Assembly: GCA_030684835.1 (NCBI GenBank)
Contig: JAUXWZ010000160.1
Span: 1-48,322, forward strand
Length of the DNA stretch: 48,322 nucleotides
Direction: 5' to 3'
DNA from: Beijerinckiaceae bacterium
GTDB lineage: Bacteria; Pseudomonadota; Alphaproteobacteria; Rhizobiales; Beijerinckiaceae
Shown: one piece after another, positions 1 through 48,322 of the stretch
How the letters are laid out: each line of letters begins with the position of its first letter
How positions within the stretch are numbered: the first letter of the stretch is position 1
The notes under the pieces: model-generated
What the model was told of the DNA's origin: nothing
Databases searched by the model: none
The model's input: only the letters and a program-made list of their open reading frames with translations
Translations under genes and position numbers: made by a program

Positions 1-78
1 TGTGGCCGCGTTGTCGCTGATGCGACTGGGGATCGGCCCGGCGCGGACGCCGGGCCAACGCGTAATAGCAGAGAAGTA

Positions 79-474
79 TCAGTAACTCGCTGTCGAAGAC
101 ACAGCCGGCCCACCGAAGCGATAGTTCAGCTTAACTCGAAAGAGATCATGCGAGTCCCGGTGCGAAACCGACCTGATGACACCCGCCGGAGCCGCGCCCA
201 CGTCGTTCGCAGCAAGAACGACGCCTGCACGGTTAACTGGCGTACGCGTACCGCGAGTGTCGCCGGCGGGGGTCAGCACTGGGTCGATGAAGTCAGTGCG
301 GGACTTGCCAAAGTCAGCATGAACCCATTCGAAACCTAGGCTCATGTTGTCGAAGACCGCCCATTCGAATCCCAGACCGGCGGCCCAGCCGACGCTGTCG
401 CTCCTACGAGAGGCAGAATAGGTGTTCGCGATCGTCGCGCAGCCGCCTTGAATAATCGTCGGGCCACCTGATTT
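79..474 (-). pseudogene. C-terminal fragment of an outer-membrane beta-barrel protein (Omp25/Omp31-like)
   Basis: The minus-strand frame is open from 474 down to the stop at 79-81. It reads like the end of a small alphaproteobacterial outer-membrane barrel: a GWAAGLGFEWA strand, then NMSLGFEWVHADFG, and a terminal strand VKLNYRFGG followed by a short tail ending in an aromatic residue. Such barrels are normally over 200 residues with a signal peptide; only about 130 residues remain. The frame meets a stop at 475-477 and nothing upstream resembles the missing N-terminus, so the gene looks truncated by a rearrangement near 475. An internal ATG at 345 exists but would give only the last few strands. 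The family is fairly sure; loss of function is inferred. Confidence 0.6.
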
Positions 475-618
475 TTATGCAAAATCCATCGCGAGCGCGT
501 CCACAGATCATGCTTTGGGTATAATCGAGCAGTTTCGGAGTTCGGTTATTTTGGGGACGTAGCGTAAATTGACCCGCTCCGGGCCGGAGTTTGACCCTAC
601 CTTCTCCGGCACCCTCAG

Positions 619-647
619 CCCGCTTCCCCCAGGGAAGCGGGTTTTTT
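619..647 (+). terminator. Rho-independent terminator
   Basis: A perfect 10-bp GC stem (619-628 with 632-641) with a 3-base loop is followed by six Ts (642-647). No intact plus-strand gene precedes it. It may end an untranslated RNA or be the leftover end of a deleted gene. Repeated TTGACCC/TTTGACCC motifs just upstream (around 568-596) recall the ends of IS21-type elements, but this is weak. Confidence 0.7.
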
Positions 648-882
648 CGTTTCGGCTGTGCAGGAATCGTCGGCATCCGAGAAAGCCTTGCTTGGTGTAA
701 AGAGGATGGGCCAAGTCCTCTGCTGTTTCGGTTGAGCGCCATCTTCAGAAACTGCGACGGGCTCAGTTGCAGGCGGGAGGGGGGTATTCCCATGCGAAAT
801 TTCTCCGTGGAACTGCCCATGATATAGTAGTCATTCAGGCGTCACCTTTTTCAGGCGTTTACCCTGCGGCCGGATGTGTCCC

Positions 883-963
883 ATGAAAATCGAATACCTG
901 ATCGTGGCGACTGTGCTTCTCACGGGCATCGGGTTGTCCTTATGGGCTGTAGCGCTGCTATGA
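883..963 (+). CDS. Possible single-pass membrane micropeptide (26 aa)
   Basis: The frame reads MKIEYLIVATVLLTGIG and ends in ALL before TGA at 961-963. It is almost entirely one hydrophobic helix with a short charged N-terminus, the shape of small inner-membrane peptides. An in-frame ATG at 874 would add three residues. No strong ribosome-binding site is visible, only GC-rich sequence. I do not recognise a family. The alternative is chance, since a hydrophobic frame of this length is not rare. Confidence 0.3.
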   Translation: MKIEYLIVATVLLTGIGLSLWAVALL

Positions 964-990
964 CTCCCCACTGAACGGCGGAAAGTTACA

Positions 991-1170
991 ATGGCCAAGG
1001 CACAGAAGCCAAAAGCTTGCCGGAAGCGGCAGAAGGCAGCCGCGCCATGCGCCCTGGGTCTGCCACCGCGCGGTCGATTGCGGCGTCTATTGCATGCTGG
1101 GCCGACCCGTTTCCACGATCACGGCATGTGGCTAGGAAGCCGAGACTGGACCGCGAGGCATGTGAAATAG
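991..1170 (+). CDS. Possible short basic hypothetical protein (59 aa)
   Basis: The frame starts MAKAQKPKACRKRQKAAAP and is rich in Lys and Arg throughout. A GGAAAG about six bases upstream of the ATG could serve as ribosome-binding site. It ends 12 bases before the next start (1183), so the two could be co-transcribed. No family is recognised, and low-complexity basic frames can arise by chance in GC-rich DNA. Confidence 0.25.
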   Translation: MAKAQKPKACRKRQKAAAPCALGLPPRGRLRRLLHAGPTRFHDHGMWLGSRDWTARHVK

Positions 1171-1182
1171 CGGGTCACGACG

Positions 1183-1455
1183 ATGATTGAACATGCCACG
1201 TTTGACGAAGCAGACTGGCGCGACCTGACCCCGCTGGACAAGAAGACGCTGCGAAAATTCTCCCGTGTCTCTATGGTTTTCGAACCCTTGGCCAAAGCGG
1301 CAGGCGTTGGCCAAAAGGGCATGGACGGGTTGATTGCTAAGGGGCTCGCAGTCGAAGGGCCGACCTCGCTACACGGCCGAACCTTCAAGATTACCAACAA
1401 AGGCTGGCTGGCAACCGAATGGCTGAGCGGCCGGCGACCTCGGATCTATCCCTAG
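1183..1455 (+). CDS. Hypothetical protein, 90 aa, possible winged-helix fold
   Basis: The 90-residue product begins MIEHATFDEADWRDLTPLDK. The middle alternates helix-like segments (LRKFSRVSMVFEPLAKAAG, QKGMDGLIAKGLAVEG) with a glycine turn and a beta-like FKITNKGWLATEWLSG. This resembles a small winged-helix layout, but I cannot assign a family. Codon use looks natural and no competing frame is convincing. The ribosome-binding site is weak. Neighbours give no functional hint. Confidence 0.55.
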   Translation: MIEHATFDEADWRDLTPLDKKTLRKFSRVSMVFEPLAKAAGVGQKGMDGLIAKGLAVEGPTSLHGRTFKITNKGWLATEWLSGRRPRIYP

Positions 1456-2096
1456 AGATGATTGACGACACGATGGCGCCTAAGCATCAAAGTCAGATCC
1501 GTCGTGCCGTTCATCGCAGTGGTGGGTTTCATCGTGTGGATGCTCTTCAGGTGAATGCGAAGGGCACGCTGCGACAAATTTAGTATGATCAACCACACTA
1601 TTTTCAGCAGGCCATCCGATCATCAAAGGTTCAGCACTTCGCCCATGCGCCTGCGTTGTGCGTATCGCCAGCCTGTTACTCACCGCCCCACGTACCGCGC
1701 GCCGCACCTGTCGTAAGCATCGGGTCCCTTGCCTTTTGAGCAGTCGATAGTAAGTCCGATCAGCAGGTCCGTCAGCTTGGCGTCGCCCTATCGCTCGGTT
1801 GCGCCGACGAGCCCGTATGGGCGCACACGAGGTTGGTGCTGAGATAGCCACACAAGCGGTGAGGGCGCCGGTTCACCTTACCTGCAGCGTTCGGAGTCGC
1901 TTTAGCCGGCAGCGACTCAGCCCGAGGCGCAGTTGATACAGTCGCCATGGCTGAGACGGATGTTCGGTTTGAGTGGTGACGCCGTCCAAAAAGACCGTTC
2001 AGCGCGCGTTCAGAACACCTAACGTTATCTGACCGATCAGAGCTTCCACCCAGGGGAGCTCTGTCTTCTGCCTGCTGGGCAACAAAGGGAACGCAC
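1456..2096. other. Intergenic stretch with no confident gene
   Basis: No frame looks like a normal gene. A 41-codon frame (1458-1583, plus) starts 2 bases after the preceding stop and is unconvincing. On the minus strand around 1680-1790 a frame reads GDAKLTDLLIGLTIDC then DRCGARYVGR before a stop, but it is interrupted upstream and may be the tail of a decayed gene. A hairpin (CAGAGCT 2038-2044 with AGCTCTG 2057-2063) lies in the leader of the next gene. Confidence 0.5.
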
Positions 2097-2360
2097 ATGA
2101 AAAAAGCCTTCTTGGTCGTCATTGCTATAGCTTTCGTTGTTTCGCCCGCCTTCGCGCAATCTTCAGGCAAGGTTACAGCTGCCGAAAACGAAGGACGCTC
2201 TATCGTGCTTGACGGCAAAACGAAGGTCGCTGTGAGCGCCACCGCCACGAAAGTGACAATTGATGGTGCGGCCGCAAAACGCGAAGCCATTACAGTCGGC
2301 ATGCTGTGCAAGGTGGATTCTAGCGATAAGCCAACGACCATGGCCTGTACGTCCAAATAG
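2097..2360 (+). CDS. Small secreted/periplasmic protein (87 aa)
   Basis: Residues 1-21 form a classic signal peptide (MKKAFLVVIAIAFVVSPAFA then Q) with an AxA cleavage site. The mature part is about 66 residues, rich in Val, Thr and Lys, with an alternating pattern (GRSIVLDGKTKVAVSATATK) typical of a small beta-sandwich or OB-like domain, and two cysteines near the end (MLCK, MAC) that could form a disulfide. AAGGGA lies six bases before the ATG, a good ribosome-binding site. It stands alone and is followed by its own terminator at 2429-2454. Function unknown. Confidence 0.8.
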   Translation: MKKAFLVVIAIAFVVSPAFAQSSGKVTAAENEGRSIVLDGKTKVAVSATATKVTIDGAAAKREAITVGMLCKVDSSDKPTTMACTSK

Positions 2361-2428
2361 CCGGTACAACGGCCGTGTGCTAGCTGACAAAGGCTAGGAC
2401 GGGCAGTGGGCTATCCAAACTCCTCAAA

Positions 2429-2454
2429 CCCCCTGGCTTCGGCCAGCGGGTTTT
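2429..2454 (+). terminator. Rho-independent terminator of the secreted-protein gene
   Basis: A 9-bp stem (2429-2437 with 2442-2450, one C-C mismatch) is closed by a TTCG tetraloop and followed by TTTT. It lies about 70 bases after the stop of the gene at 2097-2360. Confidence 0.65.
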
Positions 2455-3162
2455 AAGTCGGCTTGGGCTGGAGGCGTTGGCTACAACGTGGTCTTTTGCA
2501 TTTAGGACATCCTTCAGTCGCTCGGGCGTCCGATCCCCACGAGGCGAGCATTGCTCTTCGTTCAGCATCGTCGAGAGCTGGACAAGTAAGGACCTAGTCC
2601 AGATGCGTAAAAACCTGCGCTGGCGTGATCAGCCAATCGATAGTTGACCCAACCGGGTTGAGTTTTCTCCCATCTTTGTCCCTCGTCAGCGACAATGTGG
2701 CGGGCACATAGGAACGCGTTTTTCGTCGTGCAAGAATTCTGTGCTGGTGGGGTCTTGAAGCAGAAAAATCGTTTCCTAACTTGTCGGCCGCCGGGGCTTT
2801 AATGCCCGGCAATCGTGGGCGCGGGAGCAGCCCCGCAGGGCACAGCAATGGCGTCCCATATCGAGCACTCTAAAGCTGCTTAAAAGCAGGAGGGCTAATA
2901 TGGCTATGAAGGATCTTATTCCATGGGGCCGTGCACGGCTAACCTTGCGTAACGGGTCGTCAGGGCGACTTGAAGCGGAACACGCCACCCACCTTGACCA
3001 GGATCGAAGATGACTTTCAAGCCGGCCGATGGTTACCTGATTAACCACCGGATTGATGATAAGCTGCGGGTGTCCGAAGGCCAACAGCTATCGTAAAGGG
3101 GCCTGCCCGGCCCACGTGCACGTCTTGAGGAAGCCGGAAGGGCCGCCATTAGGAGGCGCGTG
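2455..3162. other. Intergenic stretch with no confident gene
   Basis: Short frames on both strands (for example minus 2594-2848) have no recognisable domain and lack ribosome-binding sites. I see no tRNA, IS end or repeat worth calling. The last bases carry AGGAGG (3151-3156), the ribosome-binding site of the next gene. Confidence 0.45.
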
Positions 3163-3585
3163 ATGTATACTTCCATTCTAGTGCCGGTCGACTTGGCAGA
3201 CCGAGCGTTGGCGCACAAGGCAATGCAGACGGCGGTCAAAATCGCGGAATGGACAGGAGCCAGCGTCCGGTTGGTTCACGTCCAGCGGGCGATAGCGGAA
3301 GTATACGTTGACTATCTGCCGCCTGACGTGGACATGAGTCTGACCCGGATGCACGAGCACGATCTTGACCAACTTGCCCGGGAGATTCAGCTGCCGTCAG
3401 AGCGAGTAAGCGCCGGCGTCCGCTCCGGACGAGTTTACAAGGAAGTATTAGCGGAGGCGCGAGATGTCGGAGCGGATCTTATCGTGGTCGGCTCACGTCT
3501 GCCCAGCATGTCGACGTTCATCATGGGCTCCAATGCGAAAACCATCGTGAGGCACGCCGAGTGCTCAGTCCTCGTGGTGCGCTGA
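3163..3585 (+). CDS. Universal stress protein, UspA family (single domain)
   Basis: The 140-residue product has the UspA fold signature: an N-terminal strand (YTSILVPVDLAD), a long helix, a second strand (VRLVHVQ), and the C-terminal IVVGSR...IMGS...CSVLVVR block. In the nucleotide-binding loop the usual G-x2-G is GSRL, and only eight residues separate it from the final GS, so ATP binding is doubtful; UspA proteins include both binding and non-binding types. The ATG at 3163 sits six bases after a perfect AGGAGG; a GTG three bases earlier is less well spaced. It is probably a stress- or starvation-induced cytoplasmic protein. Confidence 0.85.
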   Translation: MYTSILVPVDLADRALAHKAMQTAVKIAEWTGASVRLVHVQRAIAEVYVDYLPPDVDMSLTRMHEHDLDQLAREIQLPSERVSAGVRSGRVYKEVLAEARDVGADLIVVGSRLPSMSTFIMGSNAKTIVRHAECSVLVVR

Positions 3586-3908
3586 GCGCGCCGCAACTCG
3601 CTGCATGAAGGTGTAGGCGCACTGAAAGCGGTGAGCGAATACTTCTGCAAAGTGCGCCAAGCGGGATCGGTAAAGACGCGCCGAGGTTCGAAATACCGTC
3701 TACGTTTGGCGAGAGACGATTGCGCCAACCGGTCTGGAGCGGGATTTTATGGGTACGCGCTCTGGTCATCTGATTAGACCGGAAAGCGGCGGATGAGATA
3801 TTATTCGAGCGGCGTGTCATTGATGGTGAACTCGGTCACATCCCGACCTCCGTATCGGTCCGGGCGCTCCGAGGACTCGACACGCTTGCCAGCCGCGGTC
3901 AGGCGGGT
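3586..3908. other. Intergenic stretch, no feature seen
   Basis: Convergent space between the stress-protein gene and the broken cyclodeaminase gene. Short frames have no recognisable content and no clear terminator was found. Confidence 0.4.
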
Positions 3909-4935
3909 TCACTCGAGGAGCAGGCCAAACAAGTTCCGCGGGTCGTCCGGACAGGCGAGCAAGTCGAGCTCGTCGTACATAGCCGTCAATTCAGCCTGAT
4001 GTTTAACATGCACGAGGGTTGAGAAGTCCTCGATGGCGAAGCCGACCGAGTCGAACAATGTGATCTGCTCTTGGCTCACGCGGCCCGCTTCTGTGCCGGT
4101 GATGACGCGCCATAATTCTGTGACTGGGTGGTCGGGAGCAGGTTGCTGAATCTCGCCCTCGGCGCGGGCCTGAGGAGCGTATTCCACGAAGATGTCTGAG
4201 CGAACAAGGACGTCAGGGTGGATTTCCGTTTTACCTGGGCAATCGCCGCCAAGGGCGTTGATATGGATGCCCGCCCGCACCATGTCGCCGGTCAGGACAG
4301 CCGCTTTTTTCTTATCGGCCGTGATCGTGGTCACGATCTGAGCGCCAGTGACGGCCTCTTCCACTGAGCCGCAGACAATGATGTCGAAGCCCGCGCCACG
4401 CCAATTGTGGCTGCATTTGACGCTGGCTGCATTGTCAATATCGTAAAGCCGTAGCTGGTTGACGCCGAGAAGAGCCTTGAAGGCGAGCGCTTGGAACTCC
4501 GCTTGCGCCCCGTTGCCGATCACCGCCATCGACTTGGCGCCCCGTGGGGCCAGGTATCTTCCCGCCAGGGCAGATGTCGCGGCAGTTCGCAAGGCCGTGA
4601 GAATTGTCATTTCGCAGAGCAGCACAGGGTAAACCGGTGTCGACTTCCGCCAGCACGCCGAAACCTGTCACCGTCTGCAGTCCTTTCCGCGGATTGTTGG
4701 GATGGCCGTTCACAAACTTGAAGGCATACCAATGTCCATCGCTGATCGGCATCAGTTCCAGCACGCCGTCAGCGGTGTGGGTGGCGACGCGAGGTGTCTT
4801 ATCGAAAGCATTCCAGCGGCGCAGATCGGCTTCGATGCGCCCCGCCAGGTCGCGCAAGAAGCGCTCAACCCCCGTCGCGCGCACGAGATTGATCACGTGG
4901 TTGACGCTGACGAAAGGGACGGACTTGCGCTTCAT
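3909..4935 (-). pseudogene. Ornithine cyclodeaminase, split by a one-base insertion
   Basis: Two overlapping minus-strand frames together make one OCD protein of about 340 residues. The upstream frame (from ATG 4935) gives MKRKSVPFVSVNHVINLVRA through WYAFKFVNGHPNNPRKG to GVLAEVDTG. The other continues YPVLLCEMTILTALRTAATS, the NAD-binding AVIGNGAQAEFQA, the substrate loop NALGGDCPGKTEI with the catalytic Asp, and TLFDSVGFAIEDFS. OCD converts L-ornithine to L-proline and ammonia using bound NAD. The join requires removing one base in the AAA/TTT at 4631-4633 (GGT-TTAC where GGT-TAC is expected). Either a true frameshift or a sequencing error; all catalytic motifs are intact, so a recent loss or error is likely. 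Confidence 0.85.
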
Positions 4936-5122
4936 GCCTTTCCCACTTCAGGGCATTTAAGGCCACGCGCCGTGTAGGACAGGGACGTAGGAGAGAGGCG
5001 CGCTACCCAATGAGCAACCATCATAGAGGATAGGTAATCAGCGGCAACGGCTGACGCGTACGCCTCCGCAATGGAGCCGCTGACCGCCTGCAGGACCAAA
5101 ACTAGCCTTGAGACGTAGAGCC

Positions 5123-5164
5123 GGAGGTGAGAGCCTCCCTTTGGGGGGCAGCCCCCTTATTTTT
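5123..5164 (+). promoter_or_regulatory. Tandem hairpins with T-rich tail upstream of the barrel-protein gene (attenuator-like)
   Basis: GGAGG (5123-5127) can pair with CCTCC (5134-5138). Directly after, GGGGG (5143-5147) pairs with CCCCC (5152-5156) around a 4-base loop and is followed by TTATTTTT (5157-5164). The second looks like a terminator yet lies only 36 bases before the start at 5201. CCTCC of the first hairpin could instead pair with the G-run of the second, giving mutually exclusive folds. The rest of 4936-5200 shows a long-range inverted repeat TCAGCGGC (5038-5045) / GCCGCTGA (5076-5083) and nothing else. Confidence 0.35.
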
Positions 5165-5200
5165 GGGTGCGGCAGGGCACGCCTGACATGGAGGACCGCG

Positions 5201-5491
5201 ATGTACCTCACTATTCGTAAATTTTCCCACGTTCATTCGATGGTCGAAGCCGCGCGACGGGCGGAGACCGGCCTTGGCCAAATGACCAAGGCTTGCCCAG
5301 GGTTCGAAGGGTATTACGTGTTCGATTGCGGGGACGGGACGGGGGGCTCTGTAACTTTGTTTCAGAGCCGAGAGGAGGCGCTGGCGGCGCACGAAATGTC
5401 ATTGAAGTGGATCCAGAGTAGCCTTGCCGAACTGATCCAGAGTGAACCTGAAGTCACGATGGGTGAGATTTTGGTGGCGCTGCGACCTTAG
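5201..5491 (+). CDS. Dimeric alpha-beta barrel (ABM-like) protein, 96 aa
   Basis: The product MYLTIRKFSHVHSMVEAAR... has the layout of antibiotic-biosynthesis-monooxygenase-like ferredoxin folds: first strand YLTIRKFS, helix, strand FEGYYVFDCGDGTGGSVTLF, then helix SREEALAAHEMSLKWIQ and a final strand EVTMGEILVA. Such proteins act as homodimers; many are small monooxygenases or have no known activity. The start at 5201 is chosen because GGAGGA (5190-5195) sits five bases upstream; an in-frame extension to 5108 runs back through the hairpins and has no binding site. A second protein of similar size and fold lies at 40876-41175. Confidence 0.75.
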   Translation: MYLTIRKFSHVHSMVEAARRAETGLGQMTKACPGFEGYYVFDCGDGTGGSVTLFQSREEALAAHEMSLKWIQSSLAELIQSEPEVTMGEILVALRP

Positions 5492-5888
5492 TACTGCTGC
5501 TGCTCAATTTCGCGCGACATGGACCTCGCCGCGTTGCGCCTGTTCGCGCGGCTGCGGCGACGGTCGGTAGGCCATTGATTCCACGCCGAGCGTCCGCAAA
5601 AGCAAGTCGATGAGCTCCAGGCGCGCGTTCGATCCGACGAAGAAAGCTCGCCGTGCTGTGTGAGCGCCTCATGCAACGAACGCGTGCGCTCCCTCCTCGA
5701 TGACGAACTTGATATCACCACTCAGCGCCTCCGCCACCCTTCGCGCGACCGGCACGATCAAATGCCTGGGAGGGCTTTCACGGCTGTTCGATATTAAAAA
5801 TGCATCGAACTTGGACTCGAAGGAAATGTGGATAAACTTTCAGTCCCCGTCTGACTGCGGTTAGCCGAATTTGTGAAAGGATCTGACC
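5492..5888. other. Intergenic stretch, possible decayed minus-strand gene
   Basis: On the minus strand one frame reads DIKFVIEEGAHAFVA, then a TGA near 5670, then RRAFFVGSNARLELIDLLLR and GVESMAYRPSPQPRE down to about 5510. The segments look protein-like but are separated by a stop and match no family I know. No intact gene is supported. The last bases before 5889 contain AAGG, a weak ribosome-binding site for the next gene. Confidence 0.3.
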
Positions 5889-6203
5889 ATGAGCGACGGA
5901 TGGTACGTGCTGGACGAAACGGATGAGCCTGTCCCAGCAACTGAGTTGGAGTTCTCCGCGTGGAAAAGGGCCAACCCCGATCGCTGCCGCGTCGGCGAGT
6001 ATGAGGTTGGAAATGCGGTTGTTTCGACCGTCTTCCTCGGTCGCGATCAGGGTTACGCAGAAAGTGAGCATGTCTTGTGGCAGACGCTTGTATCTGGTGG
6101 GCCGCTCGATGGCGAATGTGACCGCTACACGAGCCACGAAGCGGCGAAGAGAGGTCACGAGTCATGGTCAACCCGCGTTTATTTGTGCGCTATTGCTGAC
6201 TAG
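5889..6203 (+). CDS. Phage-associated hypothetical protein (104 aa)
   Basis: The product MSDGWYVLDETDEPVPATEL has a Trp/Tyr-rich start, a central VGNAVVSTVFLGRDQGY and an LVSGGPLDGECDRYTSHEAA segment followed by AKRGHESW. I recognise this as a widespread short hypothetical found in proteobacterial phages, prophages and plasmids (pattern: WY.LD...VP, VSTVFLG.D, FGGPLDGE..RY). No enzymatic function is known. The ATG follows GAAAGG by about 7 bases. It fits the other phage-type remnants at 7516-8276, suggesting an old prophage or plasmid segment. Confidence 0.7.
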   Translation: MSDGWYVLDETDEPVPATELEFSAWKRANPDRCRVGEYEVGNAVVSTVFLGRDQGYAESEHVLWQTLVSGGPLDGECDRYTSHEAAKRGHESWSTRVYLCAIAD

Positions 6204-6825
6204 CGCACTCCCCCGTGAGGGGGTTGACTCCTGCGCATGCTGGGCGGTGAGGCGGTGGCCTACGCCGAGGGAGACTAGATTTTTATGCGCTAGAGCACGC
6301 ACGGGCGACCGGGCGGCAGTCGCAAGTAGCGCCACGGCGCGAGGAGGTGCTCTATCTCGCCTCCCCGAGGGGTTAATCAGTTGGGGTGCAAACGGCGTCT
6401 GCTTCCGGTATCGCCAGAGACGTGGCTGTTGAAGTCGGCGGAGAGCCCTCTATGGATCAGATTAGTTCCTAATTCTCAGTTATTTTGGCCGACTTGGCTT
6501 CTTCGTTAGCGCGGAGACGTCTTTGGCGGAATGGGAGGGCGGCGAGCCGGCAATCGCGCTGCCACCCATGAACGAGGGCGGATCGCTCGCGGGGAAAGAG
6601 TCCTCGGCCCCCTCTGTGGCAACGTCCTTTTCCCGCGGTGCGGGCGCGGAAGTCTTCATGTCTGTGTTGTGGCGAATTGGATCGCGTTTATCCTTTCAAG
6701 ACATTCGGCCTGCTCCTCTCGCGTGAACTGGAGGCAACTCGCCGGATCGCGATCTGGTTTCAACCAGCGAACAATTCGCGCGCGCAGGAGGTTGATCCGG
6801 CTGCCCTTTCGAAGCTCTGATCGTT
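6204..6825. other. Non-coding stretch with a small hairpin
   Basis: Just after the preceding gene CCCCC (6210-6214) pairs with GGGGG (6219-6223) around GTGA, but no T-run follows, so a terminator is doubtful. Short frames further on have no recognisable domain. A minus-strand stretch around 6656-6790 ([20 protein letters not shown]) looks faintly protein-like but is not assignable. Confidence 0.4.
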
Positions 6826-7036
6826 GCGGTGTAAGCGGGCAGTGGAGAGTGACAAATGTCGCAGGCGTCGAACAACTCGGCACGGTCCACGCAGCGGACC
6901 CCCAAGGCCTCGCAACCTGAATTGGAGTAAGGATCGTGGGCGAGCACGGTGCAGCCGAATGCGGTCGGGAAGCGAGCCACAATTGCGCCGATCTGCCCCG
7001 TGCCTACAATACCGGCGGTCTTGCCATTTAAGATGG
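6826..7036 (-). pseudogene. Fragment of a D-2-hydroxyacid dehydrogenase (NAD-binding domain)
   Basis: Read on the minus strand, about 70 codons give [19 protein letters not shown] followed by [37 protein letters not shown]. This matches the Rossmann core of LdhA-type D-lactate/2-hydroxyacid dehydrogenases, including GxGxxG. The next conserved piece ([10 protein letters not shown]) is present but in another frame, so there is a frameshift near 6845-6855; a stop precedes the fragment near 7040. The catalytic domain on both sides is missing. Clearly a relic. Confidence 0.7.
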
Positions 7037-7138
7037 ACTAATGCCTCGCGGCGGCCCAAGCCGGCCCGGGCGGGCTGTCAGGAGACGAGGCGGCGCTGTT
7101 CAGTCATGAGACCTCGACGAGCAACGGCGGCGCTTTAG

Positions 7139-7267
7139 GCATTTCGTTTTCTTGGATGGAATTGAGAGGGCAATCGCAGGTCGCTGGAAGCTGGATGTCT
7201 GTGTGCCGCAGCGCTTATCGAAAAGCTGCGCCCGCGACAACGGCGGGTCCAAAACGAAACGAAATGC
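7139..7267. repeat. 11-bp inverted repeat bounding a 129-bp segment
   Basis: GCATTTCGTTT (7139-7149) is perfectly inverted as AAACGAAATGC (7257-7267), with partly matching bases further in (TTTTC...TTGG versus CCAAAACG). A smaller hairpin GCAGCGCTT...AAGCTGC lies inside. The form fits a miniature inverted-repeat element or a long-stem RNA. I could not identify a target duplication. The remaining bases of 7037-7515 hold no gene; they contain the terminator at 7437-7466. Confidence 0.3.
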
Positions 7268-7436
7268 GATTTTTATCTGCCGCTAGGAAAGGCTCGCGCT
7301 GAAAGCCCCCCCTCATTGGTTCACGGCGCTGGAAGGACCCGCGCGATTGCGCTTGACTACCATCAGATACGCTGGTGGCCACGCAGCGACTTGCTCACCC
7401 GCATCCAACATCACGCATGATTGCGAGGCGGTGAAT

Positions 7437-7466
7437 CAAAACGCCCGCAGTGGTTAACTGCGGGCG
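7437..7466 (-). terminator. Rho-independent terminator for the minus-strand phage-type genes
   Basis: A perfect 9-bp stem CGCCCGCAG (7442-7450) / CTGCGGGCG (7458-7466) has a 7-base loop. Read on the minus strand it is followed by TTTT (7438-7441 complement), as expected for a terminator. It lies about 50 bases past the end of the pseudogene at 7516-8073. Confidence 0.6.
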
Positions 7467-7515
7467 CATTTCTAAAACTATAATATCGGAACTCTATGCC
7501 TCTAGTTGAATCGTG

Positions 7516-8073
7516 TCAACACCCAAACACACGCGTCAACGCATTCAGCGCAGCGCGCAGATTGCCGATGTCGCTCATCGACCACAACGTCGTGTCCTCA
7601 TCGACGCACACCACACGATACACCAGCAGCGACGGTCTTCGATCGGGCGCCATCCGAGACGCGCGATCGCATTCACCGATGGCTTACGTCGCGGCAACGA
7701 AGCGGCTGCGCAGGCGCTCGATAACCGCGGGATCGATCTCACTGAGCGACCCGCCGAAGCTACCACCGGAGATCATGAGCCCCGCAGGCGATTGCGGATG
7801 CGGCATGGGTAAGCCAAGCGTCATGTGATGACGCTGGTAGAGCTCGGCGAACCGAAGACCCGCGTCGTACTGCTGGGCGCTGATCAGCTCCTGAAACGAC
7901 AGCCGCCCGAGGGATGTCCCCAGCCGTTCGTCGCGCGCTCGACTGGCGCCGATGCCGTAGTGGCGCTGGCGCGCTTCAAGGGCGGTCTGCATGACCTCGC
8001 GCTCGGTCTCACAGCGGATGCGCTTGCCGCAGGCGTGCCGCGCGCCAGGCTCTCTCTTGCGTCCCCTGATCAT
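7516..8073 (-). pseudogene. Phage-associated hypothetical gene with an internal TAA
   Basis: From ATG 8073 the frame runs [60 protein letters not shown] and ends at TAA (7684-7686) after RSRFVAAT. Beyond this stop the same frame continues AIGECDRASRMAPDRRPSLL, VYRVVCVDEDTTLWSMSDIG, NLRAALNALTRVFGC to a TGA at 7516-7518. The second part looks like the natural end, so a single nonsense codon has broken a gene of about 185 codons. The family is a common hypothetical in alphaproteobacterial prophages. Its start overlaps the stop of the upstream gene (ATGA), implying translational coupling. Confidence 0.65.
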
Positions 8074-8276
8074 CGGCGCGCCTCCCGGATGTTGTGATGT
8101 CCCTCGCGTCTGCCATAGAGCTTTTGGCCGAGCTGCATGACGAGCTCGCGCTCGGGCCAGGTCAGTCGATGGTCATGGATGGAGACGGCGAGCAGGCCGT
8201 GATCCCGCCAGCCGTCGCGTTTGACGTCCTCGGGCGGCCGACGCTCGCCGCCGTAGCCTCTGGGCAGCCATGTCAT
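8070..8276 (-). CDS. Phage-associated hypothetical protein (68 aa)
   Basis: The product [20 protein letters not shown] continues [41 protein letters not shown] recognise the [11 protein letters not shown]...[21 protein letters not shown] pattern as a short protein widespread in Rhizobiales phage and prophage regions; function unknown. The ATG at 8276 is preceded by GGAGG seven bases upstream. That binding site lies in the end of the beta-glucan-synthase fragment, which marks the junction. It is coupled by ATGA to the downstream gene, which is broken. Confidence 0.65.
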
Positions 8277-8279
8277 TGG

Positions 8280-9400
8280 ATGACCTCCGGCAGCAGGGCG
8301 ACGTATCGGCGGTGACGCTCGCATAGTGCGCGGCGGCGTAGGCGAGCCAGACGCGGTCGTCCGATATGCGCGTGCGCGCGCCCTGGCCCGTGTGTGGAAA
8401 CCACCAGTGTTGAACATCGCCCTCGACAAACTGGCGGCTCGCGGCCCTGAGGAGATGTTCGCGGGTTATCGATGGACGGACCGTGGCGAGTGCCATGCAA
8501 TCCTGCAACTGGTCCCGAAAGCCATAAGCGCCACTGGCCTGGTAAGAAACCCGATCGCGCCCAGACGCGGCAGGCGAGCGTCTGATAGGCGAGCCAACCG
8601 TTGAGCATGATGTCCATTGACCGATCGGGCGTCTTGACCTGAACTGCACCGACGATCTCATCCCAAAACTCACGGACCTCCATCAGCACGGCGTCCAGGT
8701 CAGCCTGACGGTAGCGGGCGATCAACAACTGCGTCGCCGCCGCGTCCTGGGCATCGCCGAGGAAGAGAACGATCTCGGCGACACCGTTCGGCGCGATCTC
8801 GACCGTAGTCTGGAGAGCGCCGCAGGGATCGAGCCCGGCGCCGACCCGCCCCGTAAATGAAGCCCCGTTTGCCAGGGCCGCTGGCCACGCGAGTGCGCCG
8901 TTGCGGCCGATAAACTCCCGGCGATCACCTGTCCAGCTCGTCTGGCGCCCGGCCAGGTCCGCAAAAGCAGTGCGTCTTGCGTAGGTTGGATTCCACGGGT
9001 TGTTCGCAAGCATCGCCCCGCTTTCCGGATCGATGCGCATGGCGACCGACGGCGCCGCCGCGCCGCGGGAAGCGCCAAGAACCCATTCCACGTATGCCGT
9101 CACCGACAGCCGTCTGGTGCGGCTCGAAAGATTGCGCAATTTCAGGCGCGATATCTTCAGCGGATCGGCGAGCGGCACATACTCGAGTAGCTCCGCGGCG
9201 ATGCCGTGCGAGGTGTGCTCGAAACGGCTGTAGCCCCATCCATGCCGCGCCACATAGGTTGCCGTTTCATCCCGGATCGGCAGCGCCGTGGGGCTCCAGA
9301 GATGTCCTGTCTCCTCATCCCGAAGATAGAATGCTTGGCCAGGGGGATCGGTCAAAACAAATTTGAGATCACGCCGATCGACGGGGCAGCCATGGCGAGC
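8280..9400 (-). pseudogene. Fragment of a cyclic beta-1,2-glucan synthase (NdvB/ChvB, GH94-like part)
   Basis: The frame carries the typical C-terminal part: PPGQAFYLRDEETGHLWSPT, GYSRFEHTSHGIAAELLEYV, KISRLKLRNLSSRTRRLSVT and [19 protein letters not shown]. At 8543-8546 one extra base shifts the frame; the adjacent frame continues [35 protein letters not shown], and [17 protein letters not shown] second shift near 8305 precedes VALLPEVI. Intact enzymes exceed 2,700 residues and span the inner membrane; here about 370 remain, bounded by unrelated sequence at about 9370-9400 and 8280. It is therefore non-functional. Confidence 0.8.
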
Positions 9401-9484
9401 TATGTAGTTCGAATCTACGCAACGCCGCCGCCCGTCCTTAAGCGCGCTATCGAACTGATGAATGACGCGCAAAAATGAGGTCAA

Positions 9485-9699
9485 CTAACTACGGGTTAGT
9501 GATGCGCCTAGTACCCCGCTATCGCTGGATAATGAGTCGTTATTATGATGCATGAAGAGCATTCCCAACGCGACACCGATTGTCTTGCTTGCACAATAGC
9601 CTCGCGGGTAAACCAGCACTGGCACCGCATTCAAACCATCTTCGAGGCTTTGTCACATTACCGAATCTGCGATGCAAGAAGGGATGGTCCAAGAGTTTC
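9485..9699. other. Short spacer, possible IS end
   Basis: No gene. GGCTTTGTCACATTACCG around 9646-9663, just past the transposase stop, resembles the GG(C/T)T(T/C)TGT start of IS6-family terminal repeats, but I cannot find the partner end. Confidence 0.2.
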
Positions 9700-10008
9700 T
9701 CACGCAGCCGCGACGACCTCGCGGCACGTGCTGATCGTCGCCGCGCGAACCGCACGGTGCGTGCAGGCTGCGGTCAGACGGCGCTGGACGTTGAAGGTGT
9801 TGTAGACAGCGGCATGGGATGAGAGAAATCGCTGCGCTTATCCGGCGCTCTTGAAACCCTGCATCTTGTACTCTCGTCGTCGGGTCGGCTGATGCGAATT
9901 CTCTGCCCGGTTGTTCCGCCATCGACCGATGCGATGGCGGCCCTCCATTCCGAGATGACGCGCTGCTGCGCCATAGAAACGCAGGTCGTCAGTGACGAAA
10001 GAATCATT
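9700..10008 (-). mobile_element. Remnant of an IS6-like transposase (C-terminal DDE part)
   Basis: Minus-strand reading gives SFVTDDLRFYGAAARHLGME, RHRIGRWRNNRAENSHQPTR, RREYKMQGFKSAG, an in-frame TAA (9838-9840), then AQRFLSSHAAVYNTFNVQRR and a TGA at 9700-9702. The VTDDLRSY and NNRAENSHxPTRRRE blocks hold the second Asp and the Glu of the DDE triad of IS6/IS26-like transposases. The N-terminal third with the first Asp is not found upstream (10009-10239 has no matching frame). With the internal stop and missing start the element cannot move itself. Confidence 0.75.
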
Positions 10009-10239
10009 GGGAAGCATATTCTTCTGAGTTCTTCACGGCTGACGACAAAGCCTGGAGCCGATCGTCTGGTTCATGAGTCCTTGCAGGTTGGCGTTGGGGT
10101 GGCCGACGACGTCATTCCCATCAACGATTCGCTGCGTCAGGTCCGCTGCCCTCTTGAACGGCGTATAGGGCGGACGAAGACAAACTGAGGTTGCCAATCA
10201 TTTTCATTTGACCGCGCCTTCTAAAATATCAAACTCGGG

Positions 10240-11184
10240 TTAGTTTTCGTCGGACCGGTGATCATCTGGGGCATTTAGGTTTACCACACTGTCGCTTTGA
10301 AACACCGTTGTCTGAGCCGCTATGTCGCAAATGCGGAGAATGGTCGGATCGATGATCTCCGGATGTCGAACCAGAAAGAATTCAGTCGACAGGTCTGCGT
10401 TAGGGGGAGCGACAATCAGCAAGCTGCCTCTTTTCAATTCCCTATTAACGAGAATTGGAGGGATCAAAGCAATTCCGGAACCCATTTCTACAATTTTTAT
10501 GATGACGCTTAGGCTGTTACAATTGTGGACCAGTGTCGGACGCTGTCCGTGCCGACGAAACCATTTCATTGTCTTTGCATGCAAATGCGAATCGCGGTGG
10601 AGCGCATATATTGGTAGCGCAGCGAGTTCCTTGGGTGAAAGATCATCGGAAGTCAGAACCAGAGACTTCGACGCCATCCAACGCAGAGGTATCGAGCCTA
10701 GACTTTCAGAGTGGAGATTTGGTGCGCCCGCACTTGTGACAAATGCCAAGTCTATACGCCCGTCTTCGAGCATCGGAAGCAGAACGTTCGAAACGTCCAT
10801 ATGGATATCCAGCTGAACTGATGGATAAGTATTATTGAGGCGAGATAAAAATGCGGGGAACCAAGTTAGCGCAACGATCTCGCCGATACCGATGCGGATA
10901 GTGCCGCTGACAATTTCGTTGTCTGAGATCTCGCTCTCTATCCGGGCGGCTCCGGCGAGAATCTCGCTTGCGATAGGAAAAAGCGCTCGCGCGGAAGCAC
11001 TCGGCCTCGGGCCTCGGCTGCTCCGCTCAAACAGCGGCTTCCCGATCACGCGTTCGAGCTCCTTGATCCGGGCTGAGATTGCCGGCTGCGTGGCGTGCAG
11101 CTTCTGAGCGGCGAGACCGAACCCGCCAAGGTGCATGATCCAGTAGAAGGCTTCTAACTGCCGTATGTTGAGCTTGTTTGACAG
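10240..11184 (-). CDS. LysR-family transcriptional regulator, probably starting at CTG
   Basis: Residues 1-65 form a winged helix-turn-helix (AAQKLHATQPAISARIKELE); residues about 95-300 are the LysR substrate-binding domain. The first ATG (11136) would begin inside helix 1 and lose the canonical NIRQLEAFYWI. The same frame extends upstream to a TAG with no ATG, GTG or TTG. A CTG at 11184-11182 has GGGAG eight bases before it and gives MSNKLNIRQLEAFYWIMHLG, the standard LysR start; total 314 residues. The gene is divergent from the radical-SAM operon with 116 bp between them, the classic position of a LysR activator that responds to the pathway substrate. Function as its regulator is inferred. 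Confidence 0.85.
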   Translation of the reverse strand: MSNKLNIRQLEAFYWIMHLGGFGLAAQKLHATQPAISARIKELERVIGKPLFERSSRGPRPSASARALFPIASEILAGAARIESEISDNEIVSGTIRIGIGEIVALTWFPAFLSRLNNTYPSVQLDIHMDVSNVLLPMLEDGRIDLAFVTSAGAPNLHSESLGSIPLRWMASKSLVLTSDDLSPKELAALPIYALHRDSHLHAKTMKWFRRHGQRPTLVHNCNSLSVIIKIVEMGSGIALIPPILVNRELKRGSLLIVAPPNADLSTEFFLVRHPEIIDPTILRICDIAAQTTVFQSDSVVNLNAPDDHRSDEN

Positions 11185-11300
11185 CTTCTAATCTCCCGGC
11201 CGACCTCATAACGAAACCTGATGGCAAGCGATCCAAAGTTTTTGATGGACCTCTCGGTACCCGTCGGGGAAGCTCTGAAGGTACAACGTGAGAGATCAAT
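11185..11300. promoter_or_regulatory. Divergent promoter region with candidate LysR operator
   Basis: This 116-bp gap must hold promoters for both the LysR gene and the 11301 operon. An interrupted palindrome TCCA-N10-TGGA (11232-11249) lies near its middle and has the T/A-flanked dyad form LysR proteins use. I could not assign -10 or -35 boxes with confidence. Confidence 0.3.
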
Positions 11301-12773
11301 ATGTCCACAACAGCTCCGGCTCAGTCACACTTGGCGTCACTTGAAGATCTCTTTCGCCACTTTCCTGATGTGCCGCGCGAGGTCATCTTGAAGATCGAGT
11401 TGCTCAGCCACGGGCACTGGTTCACCGACGCTGCCTTGGCTGCCACACAGGGTTCGCTCGTCAAATCCTATCGCCTATTTTCATATGATCTTGTTTCAAT
11501 GGACAAGCTCAAGCGGGGAGAGGCTCGGCAGGTCCCGGAATGGTTCTATATCTTCAGGGGCATATACGATTTGCGGGCGGTGGCCATCCAGACGACGATG
11601 GATCCGACTTCGCCATTCATCGTAGATGTTTCCGATGGCAAGCTCGTCCTGACATTGGAAGGCAAAATACTCTCGGACGTGTCGCTGCCTGTTCGCCCTG
11701 ATTACTATTCGAAGTCATTTTCCAATGACGTACCCTATCATGAGATCTGTGCATTCGGCGCTTTCTTTACAGTATTCCGTCAGTGCCAGTTTTGGGGTCC
11801 GAAGGAAGAATGCCGGTTCTGCGATATCAATCAGAACGCGCGGCAAATGAAGATGTCCAAGGACTTCACTCTCAACGCTCCGGTGAAGTCCATCGAGCAG
11901 GTGCGCGAGGCGGGGATGGAGGTGAGCCGGAACATGCTGGCCAAGGAAGGCTATCAGGCGCCGGTCAGCTTCATTATCACCGGAGGTACGATCACCAACG
12001 TCTTACGCGGTCTCGAAGAGAACGAATTTTACGCGGAATACGTGCGGGCGCTGAAGGATCACGGCCCGCGACGGCACATCTCGCTCCAGACGAACGCTAA
12101 AACACGTGACGAGATCAAATGGCTTCACGCCCAGGGTATGGATGGGCATCACGCGAACATGGAGGTCTGGGATCAGCGCCTGTTCGAGTGGATCAATCCG
12201 GGCAAGGCGCGGCGTATCGGGCATGCCGAATGGATCAAGCGCATGCTCGATTCCGTCGATATCCTCGGCGAGGGCAACGTTCGGCCGAACTTCGTCGGCG
12301 GAATCGAAATGGCGCAGCCGCACGGTTTCGCGACAATCAAGGAAGCGTTGGCGTCGACAGGCGAAGGCCTCGACGTCATGATGAGAAACGGCGTCGATCC
12401 TCGTTTCAATCAATGGAGGCGTGAGCCTCACTCCAACATCGTGCAGGAACATGAGCAGCCGCCGGTCCCTTCAGAGTTCTACATCCGCTTAATGAGCAAG
12501 CGTTATGAACTCTGGAAGAAGTATGCATTGCGCCTGCCGGTAAAAACCGAGTTCTGCGAAACGCGCCGCTATATCGGCGTGGCGCACGGCACTTACGATG
12601 ACTTCCCGCTCTTGTTCGACGCTCCTTGGTATCAGGACGCCAAGGCCCGGACACCGGAAGAGATTGTCCAGCTCGCAGCGGGATGGAAGGTTCCGAGGAA
12701 GGTTTCGATCCATGGGCCGGAAGCGTCTCTCTCGCAGGGCGAACGAGCGACGGGCGCAACCGTCGTCGTCTAG
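11301..12773 (+). CDS. Radical-SAM-like enzyme with atypical C-x8-C-x2-C cluster motif
   Basis: The 490-residue product has Cys162, Cys171 and Cys174 in the string CQFWGPKEECRFCDIN. The CRFCD part matches the last two ligands of a radical-SAM 4Fe-4S site, but the first cysteine is eight rather than three residues away. FIITGGTITN (about 224-233) fits the SAM-binding GGE-type motif, and HISLQTNAKTRDEIKWLHAQ, MEVWDQRLFEWINPGKARRI and RPNFVGGIEMAQPHGF resemble later strands of the barrel. About 150 residues precede the cluster. No signal peptide, so cytoplasmic. First gene of a five-gene set; an upstream GAGAG serves as weak binding site. Substrate unknown. The family assignment rests on motifs; the spacing makes it unusual. 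Confidence 0.75.
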   Translation: MSTTAPAQSHLASLEDLFRHFPDVPREVILKIELLSHGHWFTDAALAATQGSLVKSYRLFSYDLVSMDKLKRGEARQVPEWFYIFRGIYDLRAVAIQTTMDPTSPFIVDVSDGKLVLTLEGKILSDVSLPVRPDYYSKSFSNDVPYHEICAFGAFFTVFRQCQFWGPKEECRFCDINQNARQMKMSKDFTLNAPVKSIEQVREAGMEVSRNMLAKEGYQAPVSFIITGGTITNVLRGLEENEFYAEYVRALKDHGPRRHISLQTNAKTRDEIKWLHAQGMDGHHANMEVWDQRLFEWINPGKARRIGHAEWIKRMLDSVDILGEGNVRPNFVGGIEMAQPHGFATIKEALASTGEGLDVMMRNGVDPRFNQWRREPHSNIVQEHEQPPVPSEFYIRLMSKRYELWKKYALRLPVKTEFCETRRYIGVAHGTYDDFPLLFDAPWYQDAKARTPEEIVQLAAGWKVPRKVSIHGPEASLSQGERATGATVVV

Positions 12774-12824
12774 GTAGAACAAAGTCAGGCTACTGCCGAA
12801 ATCGGCGGGCCTGCTAGAAGAAAT

Positions 12825-12834
12825 AGGGGGGGGT
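12825..12834 (+). promoter_or_regulatory. Ribosome-binding site consisting of a G8 tract
   Basis: The start at 12835 is preceded by A, eight consecutive Gs (12826-12833) and a T. The G-run pairs with the anti-Shine-Dalgarno in several registers, very close to the ATG. A homopolymer of this length is prone to slippage, which would change spacing rather than reading frame. Confidence 0.5.
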
Positions 12835-14226
12835 ATGGAAGAGATTATCGCAACGCACCTCGCGAATTCTTCTCATGATCGAATCGACGCCTCGGCGCGG
12901 CATGCTACCAAACATCACATTCTGCACACGCTGATGTGTGCCGCAGCGGGTTCCAAGGCTCCAGGAATCGCTCCGTTACTTGAACTTGCCTGCGAAAGCG
13001 GAGGCGAGGGAAAAAGCTCGGTGGTGGTCCATGGTGCTAAATTGCCCGCCATGCATGCAGCCATGGTCAACAGCTCGATGGCTCATGCTCAAGACTTCGA
13101 TCTGAATGACGATCGGACATTCTATAAAAGTAGCGTAACCGCGGTGCCGACGGGCTTTGCGGTGGCCGAAGAACTCGGCGGCGTGCACGGGACGGAATTA
13201 CTGACCGCAATCTGCGCGGGCATCGACTTCGGTATCCGGATCGGGCTCGGCGTGCTGCCAAAGCCGGCGCATGCCAGATCCCAGATGATTGGCGGCTTCG
13301 CCTCGGTTGCCACTGCGGGGAGATTGTTGAAGCTCGACGGCGAGCAGATGCTTGATGCGCTCGGGATCGTGTACTGTCAGGTTGCTGCAGGCGGTTCCAG
13401 CAACGACTCCCCAGCGCTGACAAAACGTCTGGCTCCGGGCTTGTCGGCCCGGGCCGGCGTGTTTTCCGCCCGACTGGCACAAAAGGGCTTCAAGTCTGCA
13501 CGCGGCGTATTGTCTGGGAAGCGTGGGTACTTCCAGCTGAATCATGGCCGGGAAGGTGACCTTGAGGCAATTACATCCGAGTTGGCTCAACGATGGGAAG
13601 TCGTCAACGTTGGGCCCAAGGGCTACCCATGTTGCCGTGTATTGCATGCTCCAATCGACGCGACGCTTGCGGCAGTGAAGGAGCATGACATCAGGGCCGA
13701 AGAAGTCGAACGGGTCCTTGTTCGAGGCAGCGCCAGCAACATTTTCATTTCAACCGGAGGGAAGGCGCCGGTTTCCTTCCACAAGTATCGCCACCCAATC
13801 GGTGTGGTGGATGCCCAGTTCAGCGTCCACTGGGGAGTCGCGGCCGCCATCGCCCGGAAGAGCGTGTTTATAGACTGCTTCACTGAAGATGCGCTGACGG
13901 ATCCCGTCATCAACCAGCTGACTGATCGCATTGAGCTGATAGCCGATCCTTCTCTCGACCCCGTCGATGATCTCCTCGCTCCGGCTGTCGTCGAAATTAC
14001 GACGAAGTCACGGGGCGTCTTCAAAAGCCGTGCGGACTTTGCAAAGGGCAACCCCAAAAATCCCGTGACCTGGGATGAGACCGTTGCGGTCTTGCATCGA
14101 AGCGCGCCCTTCATGGCGTACCCAATACCCGCGCGTAAGTTGGAGACGCTCGTTTCACTTGTAGCAGATCTCGAGCATATCGGGGATGTCAGCGCCTTAA
14201 TAGCCAACCTGATCCGGGATCGATAG
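12835..14226 (+). CDS. MmgE/PrpD family protein
   Basis: The 463-residue product matches the MmgE/PrpD fold: an N-terminal all-helical domain (ATHLANSSHDRIDASARHAT, MVNSSMAHAQDFDLNDD with the family's H-A-x-D-x-D-D active-site string, SQMIGGFASVATAGRLLKLD) and a C-terminal alpha-beta domain from about residue 270. Known members are 2-methylcitrate dehydratase, cis-aconitate decarboxylase and iminodisuccinate epimerase, all acting on small polycarboxylates. The FDLNDD variant differs from the commoner DFDDT, so the substrate may differ. It starts 61 bases after the radical-SAM gene and is followed after 57 bases by a Bug protein, suggesting one operon. Probably cytoplasmic; activity cannot be predicted beyond the family. 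Confidence 0.85.
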   Translation: MEEIIATHLANSSHDRIDASARHATKHHILHTLMCAAAGSKAPGIAPLLELACESGGEGKSSVVVHGAKLPAMHAAMVNSSMAHAQDFDLNDDRTFYKSSVTAVPTGFAVAEELGGVHGTELLTAICAGIDFGIRIGLGVLPKPAHARSQMIGGFASVATAGRLLKLDGEQMLDALGIVYCQVAAGGSSNDSPALTKRLAPGLSARAGVFSARLAQKGFKSARGVLSGKRGYFQLNHGREGDLEAITSELAQRWEVVNVGPKGYPCCRVLHAPIDATLAAVKEHDIRAEEVERVLVRGSASNIFISTGGKAPVSFHKYRHPIGVVDAQFSVHWGVAAAIARKSVFIDCFTEDALTDPVINQLTDRIELIADPSLDPVDDLLAPAVVEITTKSRGVFKSRADFAKGNPKNPVTWDETVAVLHRSAPFMAYPIPARKLETLVSLVADLEHIGDVSALIANLIRDR

Positions 14227-14283
14227 ATCAGAGGATCAAGCAAGAAGTCGAAAGCCTTGTCACAAGGGTAAAGGAGGGGACAC

Positions 14284-15351
14284 ATGTCTTTGCGTCAGGT
14301 AGCCGTGACGGGAGCGGCAGCGCTTTGCCTTTGGACCAATCCCACCAGCGCGCAATCGATCGCTGAGTTCTACAAATCCAAGCCGATCCAGATGATCATC
14401 CGCTCCGCAGTCGGGGGATCCTACGATCAATACGGTCGGCTTGTGGCGCGGCACATCGGCAAGCACATCCCTGGACATCCTACGGTTGTTCCTGCGAACA
14501 TGCCGGGCGCCGGGGGGATCACAGCAGCAAACTATGTGGCGAATATCGCGCCGAAGGACGGTTCAATACTGACGATGGTGGGGCAAGGCCTTGCCACCGA
14601 TCAGGCGCTCGGAATGACCCAGGCGCTGAAATTTGATTTGCGTGATTTCAATTGGATCGGCAACGTCAGCAAAGCCAATCAGGCGCTGTGGGTTTGGCAT
14701 ACATCCAGAACCAAGACTTTGCAGGACGCAATGCAGCGCGAAACACTTATTGGCACGACCGGAGCGGGATCGATCACCGTCTTCCTGCCAGCAGTTTACA
14801 ACAACATCTTGGGTACAAAGTTCAAACTTATATTCGGGTACACTGGTGGAAGCGCAGTGGATTTGGCTATGGAGCGAGGCGAGGTCGAAGGCCGAGCTTC
14901 CGAGACTGCGGCGAGCTACAAGGCGAGCAAGCCGTCCTATTTGCGCGACAAGATGATCATTCCGATCATCCAGACCGGACTGGCCAAAGATCCAGGGATA
15001 GACGCCCCACTGCTTCGGGATCTCGCACGCAACAAAGAACAACAGGAAATCTATGACTTTATGTCGAAAGCTGTCTCGATCGGCCGGCCCTTCGCAACCA
15101 GCCCGGGAGTGAGCGCCGACCGGGTGACGGCGCTACGCAAAGCGTTCGACGCGATGCTTGCGGATTCCGAGTTCAAGGCCGATGCTGAACGCCAGCAGGC
15201 GGAAATAGATCCAATGTCGGGTTCTGAATTGGCGCAAGTCGTCAAGGATCTCATCGAGGCCCCCAAGCAACTGCGGGACAAAGTCAGGGTCGCGATAGAG
15301 CCTCGCAAGGAGGATGCGAGAGGGCTGTCACCGACGGAAGGGACAAAATAA
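14284..15351 (+). CDS. TctC/Bug-family periplasmic binding protein 1
   Basis: The 355-residue protein has an N-terminal signal peptide (about 1-24, ending NPTSAQS). It then shows the Bug signatures: IIRSAVGGSYDQYGRLVARH, IPGHPTVVPANMPGAGGITA, ANYVANIAPKDGSIL and a C-terminal ALRKAFDAMLADSEFKADAE helix. The family captures carboxylates and amides in the periplasm for TctAB transporters or for signalling. No TctA or TctB gene is nearby, so it may work with a distant transporter or as a sensor. The start follows a strong AAGGAGG by six bases. It lies between the MmgE/PrpD gene and a paralogue, which suggests the pathway takes up its substrate from outside. Confidence 0.88.
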   Translation: MSLRQVAVTGAAALCLWTNPTSAQSIAEFYKSKPIQMIIRSAVGGSYDQYGRLVARHIGKHIPGHPTVVPANMPGAGGITAANYVANIAPKDGSILTMVGQGLATDQALGMTQALKFDLRDFNWIGNVSKANQALWVWHTSRTKTLQDAMQRETLIGTTGAGSITVFLPAVYNNILGTKFKLIFGYTGGSAVDLAMERGEVEGRASETAASYKASKPSYLRDKMIIPIIQTGLAKDPGIDAPLLRDLARNKEQQEIYDFMSKAVSIGRPFATSPGVSADRVTALRKAFDAMLADSEFKADAERQQAEIDPMSGSELAQVVKDLIEAPKQLRDKVRVAIEPRKEDARGLSPTEGTK

Positions 15352-15504
15352 CTGGTCCGTAGGCGATTATGACGGAAGAATGTCGCATTCGTAAAAATAG
15401 GGGAGCAGAGATCGCATGCTCTTTGAGCGATAGCCACATCCGCATCGGCAACAGGACGCGTATTCGAAATAAGCCGTGTTGAGCCGCCACGTAAGGGAGG
15501 AAGT

Positions 15505-16524
15505 ATGTTCGCAGGAATTTTCGGCCGGTATCTGGTCGCGGCATTTACCACCTTGTCGCTTACAATGTGCGCGTCCGCCGCCAGCGCGCAAGGAAGCAGG
15601 CAACTCCGGATTTTGGTGGGAAGTAGTGTAGGTGGCGGCTACGACATCTGGGCGCGAACGATTGCCAGACATATTGGCCGGCACCTGCCGGGCAATCCAG
15701 CCGTGATCACGCAGAACATGCCGGGTGCAGGCGGCATCATAGCCGCCAACTTCCTATATGAAACCGCGCCCAGAGATGGATCCGTTATCGGTTCCATCCC
15801 CCGGGATGGAGCGGTGAGCGCGATCGCGGGCACCAATGGGGCTCGCTACGACGCGTCGAAATTCGGCTGGCTCGGTACGCCGACAACCGAAACGGCGATC
15901 TGCCTCGCCTCAAATAAAGCGAAGGTCCAAACGGTCGAGCAGCTCTTCAAGCAAGAGCTAATCGTCGGGGACACAGGAGCTGGCACCGGCGGTCGGATCT
16001 ATCCATTGGCTCTGACAGGGCTCTTGGACATGAAGTTCAAGATCATCACCGGCTTTCCCGGATCCGTCGAAGTATGGCTCGCGATCCAGCGCGGCGAGGT
16101 CGATGGGATCTGCGAAAGCCTTGCCAGCGTGAAGAATAGGGATCCACAAGGTCTTCGCGACGGCAAGATCAAGATTTTGTTCCAGGCGGGGCTCGAGCGA
16201 AGCAATGAGCCAGAGGTTAAGGATCTACCTTTCATCATGGACTTCGCGAAAACAGAGGAGCAGAAGCAAGCGCTTAGGTTTCTTTACGCAGGTCAGAGTT
16301 TCGGTCGCCCCTTCGTAGCGCCGCCCGGCCTGCAGCCCGAAAAGCTCAAGGAGCTGCAGGATGTTTTTGGCAGGACAATGAAAGATCTGGATTTCGTTGC
16401 GGATGCAGAGAAGCAAAAACTGGATCTTGATCCGCATACAGCTGCGCAACTCGAAGGCTACGTCAGAGATCTATACGCAACGCCAAAGGCTGTCGTGGAC
16501 AAGATCGGGACCTACATGAAGTAG
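15505..16524 (+). CDS. TctC/Bug-family periplasmic binding protein 2
   Basis: The 339-residue paralogue of the preceding gene has a signal peptide (1-28, ending SAASAQ). It shares the same motifs: ILVGSSVGGGYDIWARTIAR, LPGNPAVITQNMPGAGGIIA, ANFLYETAPRDGSVIGSI. The central substrate loops differ clearly from protein 1 (TPTTETAICLASNKAKVQTV), so the two may bind different ligands. The start has GGAGG four bases upstream. The 153-bp gap before it is the longest inside the cluster and could hold a separate promoter or a processing site; I see no clear hairpin there. Confidence 0.88.
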   Translation: MFAGIFGRYLVAAFTTLSLTMCASAASAQGSRQLRILVGSSVGGGYDIWARTIARHIGRHLPGNPAVITQNMPGAGGIIAANFLYETAPRDGSVIGSIPRDGAVSAIAGTNGARYDASKFGWLGTPTTETAICLASNKAKVQTVEQLFKQELIVGDTGAGTGGRIYPLALTGLLDMKFKIITGFPGSVEVWLAIQRGEVDGICESLASVKNRDPQGLRDGKIKILFQAGLERSNEPEVKDLPFIMDFAKTEEQKQALRFLYAGQSFGRPFVAPPGLQPEKLKELQDVFGRTMKDLDFVADAEKQKLDLDPHTAAQLEGYVRDLYATPKAVVDKIGTYMK

Positions 16525-16598
16525 GTCAAGGCCGACAACTAGCAGGCGAAGAGTGCAAAGGCTGCGCAGTTGGATCCGCTGCACTTGGGGGGCCAGGC

Positions 16599-17693
16599 AT
16601 GATCTATTTGAGCAATGACGACATCGCCAGGCTTCTGACGCCGGAAAATTGTATCGAGGCGTTGGAAGATGCTTTCGAGCACCTGGCGAACGGTCGCGCA
16701 ATCTCGCGCCCGAGGACTGACGTTTGGGTTCCCTGTGACCGCCCCGACGGCTATTATCGCTGGGGCAGCATGGAGGGAGCCATCGAGCCCTTGGGGATCT
16801 TTGCAACCCGCATGAAGTCGGACATTGTCACGTGGACCCCTCAAGGGACCGACGAACTGCATTGCGGCGCACCCGGAACATTCAGCGGCTTCCTGATGCT
16901 TTTCAGCACGCGGACAGGTGAGCCTCTGGCCATCATGAATGACGGCATACTCCACCATCTTCGAGTAGCCGCTGGAGCCGCTCTGGGCGTCAAGTATCTC
17001 GCCCGACAGGACGCCAAGGTCATCGGCATTTTGGGTTCAGGCGGAATGGCCCGGAGCTACCTGTCTGCCATCTGCGCCATTCGAGGCATTTCCAGGGTCA
17101 AAGTGTACAGCCCCACGAGGTCTAACCGCGAGGCATTTGCGGGAGAGATGTCAGAGAAGCTTGGCGTGGTCGTGGATGCGCTGGATAACCCAGAAAGCGT
17201 CGTCAGGAATTCCGATATTGTAGCGACATGCACTGACTCGGGAACTCCAGTCGTCACAAACAAGGCCTGGATCGGTGAAGGCATGCACCTGACGAATTTG
17301 AGCGCAAAGGAATGGGGGTTGGACGTCGTGCGATCGTGTGACGTCGTAGTCCAGATTGGGGAAGAAACATCCAGAGATCAGAATCGGACCGAATCTTCCG
17401 GGCGTGAAAGGAACTGGGCTGCTTGGGTGCTCGGACGCCCGGATGAAATCGCACGCATTCCAAAGCGGACTGTGAATAATATAGATTTCATGAGTTATCC
17501 ATCTTTTGTCGATGTTTTTCAGGATCCAGGCCGATATCGAACCGGCCCCGGTCAAATTACGTTCTTTCACAATTTAGGTTTGCTTGGATTCCAGTTTGCA
17601 GCGACCGCAGCCAAGGCACTGGATCTTGCAAAGCAGTCAGGGGCGGGAATGCAAATTCCAACCGACCCTTTTCTGCAGAACATAAGGGATTAA
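16599..17693 (+). CDS. Ornithine cyclodeaminase / mu-crystallin family protein with altered active site
   Basis: The 364-residue protein has the OCD fold: an N-terminal dimerisation part with the substrate-binding Lys in FATRMKSDIV, then Arg in HHLRVAAGAALG, and a Rossmann core with GILGSGGMARSYL (GxGxxA, residues 143-153). In true cyclodeaminases the loop reads NAxGGD with a catalytic Asp; here it is TNLSAKEW, with Glu238 in that place. Members of this superfamily also include alanine dehydrogenase, ketimine reductases and imine-forming enzymes of amino-acid-derived metabolites. So NAD(P)-dependent work on an amino or imino acid is likely, but not ornithine cyclisation. A GGGGGG six bases upstream sets the start. 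It is the last intact gene of the cluster. Confidence 0.82.
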   Translation: MIYLSNDDIARLLTPENCIEALEDAFEHLANGRAISRPRTDVWVPCDRPDGYYRWGSMEGAIEPLGIFATRMKSDIVTWTPQGTDELHCGAPGTFSGFLMLFSTRTGEPLAIMNDGILHHLRVAAGAALGVKYLARQDAKVIGILGSGGMARSYLSAICAIRGISRVKVYSPTRSNREAFAGEMSEKLGVVVDALDNPESVVRNSDIVATCTDSGTPVVTNKAWIGEGMHLTNLSAKEWGLDVVRSCDVVVQIGEETSRDQNRTESSGRERNWAAWVLGRPDEIARIPKRTVNNIDFMSYPSFVDVFQDPGRYRTGPGQITFFHNLGLLGFQFAATAAKALDLAKQSGAGMQIPTDPFLQNIRD

Positions 17694-17694
17694 T

Positions 17695-17808
17695 CCATTA
17701 CGTGAAGCGTTCAAAAATATGGTTGAAGATCCAGCTTTTTCAGAGGAGCCTCCAAGCAAGATCTATCGCTTAGCCCTGAATATGGGCGAACTTCAGGCTA
17801 TAGTTTAA
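17695..17808 (+). pseudogene. C-terminal remnant of a third TctC/Bug protein
   Basis: Starting one base after the previous stop the plus strand reads PLREAFKNMVEDPAFSEE, PPSKIYRLALNMGELQAIV then TAA (17806-17808). This aligns with the last helices of Bug proteins (compare LRKAFDAMLADSEFKADAER and the SGSELAQVV region of the gene at 14284). No start codon or upstream domain exists, so it is a deletion scar in which most of a third binding-protein gene was lost, with the break right after the cyclodeaminase-like gene. Confidence 0.6.
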
Positions 17809-18099
17809 CGCATTTCGTCAATGCCGCGCGAACGGATGGGGGCGTCAAAAGCGCTTGTTGAGCAGCCGTGCGATAAGTCCGGTCCACACGGTTGAATTTT
17901 TCAATGAAATTTGGTGCCTAGCTTCTGTATGATCGATAATGGCAATCGAAAGTCTGCGTATTTATTTGTCCTCGCGGCAGAGTCCGCCTCTCAAAGAAAG
18001 GAGACGAGCCGATGAACAGGTCGTCAGGCGCTTTGGCCATTTTAGCTATGTCAGCGTCCGCGGGGGCATGGCGCAGATCGATCAACCATGGCGGCAGGG
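17809..18099. other. Spacer without clear gene
   Basis: AT-richer sequence (TTGAATTTTTCAATGAAATT around 17893-17912) contains an imperfect palindrome that could be a promoter or operator. Short frames on both strands are not recognisable. Confidence 0.35.
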
Positions 18100-18354
18100 T
18101 CATGGCCTTCTTGATCCCTCGGCGACAATGGCCTCCGTCGCCAGAAACGTAAGTTGCGCCCTCGTCCTGAGCCAAGACTTAAGACCACGAACGCCATAGG
18201 GCGTGAACGTAATCTGAGGGTCCTTTTCGCGGCGCAGGGCCTTCGACGAACGACCTAAGCTTATCGTCAACAGGGCCTGTGACATTCGCCCGTTTTGGCC
18301 CGTGGCCGTTTTCTGCACAACGAATGTCATTTCAACAAATACACGGCTCTTCAA
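18100..18354 (-). CDS. Possible hypothetical protein (84 aa, TTG start)
   Basis: The frame reads MKSRVFVEMTFVVQKTATGQ to ITFTPYGVRGLKSWLRTRAQ and ends in EGSRRP. It starts with TTG and has AGGA six bases upstream. The central segment has plausible secondary structure but no family is recognised. It could be a chance frame; it is kept because spacing, binding site and direction fit the following minus-strand gene. Confidence 0.3.
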   Translation of the reverse strand: MKSRVFVEMTFVVQKTATGQNGRMSQALLTISLGRSSKALRREKDPQITFTPYGVRGLKSWLRTRAQLTFLATEAIVAEGSRRP

Positions 18355-18422
18355 CGCACATCCTATCTTTTTCGATCAGACGATCGACCGACCTCCCACC
18401 TGCCCCTAACGGCATCATCACT

Positions 18423-18632
18423 TCACTGCGCGGAGAGCAAAGTTTCTTCCCCCGTGTCTCTATCGATTATCACCACCCGCACGACCGTGTGAGCCTCGAC
18501 TATTCGTTTACCTGCGGCGACAGCCGCATCACGGTCTACAAATGATGCCTTTCGTTGATTATCTATCGCGAGAATGTACTTCTCATAGTGAACCGAATAC
18601 TTCGACTTCGCCTTCGTTTTACCGTCACTCAT
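18423..18632 (-). CDS. Small conserved-looking hypothetical protein (69 aa)
   Basis: The product MSDGKTKAKSKYSVHYEKYI has a Lys-rich start, then LAIDNQRKASFVDRDAAVAA, GKRIVEAHTVVRVVIIDRDT. This looks like a compact beta-alpha-beta unit of the sort seen in DUF2188-like small proteins, although I cannot confirm membership. GAGGA lies six bases before the ATG, a good binding site. Probably a cytoplasmic protein transcribed alone. Confidence 0.65.
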   Translation of the reverse strand: MSDGKTKAKSKYSVHYEKYILAIDNQRKASFVDRDAAVAAGKRIVEAHTVVRVVIIDRDTGEETLLSAQ

Positions 18633-18969
18633 TTTGTTCCTCTTCGATGCGCCGCGCGCCGTTTGTCCTGATGGACGGGCCGCCGCCGCTCTTGCCTTTA
18701 TATTACCGACCCGCCGGCGGGCGAACGACCATTCCTAATCTTTTGCCGCTCCCGAAAGACAAACACATCGTCGAACAGGTTCGGCCCTCCCACGCGAGGG
18801 GCAGGGTGGCGCCGTTTCGCTTGCTGGCTGTCTGCAACGCCGTCTTAGGAGCTGTTGCTTATGCGTGAGCGTCAACGTTTGGGGGCTCGTCGTTGCGTAG
18901 CGACGGGACACCGACGATTGAGAAAGTCAGCTGCACAACTCTAAAGTAGCCTTCCCGCTTTCACGGCAG
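18633..18969. other. Spacer between minus-strand genes
   Basis: Holds the upstream region of the 18632 gene. A Pro/Leu-rich plus-strand frame (to 18868) overlaps it but has no recognisable domain and no binding site, so it is not called. Confidence 0.4.
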
Positions 18970-19338
18970 TTAATCGAGTGAAGCGCGCCGACCGAGCGCG
19001 GCTACGACACCGGCCAGCAGATGTGGCGCAAAGGGTGATCTCAGCATCGGTGAGCCGCTGACAATTGTGTGCTCGGCAATCTTTTGCGGAGCTTCGGAGG
19101 TGTAGACGATGGCGACGTTCGGATGTGCTCGTCTCACGCCATGGCCGAGCGCAAGACCTTCGGGCGCATCTGCGTCAATGATCATGACGTCGATCTGGCC
19201 TTTCGTGGCGAGGATCGACAGTGCTTCGCACTGGTCCGTAGCGGTAAGGTTTTCGTATCCGAAGCGCTGGAGACCGGTGCTCATCGCGCGATTGGTGCGG
19301 GGGTCGCTCAGAGCGAGCAGAACGGTTGGTAGAGACAT
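18970..19338 (-). CDS. Stand-alone receiver-like (response-regulator) domain, partly degenerate
   Basis: The 122-residue product has the CheY-like alternation: PTVLLALSDPRTNRA, DVMIIDADAPEGLAL with the likely phospho-acceptor Asp55, VAIVYTSEAP with Thr after strand 4, and MLRSPFAPHLLAGVVAAL after strand 5. The N-terminal acidic pair is reduced to one Asp (SD), and the invariant Lys before the cis-Pro is Ser (SP). Loss of this Lys usually impairs the phosphorylation switch, so it may act as a protein-interaction module instead. No output domain. GGAG eight bases before the ATG supports the start. No kinase is adjacent; an HWE kinase is at 30533. Confidence 0.75.
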   Translation of the reverse strand: MSLPTVLLALSDPRTNRAMSTGLQRFGYENLTATDQCEALSILATKGQIDVMIIDADAPEGLALGHGVRRAHPNVAIVYTSEAPQKIAEHTIVSGSPMLRSPFAPHLLAGVVAALGRRASLD

Positions 19339-19722
19339 GTTCTCGGCTCCAATGCGCCCCCGCCATTCAATAATTCGCCTTAGATAGTTAACAAATTCCT
19401 AAACGGCGAGGGGCGCGACGAAGGCGGCGAAGAAAGTGTTGAGGAGAAACGCCAAAACCTCGCCACCCCGGCAAGGACGACGGGGCTAGCTAAAAGGCAT
19501 AGCTGTGCAAACCCGACACCGCTCAAGCTCAAAATATGCTTTGGGTGTCGTTGGGCGCATCAGTCGCTTTGCAACTACACCGAACTAGCGGCGCGCGATG
19601 CGGACCTTGCAACCAAGCCGGAACAGACGCCGAAGGTATCTTCGAGCCGGAACCGAGAGGCGGAGGAACATCACTTCCCTGCTCGAGTTGAATAGCATAG
19701 GCGCCGGCGCCTTTGGAGTGCG
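19339..19722. other. Divergent spacer, no gene seen
   Basis: Upstream region shared by the receiver gene (minus) and the YihY gene (plus). TTAGATAGTTAACAAATTCC around 19380-19399 is AT-rich and could include a promoter. Short frames are unconvincing. Confidence 0.4.
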
Positions 19723-20577
19723 TTGTCGCGGATGGTCACGATGCTTTTCTCGAAAAAACTTCTGCTTGTCCTGGGCCGTCGGCTGGTCGACGATAACGTG
19801 TTTACAGGCGCTGCGGCCTTGAGCTTCTATATGACGCTTGCGTTCTTTCCAGCGCTGGTTGTCATGATCACGCTGGTTCCGTTCTTGCCAATCCCTCGCG
19901 TTGAGCAGGCCATCTTTGATTTTCTTGCGCAGGGGCTTCCTGATGAAGCCTCCGGCCTTGTCCGTCAGGTTGTCGAGGAAGCGATCGGCGAACAGCGCGG
20001 CGGACTTTTGTCTTTTAGCCTGCTTGCCGCGGCGTGGGCCGCCTCCACCGGCATGTACGGCGTGATGCGCCAGATCAACTCCGCCTACGAGGTGTCGGAG
20101 GCGCGCAGCTTCCTGCGCGCGCGTGCAGTATCCCTCCTGCTCAGCACGGTCTTCGGCGCCATGATCCTCACTGCATTCTCGCTCATCGTCCTCGGGGGCA
20201 TTGTGCAGGACTGGCTCGGATCGCGCTTTGGCTTCAACCAGCTGCTGCTCACCTTCTTCGCGACGCTGCGTTGGGTGATCATCGTCGTTTCTATGCTTTT
20301 AGGTTTTGCGCTTGTCTATCGGTTCGCCCCTAACGTGGAGCAGCGCTTCGGGTTCGTCACACCGGGAAGCGTCTTTGGCGTTGTTGCCTTGATCCTCGTG
20401 TCGTTAGGCTTTTCGGTTTACATCCAAAATTTCGGGGACTACGGGGCCATGTACGGCAGCATCGGCGCTGTCGTCGTGCTCATGCTGTGGTTCTATGCGG
20501 CCGCTTTCGTGATCATAGCCGGCGCGGAAATCAACGCACTGATGCACAAGATGAGTCAGGACGAAGTGCGGAAGTAA
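19723..20577 (+). CDS. YihY/virulence-factor BrkB family membrane protein
   Basis: The 284-residue protein has about six transmembrane helices and the family pattern: TGAAALSFYMTLAFFPALVV near the start, LLAAAWAASTGMYGVMRQIN in the middle, and GSIGAVVVLMLWFYAAAFVI followed by IAGAEINALM near the end. The family was once called ribonuclease BN, but members are integral membrane proteins of uncertain function, possibly in envelope biogenesis or transport. The TTG at 19723 is preferred because GGAG lies five bases upstream; ATG codons at 19732 and 19741 are in frame. An AI-2E-type transporter follows in the same direction after 245 bases. Confidence 0.88.
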   Translation: MSRMVTMLFSKKLLLVLGRRLVDDNVFTGAAALSFYMTLAFFPALVVMITLVPFLPIPRVEQAIFDFLAQGLPDEASGLVRQVVEEAIGEQRGGLLSFSLLAAAWAASTGMYGVMRQINSAYEVSEARSFLRARAVSLLLSTVFGAMILTAFSLIVLGGIVQDWLGSRFGFNQLLLTFFATLRWVIIVVSMLLGFALVYRFAPNVEQRFGFVTPGSVFGVVALILVSLGFSVYIQNFGDYGAMYGSIGAVVVLMLWFYAAAFVIIAGAEINALMHKMSQDEVRK

Positions 20578-20822
20578 CTCTGAGCCAGATTATGGGGACG
20601 AGCACGCATGACGATCGCCGAAGGAGTTCGCATCAAAGGCGGCGCCGCTGCGGTTCGTGGAATGCCTTCGCACCTCGCTTCGCCGACAGGAAGGAATCGG
20701 CGGTAAACGGCTGCATCCGGATGCGAAACTAATGCGCGCCACAGCCATTCCTAGGCTGAGCGTTGCGACGGCAGCCGGTGGCGCACCGCAGCCATTCCTT
20801 CCATCATTGCTAGGGGAGCTGG

Positions 20823-21863
20823 GTGGTGCAGAGGTTAGAGGTAGTTAGAACGACCTCGCTCGCGCTTGGAGGGGTGGTCATTGCACTGCTCATCTGGCTC
20901 GCGTCAGAAGCATTCCTGATCCTGTTTGCTGGCGTTCTCTTCGGTGTCTTGCTTGACGCCAGTGTTCGCAGTCTCGGATACGTGCTGCCCTTGGGACGCG
21001 GGTGGCTTTTGGGGATCGCCTGCCTGATCTTCTTCAGCGTGCTAGCAGTCGCGATCACTATCGGCGGCCTCTATTTTGTGCAGGAGTTCGACAGCGTTCG
21101 TCGATTGATTAGCGCCCAGCTTACGAACTTGCACGAGCAGGCGGCCAAACTCGGTATTCTGCCGGGCGCGAGCGGAACCGTTGACGCGGGCGGCGGACTG
21201 CGCAATTTTCTGTTCAGCGATCCGGGCGCGATGGTCGGCTCGGCAACAACGGCCCTGGCGACTGTTTCTGGCGTCATGTTCAATGCGATCATCATCGCGA
21301 TCATCGGTATATTCGCTGCTGCAAGTCCCATCCTGTATCGCGACGGATTTCTCCGGCTTTTCCCGATGGACATGCGAGCAAGGCTTCGCGAAACATTGAA
21401 TTCAATAGGCGAGGCTCTGCGGTGGTGGCTGGTGGGACAGATCGCCGCAATGATTCTCATTGGCGTGTCGATCACCGTGGCGCTCGTACTTATGGGCGTG
21501 CCTGCTCCGTTCCTGCTCGGTTTTCAGGCGGGTCTCCTCGGCTTTATCCCCTTCATTGGCCCGATCATCGCCGCAGTCCCTATCATGCTGACTGCAATGA
21601 CGCTTGGCATGGAAACAGCGCTTATGGTGCTGATTGTATATACGATCATACAATCCATCGAGGGGTACCTGCTAACACCGCTAATCCAGGAACGCGCCGT
21701 GCACCTTCCGCCGCTTCTCACCATTGCCGCGATCCTCATCTTCGGCGCGCTGTTCGGTGAAGTCAGCGTCGCCCTGGCCACTCCCTTCGTCGCGATCGCC
21801 CGGCTCGCGGTACTCGAACTGTACGTTGAACCGGTCATCGAGAAGCCCCAAATGCCGAGCTAG
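20823..21863 (+). CDS. AI-2E family transporter (PerM/TqsA type)
   Basis: The 346-residue protein has paired N-terminal helices (LALGGVVIALLIWLASEAFL, FAGVLFGVLLDASVRSLG), a long extracytoplasmic segment (about 95-145) and a C-terminal helix bundle including WWLVGQIAAMILIGVSITVA and GFIPFIGPIIAAVPIML. The GF-x-PF-x-GP-x-I-A-x-IP string is the family hallmark. Members export autoinducer-2 or act as Na+/H+ antiporters; the substrate here is unknown. Two GTG codons (20823, 20826) are candidates behind GGGGAG; the second is better spaced (7 bases). The gene ends with its own terminator at 21884-21908. The 243-bp gap before it has no gene. Confidence 0.88.
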   Translation: MVQRLEVVRTTSLALGGVVIALLIWLASEAFLILFAGVLFGVLLDASVRSLGYVLPLGRGWLLGIACLIFFSVLAVAITIGGLYFVQEFDSVRRLISAQLTNLHEQAAKLGILPGASGTVDAGGGLRNFLFSDPGAMVGSATTALATVSGVMFNAIIIAIIGIFAAASPILYRDGFLRLFPMDMRARLRETLNSIGEALRWWLVGQIAAMILIGVSITVALVLMGVPAPFLLGFQAGLLGFIPFIGPIIAAVPIMLTAMTLGMETALMVLIVYTIIQSIEGYLLTPLIQERAVHLPPLLTIAAILIFGALFGEVSVALATPFVAIARLAVLELYVEPVIEKPQMPS

Positions 21864-21883
21864 ACGCAGGAAGGCGAAGAACA

Positions 21884-21908
21884 GCCTGAATGTCAGTCAG
21901 GCCTTTTT
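21884..21908 (+). terminator. Rho-independent terminator of the AI-2E transporter gene
   Basis: GCCTGA (21884-21889) pairs with TCAGGC (21897-21902) around a 7-base loop and is followed by CTTTTT. It begins 20 bases after the stop codon. Confidence 0.7.
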
Positions 21909-21948
21909 GCCTTGGCCGGGGCTACTTCAGCTACGAATGCAAGCGTCT

Positions 21949-22182
21949 TCAACGGCGCACGCCCTTAACTCCCGCAGCTTTGCTTCTGTGCGTCTCACAG
22001 TAAACCGTGGCCGGATCGCATGACGCACCGCAGTACAGCTGCTCCCCGCCCGGGCCTGAGCCCGTGGGCCATCTGCAACGGCCATCGCGCAAGGTCATGA
22101 TGCCGATATCGCCGCTGGCGTAAAGTGCTCTCGGCTTCAGATTGTTAGACTTCGATGGCTTGGGAATGTTTTTCATCGCCAC
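21949..22182 (-). CDS. Short protein with GcrA-like C-terminal Cys/His domain (77 aa)
   Basis: Residues about 28-70 read TLRDGRCRWPTGSGPGGEQL, YCGASCDPATVYCETHRSKA. The CRWP...FCG...YC..H layout is that of the C-terminal part of GcrA-family cell-cycle regulators and short relatives in alphaproteobacteria. The N-terminal DNA-binding part of GcrA (W-x(n)-HTH) is absent, so it is not a complete GcrA; it may bind partners through the conserved Cys/His cluster. A basic, Lys-rich N-terminus precedes it. The start is uncertain: GTG 22182 or ATG 22176, neither with a clear binding site. Confidence 0.6.
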   Translation of the reverse strand: MAMKNIPKPSKSNNLKPRALYASGDIGIMTLRDGRCRWPTGSGPGGEQLYCGASCDPATVYCETHRSKAAGVKGVRR

Positions 22183-22343
22183 ATTATAGGGGCAATCTTC
22201 CAGCGGCGCGAGGGGAGGCGGAGCGGAAGAAAAATCTGGCGTGCGGGCTTGAGCGGAGGCCAGTTAACTGAATAGGACCCCCTGAATTGGGCCCAATACC
22301 TCCTACGTAAGCCGCACGGCAGATGAATTTGCGGGAGAAAGCC

Positions 22344-22595
22344 ATGGACTCAGTAAAACGGCTTGCCGCCCTCAATCGGGCTTGGGAAGCGCTTCGGCAG
22401 ATCCAGGACATCGAGGAACGTTTTGATGCGGCCAAAACACGGACTGACATCATGAAGTTGATTAGCGAAGTCGCCGAAGCGAAATCCGCAATTGACGTGA
22501 TCAAGGAAGCAGTGGACCAGAAAGACGAGGCTATCAGAGATCCTCGTGGCCACGACAACGCACCTCCATCGTCGCCTTCGTATCGCGAGGGGTGA
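22344..22595 (+). CDS. Small helical hypothetical protein (83 aa)
   Basis: The product MDSVKRLAALNRAWEALRQI is mostly amphipathic helix with heptad-like spacing (QDIEERFDAAKTRTDIMKLI, SEVAEAKSAIDVIKEAVDQK), then a disordered Pro/Ser tail. This suggests a coiled-coil dimer. The ATG at 22344 has GGGAG six bases upstream; an in-frame ATG at 22323 is less likely. No family recognised. A long minus-strand frame lies across it but contains only shadow sequence. Confidence 0.6.
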   Translation: MDSVKRLAALNRAWEALRQIQDIEERFDAAKTRTDIMKLISEVAEAKSAIDVIKEAVDQKDEAIRDPRGHDNAPPSSPSYREG

Positions 22596-22896
22596 AAATG
22601 CCGGCCGGAGCGTAATGGCCAGAACGCCATTGTTGAAAGTCGCTTCAATGGCGTCCTCACCCGCCTCATAGGGAGAGAGATAAGTTGCTCAAAGCGCCCG
22701 TGCGAGCGTTCTGAATACCCTTTAGCCTTGTCCACTTTTTTAGTCCGCTTCTCGCCTGCGACGCCTGTTCCGCGCCGGCCATGATCTCTATGCGGCGAGG
22801 CCGAAGCGCCCTGGGAAAGCGCTGCTTGAGGTTCCGCCTTCGCCAGCAGCCAGCAGCCAGCGGTCGAAGGGTGGGCGGCTGGCCTGCCGGAGAAGT
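22596..22896. other. Spacer with a long perfect hairpin
   Basis: ACGCCATTG (22624-22632) is inverted as CAATGGCGT (22646-22654) around 13 bases, without a T-run. No gene is supported. A duplicated CAGCAGC run occurs near 22843-22860. Confidence 0.35.
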
Positions 22897-24321
22897 TCAA
22901 GAGGGTTTACCAGCGGGCGCGCTGGTGAGCCACATTACCAACGGAACGAGCGCGAACAATGCCGCCGCCGCGCCGGCAGCAGTCAGGCCATACCATTGGA
23001 TGAGCGGGCCTGTGATCAAGGCGGATGTGAGCGCCGCTGCAGCAGCAAAACTATCGTTGACCCCAATTGCGCGGCCGCGCTGAGAGGTCGTCGCCGCATC
23101 CGCTATGATCGCAGTAGCCGCCACGTTTGCCGCGGCCCATCCAAGCCCAACAAGAAACGTTCCTATGGTAATGCCCCAGAAGCCCTGGGAGAGGGTGATT
23201 AACGCCGCTCCGATGATCGTCAACACCACGCCGGGATACATCACCCTCTCTCGCCCAAAACGATCGGCAGCGCGGCCGAGAGGGATCGTGAACGCAAACA
23301 TTCCAGCGGAGTGAAATGCGTGAGAAAAGCCAATGGCAGAGAGCGAATGGCCATGGTGGTCCAACATGAGTGACGTCAGCACCATCACCATGGACATGTT
23401 CGCTTGCGCGGCGGTGTTCGCCGCGATGGCGAGCCGCGTGCGGGTTGGTCGGATCAGGGACATCGCGCGAAAGCGCTCAGCAGCAGCTCCCGGAGGCGCC
23501 TTCAATGGCTTGTATCCAGGATAGTACTCGTCGAGTCGCTCCCCTATCTCCTTCGGATCCGGGCGAATCAAGAAAACAATCCCGACGCTCACCAGGATGA
23601 AGGCTGGCAAAATCAACCACGGTAGCGCGAGCGGCGAGAAGCCTGAATGATCGCCAAACGCATGTCCCGCCGCGATCAGGAGTGGCGCGATCAACAGCCC
23701 CAGAAGGGAGCCGGCCGCAACAAACCCTAGCGCTTGGGCGCGCATGTTCGGCGGATACATATCTGCGGCTGCGACGCGTAGCTGTTGCGCCGCATTCAGG
23801 CCCATTCCCATGATGAGAAGTCCAACCGCTAAGCCCACAAGGCTGGCCTTCTGCATGGCAAGGCCGAGCGTCAAGCTTCCTGCGAGGCCGAGCAGCAGGC
23901 CCAGCAAAATGCCTGGTTTGCGTCCAAATGCGTCAGTGATTTTGCCGACTGGATACGCAACCATAAAGCGGCTCACCGCGAATAGTCCGACGGACATTCC
24001 GGCCAAACTTGATGATCCCGAGAGCGCCAACACCATGAGGGGCGCAATGCCATAGCCCATCTGCATCCCTGCGCCAGTGAATGCCTGTGAGAGGGCGATG
24101 CAGATCGTGTTGCGCTTTATCAGTTTCGGAACTGGCGGGTTGCGGAGCGTGCTTGACGCGTCGTTCAAGGGTTTGGTCTCCCGCACAGGCAAAGGGTTGA
24201 CGATTTTCATCGGCGCAGGTCCATAGCCCAAAATACGGGATCCGCCTATTTCGAGACCTCCATATCCAATGCCATCGTGACGTTCGACGAGCGTTATCTT
24301 TTCCTCATTCAGCACATACAC
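22897..24321 (-). CDS. Major facilitator superfamily (MFS) transporter
   Basis: The 474-residue protein has 12 predicted helices in two halves. Half one contains the loop VGKITDAFGRKPGI (G-x3-D-x2-GRK, the MFS motif A), and half two contains GRAADRFGRERV at the matching place. A cytoplasmic loop of about 45 residues (RPDPKEIGERLDEYYPG region) joins them. The fold implies proton-coupled export or uptake; the drug-efflux-like half motifs are suggestive, but the substrate is unknown. The N-terminus is ambiguous: GTG at 24321 or the later ATG at residue 38 (MKIVNPLPV). Neither has a strong binding site. It lies alone on the minus strand. Confidence 0.88.
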   Translation of the reverse strand: MYVLNEEKITLVERHDGIGYGGLEIGGSRILGYGPAPMKIVNPLPVRETKPLNDASSTLRNPPVPKLIKRNTICIALSQAFTGAGMQMGYGIAPLMVLALSGSSSLAGMSVGLFAVSRFMVAYPVGKITDAFGRKPGILLGLLLGLAGSLTLGLAMQKASLVGLAVGLLIMGMGLNAAQQLRVAAADMYPPNMRAQALGFVAAGSLLGLLIAPLLIAAGHAFGDHSGFSPLALPWLILPAFILVSVGIVFLIRPDPKEIGERLDEYYPGYKPLKAPPGAAAERFRAMSLIRPTRTRLAIAANTAAQANMSMVMVLTSLMLDHHGHSLSAIGFSHAFHSAGMFAFTIPLGRAADRFGRERVMYPGVVLTIIGAALITLSQGFWGITIGTFLVGLGWAAANVAATAIIADAATTSQRGRAIGVNDSFAAAAALTSALITGPLIQWYGLTAAGAAAALFALVPLVMWLTSAPAGKPS

Positions 24322-24561
24322 TCAGTTCTACTGACCGCATGATTGGCGGTTCGACGGGTCAACGCTATGTGCCCCTGTGTAGCCCTCACCGGCGTGAAAA
24401 ATCTGCCATAGCGCAGCCGGCCTGTCAGACAGCATCTCATCTGCTTGTGCGCTTCCACACTGCGTCCCGAAGTCAGCGGCTGCATATTGGTTTCACGGCT
24501 CGGGCAGAAGTCCCGGTCGGCGGGCCTGGGCGGTCCGGATCTCAAACAACGGAGCAGAACA

Positions 24562-24822
24562 ATGAAAAAGTTCATGATTGCGTTGGCTACCGCCGCCACC
24601 CTCGTGGGCGCCGGCATCATCAGCACCGAAGCGTCCGCAAAGGGCGGAAAGGGCGGATGGAAAGGCGGGGGCGGCAAGCACTTTGGAATGAAGCATCACG
24701 GCGGGCATTGGGGCCACGGCCATCGATTCCACCGCGGTCGCCACTTCGTCAGGTATCATGCTTATACCTACGACTGCCCCCGTGTATGGACACCTTATGG
24801 TTTCGTCTGTGCGTACTATTGA
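24562..24822 (+). CDS. Secreted His/Gly-rich small protein (86 aa)
   Basis: Residues 1-25 form a signal peptide (MKKFMIALATAATLVGAGII then STEASA). The mature protein is Gly/His/Lys rich (GGKGGWKGGGGKHFGMKHHG, HWGHGHRFHRGRHFVRYHAY) and ends with two cysteines (YDCPRVWTPYGFVCAYY) that could pair. Similar short His-rich secreted peptides occur widely in Rhizobiales, without known function; metal or surface binding is an inference from composition. The ATG at 24562 has GGAG seven bases upstream; longer in-frame versions are unlikely. A terminator follows at 24843-24876. Confidence 0.8.
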   Translation: MKKFMIALATAATLVGAGIISTEASAKGGKGGWKGGGGKHFGMKHHGGHWGHGHRFHRGRHFVRYHAYTYDCPRVWTPYGFVCAYY

Positions 24823-24842
24823 GCGCCCGTGAAAACCAAAGC

Positions 24843-24876
24843 GCCGGCCAGGTCGAGATTCACCCGGCCGGCTTTT
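24843..24876 (+). terminator. Rho-independent terminator of the His-rich peptide gene
   Basis: GCCGGCC (24843-24849) pairs with GGCCGGC (24866-24872), 16-base loop, followed by TTTT. It starts 20 bases after the stop codon. Confidence 0.65.
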
Positions 24877-25226
24877 GATTGATGGTACAGTGAAGGAGGC
24901 GTTGCAATACCGCGAAGACACCGGAGCAACTGCCAAGACGACTTCAACACTTTCCTGTTATGCGATGGTGCAGCCGCGGCCGCTTTTATGTCCACCCGAC
25001 GCGCGCCGTCACGTCGCCTAGAGCGCTGCAAATTACGCACGCAATTTTTGGCGATTCATCAAATCCGCCTGCTCATGTATTGTCTTCCACGGGGACGTTT
25101 TTGGATCATGGGGCAATAGATCTCTCTGCGGAGGGCGCCATTACGCACGACAAGAGCTTCTCTCGATCAGGTAGTACGATCCCATCAGGCCCGCTGCATT
25201 GCCTAGTGGACGGCGCTCGTCGAGCT

Positions 25227-26399
25227 ATGGCGTATGGCGTGGGGGATTATCCGCCGAAGGTCGCGCGACGACTCAGGCTGCTGAACGGGATGGCTTACCT
25301 CATCATCCTGTTCTCGGCCCTCTACGCGATCACTTACGCCGCTGCCGATCTTTACAAGTATCGCTGGTTCGTCGGCCTAAATCTCGCGCTTGTCGTGATG
25401 GCGGCGAGCGTTCCATTTCTTCATCGCCTTCACGAGCTCGCAGGCGGGGTGGCGATCGCCGTGAGCGAACTCGCTGCTTTGTTCGCTTTCACTAGCTTAC
25501 TTGGACGCGATTCGGGCATTCACTTGAACCTTGTAGTCGGCGCCGCCGCACCCTTCGTGATCTTTGGTCTGGCGCGTCGCGCCCTTATCCTGCTCGTTGT
25601 CGTTACGAGCCTGTTTCTGCACGTGAGCGCGTGGTTTCTTTTTCCTTCCGAGGCCGCAAGCATCGCGGCGGATCAGAATCTTCTCCGTCAGCTTTACGTT
25701 TCTTCCGCTGTGGCGACCTTCGCCGTCATTGCGGCGTTGGTCTGGTACGCCTTCGCGCTGGTGGAGCGATCAGAGGCGGCCATGGAGGATCTCCTTCGCA
25801 ACATTCTGCCCCAGCATGTTGCGGACCAACTTCTGGCGCAACCCGATGCATCAATTGCGGAACGTGCAGCGGAGGTCTGCATCCTATTCGCCGACATCGT
25901 TGGCTTCGTGGAGATCGCAGCGGAGATGGGGCCGACGCGGTGCGTTGCAATGCTGAACGAACTTGTGAGCGCCTTCGATGAACTGGCAGCCCGGCATGGG
26001 GTCGAGAAAATCAAGACCATCGGGGACTGCTACATGGCGGCGGCTGGTCTTCCGCTGCCCAAACCTGACGACGCGGATCGGATGGCCAGGTTCGCCGGCG
26101 CGCTGCCGCGGGCTGCAGCCGAAGTAGGCGCTCGATTTGGACTTGCGCTGCGCCTTCGGGGCGGCATTGCCGCCGGACCAGCCACAGCCGGCGTCATTGG
26201 GCGGACGAAGTTCAGCTACGACGTGTGGGGAGACACCGTGAATCTTGCGGCCCGGCTCGAGCAGGCGGCGACTCCGGGCTCCGTGATTGTGTCGTCGCGC
26301 TTCCGAGCACTTGCTTGCTTGAGCGACTTCGAGGCGATCGGAATTGTGCATGTGCGCGACTTCGGCGAACAGGAGGCGTGGCGACTCTGTTGCGTTTGA
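25227..26399 (+). CDS. Membrane-bound class III adenylate cyclase
   Basis: The protein (about 390 residues) has six N-terminal transmembrane helices followed by a cyclase homology domain. From ATG 25227 the catalytic set is complete: metal-binding Asp223 in CILFADIVGF and Asp267 in KTIGDCYM; substrate-specifying Lys263 and Asp332 (in SYDVWGDTVN); transition-state Arg343 in NLAARLE. The Lys/Asp pair indicates ATP to cAMP rather than cGMP. LRNILPQHVADQLL before the domain is the usual linker. The frame is open back to 24960, but the extra 89 residues look non-native and no start has a clear binding site, so the N-terminus is uncertain. No dedicated cAMP receptor is nearby. Confidence 0.85.
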   Translation: MAYGVGDYPPKVARRLRLLNGMAYLIILFSALYAITYAAADLYKYRWFVGLNLALVVMAASVPFLHRLHELAGGVAIAVSELAALFAFTSLLGRDSGIHLNLVVGAAAPFVIFGLARRALILLVVVTSLFLHVSAWFLFPSEAASIAADQNLLRQLYVSSAVATFAVIAALVWYAFALVERSEAAMEDLLRNILPQHVADQLLAQPDASIAERAAEVCILFADIVGFVEIAAEMGPTRCVAMLNELVSAFDELAARHGVEKIKTIGDCYMAAAGLPLPKPDDADRMARFAGALPRAAAEVGARFGLALRLRGGIAAGPATAGVIGRTKFSYDVWGDTVNLAARLEQAATPGSVIVSSRFRALACLSDFEAIGIVHVRDFGEQEAWRLCCV

Positions 26400-26764
26400 A
26401 GCTGAGACGTTTCCCGTAGCCTCGGAACTTCGGCGTAGCGCCGGAGTTCGCATCGCATCGGGCAAGGGAAGACGTGCGAGCCCGGACAGGAGCGACGCGC
26501 GTCATAACATTCGAAATCTACCGCTACGATCCAGATCCAGATGTAAACCGCGAGGACTGCGCCCACTCACGCTAAGTTTACTGCGATAATAACGATCCGG
26601 CTCAATTGTTTCGCGCTCGCATCGCCGGTATCCTGGCCACATTGCGTAGATGTCGGCAGCTAAGTGTAGTCGGTTCCGGTCGGCTCTTGGGAGTTGGAAT
26701 AAGCATCCCATAACGGGGATCTCTCTGCATCCAGACGGATGAAAACATCGGAGAAAAGGGGACG
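26400..26764. other. Spacer with hairpin after the cyclase gene
   Basis: AACTTCGGCG (26426-26435) pairs with CGCCGGAGTT (26439-26448), one G-T wobble, three-base loop. It is not followed by Ts, so termination is doubtful. The rest is the upstream region of the CBS gene; no gene seen. Confidence 0.35.
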
Positions 26765-27208
26765 ATGCTCGTAAAGCAACTATTACCGGCTATTCGAGAG
26801 CAGCTTGTCACGATCAGCGACGACGCCGCGCTGATCCACGTCGCGAAACTCCTGCAAGGCCGGAAAACCAGTCTCGTCGTCGTATGTAATTCGGATGGAG
26901 TAATGGCTGGAGTCATCACGAAAACGGATATCATCCGACAAATTAGCCATTGTCAGGGAAACATTTGCAACACCGATACCTCATCCGTGATGACGCGCGA
27001 TGTGACGTTTTGCAATTCCGACACCCTGCTAAGGGAAGCTTGGTCAATAATGAAGAAGCGCGGGCTGAAGCATATCCCCGTAGCCGACGAGAAACTGCGC
27101 CCGATTGGGGTGCTGAACGCTCGTCACGTCATTCAGGCGCTTTTGGATGAAGTAGAAAACGAGGAAGAACTACTACGGGACTATGTAGGAGGTGTTGGGT
27201 ATCAATGA
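26765..27208 (+). CDS. Two-CBS-domain protein
   Basis: The 147-residue protein is a single Bateman module: CBS1 (about 10-62: VTISDDAALIHVAKLLQGRK, LVVVCNSDGVMAGVITKTDI) and CBS2 (about 72-128: VMTRDVTFCNSDTLLREAWS, GLKHIPVADEKLRPIGVLNA). The ends VxxxDxxR and VLNARHV fit adenosyl-nucleotide binding. Stand-alone CBS proteins sense AMP/ATP/NADH and regulate partner enzymes or transporters. It is preceded by AAGGGG three bases before the ATG. It has no operon partner, but the nearby UspA, cyclase and antiporter genes suggest an energy or stress sensing role (inference). Confidence 0.85.
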   Translation: MLVKQLLPAIREQLVTISDDAALIHVAKLLQGRKTSLVVVCNSDGVMAGVITKTDIIRQISHCQGNICNTDTSSVMTRDVTFCNSDTLLREAWSIMKKRGLKHIPVADEKLRPIGVLNARHVIQALLDEVENEEELLRDYVGGVGYQ

Positions 27209-27300
27209 TATTAAGCTAACACGCCATCCCAAAGATATCGACTAAGGGACGACCGGATTAGCTGTCGATTTATGACAGATACAGACGAGCGCCCACTCGA

Positions 27301-27600
27301 TCATCCAGCGCTTCGGCAGGGAGCACAGCGACCTTCAGCAGAGTCCGAGCGTATCACCGATGTGGTGCGGTTGAGTCCGGTGAGACGCGGGGCGCAGAGG
27401 TAATAATCCGCCTCGGCAATCGGCGTGTTCGCTCGTAACCATGCGGCGTCCATCAGCCCGGCATAATCGTAGGCGCGCCCTTGAACATCATCCGTCATCG
27501 GCCTCTCGTAGAAGCTAGTGGTTGTGGTGTTCGGGTGAGCCGTGGCGAGGGCTCTCACCGGCACAGCCATCGCGTGATGGTCCCCGTCCAGCGCTCCGTT
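27301..27600 (-). pseudogene. Remnant of flavohaemoglobin (nitric oxide dioxygenase) reductase domain
   Basis: The minus strand reads AVPVRALATAHPNTTTTSFY, ERPMTDDVQGRAYDYAGLMD, AAWLRANTPIAEADYYLCAP and then loses similarity. This matches the NAD-binding end of Hmp-type flavohaemoglobins (VRALAxxHPN...FYE.P...D..G.I...WL..NTP..DADYYLCGP.PF). The globin and FAD parts are missing upstream, and the last 25 residues are scrambled. It is thus a relic of an NO-detoxification gene. Confidence 0.65.
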
Positions 27601-27761
27601 TTCAGGCTTTTGTTTTAGCTGGCGTCTTTGCGGTCATTTTGACGCGTCCTATTCCTCCTGATGCTTAGGTCTGATCCGGGAAAATTGAAGTCGATCAACA
27701 GGCGTTCGGAACGCCGGGCCTGCGCGATAATCGGGCGGCGCGGCGAACATTGAGCCATATT

Positions 27762-28763
27762 TTAAACCGCCTTCGTGGGCTCAGCCTTTTCACCCGTCTG
27801 TCGCCGGCGCCAGGCTACCGGAGGAAGGCCAAACGCCTTCTTGAAGGAGCGCGTGAAAGCCGCTTCCGAGTCATACCCCACTGCAAAAGCAATGCTCGCG
27901 ACAGTGCCTCGCGTCTGCTGGAGTCGACGCGAGGCCTCTTCCAGCCTGCGCTGGCCAAGGTAGCGCATGGGCGGCGCGCCTACTAACCTCGTGAACCTGT
28001 CGGCGAAGGCTGACCGCGACATTGCGACCTTTTCGGCAAGCTCCTCCGTCGTCCAGGATCGACCAATATTGTCATGGAGCAGTGCAAGCGCGCGCGAAAT
28101 AGCGTCGTCCCGCAGCCCGTCGAGAAAGCCCTGACTGGCATGCTGCGCCATGTGCTGGCGTAAGCCTTCCACGAGTAGCAGTTCGGCGAGCCGGGCGATC
28201 ATAGCCGGTTGCTGACGCGCGGGATCCTTCTGTTGCCTCGCAGCATAGCGGAACGTCGTTTCAATCCACCTGGCGCCATCCACCTCATCAACCTTGAGCT
28301 TCATGGCTTGCGGCAGAAGCGAGAGTAAGGGGAGGAGAGATTCGTCGTGAGCCAGATATCCGCAATAAATCGCCGTAGGAGCGCCGCCGCCGCCATAGGT
28401 CAGTTTGCACATTCCCTCGTCGGAAACTGTGATGTGCGGGTCCGCGAGAGCGGGCCGAAGGGCAAGGTCGCTTGCGAGGACGTGATCGTCGTTGCGCGGT
28501 AGAAGCACGATCTCTCCTGGACCAATGCTTAAGGCGGTGTCGCCCCCGACCTTCACCAGAGCCGCGCCGCTGGCCACATAGTGATAGGCGATCACGCGCC
28601 CATGCTGAGCCCCGAGACGCTCACATTCTTCCTTGGTCAGTTTAGACGAGACAGACCAAGGCTCAGTGAAATCCGCCTCAAGGAAAACAGCTCCGCTGAG
28701 GCGCACCGAGCGCAGGAGATCAGCGATGGGATCGAACTTGGGTTCGAACTTGGGATCAGACAT
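27762..28763 (-). CDS. AraC-family regulator with cupin-type N-terminal domain
   Basis: Residues about 10-200 form a cupin_6-like sensor domain (IADLLRSVRLSGAVFLEADF, EIVLLPRNDDHVLASDLALR). Residues about 215-320 are the double helix-turn-helix (WTTEELAEKVAMSRSAFADR and GTVASIAFAVGYDSEAAFTR then SFKKAFGLPPVAWRR). This group often autoregulates and controls a neighbouring gene for an enzyme or transporter. It is divergent from a TTC38-like TPR gene with a 127-bp gap, so that gene is its most likely target. AGGG about seven bases upstream supports the ATG at 28763. Confidence 0.9.
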   Translation of the reverse strand: MSDPKFEPKFDPIADLLRSVRLSGAVFLEADFTEPWSVSSKLTKEECERLGAQHGRVIAYHYVASGAALVKVGGDTALSIGPGEIVLLPRNDDHVLASDLALRPALADPHITVSDEGMCKLTYGGGGAPTAIYCGYLAHDESLLPLLSLLPQAMKLKVDEVDGARWIETTFRYAARQQKDPARQQPAMIARLAELLLVEGLRQHMAQHASQGFLDGLRDDAISRALALLHDNIGRSWTTEELAEKVAMSRSAFADRFTRLVGAPPMRYLGQRRLEEASRRLQQTRGTVASIAFAVGYDSEAAFTRSFKKAFGLPPVAWRRRQTGEKAEPTKAV

Positions 28764-28890
28764 GGGCAGGCCCTCGATGTGGCGTCCAAGTCAAAGATTC
28801 CGGCGGCCCAATCATTCCAAGAAATTGCGCTTATGACAATCATCCCGTCGGCAAACACATGCCGAGCATCGAGCAAGCGGGAGTTTTGAG

Positions 28891-30231
28891 ATGGGCTACC
28901 GGGATCTGCAAGAAAATCAAATGTCGGGCGGCAACGCCCAGGCCACTGCCCTTTTTTGCGAGGCGTTGACCTCATTCAACCTTTACCGCGGCGATCCAGT
29001 CGGGCTGCTCGATACTGCGAGCGCAGTTTCACCCGACTTCTGTATGGCCAAGATTCTCAAGGCTTATCTCTTCGCGCTCGCAACCGAGCCCGATCTAACG
29101 CGCGAGGCGCGCGGCTTAATCGAGTCCCTCGCCGCCATGAACATGAACGAGCGGGAGCGCTCTCATGTCGCGATTCTCGACTGCATCGTCGCTGGGCGGT
29201 GGAGCGATGCGGCTATGGCCTGCGATCACCATAACGCTCTTTATCCACGCGACCTCGTCGGCTTGCAGGTCGGGCACCTTGTGGACTTTTTTCGCGCCAA
29301 TTCACGTAGCCTGCGGGATCGGATCGCTCGCGCGCTGCCGTATTGGTCGCCAGCCGATGCAGGGTATTCGACCATGCTTGGCTTCTATTCTTTCGGGCTT
29401 GAGGAGTGCGCTGATTACGTGCGCGCCGAAGATGTTGGACGCGAAGCCCTGGATCGTGAGCCGCTTGAGTGCTGGGCGCATCACGCGGTCGCTCACGTGA
29501 TGGAGATGCAGGGCCGCCCCGGCGAAGGACTGGCCTGGATGTCCTCGCGCGAGCCCATGTGGTCCGGTGACGACAATTTCTTCAAGGTTCATAACTGGTG
29601 GCACCGTGCGCTTTTTCACATCGGCCTCGGCCAAAACAAAGAGGCGCTCGCGCTATACGATGGACGAATCCGAAGGGACCGCAGCACAATCGTGGTCGAT
29701 TTGATCGATGCATCAGCTCTGCTCTGGCGCTTGCATCTGGTTGGGCATGATGTTGGCGAGCGTTGGCGGGAGGTCGCCGACTCCTGGGATCGCCACGTCG
29801 ACGGCGGCAGTTATCCCTTCAACGACTGGCACGCCGTCATGGCGTACCTCGGCGCGGGCCGGGAGTTCGATGCGAAGCGCATCGTTGACGCCCTGCGCGC
29901 GCGATCACCAACCACTGAAACGGGCGCATGGGCGAGCGGAGTCGGACTCGATCTGGCGAGTGGCTTTGTGGCTTTCTGGCGCGGCGACCACCTGGGAGCC
30001 ACGAAGCATTTGATGAGGTCTCGTCACATCGCGAACATGTTCGGCGGCAGTCATGCGCAGCGAGACATCATCGATTGGACGCTGACTGAAGCCGCAACGC
30101 GGGGCGGCCTAAGCCACCTCGCTTGCGCCCTCGCCCATGAGCGATTGGCGCTGAATCCCCACAGCCCGATCAACAGGAGTTTCCTCCAGCGCACACACGC
30201 AAGTGCGGACAAAGCTTTGTCCGCAGCTTGA
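28891..30231 (+). CDS. TTC38-like tetratricopeptide-repeat protein
   Basis: The 446-residue protein is all-helical with TPR-like units through its length, e.g. ALTSFNLYRGDPVGLLDTAS, ECWAHHAVAHVMEMQGRPGE, GLAWMSSREPMWSGDDNFFK and VHNWWHRALFHIGLGQNKEA. The WAHHAVAHVMEMQGRxxEG, NWWHxALxHIxxG and LYDxxI strings are the signature of the TTC38 family, shared by bacteria and animals and without an assigned biochemical role. No signal peptide, so cytoplasmic. GGGAG eight bases before the ATG at 28891 supports the start. It sits divergently from an AraC regulator. Confidence 0.85.
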   Translation: MGYRDLQENQMSGGNAQATALFCEALTSFNLYRGDPVGLLDTASAVSPDFCMAKILKAYLFALATEPDLTREARGLIESLAAMNMNERERSHVAILDCIVAGRWSDAAMACDHHNALYPRDLVGLQVGHLVDFFRANSRSLRDRIARALPYWSPADAGYSTMLGFYSFGLEECADYVRAEDVGREALDREPLECWAHHAVAHVMEMQGRPGEGLAWMSSREPMWSGDDNFFKVHNWWHRALFHIGLGQNKEALALYDGRIRRDRSTIVVDLIDASALLWRLHLVGHDVGERWREVADSWDRHVDGGSYPFNDWHAVMAYLGAGREFDAKRIVDALRARSPTTETGAWASGVGLDLASGFVAFWRGDHLGATKHLMRSRHIANMFGGSHAQRDIIDWTLTEAATRGGLSHLACALAHERLALNPHSPINRSFLQRTHASADKALSAA

Positions 30232-30532
30232 TCTTCGCATCATATGCGCGCCTCGCGCTGAAAAGACAGCGCGAGCGTCTCCACTCTTGCCGGCGTGTCG
30301 CACACGAATAGCAGCCCGCCTGCAAGTCGGACGATCACTTCGAGAATCCTCGCCTCGACGGAGCGGAAGAGGCCGGAGGAAGCCGCTCTTCTACTTTCCG
30401 AAACGCTCCCGTGCAGGGCCTCGCGGATCGCGCACCTGCAACGACAGTCGCATTGCGCCTTGCTTCCTCCCTCAATTTAATTCTTATCGGCGGATCGCTT
30501 TGTTTTTCTGCGTGTATTTCAATGGAGCGCTT
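30232..30532. other. Spacer with a perfect hairpin
   Basis: CTCGCGCTG (30252-30260) pairs perfectly with CAGCGCGAG (30267-30275) around AAAAGA, 20 bases after the TPR gene. It likely contributes to transcription end despite the weak T-tract. The rest is upstream sequence for the kinase gene; the frame through it is open but has no kinase-like content. Confidence 0.4.
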
Positions 30533-31531
30533 ATGTTCAACGACCCGAGCCACCCGCTGGCGCGAGTTGACAACCTCCGGCGCGCCATCCACGCGGCTGG
30601 CGTGGCGCTCTGGTCTTGGAACATCTCTGATGATCAGTTCGCAATGGACGAGCGGGGATTCCACCTCTGGGGTTTACCCTATAGCCATGAAGTGAAGTTT
30701 GAGCATTTGTCGGCCCATATTCATCCGGCGGACAGGGACCGCGTCCGAGAGGCGTTCACCGCGACTCGCGGAATTGTCGGGGCCTATGAAATCGATTTCC
30801 GGATACTGGTCGGTGAAGAAATCAGATGGATTTCTGCCCGGGGGCTGGGTGACGACTCCGCCCTGTATGAAGGCCAGATGTTCGGGATTTTTCTCGACGT
30901 GACCGGACGCAAGCAAGCTGAAGAGGGCAATGAGTTATTAGCCGGGGAGATGAGTCACAGGGTGAAAAACCTTCTGGCCATCGCGACCGGATTAACGAAC
31001 ATGTCTTCCAAGTCTACATCCACGGTCAAGGACATGGCGGAGATGTTAACCGGCAGACTTACCGCTCTGGGACGCGCTCATGACATGGTGCGACCCCTGC
31101 CAGGACATCAGGGACACGCTGCTTTACTCGGAGACCTGCTGTCTATCTTGCTTTCGCCATACGAAGACATGGGCGCCTTCAGTGGCCGCATCCGCGTGGC
31201 AGTGCCTCGTATGGGAATAGGACAGGGCGCAGCGACGTCCCTCGCCTTGGTGGTTCACGAGCTGGCCACCAATTCCTTGAAATATGGCGCGTTGTCTGCC
31301 GATGCCGGGACTCTGGATGTTTCGGGTTCGTCAATTGACGAAGATTTGGAACTTGTGTGGACCGAAAGAGGGGGGCCACAAGTAGAGCCGCCAGCCAGCG
31401 GCGCTACATATGGGAGTCAACTTGTAAAGCGATGCGTGTCTGGTCATCTGGGCGGGGCCATCGCATATGACTGGTCCACGGCCGGCGTGGTCATAACCAT
31501 CGGGCTAAGTGGCAAGCGTCTCGCGTCATGA
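30533..31531 (+). CDS. HWE-family sensor histidine kinase with PAS domain
   Basis: The 332-residue protein has an N-terminal PAS domain (about 20-130; AAGVALWSWNISDDQFAMDE ... RWISARGLGDDSALYEGQMF), then the phospho-acceptor His142 in EMSHRVKNLLAIATGL. The HWE ATPase domain follows: His242 and Asn247 in VVHELATNSLKYGALS, and W-x-E in LVWTERGGP. G2-like TYGSQLVKRCVSGHLGG follows. No transmembrane helix, so a soluble sensor of internal signals. The ATG at 30533 has GGAG five bases upstream; the frame is open further but not kinase-like. No response regulator or sigma/anti-sigma partner is adjacent. HWE kinases often feed general stress control in alphaproteobacteria. Confidence 0.88.
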   Translation: MFNDPSHPLARVDNLRRAIHAAGVALWSWNISDDQFAMDERGFHLWGLPYSHEVKFEHLSAHIHPADRDRVREAFTATRGIVGAYEIDFRILVGEEIRWISARGLGDDSALYEGQMFGIFLDVTGRKQAEEGNELLAGEMSHRVKNLLAIATGLTNMSSKSTSTVKDMAEMLTGRLTALGRAHDMVRPLPGHQGHAALLGDLLSILLSPYEDMGAFSGRIRVAVPRMGIGQGAATSLALVVHELATNSLKYGALSADAGTLDVSGSSIDEDLELVWTERGGPQVEPPASGATYGSQLVKRCVSGHLGGAIAYDWSTAGVVITIGLSGKRLAS

Positions 31532-31658
31532 CGGAGTCAAAAATCCACGGCAACGCTTGAGTTCGCGGGTGCAGGAGCGCCCGATGTTGCTGCCCCTGCG
31601 AGGAAACGGGAACCATTCCGGCCCCGATTTCTTAAACCTTGCAGGAGAGGTAACCTGC

Positions 31659-32006
31659 ATGCAAAATGAGCACGAATTGACGCCGAGCAGCCGGACCATA
31701 GAAGTCTATGCGGCAAGGAACACGTCGCAGCGGGAAGTCGATCCAACGCTCTTTTTCCGCCAGCATCCCATCGCGTCGCTGACTGCGGCGGCCGCCCTCG
31801 GGTTTGTTCTCGCACGGCTGTTTGTCTCTGGGGACAGGTCCTCCCGGATCGTTTCGCCCCGCCGCAGACTTTTAGCCGCCGACGCCGTTGGGTCAACGAG
31901 AGCGTGGCCGACGGGCGACAGGCCAAAAGCGCACGGCGACAAACTCGCTAATGCTGCGCGAGAGGCCGCGACGCGCACGCGCGCTCCTACATATCCCGAA
32001 GGATAG
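31659..32006 (+). CDS. Small membrane-anchored hypothetical protein (115 aa)
   Basis: The product MQNEHELTPSSRTIEVYAAR has a polar N-terminus, one helix HPIASLTAAAALGFVLARLF (about 50-69) and an Arg/Ala-rich cytoplasmic tail. RQHPIASLTAAAALGF resembles the C-terminal anchor of DUF883 (ElaB/YqjD) stress proteins, but the order is not the usual one since a tail follows. GGAGAGG eight bases before the ATG (31659) sets the start. It is close behind the kinase gene and may share its transcript. Confidence 0.6.
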   Translation: MQNEHELTPSSRTIEVYAARNTSQREVDPTLFFRQHPIASLTAAAALGFVLARLFVSGDRSSRIVSPRRRLLAADAVGSTRAWPTGDRPKAHGDKLANAAREAATRTRAPTYPEG

Positions 32007-32119
32007 CCCGCTGAACCGTCGCTTGCTGCCCACGGGGTGCAATAGCGCGGGTTGATATTTATCGGGCGGTGAGAAGCCTCCCCACTAGCTGCGCAGCGCG
32101 TTCTGGCGCGTCAAAGGCG

Positions 32120-34849
32120 CTACTCGTCTCGGAAACGCTTTCGAACAAGGCGCTTCTCACATTCCAGCAGCACGAAAGTCGCCGCGCCTAGAGAAACGAT
32201 GAGCAGTCCATCCGCGACAGTCAGCGGGCGCGACCCGAACAAGTTGTTCATCACCGGCAGATAGGTGAACGCGAGTTGCCCCGCAACGACGACGGCAAGC
32301 GCGATGAGGACGGCCGGCGTCCCCTGCACGCCCGTCAACGTGAACGAGGTCATGTGGAGGTACCGCACGCTAAACAGGTAGAATATTTCCAGCACAACCA
32401 GCGTATTTACCACCATGGTGCGCGCGGTTTCAAGACTGCGTCCTTGTTCAAGGGCCCAGAAAAATATCCCCACAGAGACCGCGGCGAACAGCACGGAAAC
32501 AATAATAACGCGCCACAGGATAAAGGGCGTGAGGAGCCCCGCATCCGGGCGCCGGGGCGCGCGGCTCATGACGTTGGGCTCGGGTGGCTCAAACGCGAGC
32601 GCAAGGCCAAGAGTGCCAGCCAAAATCAGATTAACCCAGAGTATCTGGACGGGCGTCATCGGCATGGCGAAATTGAACAAAATAGCGACGATCACCGTCA
32701 GCGCCTCACCGCCATTCGTGGGCAAAGTCCAGCCGACGACCTTGCGAATGTTGTCATGTACGGTTCGGCCTTCGTGAACAGCCGCGACGATGGAGGCGAA
32801 ATTGTCGTCCATCAAAACCATTTCCGAAGCTTCTTTCGCAGCCTCGGTGCCTTTCACGCCCATGGCGATGCCAACATCCGCCTGCTTGAGGGACGGCGCA
32901 TCGTTGACGCCGTCTCCGGTCATGGCCACGACCCGCCCCTCCGCCTGAAGAGCCTGGACTATGCGCAGTTTATGCTCGGGGCTCGTGCGCGCAAAAACAA
33001 TGGTTTCGCGGACGGCTTGCGCAAAGTCCTCCGCTGACAGTTTGTCGAGATCGCTTCCCGTCAGAACTGCAGGGTCATCACCCAAACCGAGCTGACGTGC
33101 AATTGCCTTGGCGGTAGCGGCGTGATCGCCAGTGATCATGCGCACTGCGATGCCGGCCGAGGCGCATTCTGCAATGGCGCGGATCGCTTCATCACGTGGC
33201 GGATCAATGAAGCCCATGACGCCAATGAACGTCAGTCTGGATTCAACATCGGCGAAATCGATCCGCTCGCTGCTCAAGGGCATATGACGAAAGGCGAAAC
33301 CCAGAACCCGCTCACCCTGCGCCGCAGCCCCGGCGATCTGATCTGACCAATACTTTGCGTCGAGCGTCGTCGCGCCTGTCGCGGCCTCTTGCCGGTCACA
33401 CATTGCCATTACGGTTTCAGGGGCGCCCTTGACCAAGACGATGTGGTCGGAGAGCGGCGTACGGTGCAACGTCGCCATAAACCGATGCTCGGCGTCGAAC
33501 GGAATTTCGTCCAGGCGAAACCACTCGGCGCGTTCGTGCTCGGGGTTCAAGGCCGCTTTCATCGCCAGTGTGACGAGAGCTCCTTCCATCGGGTCGCCCT
33601 CGACCTTCCAGTCCTTTCCATCAGATCGCAGGTGGGCGTCGTTGCATAAAAGCCCGGCACGGATCAGCGAAACCGAGGTCGCGTGACTTTCACGGTCCCG
33701 CAGCGCGGTGTCTTCAAACAGTCGATGAGCGCCGGGATCGTAGCCGGAGCCCCCGACCAATGTCGCTTGATCAGCCGCCACGACGCGCCTGACTGTCATT
33801 TCATTGCGGGTCAATGTGCCCGTTTTGTCGGAGCAGATGACGGAAGTTGCGCCCAGCGTCTCGACCGCCGGCAACCGTCGGATGACCGCGTTGCGCGCCG
33901 CCATCCGCTGGACGCCGATGGCCAGCGTAATAGTGATGACGGCCGGCAAACCTTCTGGCACAAGGCTGACAGCCAAAGCGACGACAGCCATCAGCGCCTC
34001 GTCCCAGCTGAACCCGCGCAGGCCGACGGCAAACAGGAACAGGACGGCGGCGCCGATGAAGGCGAACCGTGTGAAACGCTGACCGAAGCGGTTGATTTGA
34101 CGCAGGAGCGGCGTGGTCAGCTCTTCGACGCCACCGAGGAGTTCGCTAATGCGGCCAATCTCCGTCCCCAGGGCTGTTGCATAAACAATGCCTGTTCCCT
34201 GCCCGGTGGCGACAAGCGTTCCGGAGAACGCCACCGAGCGCCGGTCACCGAGGGGCGCCTCTTCGGCGACAGGATCGGCGTGTTTGCTTGACGCCACCGA
34301 CTCGCCGGTGAGGATCGCCTCCTCTATGCGAAGGCTGCGGGCGCGTATCAGCCGCAAGTCAGCGGGAACCCTGTCTCCGGCTTCGATCAGGACGACGTCA
34401 CCGGGAACGAGATTGGCCTGAGGGACACTGCCGCGCGCGCCGTCGCGCAACACGCTTGCCCGAGGGGCGATCATGTTGCGTATCGCCGCCAGGGCGTCTT
34501 CAGCCTTGCCCTCCTGCAAAAAGCCGACGACAGCATTGACCAGAACCACTGCGAGGATCACGCCGGCATCGACGTAATGCCCAAGCACTGCGGCTGCGGC
34601 TGCGCCGACCAGCAGGAAGTAGATGAGCGCGTTGTTGAACTGGGCCAGAAACCGCAGAAAGGGGTGGCGCCGGGCGCCGGTGGGAATGGAGTTGGGACCA
34701 TATAGTCGGAGCCGTCTCTCTGCCTCTTGCGAGCTCAAACCGTTGGAACTCGAGTTCAGATCGGCGATAACACTCGCAGCGTCGCGCGCATGTGCGGCGC
34801 GTACGGCCTGAGTGTCTTTTTGCAGGGCGGGCTCGGGTGCAATGGACAT
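32120..34849 (-). CDS. P2-type cation-transporting ATPase
   Basis: The 909-residue pump has the N-terminal cation-ATPase segment, A domain with ILTGESV, M4 motif PEGLP, phosphorylation site SDKTGTLT (Asp341), a nucleotide domain with KGAPE, and hinge MTGDGVNDAPSL. About ten helices. M4 PEGLP indicates a Ca2+/Na+-type (P2) pump. In M6, however, the string is WVNLILAGTLGLALAFEP. SERCA-type Ca2+ pumps have N-x2-T-D there; the Thr/Asp ligands are replaced by Leu and Ala, so Ca2+ transport is doubtful. A start at 34849 is chosen over 34921 because GGAG lies nine bases before it and homologous sequence begins there. It precedes a K+/H+ antiporter on the same strand. Confidence 0.88.
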   Translation of the reverse strand: MSIAPEPALQKDTQAVRAAHARDAASVIADLNSSSNGLSSQEAERRLRLYGPNSIPTGARRHPFLRFLAQFNNALIYFLLVGAAAAAVLGHYVDAGVILAVVLVNAVVGFLQEGKAEDALAAIRNMIAPRASVLRDGARGSVPQANLVPGDVVLIEAGDRVPADLRLIRARSLRIEEAILTGESVASSKHADPVAEEAPLGDRRSVAFSGTLVATGQGTGIVYATALGTEIGRISELLGGVEELTTPLLRQINRFGQRFTRFAFIGAAVLFLFAVGLRGFSWDEALMAVVALAVSLVPEGLPAVITITLAIGVQRMAARNAVIRRLPAVETLGATSVICSDKTGTLTRNEMTVRRVVAADQATLVGGSGYDPGAHRLFEDTALRDRESHATSVSLIRAGLLCNDAHLRSDGKDWKVEGDPMEGALVTLAMKAALNPEHERAEWFRLDEIPFDAEHRFMATLHRTPLSDHIVLVKGAPETVMAMCDRQEAATGATTLDAKYWSDQIAGAAAQGERVLGFAFRHMPLSSERIDFADVESRLTFIGVMGFIDPPRDEAIRAIAECASAGIAVRMITGDHAATAKAIARQLGLGDDPAVLTGSDLDKLSAEDFAQAVRETIVFARTSPEHKLRIVQALQAEGRVVAMTGDGVNDAPSLKQADVGIAMGVKGTEAAKEASEMVLMDDNFASIVAAVHEGRTVHDNIRKVVGWTLPTNGGEALTVIVAILFNFAMPMTPVQILWVNLILAGTLGLALAFEPPEPNVMSRAPRRPDAGLLTPFILWRVIIVSVLFAAVSVGIFFWALEQGRSLETARTMVVNTLVVLEIFYLFSVRYLHMTSFTLTGVQGTPAVLIALAVVVAGQLAFTYLPVMNNLFGSRPLTVADGLLIVSLGAATFVLLECEKRLVRKRFRDE

Positions 34850-34991
34850 CAGGGATCGCTCCAACAATAGGTTGCCGCGGTTGCCGATGAGTGTGGCTGG
34901 CTGCGGCGTGAAAATGTGCAAATCAAGCCGTCACAAATGCATGGTCAGCAGATCCGCAGGTTGATCACGATCAAATGCTGAACTCTGCAGA

Positions 34992-36779
34992 TTAGCGTTC
35001 CTTGGCTTTCATTCGACGGCGCACCCAGGCGCCAAGTTCGCGTGCGTTCAGAAATAGCGGAATCCGGGCAGACATCGTTTTCGCTGACGAAAGAGCCACG
35101 CCGACGCTTTTGATTGATCCGTCAGCGTTCAGTTCACGCACGACCAGCTCCACACTCCCGCAGGCGATTCGATCGCCGACATCGGCGACGCCTCCAAGCC
35201 TTTGCTCAATAAAGGTAGCGATTTCCGTTTCAGGCTTTTCGCCGTAACGCTCGATCTGATACGATTTGCCCAAGTCCTCCAATGTCTTGCCCGGATCGAC
35301 GACGAAGTCGCCGAAGAAATCCGCGTCGTCTTCACGGATTGTGGCTGGGCTCGCGAAGAGTCTGTCTATGAGACGGATGTAACGGGGCGATACGAACAGG
35401 TAGACTTGATCCCCCGCCCGCAACTTCCCAGAGAACTGATAGGACGTCGAGTGGCCGTCACGCACGACCAGGGAGGGGCGCGCCCACCGCGGGACTTTGG
35501 CTCCCTTCGCCACCGGACTATCCGTTGCGACGCGGTAGACGACCAACTCGTGGTGTGCCCCACCGGGTAGTTCAAGTTCGATCTTTTCGAGGGGCCCCAA
35601 CGAGGGCGGCACGACTAGCCCCAGTCGCTTGGCCAGCGGACGAATAGTCCAGCCTTGCAGGACGAGCGAGGTGATGACGACGATGAAGGTCACGTTGAAA
35701 AAATATTGCCCATTCGGCAAGCCTTGGGCCAGCGGCAGAATTGCAAGCAGAATCGACACAGCGCCACGCAGGCCAACCCACGAGATGAAAGCTGTTTCGT
35801 CCGGCTTGAAACGGAACGGCAACAGGCACAACCAGACCGCCAGGGGCCGCGCGACGAAGGTGAGAAACAACGCGAGCCCGATTGCGGGGATGGCGACGGC
35901 AGGGAATTGCGATGGCGTGGCCAAAAGACCGAGCAGAAGGAACATGCTGATCTGGGCGAACCACGTCAGCCCGTCCTGGAAGCGCCTCAAGGCGAGTTTC
36001 ATGATCATCGGCCGGTTGCCGGCGTAAATGCCGGCCACATACACCGCCAGGAATCCGCTTCCGCCTACGACGCCGGTCGCTCCGAAAACAGCCAGCGATC
36101 CGGCCAGGACAAGGATCGGATAGAGCCCGGGCTCCAGGCGCACTGAGTTGATGGCCTTCACGATTACGAAACCGCCCAAAAGACCGATGGCGAGCCCCAG
36201 CCCCATCTGGAGGACGAAATTCAGCAGCAAATTCGTTGAACCAGGTTTCTGCAGCAGCAGTTCGATGATGGCCACTGTGAGAAAGATCGCCATCGGATCG
36301 TTCGAGCCGGATTCGATTTCCAGCGTCGCCCGGGCCCGTTCACGGATATTGATTCCCCCGACCCGAAGTAGGAAAAAGACTGCCGCCGCATCGGTGGAGC
36401 TGATAATGGCGCCGATAAGGAAGCTCTCAAGCCACGGCATGCCGAACACCAGGTGTGCGCCCGCCCCAACCAAACCAGCGGTCAATAAAACGCCCATAGT
36501 GGCGAGCGTCAGCGCTGGAGCGGCCGCCGTACGCAAGGATGAAATGTTAGTCCCAAATCCGCTGTCGAACAGGATCACCGCCAGCGCGAGACTGCCAACA
36601 AAAAAGGCGAGCGGCGGGTCATTGAATGCAATGCCTAGCCCATCCTCTCCGACAAGCAGACCAAGGCAGAGGAAAATAAGAAGCAGCGGCGCTCCGACCC
36701 GGAAAGCCAGTAACGTCGTGAACCCCGCCGCTAGGACAAGCGCGGAGGCGATCAGGACGGCGGCAAACATCATATCCAT
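34992..36779 (-). CDS. NhaP2/CvrA-like potassium/proton antiporter
   Basis: The 595-residue protein has about 12-13 helices in the first 390 residues with CPA1 motifs (GLLVGEDGLGI, IISSTDAAAVFFLLR, ESGSNDPMAIFLTVA, SWVGLRGAVSILLAI). The cytoplasmic part has a TrkA-C-like domain (about 400-480) and a C-terminal transporter-associated domain (about 505-580; LGGVADVGDRIACGSVELVV). This architecture is that of NhaP2 (CvrA), which exchanges K+ for H+ and helps cells survive osmotic or alkaline stress. A 142-bp gap separates it from the P-type ATPase downstream on the same strand. Confidence 0.9.
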   Translation of the reverse strand: MDMMFAAVLIASALVLAAGFTTLLAFRVGAPLLLIFLCLGLLVGEDGLGIAFNDPPLAFFVGSLALAVILFDSGFGTNISSLRTAAAPALTLATMGVLLTAGLVGAGAHLVFGMPWLESFLIGAIISSTDAAAVFFLLRVGGINIRERARATLEIESGSNDPMAIFLTVAIIELLLQKPGSTNLLLNFVLQMGLGLAIGLLGGFVIVKAINSVRLEPGLYPILVLAGSLAVFGATGVVGGSGFLAVYVAGIYAGNRPMIMKLALRRFQDGLTWFAQISMFLLLGLLATPSQFPAVAIPAIGLALFLTFVARPLAVWLCLLPFRFKPDETAFISWVGLRGAVSILLAILPLAQGLPNGQYFFNVTFIVVITSLVLQGWTIRPLAKRLGLVVPPSLGPLEKIELELPGGAHHELVVYRVATDSPVAKGAKVPRWARPSLVVRDGHSTSYQFSGKLRAGDQVYLFVSPRYIRLIDRLFASPATIREDDADFFGDFVVDPGKTLEDLGKSYQIERYGEKPETEIATFIEQRLGGVADVGDRIACGSVELVVRELNADGSIKSVGVALSSAKTMSARIPLFLNARELGAWVRRRMKAKER

Positions 36780-37075
36780 GGCGTTTACAATAAGACGGGA
36801 AGGTTAGCAGAGCATGCGGTTTGGTTGGGCGCCGTCATTGATCCCCTCGTGGAATCGTGCCGCCCCCCTGCAATCGGTCCGCGTCTATTCACGCGCAAAA
36901 TGAGCGCGCCGCCTCGGCATTCTGACCGGCGGTCGGTACAAAATGCCCGTTTTTGGCGATGAAGTTGGGTAGCCATTTGAAAAAACGTGACCTTCCTTTT
37001 CATGCTCGATGGCGCAGGCGGCTGTTCCGACGTGAAGACTGTCGCACATGAACTTCCGCCACCGCATCGCTTGCG
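36780..37075. other. Spacer between antiporter and stress-protein genes
   Basis: No gene. AT-richer stretches (TTTGAAAAAACGTGACC near 36977) probably include the antiporter promoter. Confidence 0.4.
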
Positions 37076-37966
37076 TCATGGCGGCTCGCCTGCCCCTGAA
37101 GGGTGAGGCGCCCAGCCCCGGGGTACAACCAGAACATCAATGTCGGCGCTCTGCAAAACAGCTTCGGATGTACTGCCAAGGATAAGCTTGGCGAGGCTGC
37201 TGCGTTCACTTCGGCCAATGACAACCATGTCGGCCCCGATAGTCTTTGCCGCGCGCCGGATCATCAACGAAGGCTCGGTGTCGATCATTTCGACTAACTG
37301 GCGCACGGGCCTACAATTCAATGGTCGGAGAAAGGCGGCGACGCTGGCCTCCGCACGATCCTGCGCCTCTTTCAGGTAACGCTGCACGTCTGCTTCAGAT
37401 ACGCTCATGACGCCGCGCATGAGGTGCTCAGGAGCGCCGTAAGCATGAAACAGCGATAGCGCCGGTTTCTCTCCCCAATTGAGCTGGGTCGCGCAGCGCA
37501 ACGCGTCGGCAGAGTTTTCCGACAGATCGACCGCGACGAGGATGTGCCGGTACGGGGCAGCCGGCAAGGCATTCGCCATCAGGACAGGTACAGCCGTGTT
37601 TCTGATCGTCCGCTCGGCCGTAGTGCCGATGAACACATCCTTGAGGATCTGGCGCCGATGCGGGCCCAGGACGACCAGATCAATCTTATAATCTTCGGCG
37701 AATTTCGCGATGGCCTGGAACGGATCGCCCTGGGCTACATAATGGGAGGCATCAACCCCATCGATGTTTCGAAGCGCGTCCGTCTGCGAGGCGAGCAGTT
37801 TCCTGGCCTCTGTCGTTTCCAGTTCTACAAGTTCCCGTGGCTGATCGTCGTCGACGACATGAACGAGCGTGAGCGCGCCCTGTGTCGCCTTGGCAAGAAG
37901 ACTGCCCCGGCGAAGCGCGCGGTCGGAGCGCGTCGAAAAATCAGTCGCTACAATAAACCTGCTCAC
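37076..37966 (-). CDS. Tandem universal stress protein (two UspA domains)
   Basis: The 296-residue protein carries two UspA folds. Domain 1 (about 1-140): SRFIVATDFSTRSDRALRRG ... DLVVLGPHRRQILKDVFIGT, TAERTIRNTAVPVLMA. Domain 2 (about 148-285): YRHILVAVDLSENSADALRC ... DMVVIGRSERSSLAKLILGS, TSEAVLQSADIDVLVVPRG. Both have a near-complete nucleotide loop (G-x3-9x-G[ST]). GTG at 37966 is chosen: GGGGA lies six bases upstream, and it begins directly at the first strand; the 37 codons further upstream look non-coding. Tandem UspA proteins are induced by oxygen limitation and other stress in many alphaproteobacteria. Confidence 0.9.
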   Translation of the reverse strand: MSRFIVATDFSTRSDRALRRGSLLAKATQGALTLVHVVDDDQPRELVELETTEARKLLASQTDALRNIDGVDASHYVAQGDPFQAIAKFAEDYKIDLVVLGPHRRQILKDVFIGTTAERTIRNTAVPVLMANALPAAPYRHILVAVDLSENSADALRCATQLNWGEKPALSLFHAYGAPEHLMRGVMSVSEADVQRYLKEAQDRAEASVAAFLRPLNCRPVRQLVEMIDTEPSLMIRRAAKTIGADMVVIGRSERSSLAKLILGSTSEAVLQSADIDVLVVPRGWAPHPSGAGEPP

Positions 37967-38323
37967 GGTCGTTCCCCAATGGTCCCGGACTGTTAAGCGC
38001 CAGATGTTCCGATTCGAAGCGCCAATAGTATGGAGGACACAGTTTGAATGACACCCGTGGAAACACGGACCCCACAAAACGCCGGCAAAGGCAGGTACGC
38101 GACTTCTGTATCCGTCGACCTAAGTATGGCCCTCATTTCAAACGAAAGGCATTCTCAAAACGCAAGGCGCCGCTGCGAATGGCGTCGCAAAAATCGTCGA
38201 GACTGTGTGCGCGATCCCTGAATTAATCAGCCTTTTCGTGACAGGTGACCCTCCGAATAGTGTGCTGCTGCTGCAAGCGTTCTATCCGAAACGATGCAAG
38301 CGCCACCTGGACCCTCCCAACCG
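37967..38323. other. Spacer, no confident gene
   Basis: Upstream region of the tandem stress-protein gene. A 60-codon, very basic plus-strand frame (38044-38226) follows a GGAGG by 11 bases but has no recognisable content; not called. Confidence 0.35.
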
Positions 38324-39154
38324 CTAACGAACGAAAACCCACGAGAGATACTCGCGACTGGCCTTCATTACCTCCTCGCGACGCGCCGCTGCGGCGGCGC
38401 CGGGACGCTGCTGAACAAACCGAACGGGGACGGATACGCGTAATTGTAGCGCGTCAAACGGGTAAGGGCTGAGTTTGATCTCGTTCCCAAGCTGCGGCTG
38501 AATGTGTACTCCTTCGCACTCGCCCCCCTCGTAATTCAGAGGAACAGGGCCGATCCAGGTGGGCGCAAGTTTGCCGTTCTGGTAACCATCGCTGCACAGA
38601 TAAAGAGATAGCAGATCGAAGAACTGCAGCAGCCGGTAGTTCGTATCTATCTGCCTTTCCGTCGCCACGCGGTCTGCAACCAGTCTATCCAGCAGAATGG
38701 CCTGCTGCCTTTCTAGAGTTTCTATATTAGCGGCGACCTCGGGACGAATTGTACGAGGCTTCGTTCGCGCCCCGCCTCTCGTCTGCCAGGAGCTGACAAG
38801 GCCATACCTGTTTTGAGGAAGGCCACTATGATGCATTGAGACAAGCATTCCAGAATACGGATCGTCTGCTAGTAACCAAGAGATGTTGGCTTGCAGCGCA
38901 TCAAGGTGAGCTTGCGAGAAAGGCGTCTCGCGATGGCCATATGGTCTTCCCCTCGCGGTATCTATAGGCAGCTTTGCTTCGACATCCTGAAAATGGCTGT
39001 CGTGATATGTCGCAGCCCGCACTACTGAATCGAAAGGCTGGACTGCGACAAACTGCTCGTTACCGAAATGAGCGGCAAACTGGGCAGCCAAGTCAGCATG
39101 ATCGGATTGCTTGATGAGAACGACCTGGTCATTCAAAGCTTCCCTTGCAATCAT
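38324..39154 (-). CDS. DUF3891 family protein
   Basis: The 276-residue protein begins MIAREALNDQVVLIKQSDHA, with DLAAQFAAHFGN and FDSVVRAATYHDSHFQD next. The pattern QxDHAxLA...F, then A...HD.GW- or H-rich positions and a final KLSPYPF region, matches DUF3891, a family with conserved His/Asp residues suggestive of a metal site (HADLA, YHDSHF, MHHSG). Biochemistry unknown. The start has only a weak binding site. It is divergent from the DUF4112 gene with 122 bases between them. The family is frequent near stress genes in Rhizobiales. Confidence 0.8.
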   Translation of the reverse strand: MIAREALNDQVVLIKQSDHADLAAQFAAHFGNEQFVAVQPFDSVVRAATYHDSHFQDVEAKLPIDTARGRPYGHRETPFSQAHLDALQANISWLLADDPYSGMLVSMHHSGLPQNRYGLVSSWQTRGGARTKPRTIRPEVAANIETLERQQAILLDRLVADRVATERQIDTNYRLLQFFDLLSLYLCSDGYQNGKLAPTWIGPVPLNYEGGECEGVHIQPQLGNEIKLSPYPFDALQLRVSVPVRFVQQRPGAAAAARREEVMKASREYLSWVFVR

Positions 39155-39276
39155 CCTGGGTCTCTTACGATTTGAGAGCGGGCGACGGCTGCTCGCAGGC
39201 TGCGCTGCGCCCCGATTACAGCATACTTGAACGCCAGGTGAGCAAACACCATTTTAAGCTTCGAGGGGACCGCGAA

Positions 39277-39708
39277 ATGACCTTTCTTAGTAACGCTTTG
39301 CATTTGTCCGCCACCGAAGCGCTAGATACTGCCTTGCCGCGCGATGCCGCCGCGACACACGCTCGGCTTGACGCTTTGGCGCGTGTGATGGACAGCGCAG
39401 TTCGTGTTCCGGGAACGAACGTTACCTTGGGTTTAGATGCGCTGCTCGGCCTGGTTCCGATTGCGGGCAACATCGCGACGACGCTGATTTCGTCTTACCT
39501 CATCCTTGAGGCGCGCCGACTGGGTGTTTCGAAATTCACGCTCATGCGGATGATGGGAAATGTCGGTGTGGATTCTATTATCAGCGCCATCCCTCTCGCT
39601 GGTAATATCGGCGACGTCTTTTTCAAGGCGAACCGCCGCAATTTGGCGCTTCTGCAGAAGAGTCTTCAAGCGCAGCAGCGGATATCAACAACCGGCAGAG
39701 AACGATGA
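39277..39708 (+). CDS. DUF4112 membrane protein
   Basis: The 143-residue protein has the DUF4112 pattern: RLDALARVMDSAVRVPGTNV then GLDALLGLVPIAGNIATTLI and SAIPLAGNIGDVFFKANRRN near the end. Two hydrophobic segments (about 58-80 and 108-125) may be membrane inserted. GAGGGGA about seven bases before the ATG at 39277 supports this start over an in-frame extension to 39145. A YidB-like gene follows after 41 bases and is probably co-transcribed. Function unknown. Confidence 0.82.
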   Translation: MTFLSNALHLSATEALDTALPRDAAATHARLDALARVMDSAVRVPGTNVTLGLDALLGLVPIAGNIATTLISSYLILEARRLGVSKFTLMRMMGNVGVDSIISAIPLAGNIGDVFFKANRRNLALLQKSLQAQQRISTTGRER

Positions 39709-39749
39709 ACGCGCTTGAGCGTTAATCCAAACTCACAGGGAGCTAGAAC

Positions 39750-40211
39750 ATGGCGCGCGCAACCCCATCCTTGACTGCATTGTTAGGCTTACTGGCCGTC
39801 GCAGGTTACCAGAACCGAGACAAAATTTCGGAAATGCTGCGTGGCTCGACTGCTGGCGGACAAAGCTCCGGCTCGGGGTCTGTCGGCGAACCCGGCGCTT
39901 CGCCCAATCTCGCCGGCTTATTAACCGGCGCGGCAGGAGCCGGCGGCATTGGTGGCCTCCTTGCAACGGGATTGAAAGATTTGGTCGACCGTTTTGGCGC
40001 GTCAGGGGATCGCGAAGCGGCAGAGTCGTGGGTTCGCAACGACACGAACAAGGAATGTTCCGCAGATGCGCTTCGTCGGGCGCTCGGCTCGGAAACATTA
40101 GCGGATCTTCAAGCGCATACTGGGCTGTCCGAAAGCGAACTCGTCGAGAGGCTGTGCCAAAATTTACCAGAAGCTGTCGATAAATACACGCCAGATGGCC
40201 GCATTGCGTGA
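39750..40211 (+). CDS. YidB-family protein (DUF937)
   Basis: The 153-residue protein has a hydrophobic start (TPSLTALLGLLAVAGYQNRD), a Gly/Ser-rich linker (about 30-60), a glycine-rich helix (GLLTGAAGAGGIGGLLATGL) and the C-terminal YidB domain: ESWVRNDTNKECSADALRRA, LAQ-like ADLQAHTGLSESELVERLCQ, NLPEAVDKYTPDGRI. The N-P-x2-VDxxTPxGxxP-like end is the family hallmark. Role unknown, but associated with envelope or stress in proteobacteria. GGGAG seven bases before the ATG supports the start. Confidence 0.85.
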   Translation: MARATPSLTALLGLLAVAGYQNRDKISEMLRGSTAGGQSSGSGSVGEPGASPNLAGLLTGAAGAGGIGGLLATGLKDLVDRFGASGDREAAESWVRNDTNKECSADALRRALGSETLADLQAHTGLSESELVERLCQNLPEAVDKYTPDGRIA

Positions 40212-40319
40212 GCGTTGCGGCCAAGCTTGCTACTATCGCCTTAAGGGCTGTGGCCGGTAGGCGCCGGTCGGGCGAATTACTGAAGCGGCGAGATTACAGG
40301 CAAAGATTGGACTTGGCTA

Positions 40320-40601
40320 TCATCGCCCGCGCCACAGCCACACGGTCAATATCGCGCCGACGATTGCGCCTAAGTAAAGCATCAGAGGCGTCGGTAGAAG
40401 GCCAAGAATGACGACTACGTGAAACCCGATAAATGAGCCCGCGATGCCGACGAGCGCATAAGTGATATCACTCGCTCCGGTAAGGCCTGCCGTCTTGCTG
40501 CTCAACCAAGTTCGACCATATCGACGAAACCCGAGACCCACAATCACTCCAATTGCGAGTATAACTATCAAATTCATGATCGCGGTCGTGAGAATCGGCA
40601 T
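40320..40601 (-). CDS. GlsB/YeaQ/YmgE-type stress membrane protein
   Basis: The 93-residue protein has three helices: MNLIVILAIGVIVGLGFRRY, ITYALVGIAGSFIGFHVVVI and LMLYLGAIVGAILTVWLW. The G-x2-GS-x2-G central pattern and the I-x-GA-x2-GA end are those of transglycosylase-associated (GlsB) small proteins, which are induced by stress and have no proven activity. GGAG six bases before the ATG at 40601 supports this start. Convergent with the YidB gene. Confidence 0.82.
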   Translation of the reverse strand: MPILTTAIMNLIVILAIGVIVGLGFRRYGRTWLSSKTAGLTGASDITYALVGIAGSFIGFHVVVILGLLPTPLMLYLGAIVGAILTVWLWRGR

Positions 40602-40875
40602 CTTTGTCTCCTACGTGCAAATCTCACGGTCGACGATAATGAATTCATAAACAAGGAGTTTGTCCAAGATTGGGATAATTAACCCACTCGGGAGACGGCC
40701 TCCTGAGCGGGCTGGCTGAGGCTGCCTGAGGCTGTGCAGCACCGCGCTGGCGCCAGAGCTGCAGCATTAAAAAGCGCTTGTAGGCTTGAGTGGCGCTGCT
40801 AATTGTGATCCTCGCTGCTCGATAGCACGGGGACTGACAACATGGCTTTGCTGCGTCCCCGGCTGAGCTCAAGTC
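40602..40875. other. Spacer with short direct repeats
   Basis: GGCTGAGGCTGCCTGAGGCTG at 40713-40734 contains three copies of TGAGGCT-like units. No gene seen. Confidence 0.3.
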
Positions 40876-41175
40876 TCAGTCCGTCTGATACCGGACCTCG
40901 CAGTTACGCACGCGGTAATCACCCACATACAGGTCGGACATTTCCGTCTTCACGCGCTCTCGCGCATCGGGATCGTTGGCCCACTTGCGCATCTCGTCTT
41001 CGTTATCAAAAAGCGAGATGGCGAACCCGGCATCGGGCTCATCGAGATCGCGCACGAGCCACCGTCGCTTGGGACCACCTTGCTTGATGTTGTCCAAGGC
41101 AAGTTTCTTGAAGCGCTCCTCGTAATCCATCCAACCGCCTTCGCGGATTCGTCCCCAACTGATGCGCATGAACAT
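40876..41175 (-). CDS. Second dimeric alpha-beta barrel-like protein (99 aa)
   Basis: The product MFMRISWGRIREGGWMDYEE is followed by RFKKLALDNIKQGGPKRRWL, VRDLDEPDAGFAISLFDNED and EMRKWANDPDARERVKTEMS. The order of strand (MRISWGRI), helix, strand (RRWLVRDL), strand (AGFAISLF), helix (EDEMRKW) and final strand (YRVRNCEVRYQT) fits a ferredoxin-like ABM dimer. Sequence resembles a family often seen beside the DUF and stress genes of Rhizobiales; no catalytic activity known. ATG 41175 has GGGAGG five bases upstream and replaces a longer, non-native start at 41289. Confidence 0.75.
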   Translation of the reverse strand: MFMRISWGRIREGGWMDYEERFKKLALDNIKQGGPKRRWLVRDLDEPDAGFAISLFDNEDEMRKWANDPDARERVKTEMSDLYVGDYRVRNCEVRYQTD

Positions 41176-41785
41176 GAGAACCTCCCTCTGTATCGAATTC
41201 TCCAGGTCAAGCCCGGATGTCGCGATAATCACGTCACTTCGAGTGAAGACAGTAGCCCGCCATATTGCGCGGCGGGCTGCTGCCCGCATTCAACTGAGCA
41301 GTTTGATCGTCGCTCCTCAACGCTAGCAGGTCTTGCACTTTTGTCACTTCGCTACCCGCCTGGAATCGCCAGCCGAGGCTCAGCATTAACGGCGCTGCCC
41401 GGCGGAATAAAGAGAGCAGTGGAAACTGAAATGCAATGTAATGTCGGGTGACTACGAGTCATCACGAACCGTATGTGTTCATTCTCAGCGATATGAGAGC
41501 GGAGGGCAGCCTGTCACAGCGGAATGGTCGTCCGCTGTCGGTCGTGTTGACCGAATTCGTCATCCTCCGCCAGGAGGCTTGCTGGCAGCGATCACACGTT
41601 AGGGAGTCAGAGGCGCCTTTCGGGATTATCTCATAGGCCAATCGAGCGACCATAAAGCAAGTGTTCAAGGCGCATGGCGCGCAGCCACATCGTCGCCATG
41701 GCAATTTGTTAGTTAGGTCGTCTGACGGCGCGAATTGTCACGTGACAGAGGGGTCGCATTCGGCCCTGTCCAATGGAAAGAAATC
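41176..41785. other. Long spacer, no confident gene
   Basis: Frames of 60-80 codons exist on both strands (plus 41448-41636; minus 41462-41704, which includes a C-x2-C motif SLTCDRCQQ) but neither has a clear binding site or recognisable family. The stretch just after 41175 has normal upstream character for the barrel gene. Confidence 0.35.
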
Positions 41786-41980
41786 ATGTCGAACGCACAT
41801 ATTGACGATTTAATTCTCATGCGAGACCTCCTTGTGGAAGACCGCCGGGGCAAGGTCAAAGTGATGCTCACCTCCCGGCCCGGTTCAATTGGGTCGCAAT
41901 TTCACGATAATTTGGTGCGCCTTCAGGCTGCTATTTCAGCCGTTGATGACGCGATTGCAGATGAACGTGCGCTCCTATAA
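41786..41980 (+). CDS. Small helical hypothetical protein (64 aa)
   Basis: The product MSNAHIDDLILMRDLLVEDR has an amphipathic first helix, a GKVKVMLTSRPGSIGSQFHD linker and a second helix NLVRLQAAISAVDDAIADER. The two-helix shape suggests a helical hairpin. GGAAAG about five bases before the ATG serves as binding site. A hairpin followed by TTTTT (about 42035-42075) may be its terminator. No family recognised. Confidence 0.55.
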   Translation: MSNAHIDDLILMRDLLVEDRRGKVKVMLTSRPGSIGSQFHDNLVRLQAAISAVDDAIADERALL

Positions 41981-42023
41981 CCGCTGCGCCCCAAGGCGGC
42001 GCGGTAGCCAAGTTATAGGCGTC

Positions 42024-42090
42024 CATTAGGGGGTACGGAACGGGCGCACGGCTGGTCTGACCGGCATCCGTTTTTGTTGGCCCCCTAATG
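42024..42090. repeat. Nested inverted repeats between convergent genes, probable bidirectional terminator
   Basis: CATTAGGGGG (42024-42033) is perfectly inverted as CCCCCTAATG (42081-42090). Inside, ACGGA (42035-42039) pairs with TCCGT (42067-42071), which is followed by TTTTG. A further GCTGG/CCGGC pair closes the centre. The inner structure plus T-run fits a terminator for the 41786 gene. The outer arms lie just past the esterase stop on the other strand and could serve it. Confidence 0.45.
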
Positions 42091-42107
42091 AGAACCGCCC
42101 GACGAAG

Positions 42108-43349
42108 CTAGAGTCGATTCTTCAGAAAGAAGCGCAGCATCTCGCGGCTGGCGTCAGGGCCACGAGGTTCTGTATAGGAACCCGCGTCGCTGCCGCCCGA
42201 CCACGCATGGCCGACGCCGTGAAGGAGCCAATGCTCAAAGATTGCATGTCCGTCTTCGTCCGCGTGAACGGTGCACGTATACATCGTCCCTTCGGGAGCT
42301 TCGCCCCGCCTGACTGTCGTCTGGAGATCGACGCCCGCTTTCGCTTGATCAATCACGTGCACACCATTGATCGGACTGACCGTCCCGTCGCCGTCTCCGT
42401 GAAACACGATCGTTGGAACAGGACCGCCGTGCCGGCGTGATCGTGCGCTAGGGCCTGACGAGCCATTTCGCATTGCTGCAAATGCGCTTTGCATGTCGCT
42501 GGCAGCCCCGCAGGCCAAACCGGAATGAACGCCGATGGCCGCATAGAGATCGGGATACGCGGCGCCCATGACCGCCGCCGTGGCTCCGCCTGCCGACAGG
42601 CCTGCGATAAACACACGTGCGGGGTCCACTGAGAACTCGCTTATAATCTGGCGGGTGATCCCAGCAATGAGTGATGGCTCGCCGCGATCCCGCTGCTGGT
42701 GGCCCGCATTAAACCAGTTCCAGCACTTGGACGGATTGGCAGATTGGTTCTGCGCCGGATAGGCGACCAGGAATGAATGCTCCTCAGCTAGTTCATTCAT
42801 CCGGGTTCCGGCGGCAAAGTCGTCGGGTGATTGCGTGCAACCGTGCAGCATGATTACCAGCGGCGTCGATTGCCCGGTGTAATTGCTGGGCACATACAAT
42901 TTGTATGCGCGCTGACCCGCCTCGTTGCCGTAGCTTCGATCTGCGAACTGCGCTCCCTGTGGCAGTGGAACCGGGCCGCGGCCTGTAGCGGACCTTCCCA
43001 TCGCCGGGAATCTCGGCATGGATCCGAGTTTCCCCAAGCCGTTTATGAGTCCATGGAGAGGCTTGCGGCCCAGGGCCGAACTTACGTTGCCGGTGGGCGG
43101 TGCGGTCGGTTGATCAGTCAATTGCGACGTCCACGAACCTCCCGTTGAGGAGGGCGGCGACATGTCGATCAAGGAGCCGGCGCCCTCGCTTGGGCCCTTG
43201 CTGGCGCCCTTCGGGCCGCATGTGCAATCGTCAGCGAATTTGTTCGGTTCGGGAACCTCCCCGCGCAGAACGGCGAGCGCCTCGTGCAGCCGCCCTTCAC
43301 GGGTCAGGCGGGTCGCCTCCGTCATGTCGATTTTCAGATGTGCCTTCAT
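42108..43349 (-). CDS. PHB depolymerase-family esterase (alpha/beta hydrolase)
   Basis: The 413-residue protein has a polar, Ser/Gly/Pro-rich N-terminal region (1-150) and then an alpha/beta hydrolase: oxyanion region VIMLHGCTQSPDDFAAGT, nucleophile Ser252 in FIAGLSAGGATAAV, Asp in VFHGDGDGTVSPIN, and His in LLHGVGHAWSGG. This is the pattern of LpqC/PhaZ-like (esterase_phb) enzymes that hydrolyse polyhydroxybutyrate oligomers or aromatic esters. No signal peptide was found, so it is likely cytoplasmic. The ATG at 43349 has AAAGGA seven bases upstream; a longer start at 43379 is less likely. It follows a CopG-type regulator gene by 100 bases on the same strand. Confidence 0.88.
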   Translation of the reverse strand: MKAHLKIDMTEATRLTREGRLHEALAVLRGEVPEPNKFADDCTCGPKGASKGPSEGAGSLIDMSPPSSTGGSWTSQLTDQPTAPPTGNVSSALGRKPLHGLINGLGKLGSMPRFPAMGRSATGRGPVPLPQGAQFADRSYGNEAGQRAYKLYVPSNYTGQSTPLVIMLHGCTQSPDDFAAGTRMNELAEEHSFLVAYPAQNQSANPSKCWNWFNAGHQQRDRGEPSLIAGITRQIISEFSVDPARVFIAGLSAGGATAAVMGAAYPDLYAAIGVHSGLACGAASDMQSAFAAMRNGSSGPSARSRRHGGPVPTIVFHGDGDGTVSPINGVHVIDQAKAGVDLQTTVRRGEAPEGTMYTCTVHADEDGHAIFEHWLLHGVGHAWSGGSDAGSYTEPRGPDASREMLRFFLKNRL

Positions 43350-43448
43350 AAGGGGGTCCTTTAGGTCGTGATATGGCAAGCTGCGAGCGTCGCCCGTCAG
43401 CCTCGTGAAGACGAATGGCGTTCAACAAGTATGGCGAAGCGCAATGCG

Positions 43449-43868
43449 TTAGCGGATACGATCGTGAAGCGCCGCTTTCACTGCGGCCGGCGCCTGCAGC
43501 GAGCCGAGTACGTGAAGGGAGGCGATCGTTGCGCGCGCAAGTTCGGGCGAGACGTCTGCCGCGATAACCGCCAGGCCCAAAACCTGGATGTGAAGCATCT
43601 CGCCCGCCTCTTGAAGCGCCAGCAGGTCGTCCCGGCTGAAGCGACGCAGACCCAGGTCAAGTTGATGCCTTGCGACGGATTGCTTTACCGCCGCTGTGTG
43701 GCGATCAAGCTGCCTGCGGATGGCCGTGCGGATGAAGTCGGTGCGGTTGGAATAGAACCCTTCCTGCACCAGAAGGTCGATATGGCCAAGGTCAATATAG
43801 CCAAGGTTGATGGTGATCTTCTCGCTATCGGCTACCTTCGGCCGAATCTCTGGCCCCTCGCCCGTCAT
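43449..43868 (-). CDS. CopG/ribbon-helix-helix regulator linked to the esterase
   Basis: The 139-residue protein starts with an RHH unit: KITINLGYIDLGHIDLLVQE (strand and helix 1) and GFYSNRTDFIRTAIRRQLDR (turn and helix 2). A C-terminal domain of about 70 residues follows (IQVLGLAVIAADVSPELARA). Such long CopG-like proteins are typically found directly upstream of PHB-depolymerase-family esterase genes. AGGAGG five bases before the ATG at 43868 is a very strong binding site. The gene's start and ribosome-binding site lie within an evident operator (43868-43898), so autorepression is likely. Confidence 0.85.
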   Translation of the reverse strand: MTGEGPEIRPKVADSEKITINLGYIDLGHIDLLVQEGFYSNRTDFIRTAIRRQLDRHTAAVKQSVARHQLDLGLRRFSRDDLLALQEAGEMLHIQVLGLAVIAADVSPELARATIASLHVLGSLQAPAAVKAALHDRIR

Positions 43869-43898
43869 ACCATCCTCCTACCATCCGTCTGGATGGTA
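43868..43898. promoter_or_regulatory. Probable RHH operator (three TACCATCC arms)
   Basis: TACCATCC occurs at 43868-43875 and 43879-43886, 11 bases apart, and is inverted as GGATGGTA at 43891-43898. The last two form an 8-4-8 perfect palindrome. The arms are one helical turn apart, as expected for cooperative binding of ribbon-helix-helix dimers. They overlap the ribosome-binding site and first base of the CopG-like gene. Confidence 0.6.
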
Positions 43899-44066
43899 TA
43901 TGGGGCCTTCCGCACGTTACGCAAGGGCCACAAGTCCATGCCGGCTCGAGGCTTTTGGATCAACACGCTGTTTTATGCTCCTCCCGGTGGCGCGGGAATA
44001 GGCTCTGCCCCAACGGTTAAAGTCGAAGCGCGGCGAGCCTGCTGAACGCCTCCCCTTAGGGCCTCG

Positions 44067-44711
44067 CTATGGCAATCTCAGCACGGGCTCAATCCAGCCA
44101 TTTTGCTGCGCCTCGTTCAACATCCGCGCTAGCGCTGGGCCGGCAAGAAACAAAAGAGATTCAGCCAGTGTGCGAACAACGTTTGAGACCTGAACCTCAA
44201 TCCGCTCGCGATCTTCCGGCGCGCCGGTCGGCAGCCACCGGCGCACGCGCAAGCCATAGGATGCGAAGGCGGCTCCGAACTCCTCGGCCATCCGTTTTTC
44301 CTCAAGGCCCGCGACCCACTCGAGGAGGAGGAACGTAGCGAGCGTGAGCGCCAGCGCCATCGTGACCGAGCCAAAGGACAGCACCGCGCCGAACGTGGCT
44401 GACAACGTGCCCCCATAAAGAGGATTTCGCATCCGCGCGTAGGGGCCGCTCGTGACCAGCTCGCGCGTCTTGCGCCCAGCCACGTAGATCGCCGCCCAGG
44501 TTCGCAATAAGACGCCAGCGCCTATGAAAGCCAACGCTGCCGAAAAAATGACCGCGCCAGCGAGGCCGTCGCGGAATTGCGGCTCCACAAAAGCCAGCGC
44601 CACCGTCCCTAAGACAGCAACGAACATCAGCGCAGTCTTGCGGCGCGCCTGCACCAGCTGCAGCGGACGGCTGCCACTGCGTGAAGAGTCATTGCCTGTC
44701 GGCGAGATCAT
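44067..44711 (-). CDS. Isoprenylcysteine carboxyl methyltransferase-like membrane protein
   Basis: The 214-residue protein has four to five helices (TALMFVAVLGTVALAFVEPQ, AVIFSAALAFIGAGVLLRTW) and the ICMT/PEMT-like string ELVTSGPYARMRNPLYGGTL (the Gly-Pro-Tyr...R-x-P-x-Y SAM-binding pattern), then EWVAGLEEKRMAEEFG with the conserved E-x3-M. Family members methylate membrane lipids or prenylated cysteines with SAM; the bacterial substrate is usually unknown. The ATG at 44711 follows GAGGG by about five bases; the frame extends further upstream without likely coding content. No obvious operon partner. Confidence 0.82.
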   Translation of the reverse strand: MISPTGNDSSRSGSRPLQLVQARRKTALMFVAVLGTVALAFVEPQFRDGLAGAVIFSAALAFIGAGVLLRTWAAIYVAGRKTRELVTSGPYARMRNPLYGGTLSATFGAVLSFGSVTMALALTLATFLLLEWVAGLEEKRMAEEFGAAFASYGLRVRRWLPTGAPEDRERIEVQVSNVVRTLAESLLFLAGPALARMLNEAQQNGWIEPVLRLP

Positions 44712-44951
44712 CAAAACCCTCTTATCAGCAGCGTCCTCCGCTAAGAGACGTGAATCATCCTCTCTTGTTCCAATCCAAACCGTGCGGAGGCGCCGACGCT
44801 CGCGCCGCAATCGGAAGCACAGCGGTCATGAAGGCGGCGCTGTATGCCCCTTCTGAAACGAGGGCGGCAGGGTCGTCGTGGCGGCATGAGACTCACTCAG
44901 ACCATCATTCTTGCAACGCCGATAAGATAATATGACAAAGCTAATCGCTAA

Positions 44952-45680
44952 CTAGCTCTCTGGACGGAGCCCAGCGGAATCGCTGCGCAACGGCTGGCGA
45001 GAAGCGTCGCCGTCTTTCATGCTCGAAACGGGACGCACCGCATTGAATGGCAACTTGCCGGGCATGACCGCACCTCCCGAGACGACGAAGGTCATGGCAT
45101 CGTTAGTGGTCCAGTCAAGCCAGATCAATCGCGAGACCGGCACGAGTTCTACATAGCCGGAGGTTGGATTGGGCGTCGTCGGCACATAGACCGCCGCGAC
45201 CTCCTCCGCGGTGTCGCTCGTCACGTATGTAGCAGTGACGAGGCCCACGGCACGCATTTCCGAATTCGGAAATTCGATGAGCACGACCCGGCTGTTGTTG
45301 TTGCTGGTGTCGCCTTGCGTGCGGAAGGACTCGATCAAGCTGCGCGTGCCGCCATAGATGGTGCGCGCGAGTGGTACGGTGGTCATCAATCGGTCGAAGG
45401 CCTTCAGCAATCGGCGCCCAATTACGGCGTTCGTCGCAATGCCGATCAGAAAAAGGCCGAACACTACAATGACGACGGCGAGGATGGACTGAAACCAGGG
45501 AGCGTTGATGAGATCCGAGACTGGTTCCGAATAGGGCCTGACGCCCAAGGCGATCCCCCGCACGAGCGGCCGCCCGAGGCGCGTGAGTTGGTCCAGCAGA
45601 ATGCTCATCACCCAAAGGGTGATGAGCAATGGCACAACTGTCAGAAGTCCTGTCAGAACGCGCCGCCAGAAATGATCCAT
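44952..45680 (-). CDS. DUF502 membrane protein
   Basis: The 242-residue protein has two N-terminal helices (VLTGLLTVVPLLITLWVMSI, SILAVVIVVFGLFLIGIATN). The family pattern continues with PLARTIYGGTRSLIESFRTQ, RVVLIEFPNSEMRAVGLVTA and YVPTTPNPTSGYVELVPVSR. P-T-x-PNPTSG is the hallmark of DUF502. A cytoplasmic C-terminal half follows. Function unknown; often in envelope or stress islands. GGGAG lies 11 bases before the ATG, slightly far. Confidence 0.88.
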   Translation of the reverse strand: MDHFWRRVLTGLLTVVPLLITLWVMSILLDQLTRLGRPLVRGIALGVRPYSEPVSDLINAPWFQSILAVVIVVFGLFLIGIATNAVIGRRLLKAFDRLMTTVPLARTIYGGTRSLIESFRTQGDTSNNNSRVVLIEFPNSEMRAVGLVTATYVTSDTAEEVAAVYVPTTPNPTSGYVELVPVSRLIWLDWTTNDAMTFVVSGGAVMPGKLPFNAVRPVSSMKDGDASRQPLRSDSAGLRPES

Positions 45681-46192
45681 TCGATGTAAATCTCCCTCGG
45701 TTTCGCCTTCTGAAAGGCATCTATTCAGGCGGGGAGCGTTGTCCAGTCTCGCGCGGACCGACAGTGGCGGCTGACGTTCAATGACATGGGTTCGCAGGGG
45801 CTTGAAACGGCCTGCGGGGAGCTAGGCTGCCAGCTTCATCCCGACAGGGAACGAATAGCCTGAGTTTACGTTTGCTCTCTCGTATTGATGGAGTCCTGGA
45901 ATGCCTCTTCTTCTTCTGGCCGCTTGGCGCACCGGTGACAGGACGCTTGCTAACAAGGCCCTTCCCGCGTGGTCGCTCTCGAGCTGGGGCCGCTTGCGAC
46001 TAGTTTTGCTGAATGGATACTTTCCCGGCCGTAATATTGCGGATGTTTTTGGAAGGCGATTTTTCGCTGCAGCGCTTGAATCGGATCCTTTGATTTCAAT
46101 GCAGCGCGTCATGTGTGAGCGCTGATTTGTACGGGTGGCTATCCCGCGGCGGCCTTGCGGCTTCGGACCTCTAACCTGATTGGCGGCCCGCG
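45681..46192. other. Spacer with one weak plus-strand frame
   Basis: A 74-codon frame (45901-46125, MPLLLLAAWRTGDRTLANKA...) has GGAG seven bases upstream and a hydrophobic start, so it could be a real small gene, but it has no recognisable family. Nothing else is seen. Confidence 0.3.
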
Positions 46193-47470
46193 GTGAGCCT
46201 TTGGCGAAAATCCATCATTGCGGCAATCGGCAGTATGGCCGGTTTCATATTCGCAATCGTGCTTATCAACCTTAACCCAGATCGGCGGGAGCTCACGTCT
46301 CCGGTGCAGCACATGTATGGTGTTGCAGATCCACAATTCATCCAAACGATGAATGGATTGTTCGGATCGAACATTGTGCCGGGGAACCAGCTGCGAACGC
46401 TGGTGAACGGAGATCGCATTTTCCCAGATATGCTTGCTGCAATCTCCGCCGCCGAGACAACCATCACATTCGAGACGTTCATTTACTGGCGCGGTGAAAT
46501 CGCCAATCGATTTGCGCAGGCGCTTTCCGCCAAGGCCCGTTCAGGCGTTTCGGTGAAGGTTCTCCTGGATTGGGTTGGCTCTATCGAGATGGACACGGAT
46601 CTCGTGCGCCGGATGGAGGAAGCCGGGGTGGAGGTTTTCCGTTTTCGTCCGATACGTTGGTACACGCTGGACCGCATTAACAATCGAACGCACCGCAAGA
46701 TTCTGGTGGTCGACGGGCGTGTGGGGTTCACGGGTGGCGTCGGTATAGGAGATGAATGGACGGGTGATGCTCGGACGCCTGAGGAGTGGCGGGAAACTCA
46801 CTATCGCGTCGAGGGACCGGTCGTCGCATCCTTGCAGGCAGCCTTCGCGGAAAATTGGGTGGAAGCGACAGGCGAACTCATAAGGGGCGAAGGTTACTTT
46901 CCGCAACTCCAGGAGATTGGAGACAAGCGGGCTCAGGTCGTTATGAGTTCGAGCGGCACGCGTAACTCCATGCAACTTATGCTGATGACCGCGCTCGCGT
47001 CAGCCGAACACCGTATCCGAATCGGTATGGCTTACTTTGTTCCGGACGACCTTTCGAAAGCTCAACTTCTCGAAGCTCGCGGGCGTGGCGTGGAGATCGA
47101 CGTAATTCTCCCCGGACGGCATGCCGATCACCGGATCGTCCGCAAGGCGTCACGCCACTTTTGGGGCGAGCTACTTGCTGCGGGCGTTCGTATCCATGAA
47201 TTCGAGCCGACGATGTATCACCCCAAGGTCGTTATCGTTGATGAGACCTGGACGACAGTAGGATCGACAAACTTTGACGAGCGATCCTTCCGCCTGAACG
47301 ACGAAGCCAATCTGAACGTCACAGATCGGGCGTTTGCGCTGGAGCAGATCGCGATCTTTGACGCCGATCTTGCGAAGTCCCGGCAGGTCACCTTCGAGGA
47401 ATGGCGAAATCGCCCGCTGCTGGATAAAGCGCGCGATCGTGTTTGGAGTTGGTTGCGAGTTCAGCTGTGA
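46193..47470 (+). CDS. Cardiolipin synthase-like phospholipase D protein
   Basis: The 425-residue protein has one N-terminal helix (IIAAIGSMAGFIFAIVLINL) and two HKD motifs: H167-x-K169-x4-D174 in THRKILVVDGRVGFTGG and H343-x-K345-x4-D350 in YHPKVVIVDETWTTVGS, with TNFDERSFRLNDEAN after the second. This is the cardiolipin synthase (ClsB-like) arrangement, which transfers a phosphatidyl group at the inner membrane to make cardiolipin. A more general PLD function is possible. GTG is the first plausible start, with only weak GGCGG upstream. It is separate from its neighbours. Confidence 0.88.
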   Translation: MSLWRKSIIAAIGSMAGFIFAIVLINLNPDRRELTSPVQHMYGVADPQFIQTMNGLFGSNIVPGNQLRTLVNGDRIFPDMLAAISAAETTITFETFIYWRGEIANRFAQALSAKARSGVSVKVLLDWVGSIEMDTDLVRRMEEAGVEVFRFRPIRWYTLDRINNRTHRKILVVDGRVGFTGGVGIGDEWTGDARTPEEWRETHYRVEGPVVASLQAAFAENWVEATGELIRGEGYFPQLQEIGDKRAQVVMSSSGTRNSMQLMLMTALASAEHRIRIGMAYFVPDDLSKAQLLEARGRGVEIDVILPGRHADHRIVRKASRHFWGELLAAGVRIHEFEPTMYHPKVVIVDETWTTVGSTNFDERSFRLNDEANLNVTDRAFALEQIAIFDADLAKSRQVTFEEWRNRPLLDKARDRVWSWLRVQL

Positions 47471-48031
47471 GGAGCTGCAGCTGGGCATATAAATCGGCCT
47501 GCTGCCGAAGAAGTCGATCTGTCCTGCGGCCAAGTTGTGCGCGTATGCAAGTTATGCGCGCATGAAAGCGTCGCAACAATCCGCCTTTTGCCAGTGACGC
47601 TTAGGGCGCCAGCGAAGGACCGAGCAATGCATTCGTTGCCTAGCTTGCGGAACCACGCCCACGCGCCGGGGGTTAGCAGGAAGAGGCCGTAGTTGTAGCG
47701 GTCTGAGGTATGCACAAATGTAATATGTGCATCGCACACCAACCTCGGGACTTCAATCTCGGCACACTTGCATTAGCGTGATAAGGCGGCCGGAGCCGTC
47801 TAATTGAAAACATGCGTATGCGCGAAAAGGGATGCAAACATGGCCTGTAAAGCTCGACGTCGTCCCTCCTGGAAGCGTTGGAAGAAAATGCAGCGAGGAA
47901 TGTCGGCGAAAAGCCTTGGCGGCCTTCGACCGACAGATCGACAGAACCTCCACGCGCAAGGGCCATTGAACACCTAGTTTCGAGGCTGCTTGCTCCGCAA
48001 TCGGTCCAGGCCGAACAGGGAAGATCTTTAT
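47471..48031. other. Spacer, no confident gene
   Basis: On the minus strand a frame (47742 downward) reads DRYNYGLFLLTPGAWAWFRK, LGNECIARSFAGALSVTGKR but has no start signal or recognisable family. A GGGA about 12 bases before 48032 could act for the next gene. Confidence 0.35.
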
Positions 48032-48322
48032 ATGATGCATGTCGATATCCCGTCCCGCCAGGAATTCAGATCCTTGATCGACCTGCGAGAGGATGTCTGC
48101 GTCTCCATCTATCTCCAGACCACGCCGTTGTCGCACGAGAGCGACGCCAGCCGGATCGCGCTCAAAAACGCCATTCGCGAGGTTCGGACCCAGCTTCAGG
48201 AAGCTCAGGTTTCAACCGATCGCCAAGCCGCGGTTCTCCAACCAGTCGAGGCCTTGCTGGAAGACTACCGCTTCTGGCAATTCCAGGCGAGGAGTCTCGG
48301 AGTGTTGGCGACGCCCGATAGC
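48032..48322 (+). CDS. Start of a baeRF-type (archaeo-eukaryotic release-factor-like) protein, truncated by window end
   Basis: The first 97 codons read MMHVDIPSRQEFRSLIDLRE, DVCVSIYLQTTPLSHESDAS, RIALKNAIREVRTQLQEAQV, then EALLEDYRFWQFQARSLGVL, ATPDS and leave the window with no stop. The LIxxREDxCVSIYLPTTP...D..R..LKN...E...QL and DxxFWxxQxxSLAVFxTPD pattern is the N-terminal part of the bacterial archaeo-eukaryotic release factor-like (baeRF) proteins, predicted to act on stalled ribosomes. ATG codons at 48032 and 48035 are both possible. It continues the stress-related content of the right side. Confidence 0.75.
   Translation, partial: MMHVDIPSRQEFRSLIDLREDVCVSIYLQTTPLSHESDASRIALKNAIREVRTQLQEAQVSTDRQAAVLQPVEALLEDYRFWQFQARSLGVLATPDS

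Follow-up and report, generated by a model that had tools for sequence, protein, structure and literature searches.

A LysR-linked locus of a Beijerinckiaceae bacterium pairs a variant radical-SAM protein with a lysine-type MmgE/PrpD protein

Radical-SAM enzymes are familiar mainly from the synthesis of cofactors and natural products. Ornithine cyclodeaminase (OCD) proper carries a GGD stretch whose aspartate is catalytic, and the wider OCD/mu-crystallin family also holds the reductase 6t3e and the iminosuccinate reductase BhcD. Known MmgE/PrpD proteins include IDS epimerase, cis-aconitate decarboxylase, methylsuccinate isomerase and 2-methylcitrate dehydratase. Those of known function perform chemistry at C2 of a four-carbon dicarboxylate through a proposed enolate, the residues of the mechanism are highly conserved across the family, and its proteins are predicted to share one mechanism with a conserved histidine, as set out in the part of the source available to us (PMC12290011). 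The same part gives H85, D88, H99, H150, K198 and K266 as putative catalytic residues of IDS epimerase, for which H99 and Y145 have been proposed as bases (PMC7347537, likewise in part). The catalytic histidine is H99 in IDS epimerase, H103 in IRG1 and H102 in methylsuccinate isomerase. A cluster that degrades the dicarboxylates itaconate and methylsuccinate likewise contains an MmgE/PrpD protein, for which the accessible text names a CoA-transferase, a hydratase, a lyase and a dehydrogenase as partners (PMC12290011). In the locus described here the partners are instead a radical-SAM protein, Bug proteins and an OCD-family protein, and the MmgE/PrpD protein has a lysine, Lys98, at the place of the catalytic histidine.

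The locus lies in a window of 48,322 nucleotides, the whole stretch of DNA analysed (contig JAUXWZ010000160.1, assembly GCA_030684835.1). The initial annotation, made from the letters and open reading frames, had described five co-oriented genes behind a divergent LysR gene, two of them with signal peptides, and had named the families. The open frames and families are as it described them between 10240 and 17693: all six proteins were assigned to their families by family scans, and both Bug N-termini look signal-peptide-like by eye. The features are as follows.

10240..11184, minus strand: LysR-type regulator, divergent; ATG at 11136, open frame to about 11184
11301..12773, plus strand: variant radical-SAM enzyme, 490 aa; Cys162-x8-Cys171-x2-Cys174
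12835..14226, plus strand: Lys-type MmgE/PrpD protein, 463 aa; K98 in NDDRxxYKSS at the catalytic His position
14284..15351, plus strand: Bug/TctC-like periplasmic binding protein A (BugA), 355 aa; signal-peptide-like N-terminus
15505..16524, plus strand: Bug/TctC-like periplasmic binding protein B (BugB), 339 aa; signal-peptide-like N-terminus
16599..17693, plus strand: OCD/mu-crystallin-family NAD(P)-type reductase, 364 aa; C-terminal PTDPFLQNIRD
17698..17808, plus strand: possible remnant of the C-terminal part of another Bug gene, by weak sequence likeness

The last of these is a 36-residue frame, taken in by the end at 17808 that the initial annotation gave; it weakly resembles the C-terminus of one Bug protein (38% identity over 37 aa, E 0.11). 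The regulator matches PF03466/PF00126, and its frame stays open 5' of the ATG, reading KLSNKLNIRQLEAFYWIM... without an ATG, GTG or TTG start, so that translation may in truth begin at a CTG near 11184. Gaps between the five plus-strand genes measure 61, 57, 153 and 74 bp, and purine-rich stretches precede the MmgE, BugA and BugB genes. A terminator scan of 10900-18200 found five sites (7.1 expected), none in the gaps of the five-gene run, and promoter-like sites numbered three (3.2 expected). The gap lengths and the lack of terminator-like sites within them fit a single transcript. The six locus genes have a G+C content of 0.53-0.58; that of seven further genes on the contig is 0.56-0.61, a small difference. 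No TctA or TctB was recognised by eye among the window frames of at least 150 aa.

Both domains of the MmgE/PrpD protein score above cut-off (N-terminal PF03972, 145.9 bits; C-terminal PF19305, 92.2 bits), and it keeps H84, D87, K197 and K262, the last two being the counterparts of the enolate-stabilising K198 and K266 of IDS epimerase. Where H99 stands in that enzyme the window protein has K98, as read both in an ungapped stretch and in a 34-sequence alignment; its His146 does not line up with H150, and a tyrosine at the Tyr145 place is absent. The aligned sequences comprise 13 of the 141 MmgE matches of ten genomes with radical-SAM relatives (those behind loci L022-L031), four of the six from the bacterium's own genome with the window protein included, 16 from a 398-genome phylum sample and one from locus L021. 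Residue 98 is lysine in the window and in loci L023, L171 and L172, and histidine in the other 30 of 30, which include three further MmgE of the own genome and all 16 of the phylum sample. The four lysine-type proteins, which form one clade (100/100), are at the same time the nearest four MmgE that turned up; the residue and the kinship are therefore not independent, and we read the substitution as a single inherited change rather than four. The own genome has six MmgE matches, the next best MmgE of the genus is 30% identical, and at E 1e-50 a match occurred in two of 101 genomes (the own one and one at 30% identity). The closest plasmid MmgE among the matches listed were 30.8% (best 25 of 202 records) and 32.1% identical (best 12 of 96).

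A Pfam scan of the radical-SAM protein gave no match, and the protein reaches 157.5 bits against NF045502 ‘variant_rSAM’ (cut-off 125), a domain-level radical SAM model with no function in its name. All 24 aligned rows share the three cysteines of its CX8CX2C motif, in an alignment that leaves out L036 (which has a stop codon) and most Streptomyces loci; PF04055 matches 15 of the 24 with E-values of 1 or less (the lowest 4.9e-07), the window row not among them. On the variant three-cysteine motif and NF045502 we assign the protein to the radical SAM family, with the radical-SAM fold and SAM cleavage as predictions. A PDB profile search returned pieces of NifB as its best matches, at E 0.24-0.25 only. 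Compared with NF045502 at large, the window branch is accompanied here by MmgE and binding proteins. Two more specific identities were rejected. The MSMEG_0568 family radical SAM proteins, which we take to be those of the Nit1C nitrilase clusters, are ruled out by a weak likeness of 46.2 bits, far under the TIGR04043 cut-off of 303.7, and no nitrilase-cluster genes were recognised by eye at the locus. An ArsL-type protein is ruled out by the motif, CX3CX2C in ArsL according to the available part of its description (PMC8552651) and CX8CX2C here. In the radical-SAM tree the window protein groups with those of L022 and L023 (100/100), and the L171 and L172 proteins group together (100/100). Both groups fall with five Chloroflexi sequences under a fork supported at 82/75 only, a value that does not establish a single clade of radical-SAM proteins linked to lysine-type MmgE.

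To see which genes accompany the radical-SAM protein elsewhere, we compared loci from other genomes, mostly MAGs, in which genes were called by a codon-usage script and names lacking a family match were given by eye. A GTDB genome scan, read for the best 80 of 541 relatives, yielded two MAGs with a radical-SAM protein at 71% identity, L022 (labelled Burkholderiaceae) and L023 (Betaproteobacteria). The initial annotation had proposed a search for all five families together in other genomes, and runs with parts of the set do occur. L023 has, on one strand and within 5.1 kb, the radical-SAM gene, one TctC/Bug gene (TctC, 219.7 bits), an MmgE (41%) and an OCD (63%). In a Syntrophobacter MAG (G845), L171 runs radical-SAM (53.6%), MmgE (42%), Bug (29%) on one strand and in the order of the window, and L172 has a radical-SAM gene (53%) with an MmgE (42%) 2.2 kb on and two genes between that look by eye like binding proteins. 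A lysine-type MmgE thus stands beside or near the radical-SAM gene in the window and at three loci in two other genomes. Next to the more distant radical-SAM proteins of L173 (31%) and L021 (26%) the neighbouring MmgE is of the histidine type, which limits the link to the near radical-SAM branch. The genome of L022 (G836) weighs against a fixed module: despite its 71% radical-SAM protein, a search at E 1e-20 found no OCD there, and the best of its 23 MmgE matches is 33% identical and of the histidine type.

In place of the window's LysR gene, L023 has a divergent gene for a protein whose start resembles an HTH and which carries a citrate-synthase domain, and the same kind of protein lies beside the radical-SAM gene of L022, followed by SelB. 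Their HTH_17 scores are 28.5 bits in L022 (cut-off 27) and 23.6 in L023, under the cut-off. The domain make-up suggests a regulator responsive to a compound like citrate or oxaloacetate. As a separate observation, both loci have selenium genes nearby, with SelB beside the radical-SAM gene in L022, while L023 adjoins SelD and the selenoneine-synthesis gene SenB (409 bits); none was recognised by eye in the window. In L024-L027 and L031 (Myxococcota, except L026, Pseudomonadota, and L031, Thermodesulfobacteriota) the radical-SAM gene is followed by a methyltransferase-like gene, identified by family match in L026 only and by likeness in the rest. A solute-binding gene lies beside or near the radical-SAM gene in seven of nine loci (L022-L029 and L031), a count that is not set against a background rate; those of L025, L026, L028 and L031 are family matches, that of L027 is by likeness, L029 has a TctC, and the L024 stretch starts 219 bases before the radical-SAM gene, so that the neighbour there is not readable. 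The Streptomyces relatives (about 40% identical) have neighbours common among themselves, and tblastn at E 1e-6, a search that missed the weak Bug of L029, found no MmgE, OCD or Bug in these stretches.

The OCD-family protein matches OCD_Mu_crystall and falls under every NCBIfam equivalog or subfamily cut-off listed, including that for OCD (SbnB, 87.5 bits against a cut-off of 326.9; BhcD, 78.3 against 500). Its residues 1-252 align to pyrroline-2-carboxylate reductase 6t3e (E 6.1e-32), the nearest solved structure by sequence, and the GGD stretch, which a classical OCD frame elsewhere in the window has, is replaced. In the OCD tree, where the window and L023 are among several long end branches and one long row meets the group, these two are sisters (100/97), apart from 22 sequences of the same genus. 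An OCD at E 1e-60 was found in 39 of 101 genomes, all of the same genus and the own genome included, and the others are at most 49% identical to the window protein.

The matches of the MmgE protein to IDS epimerase 2hp3 (phmmer, E 3.6e-20) and of the OCD protein to iminosuccinate reductase 6rqa (E 6.9e-14) would be in keeping with an iminodisuccinate-type (aminopolycarboxylate) pathway, in which the former is an epimerase and the latter an imine reductase. The initial annotation had likewise favoured an amino- or imino-polycarboxylic substrate, and in this respect, as distinct from its families, its layout and the recurrence of the genes elsewhere, it was not supported. The IDS epimerase bases H99 and Y145, as proposed in the part of the source we draw on (PMC7347537), are not kept; the OCD protein lacks GGD and is far from the BhcD cut-off; family scans found a C-N lyase in none of the six locus proteins; and an OCD gene is near the radical-SAM gene in one of ten other genomes, that of L023. 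We regard such a pathway as very improbable.

The presence of two Bug proteins stands as first described, and as a pointer to a pathway it is weak. Their TctC (PF03401) scores, 28.4 and 27.6 bits, are barely above the cut-off of 27. Bug genes are very common in the genus, with 40 to at least 42 scored matches in 29 of 31 genomes (own included; 25 and 7 in the other two), and in the own genome the best 42 of 253 first-look candidates were scored. BugA is 55% identical to a Bug near an MmgE on another contig of its own genome (C159). An OCD gene of the genus lies directly beside a Bug gene at nine of the 13 loci examined, which makes this adjacency a local habit, and the neighbourhoods of OCD-Bug pairs and of BugB in the genus gave no clue to a substrate. 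Such abundance, together with an OCD of this family in 39 of 101 genomes and the six MmgE matches of the own genome, speaks for a rival reading in which five genes were joined by chance in a Bug- and OCD-crowded genus, with the radical-SAM gene as sole newcomer and no single pathway.

The radical-SAM gene is rare. At E 1e-10 it was found in two of 101 genomes (the own one, and G090, whose three copies are about 30% identical), it occurs in four of 385 genomes of the class with the own one included, and a profile at E 1e-60 found it in one of 398 genomes of the phylum, the own one, with at most four candidates scored per genome; in some genomes of these searches part of the first-look candidates was scored. 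A search at E 1e-20 of the ten genomes behind L022-L031 gave 29 radical-SAM genes, of which the Chloroflexi genome G842 has 18 and G845 three. OCD is present in eight of the ten and MmgE in nine, and in eight of them, that of L022 included, every MmgE match is at most 37% identical. Over all ten genomes the nearness of the two is not above chance: four of the 29 radical-SAM genes have an MmgE within 3 kb, where random placement would give 1.77 (p 0.095), a result that speaks for chance assembly. G842, with 69 MmgE matches, has one of its 18 radical-SAM genes near an MmgE and shows no excess; without it the count is three of 11 against 0.16 expected (p 0.00025), a split made after the data were seen. 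Whether the gene set is more than chance we judge from the runs in L023 and L171, within these limits. Against a chance assembly, the MmgE and OCD of the window are unlike those of the genus (next best 30% and 49%), and their nearest relatives found adjoin the same radical-SAM gene, both in L023 and the MmgE in G845. Chance assembly appears unlikely to us.

The reading that we prefer, with a probability of about 0.48, is a rare, transferable uptake-and-degradation module under LysR control, in which the radical-SAM and lysine-type MmgE proteins would work one after the other on a compound that contains a four-carbon dicarboxylate part. The LysR protein would switch on a single transcript, and the periplasmic Bug proteins would catch an organic acid. 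Inside the cytoplasm, the substrate would be opened via hydrogen abstraction by the variant radical-SAM enzyme, through rearrangement, C-C cleavage or a C-H change, and the lysine-type MmgE/PrpD protein would then work on the alpha carbon of the four-carbon dicarboxylate part via an enolate. Lys98 may serve as the base replacing the usual histidine, or may form a Schiff base with a 2-oxo acid, and the OCD-family reductase would use NAD(P)H to form or break a C=N (or C=O) bond.

The same enzymes might instead build a small molecule, such as an unusual amino acid or a metal-binding compound, with the Bug proteins recapturing it or being bystanders. Relatives of the OCD protein include SbnB and CmnK, which make natural-product precursors, and L023 adjoins SenB and SelD. 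The SbnB score is nonetheless far under its cut-off, family scans found a ligase, carrier or NRPS in none of the six locus proteins (flanking frames were judged by eye), and a divergent LysR gene with binding proteins is the usual look of an uptake locus. Synthesis thus seems rather improbable, and degradation the likelier direction for the proposed module.

All parts of the locus belong to known families, and the literature searched gave no description of their combination or of the His-to-Lys MmgE subtype. A bolder version of the uptake-and-degradation reading, which we consider doubtful, is that of a new degradation or conversion pathway with the CX8CX2C radical-SAM and lysine-type MmgE/PrpD enzymes in sequence, the latter being the first with lysine for the catalytic histidine, spread by transfer among the window lineage, betaproteobacteria and Syntrophobacter-like bacteria. 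If the reading is true, radical chemistry would have a place in small-acid breakdown, linked with uptake proteins and an altered MmgE/PrpD. The lysine-type clade would be a direct exception to the prediction of one mechanism with a conserved histidine for MmgE/PrpD, as worded in the part of the source available (PMC12290011), and the gene set offers a concrete list of co-conserved enzymes for substrate hunting.

The LysR gene that diverges from the five-gene locus lacks a conventional initiation codon upstream of its first helix, and its reading frame suggests that translation may begin at a CTG.

10240-11184, minus strand: LysR regulator, with no ATG, GTG or TTG ahead of the first helix

Only three genes were called in the left 10 kb of the window by a gene caller written for this analysis, and inspection by eye points to two apparently broken genes there.

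3909-4935, minus strand: classical ornithine-cyclodeaminase-like protein in two frames, 3909-4625 and 4435-4935
8173-9484, minus strand: two overlapping frames, apparently a broken gene piece

The split in the first of these is a frameshift, arising through decay or sequencing. The frames of the second resemble, by eye, a cyclic-glucan-synthase-like protein.

The two loci whose radical-SAM protein is 71% identical to that of the window, from a Burkholderiaceae MAG (L022) and a Betaproteobacteria MAG (L023), have the following neighbors.

L022, 1096-2421: citrate-synthase-domain protein with an HTH-like start, divergent from the radical-SAM gene
L022, 4000-5997: SelB (selenium gene), adjoining the locus
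L022, 6947-7450: frame with a 3-hydroxyisobutyrate dehydrogenase-like start and a citryl-CoA lyase-like end, near the contig end
L023, 1457-2800: citrate-synthase-domain protein with an HTH-like start, divergent from the radical-SAM gene
L023, 8078-11618: SenB and SelD (selenium genes), adjoining the locus

The two citrate-synthase-domain proteins are possibly of a metabolite-sensing regulator type, and the mixed frame may be a fusion or an assembly chimera.

Among the more distant loci, a short methyltransferase-like gene follows the radical-SAM gene in L024-L027 and L031 (assigned by likeness except in L026, a Pseudomonadota locus where the two genes share 11 bases). In Desulfocarbo and Desulfosarcina (L030 and L042), the radical-SAM protein, about 41% identical, is followed by hydantoinase-like and molybdenum hydroxylase subunit-like genes, as judged by eye. 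The Chloroflexi MAG G842 (L028 and L173-L179) contains 18 genes of the window's radical-SAM family and 69 MmgE matches, with solute-binding-like genes between the radical-SAM genes (by family hit at one locus, judged by eye at the others).

Downstream of the OCD gene, the window may retain part of a third Bug gene.

17698-17808, plus strand: possible remnant C-terminus of a Bug protein (E 0.11)

The weak-TctC Bug subtype is very strongly expanded in the genus, with 40-42 scored matches, 42 being the scoring cap, in 29 of 31 genomes (the window's own and 30 others), and the window's genome has 253 first-look candidates.
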